Below are positions 1-22,583 of a stretch of 22,583 nucleotides of DNA, piece after piece. Position numbers and translations under genes: made by a program. The notes below the pieces were generated by a model, which was not told the origin of the DNA, ran no database searches, and worked only from the letters and a program-made list of their open reading frames with translations. The stretch lies in the IMG/VR virus record IMGVR_UViG_3300006033_000114, positions 1 through 22,583 of that record; one strand, written 5' to 3'. The stretch's first letter is position 1. The number at the start of each line of letters is the position of its first letter. The DNA is from a virus.

Positions 1-1876
1 TGATCGATTCAGTAGGTGTTTCAAGGGCTGGCGGACTGGCCAGCCCCAGTTGTCGCTCCAGTTCCCGCCAGTGACGTTCCTCGAAGCGATCCAGACCCGC
101 CGCCGATGCAGCCGCGCGGGCGTAGACGTAGCAGTCGAGCGCCTCATTGCGCTCACGCATCTTTTGCCACTCACGCACCGGGAAGCCGTTGCGGTCGCGG
201 CGGGTGATCAGTTGTTCCGCGCAGAGTTGCTGGATGAACTCAGCGTCGATCTTGGGCAGATGGACGAACCCGGCCGGGAACACCGTGGTCAATCCGTCCT
301 CGCCAACATCTGCGCTCTTGCGCAGGTTGTTGTAGAACTCGAGCTTGGCGATACCGACCGCCACCGTGAACACCTTGATGCCTCGGCGCAGCTTCTTGCC
401 GCCCTGCGACATATCGACGGCAGTTGGCGTCCCGATCAGGGCTGCACCGCGCGGCACACCCTTGACCGCCATCACGCGCGGATCGTGGCAGGCCCGCACG
501 AAGGCATAGGCCTCCTGCGTGGCAAAGCCGGTATCCAGTGCAAAGCGGGCCAGCGGCAGCGCCGCGCCCGAGGCGTGTGTCCACGATTCAGAGAGCATTT
601 CAGCGAGGCGCTTCCATACCGTGTCGCGGGCGGTGTCGCCCATCAGCACGCGGTGCTCGACCAGCCAAGACTCCTTGCCACGCCCGAAGGCCCAGACCGA
701 TGCCTCAATGCGATCCTTTTGCACGTCGGCCGCGCCCACCAGGAGTAGACCGCCTTGTGGAACACTGCCGACGCGGTAGTCCTCGCGGCGCTCGACCAGT
801 CGTTGCCAGTCCGGTGCTTCGCCTTCCTCGACCCAGGTTTCGCCCAGCTCAGTATTCTTGAAGGTCTTGATGGCGGCAGCCGATCCTGATTCCTTGCTGA
901 CCGCGCTCTCCCACGCAGCGGCGATCTCCCGCCACGAACGCCAGCCCACCGGGCTGTACAGCGACGACAGGTGAAAGCCCGCCGTCTTGCCCGTGCCATC
1001 AGTGATCATCGCGCGCCACTCGCCGTGTTCCAGCATCCACGTCTTGTGGTGCTCGGCAATCGCGGTGTCACACGACTCGCAGATGTAGGCAGCGGTCTCC
1101 GGTTGCCCTTTGTCCCAGCGCAGCTGCTCGAAACGCAGCCACTGCCGATGCGAACAGTGCGGGCACGGCACGAAGTAGCGCCTCTGGTCACTGGCCTCGT
1201 ACTCACGCTCGATGGCCGACGCCCCTGAGATCGTCGGTGTCGAGACAATGAAAATCTTGCGTCGCGCGAAGGTGCGCGTGCGCGCCTCGGCCAGCGAGAT
1301 CGCATCGCCTTCACCCTCGACGTCCAGCGGGTAACCGTCGACCTCGTCGAGAAACAGATAGCGCACCGGCATCGAGCGCAGACCGACCGCGCTGTTCGCA
1401 CCAGTCATCACCAGCACACCGCCCCTGAATTCCTTGGCCAGGATGGTGTTGCCCGAATCCCGGCTGCGCGCCGGTGCAATCAGTTCGGCCAATGCCGATG
1501 ACTCTTCGATCAGCGGATCAATCCGCTGCTTGGAGTTGCGCTTGGCCATCTCTACTGTTGGCCACACCGCCATCATCGGGCCCGGCGCGTGGTGGATCAC
1601 GTAGCCGATCCAGTTCGATCCCATCTCAGTCGCGCCAAGCTGGGCGGCTTTCATGAACACCACGCGCTCGACCGGGGAGGTCGGCGACAGGCAATCCATG
1701 ATTGCTTTCAGGTACGGCGTGCGGCTGGTGCGCCAGCGCCCCGGTTCGGCAGATGCCTTACTGGAGAGCATCCGGTGGCGATCCGACCATTCGGACACGG
1801 TGAGCAGCGGGTCGGGCGTCAATCCTTCACGCCACGCTCGTTCGATCTCGGCAGCGCCTTCGTAGTCCATGTCCAT
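1..1876 (-). CDS. Phage terminase large subunit, GpA family (3' end outside window)
   Basis: This is the ATPase/nuclease motor that cuts concatemeric phage DNA and pumps it into the prohead. The minus-strand frame is open from ATG 1876 to the left edge (625 codons) without a stop, so the C-terminus is missing; the family is usually about 600-700 aa. The N-terminus (SEWSDRHRMLSS, then AEPGRWRTSRTPY) is typical of the lambda gpA-like family. A Walker A-like QLGATE at residues 79-84 lacks the usual lysine, as is common in this family, and Walker B is FLDEVD at 175-180. Cysteine pairs at 238/241 and 266/269 look like a zinc-binding insert, and ALDTGFATQEAY probably starts the nuclease domain. The start overlaps the upstream stop (TGATG) and follows AAGGGTGG. 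The assignment is firm; only the extent of the C-terminus is unknown. Confidence 0.95.
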   Translation of the reverse strand, partial: MDMDYEGAAEIERAWREGLTPDPLLTVSEWSDRHRMLSSKASAEPGRWRTSRTPYLKAIMDCLSPTSPVERVVFMKAAQLGATEMGSNWIGYVIHHAPGPMMAVWPTVEMAKRNSKQRIDPLIEESSALAELIAPARSRDSGNTILAKEFRGGVLVMTGANSAVGLRSMPVRYLFLDEVDGYPLDVEGEGDAISLAEARTRTFARRKIFIVSTPTISGASAIEREYEASDQRRYFVPCPHCSHRQWLRFEQLRWDKGQPETAAYICESCDTAIAEHHKTWMLEHGEWRAMITDGTGKTAGFHLSSLYSPVGWRSWREIAAAWESAVSKESGSAAAIKTFKNTELGETWVEEGEAPDWQRLVERREDYRVGSVPQGGLLLVGAADVQKDRIEASVWAFGRGKESWLVEHRVLMGDTARDTVWKRLAEMLSESWTHASGAALPLARFALDTGFATQEAYAFVRACHDPRVMAVKGVPRGAALIGTPTAVDMSQGGKKLRRGIKVFTVAVGIAKLEFYNNLRKSADVGEDGLTTVFPAGFVHLPKIDAEFIQQLCAEQLITRRDRNGFPVREWQKMRERNEALDCYVYARAAASAAGLDRFEERHWRELERQLGLASPPALETPTESI

Positions 1877-2412
1877 CAATCCACCCTTGGGCGCATCTCG
1901 CCCAGTTCCTGCAAGTGCTCACGCACCGCCGCCTCCAGGGCGATGTGCATCGTGTGGGGATCGACACCGAGCTTGGCCGCCATCTGCGCCGAGATGCGCG
2001 CTGGCCAGTTGAGCCATGCATCGCGTTCAGAGCGCGCCAGTTTGAAAACGTGGGCGATGGCCTGTGGCCGATCCACCAGCTCGCCCTTGAGGCGGGCCAG
2101 ACGCACCTTGTTGGTTTGCGCCTTGACCACCTCATTGACCGTGCGCGCCTGAAGCAAGGACGTGCCACCTGAGGGCAGCGCTGCAGGCCCATCACCCGTG
2201 GTGCCGCTGGATTCCGGTACAGCGACCTTGACGGCGCGGGCGGTGGTTCCATTGCGCGGCGCATCGGAGTTGCGTGCCCATTCGCGGTCGACACGCTCGG
2301 CATCAATCGTTCCGTCTGCCTCCGGCGTGATCCGCCCCGCAGCGATGGCCTTGCGCACCGCCGCATCGGACACCCCTCGGTGGCGTGCGTAGGCACGAAT
2401 CGAAATACCCAT
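1876..2412 (-). CDS. Terminase small subunit-like DNA packaging protein
   Basis: A 178-aa protein directly upstream of, and translationally coupled (TGATG) to, the large terminase, which is the usual place of the small subunit that recognises the packaging site. The N-terminus (ISIRAYARHRGVSDAAVRKAI, residues 3 onward) reads as a helix-turn-helix with a following recognition helix, as in Nu1-like proteins. A low-complexity linker follows (about 50-90), then a basic, helical C-terminal half ending in an acidic tail. ATG 2412 was chosen because AAGGGG stands about 6 nt ahead; a TTG eight codons upstream has no good ribosome site. Homologues are often named 'elements of external origin' or terminase small subunit. 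The role is inferred from position plus the HTH, not from a strong motif. Confidence 0.75.
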   Translation of the reverse strand: MGISIRAYARHRGVSDAAVRKAIAAGRITPEADGTIDAERVDREWARNSDAPRNGTTARAVKVAVPESSGTTGDGPAALPSGGTSLLQARTVNEVVKAQTNKVRLARLKGELVDRPQAIAHVFKLARSERDAWLNWPARISAQMAAKLGVDPHTMHIALEAAVREHLQELGEMRPRVD

Positions 2413-2465
2413 ATTTCCCCTTCGGGGCACCTTCAATCATTTGTTCGTCATTCCTGCGGATTGAG

Positions 2466-2530
2466 CTTGGCTTCCATCTGGAACAGCGCGTTCATACGTT
2501 CGTCATCAACACCATCAAAGGACACGGACA
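2466..2530 (+). repeat. Leader repeat copy A
   Basis: CTTGGCTTC at 2466-2474 and AGCGCGTT at 2485-2492, separated by 10 nt, lie 37 nt upstream of the start of the DUF6900-like gene. The element sits in the 117-nt gap between the divergent terminase small-subunit gene and the plus-strand cassette, so it is either the promoter/5' UTR of this cassette or a cis RNA element. No upstream arm complementary to the first block is present in this copy. Confidence 0.8.
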
Positions 2531-2736
2531 TGAGCCAGATCGAAACCATCCTCACCCTGATCGCGCAGAAGCACCTCGGCATCGAGACGCTGGAAACGCG
2601 CAGATCAGACAGCCTCGATTTCCACGACACGGCGGTCTGGTGCATCAAGGACGCACTGGAGGCTGCCTTCAAGGCGGGTGTCGAACTTGGCGGATCGATG
2701 CCCAAGGCCACGGAATCGGAAATCGCCAAGGACTGA
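2530..2736 (+). CDS. Small DUF6900-like accessory protein
   Basis: A 68-aa, mildly acidic protein (ETILTLIAQKHLGIETLETR, then a DFHDTAVW segment and a short helical C-terminus). The pattern resembles the short DUF6900 proteins found in phages and integrative elements; no catalytic motif is visible and the function is unknown. It is the first of a run of small plus-strand genes placed against the direction of the packaging and replication genes. A conserved leader repeat stands just upstream. An ATG further upstream in the same frame would merely read through the leader, so ATG 2530 is preferred. Confidence 0.75.
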   Translation: MSQIETILTLIAQKHLGIETLETRRSDSLDFHDTAVWCIKDALEAAFKAGVELGGSMPKATESEIAKD

Positions 2737-2749
2737 TCGAAAGCGCAGC

Positions 2750-2830
2750 AAGCCAAGCAGGAAACGCTTGGCTTCACTGCCGAACAGCGCGTTCATCACA
2801 TCGTCATCAACCACCCCGAAGGAGCAGATC
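2750..2830 (+). repeat. Leader repeat copy B with hairpin
   Basis: CTTGGCTTC at 2767-2775 and AGCGCGTT at 2786-2793, 37 nt before ATG 2831. Here the first block is the right arm of a perfect 9-bp hairpin: AAGCCAAGC (2750-2758), loop of 7, GCTTGGCTT (2766-2774). It starts 13 nt after the preceding stop codon. The element ends in CCCGAAGGAG, the ribosome-binding site of the next gene. Confidence 0.85.
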
Positions 2831-3352
2831 ATGACCACCACCCAACTGACCCTGTCCCAGCATTCCGTCCTGGCCTACGCCATCCACAACACCAGCGGCA
2901 AGATCGATTGGTTCCCCGACAACCTCAAAGGCGGCGCACGCAAGAAAGTGCTCGACGGCCTCTTCAACCGCGCCCTGATCACCACCGATGGCACCAACTG
3001 GTTCGTTGCCGCCGAGGGTTACGACGCAATGGGGTGCGCTCGTCCCGCACTTGCGCCTCTGGAGGCTGACCCCGAGATCGAGGCAGCCGTGACGGCAGCC
3101 GAGGCCACGTGGGCCAAGGACAGCGCAGCGGAGCCAACCAAACCGCGCACCCGCGAGAACAGCAAGCAGGCCGAAGTGATTCGGATGCTGCAACGCCCAG
3201 AGGGCGCGACCATTGGCCAGATCTGCATGACCACCGGCTGGCAGGCGCACACCGTGCGCGGCACCTTTGCCGGAGCCTTCAAGAAAAAGCTCGGCCTGAC
3301 CATAACGTCCGACAAGCCGCACGGTGGCGAGAGGGTTTACCGCATCGCCTGA
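2831..3352 (+). CDS. DUF3489 domain-containing protein
   Basis: A 173-aa protein with two parts. Residues 1-75 look like a small winged-helix-type domain (LTLSQHSVLAYAIHN, then KVLDGLFNRALITTD and a WFVAAEGYDA strand). The C-terminal 70 residues are the hallmark of DUF3489: KQAEVIRMLQRPEGATIGQI, TGWQAHTVRG, FKKKLGLTITS and ERVYRI. The C-terminal module looks like a DNA-binding winged helix, so a regulatory role is possible but unproven. It lies between leader copies B and C, and a strong ribosome site (GAAGGAG) precedes ATG 2831. Such genes are common cargo of proteobacterial phages and integrative elements. Confidence 0.88.
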   Translation: MTTTQLTLSQHSVLAYAIHNTSGKIDWFPDNLKGGARKKVLDGLFNRALITTDGTNWFVAAEGYDAMGCARPALAPLEADPEIEAAVTAAEATWAKDSAAEPTKPRTRENSKQAEVIRMLQRPEGATIGQICMTTGWQAHTVRGTFAGAFKKKLGLTITSDKPHGGERVYRIA

Positions 3353-3359
3353 AAACTGA

Positions 3360-3452
3360 TGGCGAGGGTGGCCATGAATAGCTTGGCTTCTCTCGCCACA
3401 AGCGCGTTCATGCTGGTGTCGTGATTGACGACGCATCACAAGGAAAACCGCC
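3360..3452 (+). repeat. Leader repeat copy C
   Basis: CTTGGCTTC at 3382-3390 and AGCGCGTT at 3401-3408 with the same 10-nt spacing, 44 nt before ATG 3453. The first block is enclosed by a 7-bp inverted repeat, TGGCGAG (3360-3366) and CTCGCCA (3392-3398), and a weaker inner GCCA/TGGC pairing. In the frame that is open in copies D and E, this copy has a TAG just before the first block. Confidence 0.8.
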
Positions 3453-3812
3453 ATGAGCACCATGACCATCACCATCGAACGCACCCCGCGCACCCTGCAG
3501 TTTGGAGGCCAGAGCCTCCAGGTCGAGGAGTTGAGCATCCGCCTGCCGTTTGCACGCAAGCCTGCCGACGTCGGCGAACTGGGCGGGAGCGACCAGCACA
3601 AGGTATTCGTCACCGAAACCAAGGAACTCACCACCACCGAATTCGACGACTTTGCGCGCAGCCTGCTGGTGTCACGCGACTGGCTGCGCGGCAAGGGCGG
3701 TGGCACTGGCGACGGGTATCTCTGCGTCGAGGTCACCGCACCCGGGCGTCCCTACCTCTACGTCAATCCCGAGGGCGGTGATTACGCCCGCTACGTGGCC
3801 CGTCTCGGATGA
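3453..3812 (+). CDS. Unrecognised 119-aa accessory protein
   Basis: I do not recognise this family. The protein starts with a beta-rich stretch (MTITIERTPRTLQFGGQSL), has a central acidic/threonine segment (TETKELTTTEFDDFARSLL), a tryptophan-containing turn (SRDWLRGKGGGTGDGYLCVE) and ends in a strand-rich part (RPYLYVNPEGGDYARYV). No signal peptide, membrane segment or catalytic motif is evident, so it is probably a small soluble cytoplasmic protein. Codon use is GC-rich like its neighbours and it has its own leader repeat. Its stop overlaps the ATG of a possible 35-codon ORF (ATGA). It is likely a real gene because of position, length and base composition; the function is unknown. Confidence 0.7.
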   Translation: MSTMTITIERTPRTLQFGGQSLQVEELSIRLPFARKPADVGELGGSDQHKVFVTETKELTTTEFDDFARSLLVSRDWLRGKGGGTGDGYLCVEVTAPGRPYLYVNPEGGDYARYVARLG

Positions 3813-3916
3813 TCGAAATTGATCGAGAAGGAAGCCGAGAACAGCTTGGCTTCTCAATCGAACAGCGCGTTACTACAGGCATCGCAACGATCAACCCGAA
3901 GGAGAAAGCGCCATGA
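3809..3916 (+). CDS. Possible 35-codon linker ORF through leader copy D
   Basis: An ATG at 3809 overlaps the upstream stop (ATGA), and the frame runs 35 codons to a TGA that itself overlaps the next gene's ATG at 3913 (ATGA). It reads through leader copy D as LGFSIEQRV, similar to LGFLPDQRV encoded through copy E at the end of the 63-aa gene at 19410. If translated, it would couple the two flanking genes. Against it: no independent ribosome site is obvious, and copy C has a stop in this frame, so the frame may be open by chance. Confidence 0.35.
   Translation: MIEIDREGSREQLGFSIEQRVTTGIATINPKEKAP
3831..3912 (+). repeat. Leader repeat copy D with hairpin
   Basis: CTTGGCTTC at 3845-3853 and AGCGCGTT at 3864-3871, 41 nt before ATG 3913. 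The first block pairs with GAAGCCGAG at 3831-3839 (9 bp with one G-U, loop of 5), matching the hairpin of copy B although the loop sequence differs. It ends in CCCGAAGGAG, as in copy B. Confidence 0.85.
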
Positions 3917-4275
3917 CCACCAACCAGATCCCCGCCACCCAGAACGATGCTTGGGGCTTTTGGGGCACGATGAACGAACACGCCAGCGCCGCATGGCAAT
4001 TGGCGATGACCGCCATCTCGGACGCCACCAGCAAGCCCCTCGAATCGGTGCGGATCTTCCTCGACAGCCGCCATGGACGCCACTTTGCCGACGACGTTCA
4101 GAACGGTTTGCACCAAGGCCAAGCCTTGCCGGATGCGATCAACGCCGCCACCCAACGCTGGATGGGTTGGTCGATTGGCCGCCAGACCAGCAAGCAGTAC
4201 GGCATCCCGCGCGGTCTGCCTTACCTGACAGGCTTTGTGATCCACTGCGAGATCTGCGACGAGATGGCCGCCTGA
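3913..4275 (+). CDS. Unrecognised 120-aa accessory protein
   Basis: I do not recognise the family with certainty. The protein has an aromatic N-terminus (NDAWGFWGTMNEHASAAWQL), a central region with alternating basic and acidic residues (VRIFLDSRHGRHFADDV), and a C-terminus with a conserved-looking WMGWSIGRQTSKQYGIPRG and two cysteines (HCEICDE). The C-x-x-C near the end could bind a metal, but only one pair is present. No membrane segment is seen. Leader copy D precedes it with an AAGGAG ribosome site, and its stop overlaps the next gene's start (TGATG), so the two are probably co-translated. The tail IPRGLPYLTGFVIHCE resembles short phage and ICE proteins annotated only as hypothetical. Confidence 0.7.
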   Translation: MTTNQIPATQNDAWGFWGTMNEHASAAWQLAMTAISDATSKPLESVRIFLDSRHGRHFADDVQNGLHQGQALPDAINAATQRWMGWSIGRQTSKQYGIPRGLPYLTGFVIHCEICDEMAA

Positions 4276-4499
4276 TGAAAACGTCCGCCACCGAACGGGA
4301 GCAGGCGCTGCGTTGGCTGATTGCCAACCGGCGCCCAGACGTCTCTATCGAGCAGGCCGTGCGCGTGATGTGCACAGCGCTGCCCCGCGATCTCGCCACG
4401 ATGCAAATCCTGCAGCGCATCGCGGAGGAAGAAGAGGCCAAGCAACCCGACCAGCCATTCAACTGGCGCACACTTCCTGGTCTGCCGCCTCGCGGATAG
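4275..4499 (+). CDS. Unrecognised 74-aa protein
   Basis: A small, mostly helical protein (EREQALRWLIANRRPDVSIE, then a predicted helix ending in EEEEAK and a proline-rich tail). It starts at the TGATG overlap with the preceding gene, so it is likely expressed by coupling. It has no leader repeat of its own. Its last 41 nt overlap the 3' end of the minus-strand methyltransferase gene tail to tail. The family is not recognised. Coding support is the coupling, the open frame and sensible composition; it could be part of the same functional unit as the 120-aa protein. Confidence 0.6.
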   Translation: MKTSATEREQALRWLIANRRPDVSIEQAVRVMCTALPRDLATMQILQRIAEEEEAKQPDQPFNWRTLPGLPPRG

Positions 4500-5694
4500 C
4501 CGTCTGGCCGGTGAAGTCTTCCCACCGGCGCACGATGACATCCACGTACTTCGGATCGAGTTCGATCAGCCGCGCCGCACGCCCAGATTTCTCAGCGGCG
4601 ATCAGCGTCGTGCCAGAACCGCCGAAGGGATCGAGCACCACATTGCCCGGACGGCTCGAATTGCGGATCGCGCGCTCGACCAACTCCACCGGCTTCATCG
4701 TCGGGTGCAGATCGTTCTTCTGCGGCTTCTTGATATTCCACACATCGCCCTGATCGCGGTCACCGCACCAGTGGCGCTGCGCACCCTCGGGCCACCCGTA
4801 CAGAATCGGTTCGTACTGGCGCTGGTAGTCAGCACGTCCCAGCGTGAAGGTGTTCTTGGCCCAGATGACAAAGGTTGACCATTTGCCTCCGGCGGCGCGG
4901 AAGGCCGCCTGCAGCACATCCAATTCGCTGGACGACATCGCCACGTAGATCCCGCCCCGGCAATGCACGACGGTCGGCGTCAGCGCTGCCAGCAGGAAGT
5001 CGTAGAAGCCGTCGCCCAGGTTGTCGTTGAGGATCGCGCGATCCTTGCCGCGCATCTTGTCCTTCGCGCTGTTGGCGTAGTTCACGTTGTACGGCGGATC
5101 GGTGAAGACCATATCCGCCACTTCGCCTTGCATCAGCCGGCCATAGCTATCAGCCACGGTCGAGTCGCCACACAACAACCGGTGCGGGCCCATGATCCAG
5201 ACATCGCCCGAACGCGAGATCGGCGTTTCGCCAACCTCCGGCACCGCATCTTCGTCGGTCTGGCCATCGTTGTTGGGCTCGTCGCCTGCCAGCAGTTCGG
5301 CCAGTGCGTCGGCATCGAAGCCGGTCAGGTCGATGTCGAAGCCTTCGAGTTGCAAGGACTCCAGCTCGATGCGCAGCATCGCGTCATCCCAGCCTGCGTT
5401 CTCGGCAATCCGGTTGTCCGCGATGACCAGGGCCCGGCGTTGGGTCGGGCTCAAGTGATCGAGTACCACCACGGGCACGATCTCCAGCCCAAGTCTCTGC
5501 GCAGCGGCCAATCGCCCATGCCCGGCGACGATGATGCCGTCACTGCCTGCAAGGATCGGATTGGTGAAGCCAAACTCGGCAATCGATGCGGCGATCTGCG
5601 CCACCTGATCATCCGAGTGCGTCCGCGCGTTGCGGGCATAGGGCAGCAGTTTGGCTGTCGGCCACTGCTCAATCTTGTCGGCCAGCCAGTTCAT
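4459..5694 (-). CDS. ParB-like nuclease domain / DNA methyltransferase fusion (DPPY type)
   Basis: A predicted S-adenosylmethionine-dependent DNA methyltransferase of 411 aa. Residues about 10-100 form a ParB/Sulfiredoxin-like domain with the signature GHGR at 58-61 and a following ALVIADNRI segment. After an acidic linker (about 125-160) comes the N4/N6-methylase domain with catalytic motif IV TDPPY (198-202) and the AdoMet-binding motif FGGSGTT (357-363), in the beta-class order. DPPY is most typical of N6-adenine methylation. The C-terminal LIELDPKYVDVIVRRWE is usual for the family. The start overlaps the stop of a related upstream methylase by 4 nt (ATGA), so the two are one unit. In phages such enzymes protect DNA from restriction or mark it for packaging. 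No restriction endonuclease is adjacent. Confidence 0.93.
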   Translation of the reverse strand: MNWLADKIEQWPTAKLLPYARNARTHSDDQVAQIAASIAEFGFTNPILAGSDGIIVAGHGRLAAAQRLGLEIVPVVVLDHLSPTQRRALVIADNRIAENAGWDDAMLRIELESLQLEGFDIDLTGFDADALAELLAGDEPNNDGQTDEDAVPEVGETPISRSGDVWIMGPHRLLCGDSTVADSYGRLMQGEVADMVFTDPPYNVNYANSAKDKMRGKDRAILNDNLGDGFYDFLLAALTPTVVHCRGGIYVAMSSSELDVLQAAFRAAGGKWSTFVIWAKNTFTLGRADYQRQYEPILYGWPEGAQRHWCGDRDQGDVWNIKKPQKNDLHPTMKPVELVERAIRNSSRPGNVVLDPFGGSGTTLIAAEKSGRAARLIELDPKYVDVIVRRWEDFTGQTAIREAADQEVCAS

Positions 5695-7106
5695 GCCGCC
5701 ACCTCCATTTCGCGTTCAGTGGCGATCTCGTCGAAAGATTGGCCGGTGGCGATGAGCGTGACCGGAACGCCGGGGTGGTTTTGCTGAAAGCGCTTGATGG
5801 CCACGTCCACGTACTCTGGCGCAATCTCGACGCTGCGACAAATGCGGCCAGTGCGCTGCGCGGCCAGCATCGTCGTGCCACTGCCGCCGAACGGCTCGAA
5901 CACGATGTCTCCGGCATCGGTGTAGGACTCGATGGCGAACTCCGGCAACGCCACCGGGAAGACGGCGGGGTGATCAATGTCCTGACCGATCTTGCCCTTG
6001 TGGCGCATCACGCGAATCACTGAGTCGGGGATTCGGGTGTCCTGCGTCGGCTGACCCTTGTGCGTCCAGCCGCCGACCTCGCCATCCTTACCGCGCATCG
6101 CCGTGGACGACCCGTCAGCGCGCAGGTGCGATTCCTGGCCTGCGTGCTTGCAAGGAACAATCTTGTTGGGTTTGCGGGTGCTGCGATTGAAGTGGAAAAC
6201 GAACTCGAAGCTGGGAGCCAGTCGGCCCTGCCAGTCGCCGGGCATGCCTGGCCCCTGATCCCAGACATACCACGCAAAGCGCCGCCATCCCTGTTGGCGC
6301 ATCCATGACAGCCAGCCGTCCCAATAGGGGATGACTTCGTTGTCGCGGTGGATCAGACCGAGGTTGACCAGCACCTGTCCGTCATCGGCCATCGGCACGT
6401 TGCCGAATACGCCACGCATCAGAGCATCCCAATCGCCAATGCCACCGGAGGTGTAGTCGCGCTGGTTGCCATACGGCGGCGAGGTGAAGCAAAGCTGCGC
6501 GGTGTCACCCTGCATCAGAGTGGCAACCGCAGTCGGATCGGTGGCGTCGCCACAGAGCAGCCGGTGCAAGCCAATAGCCCAGACATCTCCGGGGCGAGTG
6601 ACCGGCACGGTGGGTGGCTGCGGCACATCATCATCATCAGCGGCGTCATCTGCCGTCTCGTCAGGATCTTCTGCCACCTCCGCCGCATCGTCCTCCAAGG
6701 CGGTAGAGAGCAGGCGCTCGAGTTCGCTGCTGTCGAAGCCAGTCAAGGCAAGTTCGTATCCCGATTCGGACAGTTCAGCGAGTTCGAGCGCCAGCATGGC
6801 TTCATCCCAACCGGCATCCAATGCCAGCCGGTTGTCAGCGATCACCAGCGCGCGCTTTTGCGCGACGGTCAGATGAGCCAGTTCGATCACCGGCACCTGA
6901 TCCAGCCCCAGCTTGCGGGCAGCCGCCAGACGCCCGTGGCCCGCAATGATGCCGTTGTCACCATCGACCAGGATCGGGTTCGTCCAGCCGTACTCGACGA
7001 TGCTGGCCGCGATCTTGGCGATCTGGCTTTCGGCGTGTGTGCGCGGATTGCGGGCGTAGGGAATCAGCGCCTCGACCTTGCGGTACTCGACGTTGAGCGT
7101 GTTCAA
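5691..7106 (-). CDS. ParB-like nuclease domain / DNA methyltransferase fusion (SPPY type)
   Basis: A 471-aa paralogue of the downstream enzyme with the same architecture: ParB-like domain at about 10-100 with GHGR at 56-59, a very acidic linker (about 138-165, with an ADDDD run), then a methylase domain with motif IV TSPPY at 208-212 and FGGSGTT at 406-412. SPPY is the form most often linked to N4-cytosine methylation, so the pair may make two different modifications. It is longer between the motifs than its partner. The start is TTG at 7106, since no ATG lies near the N-terminus and AGGA stands about 9 nt ahead. A strong terminator-like hairpin lies just upstream, so expression may need its own promoter or antitermination. 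Confidence 0.92.
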   Translation of the reverse strand: MNTLNVEYRKVEALIPYARNPRTHAESQIAKIAASIVEYGWTNPILVDGDNGIIAGHGRLAAARKLGLDQVPVIELAHLTVAQKRALVIADNRLALDAGWDEAMLALELAELSESGYELALTGFDSSELERLLSTALEDDAAEVAEDPDETADDAADDDDVPQPPTVPVTRPGDVWAIGLHRLLCGDATDPTAVATLMQGDTAQLCFTSPPYGNQRDYTSGGIGDWDALMRGVFGNVPMADDGQVLVNLGLIHRDNEVIPYWDGWLSWMRQQGWRRFAWYVWDQGPGMPGDWQGRLAPSFEFVFHFNRSTRKPNKIVPCKHAGQESHLRADGSSTAMRGKDGEVGGWTHKGQPTQDTRIPDSVIRVMRHKGKIGQDIDHPAVFPVALPEFAIESYTDAGDIVFEPFGGSGTTMLAAQRTGRICRSVEIAPEYVDVAIKRFQQNHPGVPVTLIATGQSFDEIATEREMEVAA

Positions 7107-7126
7107 AGTGTGCGTCCTGAAAATAG

Positions 7127-7159
7127 AAAACCCGCCGACGGATACCGTGGGCGGGTTTT
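7127..7159 (-). terminator. Intrinsic terminator-like hairpin upstream of the methylases
   Basis: AAAACCCGCC (7127-7136) pairs perfectly with GGCGGGTTTT (7150-7159), and the loop contains a further ACGG-ATA-CCGT stem. On the minus strand the stem ends in a T-rich tract. It lies between the DUF6362-side operon and the methylase pair, so it probably ends or attenuates leftward transcription. The hairpin is nearly symmetric and could also act rightward. Confidence 0.75.
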
Positions 7160-7168
7160 GGGGGTTGG

Positions 7169-7217
7169 TGCGAACTGGCGGGGTGCGAACTGCGAACCGT
7201 GCGAACCTTGGTTCGCA
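7169..7217 (+). repeat. TGCGAAC iteron-like cluster
   Basis: Four direct copies of TGCGAAC (7169-7175, 7184-7190, 7191-7197, 7200-7206) and one inverted copy (GTTCGCA, 7211-7217) fall within 49 bp. The outermost copies extend to a GGTGCGAAC / GTTCGCACC inverted pair. The cluster lies in the 380-bp gene-free stretch 7107-7486. The rest of that stretch shows only a short AGGACAAAC direct repeat (7385-7393, 7405-7413) and no convincing ORF. A protein-binding or origin-like role is possible but unproven. Confidence 0.7.
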
Positions 7218-7486
7218 CCCTGACGCTAAAAAAGCGCCGCGCTGTCGCCCCCCGCATTGGCTTTTGGCCAGGAAGGACCCGTTGATTTCCGGGTGGCTCC
7301 CTCTGCCGTCACCTCTGTCCAGAAGATAGCTGAAATACTACCCCCGACCGGCCCGTTTTGTTGCAGGGCTACCGGGTCTCGAAAAGGACAAACGAGGCAA
7401 GGCGAGGACAAACACGGCAGGCATTACCCTAAATTGCCCACGTTTTTGGAGCATCCATTGTCAATGGCTCGCTGTGTGGAGCGTGA

Positions 7487-7900
7487 TCACTGTGCGCGCA
7501 GCGTGACACCGCCGTGCGCTGCATTGAGGTGGTCGGCGACCGTTTGCAATGCCCGCTGCCAATGCCGCCATGCCGTCGTTCGGTCGCAGGCAAAGCGGAT
7601 CGTTATGTCTCGCCACCCGTAGCGCTTGGCCCGCATCCAGACCAAGTGCCTGTGTTCCTCCTCCAGCCACTGGACCCAGCGCATGACCTCCAGCATCCGC
7701 TCGATGGCAGCAGGGTCGGGAGGAAAGCGGTAGACCGCCGGTTCCGCGCCAAGGTTTTCCCAGGGCATGCGTTTGATCGCAGGCCAGCAGTTGAAGTAGC
7801 CCTGCACACGCACGGGTGGCAAACGGCGTGCAGTGCTGGCCGCCTCCTCGAAGCGAGCGGCTATGTCCTCGATTGTCCAAGCGTTGCGACGGTCAGCCAT
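7487..7900 (-). CDS. DUF6362-like phage protein
   Basis: A 137-aa protein beginning WTIEDIAARFEEAASTARRL, followed by a segment reading RVQGYFNCWPAIKR and a conserved-looking central helix VMRWVQWLEEEHRHLVW. The C-terminal part (YGWRDITIRFACDRTTAWRH) reads as a helix-turn-helix with a recognition helix, as in sigma-like or regulatory proteins. The overall pattern matches the DUF6362 proteins found next to resolvase genes in proteobacterial prophages. ATG 7900 was chosen because AGGAGG stands about 8 nt upstream; it overlaps the preceding gene's end by 8 nt. It is the last gene of the replication operon before the terminator and methylases. A late-gene or packaging regulator is a plausible but unproven role. 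Confidence 0.78.
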   Translation of the reverse strand: MADRRNAWTIEDIAARFEEAASTARRLPPVRVQGYFNCWPAIKRMPWENLGAEPAVYRFPPDPAAIERMLEVMRWVQWLEEEHRHLVWMRAKRYGWRDITIRFACDRTTAWRHWQRALQTVADHLNAAHGGVTLRAQ

Positions 7901-8102
7901 GGCGTCGTCCTCCTGCACCGTAGAGGCGCTCGCCGATCTGGCGCACCAATTCGCGCTCCATCCAGTCGAGGCGTTCGTCGTCAGCGGAGACGACCAGGAT
8001 GCGCTGGTCGTGCCAGCCACGCTCTTTGATCGCGGCCAGATCCGTGGCCTGGGGTTGCAGCCGACCAAGGGGGCAGCGGTATTGGGGTGTCGGCACTTTC
8101 AC
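7893..8102 (-). CDS. Small unrecognised phage protein between RuvC-like and DUF6362-like genes
   Basis: A 69-aa protein beginning KVPTPQYRCPLGRLQPQ, with a central strand ILVVSADDERLDWMERELVR and a basic, glycine-rich C-terminus. The GTG start at 8102 is supported by an excellent ribosome site (AGGAGG about 6 nt ahead) and lies one base after the stop of the resolvase gene. A start further upstream would overlap the resolvase gene heavily. No known domain is recognised. Its tight coupling on both sides suggests a constant member of the operon rather than recent cargo. Confidence 0.65.
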   Translation of the reverse strand: MKVPTPQYRCPLGRLQPQATDLAAIKERGWHDQRILVVSADDERLDWMERELVRQIGERLYGAGGRRHG

Positions 8103-8103
8103 G

Positions 8104-8568
8104 TCACACCTCCTGCGTCTCGACCGCCCAGTGCAATAGCGCCAGGGCATCGGCTTCGTTGTCATCGACTGGGATGTGACCGCGCTCTCGGACGGACGCG
8201 ATCATTTCGTCCTTGCCCGCATTGCCCTTGCCGGTCGCGTGCTTCTTGATCGTGCCGACCGGAACACCCTGGTATGGAATGTTGTGATGCTCACACCACG
8301 CAGTCAGGTGCCCCATGAAACCGCCATAGGCGTGCGCCGCGTCCATGCCCGCGTGCCGTCGAACTTCCTCGAAGAACACCGCGTTGATATGGTTGCTGGT
8401 CGAGAGCAGTTCGTTGAGCCAGCGCTTGAAACGAAGGAAGCGCATTCCGCCACCCTCGAATCTCTGCGGCTTGAAGTGCTCCGTGCCACTGGTGATGGTG
8501 CCGTCCAGGTGCTGCAAAGCCCACCCGGTGTGTGTGCCCAGATCAAGGGCCAGGATCGTTGTGTTCAT
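8104..8568 (-). CDS. RuvC-like Holliday junction resolvase
   Basis: A 154-aa RNase H-fold nuclease that would cut four-way DNA junctions made during phage replication and recombination, helping to clear branches before packaging. The first strand ILALDLGTHTGWA carries the catalytic Asp at residue 9, the second acidic site is FFEE at 65-68, and the C-terminal helix has DDNEADALAL with acidic residues at 135, 136, 138 and 140. This spacing and the length match RuvC-type phage resolvases. ATG 8568 has GGAG about 8 nt upstream. The upstream gap of 126 nt contains a long inverted repeat. Confidence 0.88.
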   Translation of the reverse strand: MNTTILALDLGTHTGWALQHLDGTITSGTEHFKPQRFEGGGMRFLRFKRWLNELLSTSNHINAVFFEEVRRHAGMDAAHAYGGFMGHLTAWCEHHNIPYQGVPVGTIKKHATGKGNAGKDEMIASVRERGHIPVDDNEADALALLHWAVETQEV

Positions 8569-8587
8569 CGTCGTGCTCCAGTTCGGG

Positions 8588-8687
8588 GGGCGAGTGACGG
8601 ATGCGACGGGTTCTTGGGATAACAGCCTTTACGTGCGCGCACGCGTAGCGCGTCAATCAGGAAACCCGTCAAATCCGTCACTCGCCC
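8588..8687. repeat. Long imperfect inverted repeat between primase and resolvase genes
   Basis: A 25-nt arm at 8588-8612 and a 25-nt arm at 8663-8687 are reverse complements at 23 of 25 positions, with 50 nt between. The spacer contains the 12-bp palindrome CGTGCGCGCACG at about 8632-8643. In the leftward transcript this would fold into a large stem-loop just ahead of the resolvase gene. It could be a processing site, an attenuator or a protein-binding dyad. No conventional T-tract follows, so it is not a standard terminator. Confidence 0.8.
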
Positions 8688-8694
8688 GGATTGC

Positions 8695-10974
8695 TCAGTC
8701 ATCTCGGTAGGGGAAGCCATGGTTGTACGGCTTGGGTCTGAGGGCGATGCCCGCGATGCCGCGTGCGCCCCCGGTCAGCCGACATTTCTCGAACTTGCGG
8801 GTCGCCATCAGTTCGGAGAAACGCTTGATCGAGCCCACGTACTCGCCCGCGCGTTCGGCCCATTCACGCCAGTCGGCAAACAGTTCGGAGACGCCTTCGC
8901 GGTGAGACTTGGCCAGCAGGCAGCGCTCTTCGATCCATTGCCCGAGCGCGTCCTCGGCTTCGAAATACTCCTCGGTTGCCGACACCACGCTGGCGGGCGG
9001 CTTCAGACCCTGGCGTTGCCAAAGGCTGCAACCATCGACCGCCCACGCCAGAATGCCGTCCCGTTCCTTGAGCAGCTTCTCGGTCAGCCTGCCGTCACGC
9101 CGTTCGGGCGGGATCGTCACCGTGAAAGGGATCAGGTGCAGTCGCCGCTTCATCGCTTCGTCCACGTTGCGAATCGAGGGCTTGTGGTTGCCCGCGATCA
9201 CCAACTTGAACTGCGGCATGTACTCGAAGAAGTCCTGGCGCATGAAGCGCGCGGACACCTTGTCACCCCCGGTGATGGCCTTGACCTTGGATTCGTTCCA
9301 GCGCCGACCCTGCTCGGTTTCGATGGATGACACGAAACGTGCGCCGCGCAGGCCCGCCAGATCGGTCGGATGCCGGTCGGTGCGCGCCTCCATGAACGTG
9401 TCCATCGGCGCGTTGGCGGCGTAGTCGCCAAGGATCGTGGTCAGCACGTTGACGAACACCGACTTGCCGTTCGCGCCAGTGCCGTACAGGAAAAACAGCG
9501 CGTGCTCGCTGGTCACGCCTGTCAGGCAGTAGCCGACCATCAGTTGCAGGTAGGCCATCAGCTCGGCATCGCCGCCGGTGACGTCGGCCAGGAATGCGCG
9601 CCACGTCGGGCTGTCACCCTGCGGTGTGGCGGTGGCCACCTTGGTCATCCTGTCGTCGCGTCGGTGCGGGCGCATCCGGCCCGTGCGCAGATCGACCACG
9701 CCGCCCGGGGTGTTGAGCACCCAGACGTCGGCATCCCACTCTTCGGCAGTGGAGGCGTGCTTCGGATCGGAACGCGCGATTTTCTCGACCGAGGAGATCG
9801 TCGCCGAGCTGGCCAGCTTGCCCTTGAGCCGGGGGCTGTCCGCTTTGAGCGACGCCATCCGGCAGATGCCGCGTGAGAGGTGAGACACGTAGAGCACCTG
9901 ATCCGGATTCCAGCGCACGCCCGTCCAGACCAGCCACTTGCCCCACAGCGCGCAGTAGCGCCAGTCCTCACCGTAGCGGCGCGTGAAGGTCGAGGACAGA
10001 CCGTCTTCCGTCGTCCAATCGACGCCAGTCAGAAGATCGGGCGGCGGCGTTTCCTCGACCGAGCGCATCACTGGCATCCGTTCGCCGACAGCGAGGAAGC
10101 CTCCCACGTCGAAGCCCTCGGGGATGGCATCAGCTGCGTCCCAACCATCTGGCTTGTCGTCGGGCGGTACCAGGATGGCGACCGTGGTCGCGCCCGCATT
10201 CAGGATCGCCTGCGATGCGCGGTCGGCGTAATCCCAGCCCGGCGCATCCCGGTCAGGCCAGATCAGCACCGACTTGCCCGCCAGCGGCGACCAGTCGGTC
10301 TTGTCGACCGGGGCGTTCGCGCCGTGCATCGCCGTGGTGGCCGCCACGCCGATGGCGATCAAGGCCTGCGCGCATTTTTCGCCCTCGACCAACACGACGT
10401 GGCCAGCAGCAGCCAAGCCCGGCTGGTTGTACAGCGGGCGGGGATCTGGCGGAGCCATCTTGCGCCGCTTGGCATCCCACGGCCGGAATTCCTTCTTGCG
10501 GCCCGGAGGGTCATAGCGGTAGACGACGGCGATCAACTTGCCCGTGGCATCGAAGTAGTCCCACTTGGCAGTGGCCGGGCCAAGATCGTCGACCGGGGCT
10601 TCCATCTTGGCTTTGCGAACAGGCACTGACCGAGAGCGACCGAGCAGATCGGCAGCCTCGTCGAGCACACGAGGAAAGTCGGTGTGGATGTTGGCCTCGA
10701 GATAAGCCGCGATCAGCGCGAAGATATCGCCGCCGTCGCCCGTGGCGCGATCTGTCCACAGGCCCGCTTTCTCGCCTTCGAGCACGACTTCGAGGCTGTC
10801 ACCCGGACTGCCGAGAATGTCGCCAATGAGGAACTTGCCCCGGCGCTTCTTGCCTGCCGGAAACATCGTGGTCAGCACCGAGTCCATTCGTGCGATCAGT
10901 TCGGCGCGAATCTCGTCGCGCTGAGATTCCCGGTCGTGCTCCACAGTTTGAGTGGTGTCGTTGAAGTCGATCAT
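8695..10974 (-). CDS. Phage TOPRIM primase / SF3 helicase
   Basis: A 759-aa replication protein combining primer synthesis and DNA unwinding. The N-terminal third has a region resembling primase N-domains (GLWTDRATGDGGDIFALI at about 71-88) but without zinc cysteines. The TOPRIM domain follows, with LVEGEKCAQAL (EGEK at 197-200) and the acidic PDRDAPG at 240-246. The C-terminal half is a superfamily 3 / D5-like helicase: Walker A GTGANGKS at 498-505, a Walker B-like ARFVSSIETEQ at about 545-555, and the AGNHKPSIRN and KRRLHLIPF motifs, which include the arginine finger region. Length and order are usual for phage and P4-alpha-like primases. The start overlaps the upstream HTH gene by 4 nt (ATGA). 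Confidence 0.95.
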   Translation of the reverse strand: MIDFNDTTQTVEHDRESQRDEIRAELIARMDSVLTTMFPAGKKRRGKFLIGDILGSPGDSLEVVLEGEKAGLWTDRATGDGGDIFALIAAYLEANIHTDFPRVLDEAADLLGRSRSVPVRKAKMEAPVDDLGPATAKWDYFDATGKLIAVVYRYDPPGRKKEFRPWDAKRRKMAPPDPRPLYNQPGLAAAGHVVLVEGEKCAQALIAIGVAATTAMHGANAPVDKTDWSPLAGKSVLIWPDRDAPGWDYADRASQAILNAGATTVAILVPPDDKPDGWDAADAIPEGFDVGGFLAVGERMPVMRSVEETPPPDLLTGVDWTTEDGLSSTFTRRYGEDWRYCALWGKWLVWTGVRWNPDQVLYVSHLSRGICRMASLKADSPRLKGKLASSATISSVEKIARSDPKHASTAEEWDADVWVLNTPGGVVDLRTGRMRPHRRDDRMTKVATATPQGDSPTWRAFLADVTGGDAELMAYLQLMVGYCLTGVTSEHALFFLYGTGANGKSVFVNVLTTILGDYAANAPMDTFMEARTDRHPTDLAGLRGARFVSSIETEQGRRWNESKVKAITGGDKVSARFMRQDFFEYMPQFKLVIAGNHKPSIRNVDEAMKRRLHLIPFTVTIPPERRDGRLTEKLLKERDGILAWAVDGCSLWQRQGLKPPASVVSATEEYFEAEDALGQWIEERCLLAKSHREGVSELFADWREWAERAGEYVGSIKRFSELMATRKFEKCRLTGGARGIAGIALRPKPYNHGFPYRDD

Positions 10975-11225
10975 TCGGCCCCCTCGACAGATGCGTCCGC
11001 ATCCTGAGCATCACGGCCTTGTACGGCAGTGCTGCGCGTGGCCCACGCTGAGAGTTCAGACAAGCGGTAGCGCACCAGACCGCCCATCAAGTAGTGCGGA
11101 ATCCGGTACTTGCTGCGCATGGCGTGGTCGGCGAACCAGTAGTACGGCAGGCGCAGTGCGGCGGCGGCCTGCTTGGCGTCGATCATCGGTTCGATGGCAT
11201 TCGTCAGAGTGTTGGTATCGGTCAT
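10971..11225 (-). CDS. Small helix-turn-helix DNA-binding protein
   Basis: An 84-aa protein. Residues about 14-60 (MIDAKQAAAALRLPYYWFAD, then KYRIPHYLMGGLVRYRLSEL) fit the AlpA/excisionase-type winged helix, in which an N-terminal 'XXAAxxLxLP' helix pair is followed by a strand pair ending in a 'VRYRLSEL' helix. The acidic tail is variable. It is coupled on both sides (ATGA overlaps with the nuclease gene upstream and the primase gene downstream), so it may help load the primase-helicase or regulate replication. The role is inferred from position only. Confidence 0.75.
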   Translation of the reverse strand: MTDTNTLTNAIEPMIDAKQAAAALRLPYYWFADHAMRSKYRIPHYLMGGLVRYRLSELSAWATRSTAVQGRDAQDADASVEGAE

Positions 11226-11959
11226 GCTGGTGTCCTCCAGCAGCGGTCTTGCCACGCGCACATCCGGCATTCGAAATGGGTCGGGTCATTGAAGGCGCGA
11301 GGCAGGAGTTCTCCTGCCTCGGTCGCCGTGATGACCTTCACCGCCCGATCCGACATGCGCTGGGCCAGTGCTGCGTCAAAGGGCACGGCCTCGGTGTAGA
11401 TCTCCATCGTGTCGGCGTTCACCGCCGTGAAAATCGCCGGGTGCTCGTGTAGTTCGAGATAGGCCTGATACAGCGCGACTTGCGCCGCGTAGACAGGCTT
11501 GGAAATGGCGAGCCGGTTTTTCTCCAGATCGCGCCAGGACTTCGAGCCGAGGCACTTGTTTTCCCAAAGGGCCGGATAGGCGAAGCCCTCGGGGCCACCG
11601 ACGAACACGCCGTCGATGTGGCCCTGCAGGCGTCCGTCAGCCACTGAGAAACCGAACTGCTCGCCGTCGGCCTTGTGGGTGCGCAGATCGAAGCCCGCAT
11701 CCCGCAGCCATCCGACCATGCACTCTTCGTTGACCTGGCCACGCTCAAAGATGCGCAATATCCGACCCTGCACGTCGCGCCCGTAGTCGACCGGTGCTTG
11801 CGCAAACTCGTACTGCAGCGCGCGTTCGCAGGCCACGCCCAAGCGGGATGCGCCAAGGTAGTGGCGCACCGACTGCCGGGCACGCGCTCGCTGCAGACCG
11901 GCGTCGACCAGCACGCTGATTTGCCCGGACACGCTTGCCGTGGAATTGAAGTCCATCAT
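11222..11959 (-). CDS. Cas4-like PD-(D/E)XK nuclease with probable Fe-S cluster
   Basis: A 245-aa RecB-family nuclease likely to make or trim single-stranded ends for phage recombination. A cysteine at 44 (LGVACERAL) and the C-terminal triplet C231, C234 and C240 (FECRMCAWQDRCW) form the four-cysteine arrangement of Cas4/AddB-type iron-sulphur clusters. Between them lie the nuclease motifs: GHIDG at 113-117, WENKC (E133 and K135), and QVALYQAYL at 160-168. No CRISPR genes are nearby, so this is a phage recombination nuclease, not an adaptation protein. ATG 11959 overlaps the upstream stop and follows GGGAGA; a GTG five codons earlier is less likely. Confidence 0.88.
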   Translation of the reverse strand: MMDFNSTASVSGQISVLVDAGLQRARARQSVRHYLGASRLGVACERALQYEFAQAPVDYGRDVQGRILRIFERGQVNEECMVGWLRDAGFDLRTHKADGEQFGFSVADGRLQGHIDGVFVGGPEGFAYPALWENKCLGSKSWRDLEKNRLAISKPVYAAQVALYQAYLELHEHPAIFTAVNADTMEIYTEAVPFDAALAQRMSDRAVKVITATEAGELLPRAFNDPTHFECRMCAWQDRCWRTPA

Positions 11960-12432
11960 GGCGTGGTCTCCCACGGCAGATCGTCCTCAAGATCGGCAAA
12001 CGGGTTCGCCAAGGGATCGGGCGTTGGTGGCATGCCACGCACCGGCGGAAACTTGGTCGCCTCGTGATGCTCGACCATTGCCTCGGTGTAGCGGGTGACG
12101 ATGGCGTCGATAACCCGCAGCGCTTCGGCTTCCGAGTAATCCCCGAGGGGCTTCGTGAAGCCAATTTCGCCAGCCGCTTCACCGAATGCCTTCAGGCACT
12201 TTTTCATCGAGGCGATCTCGATGTCAGAGGGATCGATCATCACGACCTCCCTGCGTTTGCCCGGCTCGTCCTTGGCTTTGAGCCAGTTGCCGTACATCGC
12301 GTGAAAGACGTTCTGGCAGCGCTGCGAGCAGAACACCCAGTCGATGGGGTAGCGGCGGGGATTGCCGACACCGTGTCGGTTGTCGGTGTGACCGAATCCC
12401 CGTGCCTGACGTTTGCAGACCCAGCATTTCAC
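11956..12432 (-). CDS. DUF6511-like zinc-binding phage protein
   Basis: A 158-aa protein that opens with CWVCKRQARGFGHTD (cysteines 3 and 6) and continues to WVFCSQRCQNVFH (cysteines 35 and 39), a likely four-cysteine zinc site. The remainder is helical, with KKCLKAFGEAAGEIGF and ALRVIDAIVTRYTEAM segments, and ends in a proline-rich acidic tail. The pattern resembles the DUF6511 proteins of proteobacterial prophages. The GTG start at 12432 has a strong GGAGG about 6 nt upstream and overlaps the preceding stop (GTGA). Its place between a nuclease and the P63C gene suggests a role in DNA metabolism, but no activity can be read from the sequence. Confidence 0.78.
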   Translation of the reverse strand: MKCWVCKRQARGFGHTDNRHGVGNPRRYPIDWVFCSQRCQNVFHAMYGNWLKAKDEPGKRREVVMIDPSDIEIASMKKCLKAFGEAAGEIGFTKPLGDYSEAEALRVIDAIVTRYTEAMVEHHEATKFPPVRGMPPTPDPLANPFADLEDDLPWETTP

Positions 12433-13283
12433 GCCACCTCCTCAAACTCGTCGATCAACAGACCGAGCTGCAGCGCGCCGCCCGCGAAGGCTGCCTCGCA
12501 GCGCCTGCTGAAATCGCGGTAGTTGGTCGAGCAGCGCGCAATCGCCGTCACCGAATGAATCTGCTGCTCCAGCCGCGTCAGCCCTTTGTCGGTCAGCCAC
12601 TGGTGGTGCTTGTCCGAGATGCGCTTGCGACTGCGAATCTCATCGAGCAACTCCTCCGGCAACACCGGCCCGTAGACCCAGCGCTGGGTGATCTGGCCAA
12701 GGACGTGGGGCGGGTTCTGGGCGTGGCCCTGGTACTTCCAGCCAAACAGACGGTAGATGGCGCGGTAGTAGTCGGCGTGAAAGCGCCGTTCCCACGAACC
12801 ACTGGATTGGCGCAGCAGCTTGGCGATCAAGTCCTGCAGTGCGTCGGGCGCACGGTGGAACTGGTAGCCCGTTGCCTCGTCGATCAGCGCGACCTCGCCG
12901 GTGGTGGCCAGCGCGTGCATGATCTTCATGCAGTTGGGGACGATGCCCTTGCGAGCCTTGTGCAGCGTTCCGGTCAGCGCCGCATTGACCACGGCAGACG
13001 CGAGGTCAGCGATGATTCCGGCCGGGAAGAACTGCGTCTGCCGACCGGACGGCAGCAAAATCGGCTCACGTGTTTTCTCCAATTCCGACAAGGAGTTAGG
13101 CGCGAAATCCGTGAGGAACCGGGCGAATCGGCCACCCTTGTGGCCTTCGTGGAAGCCGAGCAATTTGGCAAGCTGGCGGCGCACGTAGCCGCGCTCGCCA
13201 CCCTTGAGGACAACTGCCTCGCATTCCAGATCGCCGAAATGGACGACGCCGTAGTGGCTGGCAGTGAGAATGGGTGCGTTCAT
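12429..13283 (-). CDS. P63C domain-containing phage protein
   Basis: A 284-aa protein. The N-terminal two thirds (HYGVVHFGDLECEAVVLKGG, then an RQLAKLLGF segment and the ALATTGEVALIDEATGYQ motif) followed by a C-terminal P63C domain (FHADYYRAIYRLFGWKYQ, then ITQRWVYGPVLPEELLDEI) is the usual layout of P63C proteins in phages and integrative elements. The biochemical function of the family is unknown. The segment before the P63C domain resembles the Bro-N/KilA-like part of such proteins only loosely. ATG 13283 is chosen because GAGGGG lies 6 nt ahead; an ATG two codons upstream sits directly on the ribosome site. It is coupled to the downstream zinc protein. Confidence 0.87.
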   Translation of the reverse strand: MNAPILTASHYGVVHFGDLECEAVVLKGGERGYVRRQLAKLLGFHEGHKGGRFARFLTDFAPNSLSELEKTREPILLPSGRQTQFFPAGIIADLASAVVNAALTGTLHKARKGIVPNCMKIMHALATTGEVALIDEATGYQFHRAPDALQDLIAKLLRQSSGSWERRFHADYYRAIYRLFGWKYQGHAQNPPHVLGQITQRWVYGPVLPEELLDEIRSRKRISDKHHQWLTDKGLTRLEQQIHSVTAIARCSTNYRDFSRRCEAAFAGGALQLGLLIDEFEEVA

Positions 13284-13294
13284 GGCCATCCCCC

Positions 13295-13933
13295 TCACTG
13301 CGCCCATGACGGTTTGCCCGTCACGGGTGCGCGTTGTGGAGCAGCAGCGGGAGCCTGATAAACAGGTGCTGCCTGTGCGGGAGCGCCAGAGTTGCCACCG
13401 CCGGAGTTGGCCTTGGCCGCGACACCCTTTAACTTGGCGTAGTCGGCGTGGTCAGGCTCGACCGCCACCTTGACCACATTGCGATCCGCACCCTTGGCGT
13501 CCTTTTCGATATCAACGCGAACGATGAATTCGATGCCGTCCAGTTCATGAAAGCCCTGGATGCGGCGTGCGGCGGTGGCCTGCGGTGTGTTGTCCTGCGG
13601 ATGGATATTGCGGGCACTGTTGAGCGCAGCGCGGATGAAACTGCGTCCCATCTGACCCCAGGTCGGCCCCTTCTTGGACAGCAGGCCGATGTTGCTCCAC
13701 ATCTTGCGTTTGGCATGCTCACCGTCGGTGACCACAAACTCGGCAGAGAGGTAGATCGAGCCGGTGTCGAAGGATTCGGTGGCGTAGCCGCCACCCCAGC
13801 CTTGTTCGGGATCGTCGTAACCACCGGGTTTGATGGTCATGCGCACCGGTACAACGGTGCCCTTGGGGATCAGATCGAAACCGGACTGCTGTGAGTCGGC
13901 GTCATTGAAGTCATTCCATGTATTGGCGGTCAT
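13295..13933 (-). CDS. Putative single-strand-DNA-binding-like partner of the Sak4 ATPase
   Basis: A 212-aa protein. It begins with a short linker (ANTWNDFNDADSQQSGFDLI), then a beta-rich core (KGTVVPVRMTIKPGGY, SIYLSAEFVVTDGEHAKRKM, GIEFIVRVDIEKDAKGADRN) and a disordered Gly/Ala/Pro/Gln tail. A beta-barrel-like core plus a disordered tail is reminiscent of phage single-stranded DNA-binding proteins, and it sits 5 nt downstream of the Sak4-like ATPase, a place where SSB-like partners occur. No clear OB-fold signature can be proven by eye, and the acidic C-terminal tip of classical SSB is absent. ATG 13933 follows AAGGAG by 8 nt; a longer upstream frame lacks such a site. Confidence 0.6.
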   Translation of the reverse strand: MTANTWNDFNDADSQQSGFDLIPKGTVVPVRMTIKPGGYDDPEQGWGGGYATESFDTGSIYLSAEFVVTDGEHAKRKMWSNIGLLSKKGPTWGQMGRSFIRAALNSARNIHPQDNTPQATAARRIQGFHELDGIEFIVRVDIEKDAKGADRNVVKVAVEPDHADYAKLKGVAAKANSGGGNSGAPAQAAPVYQAPAAAPQRAPVTGKPSWAQ

Positions 13934-13938
13934 TGCGA

Positions 13939-14784
13939 TTACTCCTTGGATTCGGTATGGGTTTGGGCGGCGGTGCCGGACGTGGAAGCGCTGCTGGCGC
14001 ACTTGGCGATCAGCGCGCCCAGATGCGGCGGCTCCAGCACGTCGAGGCGACCGCTGCGGTCTTTGGCGGGGAAGCCGTAGGGATTGACGGTGTGGGTGAC
14101 GAAGGCGCGATACGAACTGCCGTCATCGGCCTTGAGCTCGGCCAGCGTCACGACCTCGTCGACGATCCCGGGCAGCTCAAGGCTGGTCTTGCTGCCTTCG
14201 ATCTGCGGCACGAACACCTTGCGATTGAAGTCATCCAAGCGTTCGTCGAGGATCGCCACGAAGATCACGTTCTTGCCCCGGGCGTGCTGCAAGTGGGTCA
14301 AGGCACCGATCATTTCCTGCCCGAGCAGTCCGTAGGCCGTGCGCAGATCAGGCTTGCCGGAACGGTCGCTGACCGCACTAGGCTGGGCCTTGCACCAAGC
14401 GAAGCACTGGCGCGACAACTGCGTGATCGAGTCCAGGAAAAAGGTCTGGTAACGATCCAGTTGCGTGGTGTCGCCAAACTTCTCGATGACGTGGTCGTAG
14501 TGCGCCTGCGAAAACGCGCTCTCGGCAGGCAAGGACTTGTCCGGGCCGGCGAGGAACACGAAAAAGTCGCGGCTCTCCGGCCAGGATGCCGGACGGATGG
14601 TGTCGCCCGGCCAATCCGCCACGGACAGATCGCCCGCCTCAATGTCGAGGAACAGCGTCGTGGCGGGATCGAGGTCTTTGAGGCGGGTGGTTTTGCCGAT
14701 GCCGGATTTGCCCAGCAGCAAGAGCTTGACGCCCTTGCGTTCAGCCATGCGCTCGACGGCGGACACGATGGGGAGCTTTTTCAT
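13939..14784 (-). CDS. Sak4/RecA-like AAA ATPase (single-strand annealing recombinase)
   Basis: A 281-aa ATPase with Walker A GKSGIGKTT at residues 25-33, LFLDIEAGDLS at about 44-54, and Walker B FFLDSIT at 115-121. The order and spacing fit the short RecA-core ATPases (Sak4 type) used by phages for homologous recombination. The C-terminal part (VIFVAILDERLDDFN, then PGIVDEVVTL and a DRSGRLDVLEPP segment) is also usual for this family. The companion genes for a nuclease and a possible SSB support a recombination module. ATG 14784 is chosen because it overlaps the upstream stop (ATGA); the 402-aa frame extending upstream only reads out of frame through the preceding gene. Confidence 0.88.
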   Translation of the reverse strand: MKKLPIVSAVERMAERKGVKLLLLGKSGIGKTTRLKDLDPATTLFLDIEAGDLSVADWPGDTIRPASWPESRDFFVFLAGPDKSLPAESAFSQAHYDHVIEKFGDTTQLDRYQTFFLDSITQLSRQCFAWCKAQPSAVSDRSGKPDLRTAYGLLGQEMIGALTHLQHARGKNVIFVAILDERLDDFNRKVFVPQIEGSKTSLELPGIVDEVVTLAELKADDGSSYRAFVTHTVNPYGFPAKDRSGRLDVLEPPHLGALIAKCASSASTSGTAAQTHTESKE

Positions 14785-15263
14785 GGTGCGTCCCCCTCGA
14801 TGGTCAGCGTGAACGAGGGCTTGCCGGGTTCTACAGTGCGCGCGGCAGCGAACTGCTGCTGCAGCGCCGGAGGCCAATTGGTGTAGCGCGACTCCGATAT
14901 GGCCAGCTTGACGTCGATGTAGCCTTCGACCTTCTCGCCGGAGGACACGATGCGTTCGGCAATTTCGGCCAACTGCTTCTGGTTCCAGCTGACCTTCTTG
15001 GGCAACTCGAACTTGATGTGCAGCGGGCCATCGCTGATGTGGGCAGTGCCGAAGTCGCGGCCGGAGTCGCGCAGTGCGGTGCGGCCCTGTTCGCCGAAGC
15101 GTTGATCCAACGCGGCATCGAGCTTGGTGCGCGTTTTTTTGGCCCAATCGATCAGGTGATCGAGGTTGGCGTCAGCCTCGGCCAGCTGGGCGGGCGGCAG
15201 GTTGGCCAGTTGGCTCACCGACATTGCGGCGAGGTCAGCGGGGAATACGGTCAGATCGCTCAT
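14781..15263 (-). CDS. Unrecognised 160-aa phage protein of the recombination operon
   Basis: A helical N-terminus (VSQLANLPPAQLAEADANLD, then a basic KKTRTKLDAALDQRF helix) is followed by a strand-rich part (FGTAHISDGPLHIKFELPKK), a further helix (QKQLAEIAERIV), and a C-terminal segment with SEKVEGYID-like and SFTLTIEGD strands. Phage proteins of this design are common immediately before Sak4-type ATPases, but I recognise no named domain and the function is unknown. It lies 11 nt after the HTH gene stop with a G-rich ribosome site, and its stop overlaps the ATPase start. Length and coupling make it a confident gene. Confidence 0.8.
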   Translation of the reverse strand: MSDLTVFPADLAAMSVSQLANLPPAQLAEADANLDHLIDWAKKTRTKLDAALDQRFGEQGRTALRDSGRDFGTAHISDGPLHIKFELPKKVSWNQKQLAEIAERIVSSGEKVEGYIDVKLAISESRYTNWPPALQQQFAAARTVEPGKPSFTLTIEGDAP

Positions 15264-15274
15264 GGCCGCCCCCC

Positions 15275-15538
15275 TTACTGGTATGCCCGAGCGAAGGTCG
15301 AGTAGCGCGAAACGCGCCGCTCGAAGGCTTCAACTTCGGAGATCAGGTAGGTGACACGGGCACCCAGCTTGCAGAAGACTGGGCCCAAGGACTCTTGCCG
15401 CCACCGGCGCAGAGTTTTGACGGAGAGCCCCCAGCGGGTAGCGAGCTCGTTTTCATCGATGGCGATGCGCGTGGCACCGTCTCGAATGTTCCGGCGGTGT
15501 GGCCGACCGGATTCAACTGATGGGACTTGGTTTTGCAT
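15275..15538 (-). CDS. Helix-turn-helix protein at the head of the replication operon
   Basis: An 87-aa protein. Residues about 27-75 (IDENELATRWGLSVKTLRRW, then GPVFCKLGARVTYLISEVEA) match the MerR/excisionase-like winged helix used by AlpA-type regulators: a short HTH followed by a strand pair and a 'Y.i.evE.f' helix. It is the first gene of the leftward early operon, so it may control early transcription or serve as an excision factor. Upstream lie an inverted repeat around the ribosome site and three TTTATGG direct repeats that could be its operators. AAGGAGG stands about 10 nt before ATG 15538. Confidence 0.82.
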   Translation of the reverse strand: MQNQVPSVESGRPHRRNIRDGATRIAIDENELATRWGLSVKTLRRWRQESLGPVFCKLGARVTYLISEVEAFERRVSRYSTFARAYQ

Positions 15539-15540
15539 TT

Positions 15541-15572
15541 CGATGTGCCTCCTTTATGAAATGGGCACATCG
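15541..15572. promoter_or_regulatory. Inverted repeat flanking the ribosome-binding site of the HTH gene
   Basis: CGATGTGCC (15541-15549) and GGCACATCG (15564-15572) form a perfect 9-bp inverted repeat. In the leftward mRNA the hairpin would hold part of the AAGGAGG ribosome site in stem and loop, just before ATG 15538. It could hide the site until opened, or be a protein-binding dyad. Confidence 0.6.
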
Positions 15573-15584
15573 AAGTTTCCGCAT

Positions 15585-15630
15585 GGATTTATGGGCGGTG
15601 TCTGGTTCCGTTTATGGTCGGATTTATGGG
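15585..15630 (-). promoter_or_regulatory. Three CCATAAA direct repeats upstream of the early operon
   Basis: Read on the minus strand, CCATAAATCC occurs at 15585-15595 and 15620-15630 (with one more C) and CCATAAACGG at 15608-15617. Offsets of the shared core are 23 and 12 bp, close to two and one helical turns. The rightmost copy overlaps the stop codon of the 310-aa gene. This looks like an array of operator sites for a regulator of the early operon. Confidence 0.55.
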
Positions 15631-16556
15631 TTGCGGCGCACTCGGTAACGCGCACGTCGCGCTTTTTCAATCACATCTCCTCGATCCTCGGGGCCGCCGA
15701 AAGCGTCGTCGAATGACTGATAGCCGGTGTTGGCCAGCCCGTTGACCTCTGCCCACGACATTTCCGGTGGTGCCTTTCCTACTTCGCCCCACATCACCTT
15801 GATGATCTTTGCGCGCTCGGGAGCGAGCTCGCGTGACGTGACGAAATGCGGCAATTTCAAGCGGTCGCCCTGAAGGAATTGGGCTGGCTCGGGGATGCCA
15901 TTGATCGTCAAGAATCCACGCAAAACCCGGTCGAACGCGCTCGCGTCGAAAACGTCCTCCCCGCCTTCCACGCGAACGAAATCGTTCAGGCTGCGCAAAA
16001 CATGATCACGAGGCAGACTGTCGCTGCTCGGTCGATGCCGAAGGAGCACACCACCGCGAGGCCAGACCGGATCGCACAGCACTGGCGTCGTTTCTGCGGC
16101 CGGTGCGCGCTCCCATAAACGTCCGACGAACACCGGCGCGAAATCGTGGGTGCCAGCGATTCGCGCATTACCGAGGTGCCAGAGGTGATCGGGTACCCGG
16201 GTACGCTGTTGCGATAGCTGTCGTGGCTCGATGCCGATCAGACTGCACAGATCGGTGAGCCACGTATCAATGCGCAACGTGTAAAGCACGATGTCAGAGA
16301 GCGGGCGCGTGACGATTTGAGATCGCTGTTGGGGGCTCCGGTACCGGAACACGCCAGCGTCCTCGTCAATATCGGCCTCGACCTCTTCCTCCGAATCGAG
16401 GAAAGGCACCATCACACGAGTCAAGTAGCCATCCTCAACCACCCACCGGCGGCGAACAAATTCGGCGCGGTGGTGGCCGACGGTGGAGGAAATTGCGCGC
16501 GGCTCAACGCTGCGCACGCGCTCAATGGTGTTGAAATATTCCAAATACGCAGACAT
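15624..16556 (-). CDS. Unrecognised 310-aa protein, second gene of a two-gene cargo operon
   Basis: I do not recognise this family. The N-terminal part is beta- and charge-rich (HHRAEFVRRRWVVEDGYLTR, then VPFLDSEEEVEADIDEDAG), the middle has TLRIDTWLTDLCSLIGIEP and a conserved-looking DPVWPRGGVLLRHRPSS segment, and the C-terminus is basic with GKAPPEMSWAEVNGL and KARRARYRVRRNP. The basic tail hints at nucleic acid contact. No membrane segment, signal or enzyme motif is evident. It lies 10 nt downstream of the 478-aa gene with GAGGAG ahead of ATG 16556, so the two are almost surely co-expressed. Placed between the replication operon and the repressor, it is best seen as lysogeny-expressed cargo. 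Defence, exclusion or regulatory roles are all open. Confidence 0.75.
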   Translation of the reverse strand: MSAYLEYFNTIERVRSVEPRAISSTVGHHRAEFVRRRWVVEDGYLTRVMVPFLDSEEEVEADIDEDAGVFRYRSPQQRSQIVTRPLSDIVLYTLRIDTWLTDLCSLIGIEPRQLSQQRTRVPDHLWHLGNARIAGTHDFAPVFVGRLWERAPAAETTPVLCDPVWPRGGVLLRHRPSSDSLPRDHVLRSLNDFVRVEGGEDVFDASAFDRVLRGFLTINGIPEPAQFLQGDRLKLPHFVTSRELAPERAKIIKVMWGEVGKAPPEMSWAEVNGLANTGYQSFDDAFGGPEDRGDVIEKARRARYRVRRNP

Positions 16557-16566
16557 GGCGTGCTCC

Positions 16567-18003
16567 TCAGAATTCACACAAGACGCCGAGCCGCGCCAAT
16601 TGCTCGATCACGCGCTTGCGGTCATCCTCGGTCTTGCTCTTGTCGTTCAGGCCATTGGGCGACGTAATCTGGACGGCCACGTTATGGGCTTTGCGGTGCG
16701 GTTGCTTTGCCATCCGGAAAACCAGCTTCACCTGTGACAAGGCATAACCGGTCAGATCATCCAATCCGTAGTCGTCATAGGCGACTTGGTAGATGTGACG
16801 GGCATCGCGCCGATCCCGACCAATCATCAGCGTGCTCGACAGGTGCTGGACAATGTCGCGCCCGTTGGCTTCGTCGATGGTGCTCTGCTCGAAGGGGCGC
16901 GCGATCTTCACTTGCAGGATCGAGATTTTCTCCACGCCGTCGACGAGATGCTGTTCAAGGCGCTTGAGCATGGCGTGCGTCGAAAAACCCAGCAGATCGA
17001 ATTCACGCATTGGCATGTCGTTGATCGCCCCCTCGCAGGCCAGCACGACATCACGGAAGATGGTAGCCAGGTCACGGCGCGACTCCTTGTCCTCGCAGAA
17101 CACGCCAAGCGCACCCGTGCCAGGCTCCCACGAGAAGATGGCCGACATGGCTGCTGGTTCTTCGTGGTCAATCACTTCACCGTCGGCGACTTGTTTGAAA
17201 TGCGCCGTCGAACCATTGAAGGTTGCAGTGAGCGTATGTAACAGCACTGGCGTCGAGTCGTCTGCGTCCTCCCCGCCACAGCGATCCGCATGAGCAAGGT
17301 CGCGGCGCGTGAATTGCTCGATGAGAATCTGGTCGGCGGCCACCTTCGGATAGAGGGCTGCGATCCGGGTGCGCAGCACATCCTGCACGTCGACGTCGAC
17401 CTTGGGCTCGATGCCTTTTGGCCCGAGGTAATGGCTGGAGAAGTTTTCACTCTTCCACTGCCGATGCATCACTTGCAGGCGCTCGGCGTGCTCGAAGCGG
17501 TGTTCGGCCTTGACGCCGTCCGATGGAAATTCCTGGAGGAGATGCAGGTGCAGCGCGCGGCTGTACCTGTCGGTTGGCGCAACGAGTACCGCCGCGTCGC
17601 CCTCATTTTTTTCCTCGAGCAAGGACTGGACGGCCTGCGCACCGTACTCATCGTCCAGCAGCACCACCAGTTCAGCCGCACGCTCGATGCGCTGCTGTTT
17701 ATCGGGCATGAGTTTGGCCACAACGTGAAACATGGCCTTACGCGCCGGAATCGGCAGCACACCCTTTGCGACCTCAACCAGCGCCGCGATTTCAGGCAGC
17801 GTGGTGTCGGCGGCACGCTCGACCAAGGTCAAGATGAGCGCCGGTCGCTTTACCTTGCGCGCCAGGGTGACGAAATGCTCCATGCAAGGGAGGACATCGG
17901 GGCCATCGTCCGATTGCCGGTTGCGCACTTTCTTTGATGTCTGCTGATCTGCAGCCGACTCTTTTTGATTTGCGATGTTGTTTTGTTCGACTGCCGTCAT
18001 CAT
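16567..18003 (-). CDS. Unrecognised 478-aa protein, first gene of a two-gene cargo operon
   Basis: I do not recognise this family. The first 35 residues are hydrophilic and probably disordered. A helical region follows (LILTLVERAADTTLPEIAAL, then KLMPDKQQRIERAAELVVLL). The middle contains SENFSSHYLGPKGIEPK and an acidic stretch with CGGEDADDSTP; the second half has MSAIFSWEPGTGALGVFCED and a long helical part. The C-terminus reads HNVAVQITSPNGLNDKSK followed by RKRVIEQLARLGVLCEF. No Walker motif, HxxxE pair or transmembrane segment is obvious. ATG 18003 follows AAAGGA. It starts after a terminator behind ImmA, so it has its own promoter region, which shares sequence with the XRE operator region. 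It may be regulated by the XRE protein. Confidence 0.78.
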   Translation of the reverse strand: MMTAVEQNNIANQKESAADQQTSKKVRNRQSDDGPDVLPCMEHFVTLARKVKRPALILTLVERAADTTLPEIAALVEVAKGVLPIPARKAMFHVVAKLMPDKQQRIERAAELVVLLDDEYGAQAVQSLLEEKNEGDAAVLVAPTDRYSRALHLHLLQEFPSDGVKAEHRFEHAERLQVMHRQWKSENFSSHYLGPKGIEPKVDVDVQDVLRTRIAALYPKVAADQILIEQFTRRDLAHADRCGGEDADDSTPVLLHTLTATFNGSTAHFKQVADGEVIDHEEPAAMSAIFSWEPGTGALGVFCEDKESRRDLATIFRDVVLACEGAINDMPMREFDLLGFSTHAMLKRLEQHLVDGVEKISILQVKIARPFEQSTIDEANGRDIVQHLSSTLMIGRDRRDARHIYQVAYDDYGLDDLTGYALSQVKLVFRMAKQPHRKAHNVAVQITSPNGLNDKSKTEDDRKRVIEQLARLGVLCEF

Positions 18004-18029
18004 GAAATTCCTTTGCTGAATGAAGTGCG

Positions 18030-18060
18030 CGATTGCGCGAACAGTTAATTACTGGTTTCA
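18030..18060 (-). promoter_or_regulatory. Probable control region of the 478/310-aa operon
   Basis: The short gap 18004-18058 holds a dyad CAGT-TAATT-ACTG (18042-18054) and CGCGCAATC read on the minus strand (plus-strand GATTGCG at 18031-18037). The TAATT and CGCAATC elements also occur together in the XRE operator region. No convincing -35/-10 pair could be fixed, although TTGAAA overlaps the preceding terminator tail. Confidence 0.45.
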
Positions 18061-18083
18061 AAAAATGCCGACACGAAGTCGGC
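18060..18083 (-). terminator. Intrinsic terminator after the ImmA gene
   Basis: GCCGAC (18067-18072), a 5-nt loop and GTCGGC (18078-18083) form a perfect 6-bp stem. On the minus strand it is followed by A and then six Ts (plus-strand A run 18060-18065). It lies 20 nt after the ImmA stop and separates the XRE-ImmA unit from the 478/310-aa operon. Confidence 0.85.
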
Positions 18084-18102
18084 GGCTAGGTGAGAGCAAG
18101 TA

Positions 18103-18936
18103 TCAAGCGATACCTGCCCCCGGTGTCAGAAGGCCGTAACGTTCCATCCGAACCTGGATGAATCGCCGGTGAACGCCGAAGCGTTTTGCCAAGGCCCTCT
18201 GCAAACACTCCATGTCGAAGAAGCCAATGTCACCATCGGCGGTCAGCCGCATCGTGGTGCCGGGCAGCTCCGGATCTAGAGACGGGCTACGGTGGATCGT
18301 CACACCGTGCTTCGGTGCCAGTGTCTCTACCGCGCGGTACAAATGCTGTCGCGGCACAAGCAGTGACCCCATGAATTCGTTGGCGCGCAGCTCGGCAAAA
18401 TGGACATTGCGCACAAGCTCACTGTTACGTGCTGCGCTCGGCTCTGGCTGTTTTGCCAAGTGCTCGGCGTCACGAGTCGTGGTGCGGTATGCCTTGCGTG
18501 CCAGCTCGGCGGGATCGTCAAACAGGCCGGGGCCTTGAGCAGCGGCGGCAATCCAGCTCGGCGCATCAAAAATGGCGTGGCCAAGCTCGTGGGCAAAGGT
18601 ACTGAGCACCAGCTCTTCGGATGCCGTTTCGCTGACAGGCGAGACGGACAGCATGGTGGCATCCGGTGATGCCTCGGGATCAAACTCGCAAACACCTAAT
18701 ACCGGATTTCCCTGCTCGTCGTTGACGGCGTGCTCGGTGTCTACCCACAGGGCGAACTGGATGCCGTTAATTTTCAGGCTACTGATGTCGCGCAACACAG
18801 ACAGCGAGATGGCGTCGGTGTTGGCATCAACCAGTTGCTGGCGAGCCAGCACTGCAATGCCTTCGACTTCAGAATGTTTGATGTAGCGAGGGAGTTTCCG
18901 GTCACAGCACCGGTAGGCGAGAGTTAACTCCGGCAT
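18103..18936 (-). CDS. ImmA/IrrE family metallopeptidase
   Basis: A 277-aa zinc peptidase of the family that cleaves phage- or ICE-type repressors after DNA damage (ImmA acting on ImmR in ICEBs1; IrrE acting on DdrO in Deinococcus). The zinc site is HELGH at residues 116-120 (FAHELGHAIF), and the downstream AELRANEFMGSLLVPR at about 181-196 supplies the third ligand, probably E182. The C-terminal 80 residues (RFGVHRRFIQVRMERYGLL) match the accessory part of these proteins. It follows the XRE gene directly (stop TGA abuts ATG), the classic repressor-antirepressor pairing. It probably releases repression of this prophage; it might also act on the operator shared with the neighbouring cargo operon. 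Confidence 0.92.
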   Translation of the reverse strand: MPELTLAYRCCDRKLPRYIKHSEVEGIAVLARQQLVDANTDAISLSVLRDISSLKINGIQFALWVDTEHAVNDEQGNPVLGVCEFDPEASPDATMLSVSPVSETASEELVLSTFAHELGHAIFDAPSWIAAAAQGPGLFDDPAELARKAYRTTTRDAEHLAKQPEPSAARNSELVRNVHFAELRANEFMGSLLVPRQHLYRAVETLAPKHGVTIHRSPSLDPELPGTTMRLTADGDIGFFDMECLQRALAKRFGVHRRFIQVRMERYGLLTPGAGIA

Positions 18937-19215
18937 TCATTTCTCTCCCGTCGCGCGTTTGCGATACATCCGAACGATATCGCCCACGTCCTCTCGCATG
19001 TCCGGCGGGAGTCGACTAGCTTCGATGAACGCCTCATCGGGGTTCTCACCAAGAATTTCTGCAGCTTTGCGGATCAGTTCGTCCTTGGGCGGCTTTTCCA
19101 TCTCGCGCTCAATGCGCGACCAATAGGCCGGTGAGATGTCGAGTTGGCGCGCAAAGTCATTCATCGCGATGCCCTTCGCGTCTCGTTTTTGCCTGATGTA
19201 GGTTCCGAAACCCAT
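18937..19215 (-). CDS. XRE-family repressor
   Basis: A 92-aa DNA-binding protein. The helix-turn-helix domain covers about residues 5-60: YIRQKRDAKGIAMNDFARQL, then DISPAYWSRIERE as turn and recognition helix, followed by RKAAEILGENPDE. The C-terminal tail (PPDMREDVGDIVRMYRKR) is the short helical arm often seen on ImmR-type regulators and is the likely cleavage target of the adjacent metallopeptidase. It has a clear sigma70-type promoter and two inverted repeats upstream, which points to autorepression. It is transcribed away from the integration module, so it stands at the centre of the lysogeny control region. Confidence 0.92.
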   Translation of the reverse strand: MGFGTYIRQKRDAKGIAMNDFARQLDISPAYWSRIEREMEKPPKDELIRKAAEILGENPDEAFIEASRLPPDMREDVGDIVRMYRKRATGEK

Positions 19216-19227
19216 AATGTGACCCAG

Positions 19228-19252
19228 TTGCGTGATTGGTTAATTGACGCAA
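19228..19252. promoter_or_regulatory. Operator-like inverted repeat overlapping the XRE promoter -10
   Basis: TTGCGT (19228-19233) and ACGCAA (19247-19252) form a 6-bp inverted repeat with a 13-nt spacer that includes TTAATT. It reaches into the -10 box of the XRE promoter, a suitable place for autorepression. The TTGCG half-site recurs in the palindrome at 19295-19312. Confidence 0.55.
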
Positions 19253-19280
19253 TCATAACGACAGCAATCGCCGCCGTCAA
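19252..19280 (-). promoter_or_regulatory. Sigma70-type promoter for the XRE-ImmA operon
   Basis: On the minus strand, TTGACG (plus positions 19275-19280) and TATGAT (19252-19257) are separated by exactly 17 nt. This gives a 5' UTR of about 30 nt before ATG 19215. It is the best-matched promoter in the window. Confidence 0.8.
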
Positions 19281-19294
19281 CTGTTTTGTTAACG

Positions 19295-19312
19295 CGCAAT
19301 TTACGAATTGCG
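19295..19312. promoter_or_regulatory. Perfect palindrome upstream of the XRE promoter
   Basis: CGCAATT-TACG-AATTGCG is an exact 18-bp dyad. It lies 14 bp upstream of the -35 box, between the divergent XRE gene and the integration module, so it could let the repressor control both directions. Confidence 0.65.
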
Positions 19313-19409
19313 GCGACCGCAAGAAATGACCGCCGATTGCTCTCCTTTGCCATCCTCTTCGGAAGATCGGATTGATCATTTGTGACAGTTGCTATTCCCC
19401 GGAGCCGTC

Positions 19410-19601
19410 ATGAAGAACCTCGAACTTGCATCTCCCTCGGAGATGAGCGCCAGCGCCCGTGCTGGTGAAATCACTACCATCCTTGCGGCAGCCATCGTTC
19501 GCACACTTGTCGCCAACGAGCCGAAACAGAGAGAAGTTGGCCTTGGCTTCCTGCCCGACCAGCGCGTTCATACAACCCCCTATCAACAGGAGAAGTTGTG
19601 A
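19410..19601 (+). CDS. 63-aa protein at the head of the integration module
   Basis: A short protein beginning KNLELASPSEMSASARAGEI, continuing with a helical hydrophobic part (TTILAAAIVRTLVANEP), and ending LGFLPDQRVHTTPYQQEKL, which is encoded by leader repeat copy E. ATG 19410 has GGAG about 7 nt upstream. Its stop overlaps the start of the DUF2924 gene (TGATG), so it probably couples translation into the recombinase operon. Similar small proteins seem to stand before DUF2924-recombinase pairs, but I cannot name a family. The hydrophobic stretch is too short and charged for a confident membrane segment. Confidence 0.65.
   Translation: MKNLELASPSEMSASARAGEITTILAAAIVRTLVANEPKQREVGLGFLPDQRVHTTPYQQEKL
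19542..19600 (+). repeat. Leader repeat copy E, upstream of DUF2924
   Basis: CTTGGCTTC at 19542-19550 and AGCGCGTT at 19561-19568, again with a 10-nt gap, 32 nt before ATG 19601. It is about 15.7 kb from copy D and on the same strand. It lies inside the 3' end of the 63-aa gene, so here the element is translated. Confidence 0.8.
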
Positions 19602-20046
19602 TGAACGAGAAACAAGCATCTGTCGCTGCGCGCATTGCCGAACTGGCTTGCATGCCGATGTCTGAACTCTGGACGGTGTGGGATCGATATTTCCCTCGCC
19701 GCCCGGACTACCCGAACCGCACGCACGTCGAGTCGCGCCTCGCCTACAAGCTGCAAGAGGAAGCCTTCGGCGGCCTCGCGCCCGAGACGAAGCTGCGACT
19801 GGAATCCATTGGCGCGAAGCATTCCAAGATCAAGCTGCGCGCCAAGCGACGCGAGTTCGATTTCGCGCCGGGCACGATCTTGTTGCGCGAATGGGGTGAG
19901 CGCGAGCATCAGGTGTCGGTCACCGCCGAGGGCCGTTTCGAGTACGAGGGCCACACTTTCAAAAGCCTGACGGCGGTGGCCCGACATATCACTGGCCAGC
20001 ATTGGAGTGGGCCGCTGTTCTTCGGCCTGATCACAGGTGGTGCGCG

Positions 20047-20050
<4 letters not shown>
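19601..20050 (+). CDS. DUF2924 protein, partner of the serine recombinase
   Basis: A 149-aa protein of the DUF2924 family, nearly always encoded just before a serine recombinase in proteobacterial elements. Recognisable features are ELWTVWDRYFPRRPDYPN, the SRLAYKLQEEAFGGL helix, and the C-terminal PGTILLREWGEREHQVSV / FEYEGHTFKSLTAVARHITG / HWSGPLFFGL segments, which resemble a small DNA-binding (LAGLIDADG-unrelated) beta-alpha domain. The function is not established; a role in recombination synapsis or control is plausible. ATG 19601 is preferred over GTG 19598 because AGGAG lies about 9 nt ahead. The stop overlaps the recombinase start (ATGA). Confidence 0.92.
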
Positions 20051-21425
<1,375 letters not shown>

Positions 21426-21426
<1 letters not shown>

Positions 21427-21788
21427 TGGACAGCTCGTTCGAAACCTTTGTGCCTCTTCATTTCAAACGAAAAAAGGGAAAGTTGCTCGTCGACGGAAGA
21501 TCGTCTGCCCATGACGTACAGATCATCGAGGCCGTCGCTCGGGCAACGTACTGGCACTCCCTGCTCGACTCGGGTGCCTTCAAGAACGTGGTCGAAATCG
21601 CACGACTCGAAGGGTTGATGCCGACGACGGTTGGTCGGCTCTTGCGGTTGGCGCGCCTTGCCCCCGACATCGTTGAACAGTTCATGATGGGATGTCAGCC
21701 GCGAAGGCTGACCCTGCTGTGGCTGATGCGAAACGACATCCCCGCGCTCTGGCCAGACCAACGCCAAATGCTTGAGCAATTCAAATAG
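21426..21788 (+). CDS. HTH-type accessory protein 1 of the integration module
   Basis: A 120-aa protein starting at the recombinase stop (TGATG). It begins with a short ETFVPLHFKRKKGK motif, has a helical core with ARATYWHSLLDSGAFKNVVE, and a HTH-like part IARLEGLMPTTVGRLLRLAR followed by LAPDIVEQF. The C-terminus has LTLLWLMRNDIPALWPDQRQ. It is a paralogue of the next gene: both keep ETFVP, W..LLD, IA..EG...T.V.R.LRL and LAPD. Small HTH partners beside a serine recombinase can be recombination directionality factors, but this role is inference. Automatic annotation sometimes calls such proteins LacI-like, without real LacI domains. Confidence 0.78.
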
Positions 21789-21796
21789 GAGGCGCG

Positions 21797-22270
21797 ATGT
21801 CCAAGAAGCACTACGGCAAGCAGACAGGTCGTCCAGTCACCCATGAACTCCCAACGCCCGCCGGTGGCGTGCGACTGGAAACCTTTGTGCCCTGGAGGCT
21901 GGTGCAGCGAGGGTTCAAGAAGCAGATCATCACGCCATTGGATGCGCCACAGGAATTCCTGTCCGAAGCCACCCGGGAGCGTGAGGCTCGGGCAGCAGCG
22001 CAGGACAGCGCACTGCTGCGGTCACTCGGACTGGCGCACCACTGGCAGCGGTTGCTGGACGAGGAGCGCGCAGCGACGGTGGCCGACATTGCCACAGCCG
22101 AGGGCATAGACGTAACGCAGGTGCGTCGCGTCCTACGCCTGACTCTGTTGGCTCCGGACGTCATCGAACGCTTGGTGGGCGCGCCTGACATTATGCTGGA
22201 GCAGGTGATGCGCCGCCCCTTGCCCTGTGGTTGGGGCGATCAGATGAGGGTGCTCGCGCCGCCCGTGTGA
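21797..22270 (+). CDS. HTH-type accessory protein 2 of the integration module
   Basis: A 157-aa paralogue of the preceding protein. After a basic N-terminus (KKHYGKQTGRPVTHELP) come LETFVPWRLVQRGFKKQI, a charged helix (SEATREREARAAAQDSALL), and the HTH-like core LAHHWQRLLDEERAATVADI, IATAEGIDVTQVRRVLRL and LAPDVIERLVG. The last part differs from its neighbour. An AGGAGG site stands about 6 nt before ATG 21797. It is the last gene of the integration operon and ends just before a strong terminator. Two diverged copies in tandem suggest duplication followed by specialisation, perhaps one for integration and one for excision, which is a guess. Confidence 0.78.
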   Translation: MSKKHYGKQTGRPVTHELPTPAGGVRLETFVPWRLVQRGFKKQIITPLDAPQEFLSEATREREARAAAQDSALLRSLGLAHHWQRLLDEERAATVADIATAEGIDVTQVRRVLRLTLLAPDVIERLVGAPDIMLEQVMRRPLPCGWGDQMRVLAPPV

Positions 22271-22275
22271 CCACG

Positions 22276-22503
22276 TCAAGCACTGTGCCAACAACCGCCT
22301 CCGGGCGGTTTTTTTGCGCCTGCGTTATGCTCGGTCGCTTCTGCCACAGGAGTTTCCAGCCACAACCGACCGCCTCGAAACCCGCGCCAATACAGGAACT
22401 GGCCTCGCGCACGCTCGCGTGACCACCAGAGAGAACGGAGAACAGAGAGGCTTGGGCAGGGGTGAAAATGCGGGGTTCGTGTGAGTGGCGCTCGCGAGGC
22501 CAT
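22276..22503 (-). CDS. Doubtful 75-aa ORF at the right end (Ash-like?)
   Basis: A minus-strand frame from ATG 22503 to 22276. The C-terminal half (FRGGRLWLETPVAEATEHNA, then a KKPPGGG stretch) resembles recurrent small ORFs of phages and satellites, some of them annotated Ash-like. The last codons run through the terminator of the integration operon, and there is no good ribosome site, so it may be structured non-coding DNA that happens to stay open. Kept as a low-confidence call because the peptide pattern looks familiar. Confidence 0.3.
   Translation of the reverse strand: MASRAPLTRTPHFHPCPSLSVLRSLWWSRERARGQFLYWRGFRGGRLWLETPVAEATEHNAGAKKPPGGGCWHSA
22293..22315 (+). terminator. Intrinsic terminator of the integration operon
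   Basis: AACCGCC (22293-22299), a TCCG loop and GGCGGTT (22304-22310) followed by Ts form a textbook rho-independent terminator, 23 nt after the last accessory gene. It marks the right end of the phage gene block. Confidence 0.92.
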
Positions 22504-22545
22504 GCCCGGAATCCGCGCCAGTACTGGCGGGAACGGACGAAAAAA

Positions 22546-22570
22546 AACCAACCGATAAGGGTTGGTTTTT
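22546..22570. terminator. Bidirectional terminator-like hairpin at the right edge
   Basis: AACCAACC (22546-22553), a 6-nt loop and GGTTGGTT (22560-22567), followed by T's on the plus strand and by a longer T-run on the minus strand. It probably ends transcription from the flanking (perhaps host) DNA. The 22316-22545 stretch between the two terminators holds only the doubtful small ORF and two similar CGCGCCA(A/G)TAC segments (around 22382 and 22514). Confidence 0.8.
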
Positions 22571-22583
22571 GAATTACTGGTGG

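Follow-up and report, generated by a model that had tools for sequence, protein, structure and literature searches.

The window analysed here is a virus record of 22,583 bases from IMG/VR, in which two genes of the minus strand, A and B, encode proteins of 478 and 310 aa. On this strand, the genes follow each other in the order XRE repressor, ImmA-like gene, terminator, A, B, AlpA-like gene, a 160-aa gene, AAA_24, recombination and replication genes, and D5_N/DUF5906. The XRE-family repressor (92 aa, 18937–19215, minus) matches HTH_3 (E 9e-9), and the ImmA/IrrE-like metalloprotease (277 aa, 18103–18936, minus) carries a HELGH motif and matches Peptidase_M78 slightly below the curated cut-off (E 5e-4). 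An HTH repressor followed by an M78 metalloprotease is the layout of an XRE-ImmA lysogeny switch, which is present here beside A-B. Further downstream on the minus strand are the AlpA-like gene (HTH_17/MerR-like, 87 aa, 15275–15538), the AAA_24 ATPase of the recombination/replication block (13939–14784) and a helicase-primase-like protein of 759 aa with D5_N and DUF5906 domains (8695–10974). A divergent serine recombinase is encoded on the plus strand (20002–21426). Just 5′ of it lies the gene of a DUF2924 protein (19598–20050, plus; E 7.8e-48), a counterpart of which seems to recur in the remote loci described below. In addition, two adjacent proteins of 411 and 471 aa (4459–7106, minus) resemble, judging from their translations, ParB-type N-terminal domains fused to DNA methyltransferases.

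Gene A (16567–18003, minus) starts with ATG and is conserved in relatives. After a gap of 10 nt it is followed by gene B (15624–16556 from its ATG, minus), for which an alternative GTG start 21 nt upstream (16577) would give a product of 317 aa. The coordinates of this pair (15624–18003), the two protein lengths and the terminator had been given correctly by the sequence-only reading. Its view that neither protein belongs to a recognisable family was borne out by profile and sequence searches, which returned no family match for A or B in Pfam, PHROGs, NCBIfam, PADLOC or the PDB sequences. PADLOC assigned no defence family to either protein at E values up to 1, and wider profile searches gave nothing usable. 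By tblastn, A had no match among the INPHARED phages, and neither A nor B had one among the PLSDB plasmids. Among the papers listed in literature searches, no apparent earlier description of such a phage module turned up. The pair, which the same reading had put forward as a candidate for an undescribed protein system, is genuinely undescribed.

Searches with A recovered relatives from 26 bacterial-genome loci and from about 50 IMG/VR contigs; together with the dN/dS values of A and B against their relatives (0.04–0.19, purifying selection), this identifies both as real genes. In about 75 fetched phages and prophages, A and B are core genes in constant order, and the arrangement of an integrase and XRE-ImmA-A-B-AlpA, the 160-aa gene and AAA is common to nearly all loci from bacterial genomes and viral contigs. 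The same order is kept in distant phages with approximately 45% identity in A and 33% in B. Remote A-B pairs are present in other Pseudomonadota genomes, as neighbours in unchanged order wherever the sequence covers both genes, and profile comparison supports their kinship over nearly the full length (99.8% probability for A and 99.7% for B). The pair does travel as a unit, as had been anticipated. Among the remote pairs, recA-, umuC- or dinB-, and lexA-like genes adjoin A-B in L245, L248 and L249, as judged by eye from translations, which suggests SOS links. In one locus (L175), a natural deletion between ImmA and the end of B has removed A together with the first half of B but left the repeats described below and AlpA in place. 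In another (L070:4998–9524), the first 369 residues of an A relative continue into an open frame of 1508 residues, a possible fusion or chimeric contig.

Across 54 loci, the identities of A and B covary with r of 0.95; the corresponding values with XRE, ImmA and AlpA are 0.51–0.78, and the correlation of A/B identity with exonuclease identity is weak (0.29/0.23). For example, L007 and L165 share 97% identity in the integrase and 93% in the AAA protein, but their A proteins are 44% and their B proteins 32% identical. By this pattern of divergence, A-B is part of a fast-diverging XRE-ImmA-A-B-AlpA immunity block. Two phages (L124 and L125) retain XRE, A, B, AlpA and the D5 helicase, whereas the ImmA, AAA, DUF669-like and exonuclease genes were undetected in them.

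Between ImmA and A lies an intrinsic terminator, a hairpin followed by a T-run (GCCGAC-TTCGT-GTCGGC-ATTTTTT; 18067–18083, minus; RNA fold z −2.9). It is present in almost all relatives inspected. The sequence-only reading was right in placing the pair beside the lysogeny switch and behind a terminator. The minus strand has no terminator-like site in the gap before the AlpA-like gene, so the proposal that A and B form an operon of their own is unproven on the 3′ side; transcription may continue from B into the AlpA-like and replication genes. A conserved TTAAC-N3-TCACGCAAT-like site was found in the XRE promoter region and is repeated between the terminator and A. The putative XRE operator pair of the window consists of TTAACNNNTCRCGCAAT sites, namely TTAACCAATCACGCAAC (19227–19243, minus), 3′ of the −10 element of the XRE promoter, and TTAACTGTTCGCGCAAT (18032–18048, minus), upstream of A. 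The XRE promoter itself is sigma-70-like (TTGACG, 17 nt, TATGAT; 19252–19280, minus) and conserved in relatives. In the window and in nine larger phage records, the operator pattern occurs exactly twice per record, at the XRE promoter and 5′ of A. XRE probably binds both sites, and their distribution points to repressor-controlled early expression of A-B. Given the operator copy before A and the lack of a terminator after B, A-B look like the first genes of a repressor-controlled early transcript. Because no consensus promoter was recognised 5′ of A, the control of A-B, alongside XRE-ImmA, by XRE is something that we infer.

Immediately 5′ of the AlpA-like gene, four direct repeats (CCATAAA/CCATAAA/CCAGACA/CCATAAA; 15588–15629, minus) form an array that occurs once per phage record. 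In the window, the 5′ ends of the repeats are at 15629, 15617, 15605 and 15594, giving a spacing of 12-12-11 bp, and the first repeat overlaps the stop codon of B. A four-repeat array of this 12-12-11 geometry was detected in 57 of the 65 distinct B-AlpA regions, far above dinucleotide shuffles; in most regions its score was reached by none of 200 shuffles. Among 216 spacings, 12-12-11 was the best, scoring 2220 against a mean of 1298 (sd 180). The repeat sequence differs between phages and falls into at least four classes (CCATAAA, CCGTA, TCCGGA and CTGCCAA), which follow the type of the B C-terminus: T1 goes with CCATAAA, T2 with CCGTA/TCCGGA, T3 with TCCGGA and T4 (L108) with CTGCCAA. No mismatched combination of B type and repeat was observed in any case with an array, and each array is single-copy per phage and confined to phages of the matching type. 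Exceptions consist of a missing array and never of one of the wrong type; for instance, L002 and L022 have unrelated sequence 3′ of B, and no clear four-repeat array was seen in L142, L163 and L176. Locus L018, of Extensimonas vulgaris DSM 100911, has an intact array. L002, L022 and L073 are truncated or rearranged prophages, in which the unrelated sequence replaces both iterons and AlpA and the end of B is altered. The remote A-B pairs possess longer arrays of 11–12 bp repeats 3′ of B (CTCCTCAGT, CTCCTACC, TCCTCACCAG and AACTACCCT), several of which sit on both sides of an AT-rich stretch. Iteron replication origins are likewise composed of repeats beside an AT-rich stretch.

Between the array and the AlpA-like gene, a hairpin formed by CGATGTGCC...GGCACATCG (15541–15572, minus) surrounds the Shine-Dalgarno sequence of this gene; the whole B-AlpA gap has a fold z of −4.15. 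The stem varies on both sides in relatives, with GATGTGCC/GGCACATC, with GAGGTGCC/GGCACCTC in L142 and with GCAGTGC/GCACTGC in L165, and the T3 stem is displaced by one base in the alignment. The hairpin possibly serves translational control of the AlpA-like gene.

The match between B type and repeat class is accompanied by natural swaps. The window (T1) and L027 (T2) diverge strongly in a single block, 15900–15600, which comprises the C-terminal codons of B and the repeats; elsewhere, from XRE to the end of the N-terminal part of B, identity per 60 bases is at least 77% and mostly above 90%. At the protein level, the two B proteins are 93% identical in the N-terminal and 48% in the C-terminal part, and this drop delimits the exchangeable part of the C-terminal domain (about residues 225–310, type T1 in the window; 15624–15884, minus). 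A, XRE and AlpA are nearly unchanged, and the helicase is equally distant (87–88%) from T1 and T2 relatives; B is therefore the sole neighbouring protein that changes with the repeats in this comparison. Similar swaps from T1 to T3, with other boundaries, separate L049 from L017 and L057 from L067. In L067, the exchanged block extends from near codon 50 of B to the AlpA start, and most of the sequence on either side is more than 90% identical. The three swaps may not all be fully independent of one another. Since the C-terminal codons of B are at most tens of bases away from the iterons, linkage alone could hold domain and repeats together; against pure linkage, the exchanged block stops at the array or immediately after it in two of the three swaps (the third extends to the AlpA start), and all four repeat sequences keep the same spacing. 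Because the repeats match the C-terminal type and are exchanged with it in three domain-and-repeat swaps, B very likely binds the iterons and probably does so through its C-terminal domain. An AlphaFold model of this domain has the pattern helix-helix-helix-strand-strand, which is winged-helix-like. The fold search of the PDB with B gave no significant match, nor was B related to known initiators by Pfam, PHROG or PDB fold matches. The protein has no membrane segment, its highest 19-residue hydropathy being 1.19.

For A, the model (pLDDT 79, pTM 0.46) predicts a helical N-terminal domain (about 34–185) and a beta-rich C-terminal part (about 190–478). In the PDB, the best fold match is E. coli RdgC (E 1.7e-3, prob 0.97), followed by CENP-N and Iml3, and the top-ranking matches in the viral structure library include several phage RdgC proteins (E about 2e-4, prob about 1.0); in these searches the TM-scores were low, at 0.2–0.3, with a model pTM of 0.46. 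Matches to SAMHD1 and DH/PH folds were scattered, with TM of about 0.1, and were dropped. The comparison of A with the RdgC family PF04381 gave no Pfam match, and hhalign against 15 RdgC sequences gave a probability of 0.03%. RexA, RdgC, Iml3 and Chl4 have a common fold, and RexA and RdgC bind DNA, as reported with the structure of lambda RexA (PMC11077077). According to the model, A may have a fold of this RdgC/RexA/CENP-N type; in view of the low TM-scores and the failed profile comparison, the shared fold is a possibility, and membership in the RdgC family is unsupported.

Starting from what is read directly from the sequences, namely the conservation, the operator-like sites, the iteron geometry and its match to the B type, and the swap blocks, we propose that the repressor controls A-B as an early module whose task is to start phage DNA replication, with B as the origin-binding initiator and the origin in the B-AlpA gap, and we give this reading a probability of about one half. 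In the lysogen, XRE bound to the operator before A would keep A-B and the downstream genes off. Upon induction, ImmA would presumably remove XRE, and A and B would be made first. Through its winged-helix-like C-terminal domain, B would bind the four iterons that close its own gene, with each repeat taken by one domain, and the B-bound iterons would mark the phage origin in the B-AlpA gap, where the D5-type helicase-primase encoded downstream would then load. A, as a predicted DNA-binding protein of the RdgC/RexA fold, would join B at the nucleoprotein complex or shield the complex from RecA; this role is tentative. More speculatively still, a winged-helix iteron reader and a DNA clamp of the RdgC/CENP-N fold might make up one undescribed origin complex, whose type phages would switch by swapping the reading domain together with its repeats, perhaps escaping interference by resident prophages or satellites.

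The four-repeat array itself is somewhat better explained as an origin than as a transcription operator. Were B instead a transcriptional or translational regulator, the array would be the operator of an AlpA-led recombination/replication operon and A a cofactor, with no origin involved. We judge this rather unlikely, even though the array lies about 50 bp before the AlpA-like gene, is followed by the hairpin around its Shine-Dalgarno sequence and falls within the rapidly diverging XRE-ImmA-A-B-AlpA block, as would be expected of a regulatory circuit. The B-AlpA gap has no promoter-like site, the repeats are 12-bp direct repeats instead of dyads, and there is one array per phage and no regulon, while in the remote pairs numerous repeats surround AT-rich DNA. 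An origin initiator is favoured over a transcription regulator because the remote arrays flank AT-rich DNA, because the B-AlpA gap is promoterless and because of the parallel with lambda, where four iterons lie inside the initiator gene O (PMC7466680). The persistence of A, B, AlpA, XRE and the D5 helicase in L124 and L125 also speaks for an origin. In the window, no AT-rich stretch suited to unwinding stands out clearly in the B-AlpA gap, and the GC skew gave no clear origin signal.

Other functions for the pair appear less probable. The fold matches of A to E. coli and phage RdgC, and the recA-, umuC-, dinB- and lexA-like genes noticed by eye beside remote pairs, would fit a recombination module in which A is an RdgC-like DNA coat holding host RecA in check while induction or recombination takes place and B targets A to phage DNA. 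This is improbable: the RdgC profile comparison was null, the divergence of A-B does not track that of the recombination genes, as the exonuclease correlations indicate, and the pair is kept where such genes are undetected. The sequence-only reading had favoured cargo expressed in the lysogen, such as a defence or exclusion system. The position beside the repressor agrees with a Rex-like exclusion or other defence system, and the sole point in favour of an exclusion-like role is the predicted fold of A, common to lambda RexA and RdgC. Against such a role speak the probable repressor operator before A, the terminator separating A-B from the repressor transcript, the lack of a RexB-type membrane segment in B and the null result with PADLOC, and we hold it to be very improbable. 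A-B belongs to the core genes of its relatives and keeps a constant position there, unlike variable cargo, and B goes together with an iteron array that opens the replication genes; replication start or early control is a more likely function than defence. Finally, in TubR-type plasmid segregation systems a winged helix reads short direct repeats, and A has CENP-N/Iml3 fold matches, so that A-B and the iterons might be conceived as a centromere-like partition or incompatibility complex. That is scarcely to be expected, since no ATPase or tubulin-like motor directly adjoins A-B, the phage has a serine integrase and relatives are found in bacterial chromosome contigs.

If the replication-start module is real, a function would be assigned to two families that are absent from Pfam, PHROGs and NCBIfam and are core to a large, widespread and undescribed family of temperate phages, itself without a relative in the phage collection searched. 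The swaps provide a ready-made specificity experiment on the residues with which B recognises each repeat, and on whether the compatibility of prophages depends on origin type. An RdgC/RexA-fold protein at a phage origin would moreover link the exclusion, recombination and replication proteins of that fold.

Among known systems, RdgC of E. coli gives the best fold match of A in the PDB, and phage RdgC proteins rank near the top in the viral library; A differs by an additional helical domain of about 150 residues at its N-terminus, a fixed partner B and the lack of profile similarity. Lambda RexA/RexB are likewise a two-gene unit beside the repressor, and RexA has an RdgC-type fold; in contrast, A-B lies behind a terminator and a second operator-like site, A is much longer, and B, which has no membrane segment, carries a winged-helix-like domain. 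RexA was not among the best 50 fold matches of A. The inner kinetochore proteins CENP-N/Chl4 and CENP-L/Iml3 match the fold of A weakly (prob up to 0.93), but these eukaryotic proteins have no sequence relation to A and the fold alone is common. Known initiators differ from B, which has no detectable kinship with them in sequence or fold; unlike lambda O and plasmid Rep proteins, B has its DNA-reading domain at the C-terminus and is paired with A, and the repeats of A-B phages are short and spaced at 12-12-11 bp, compared to iterons of about 19 bp. With lambda O/ori-lambda and the plasmid Rep/iteron origins, however, the module has in common a protein whose gene contains or ends in a repeat array, and with lambda also the four direct repeats, the early operon behind the repressor region and the helicase gene downstream.
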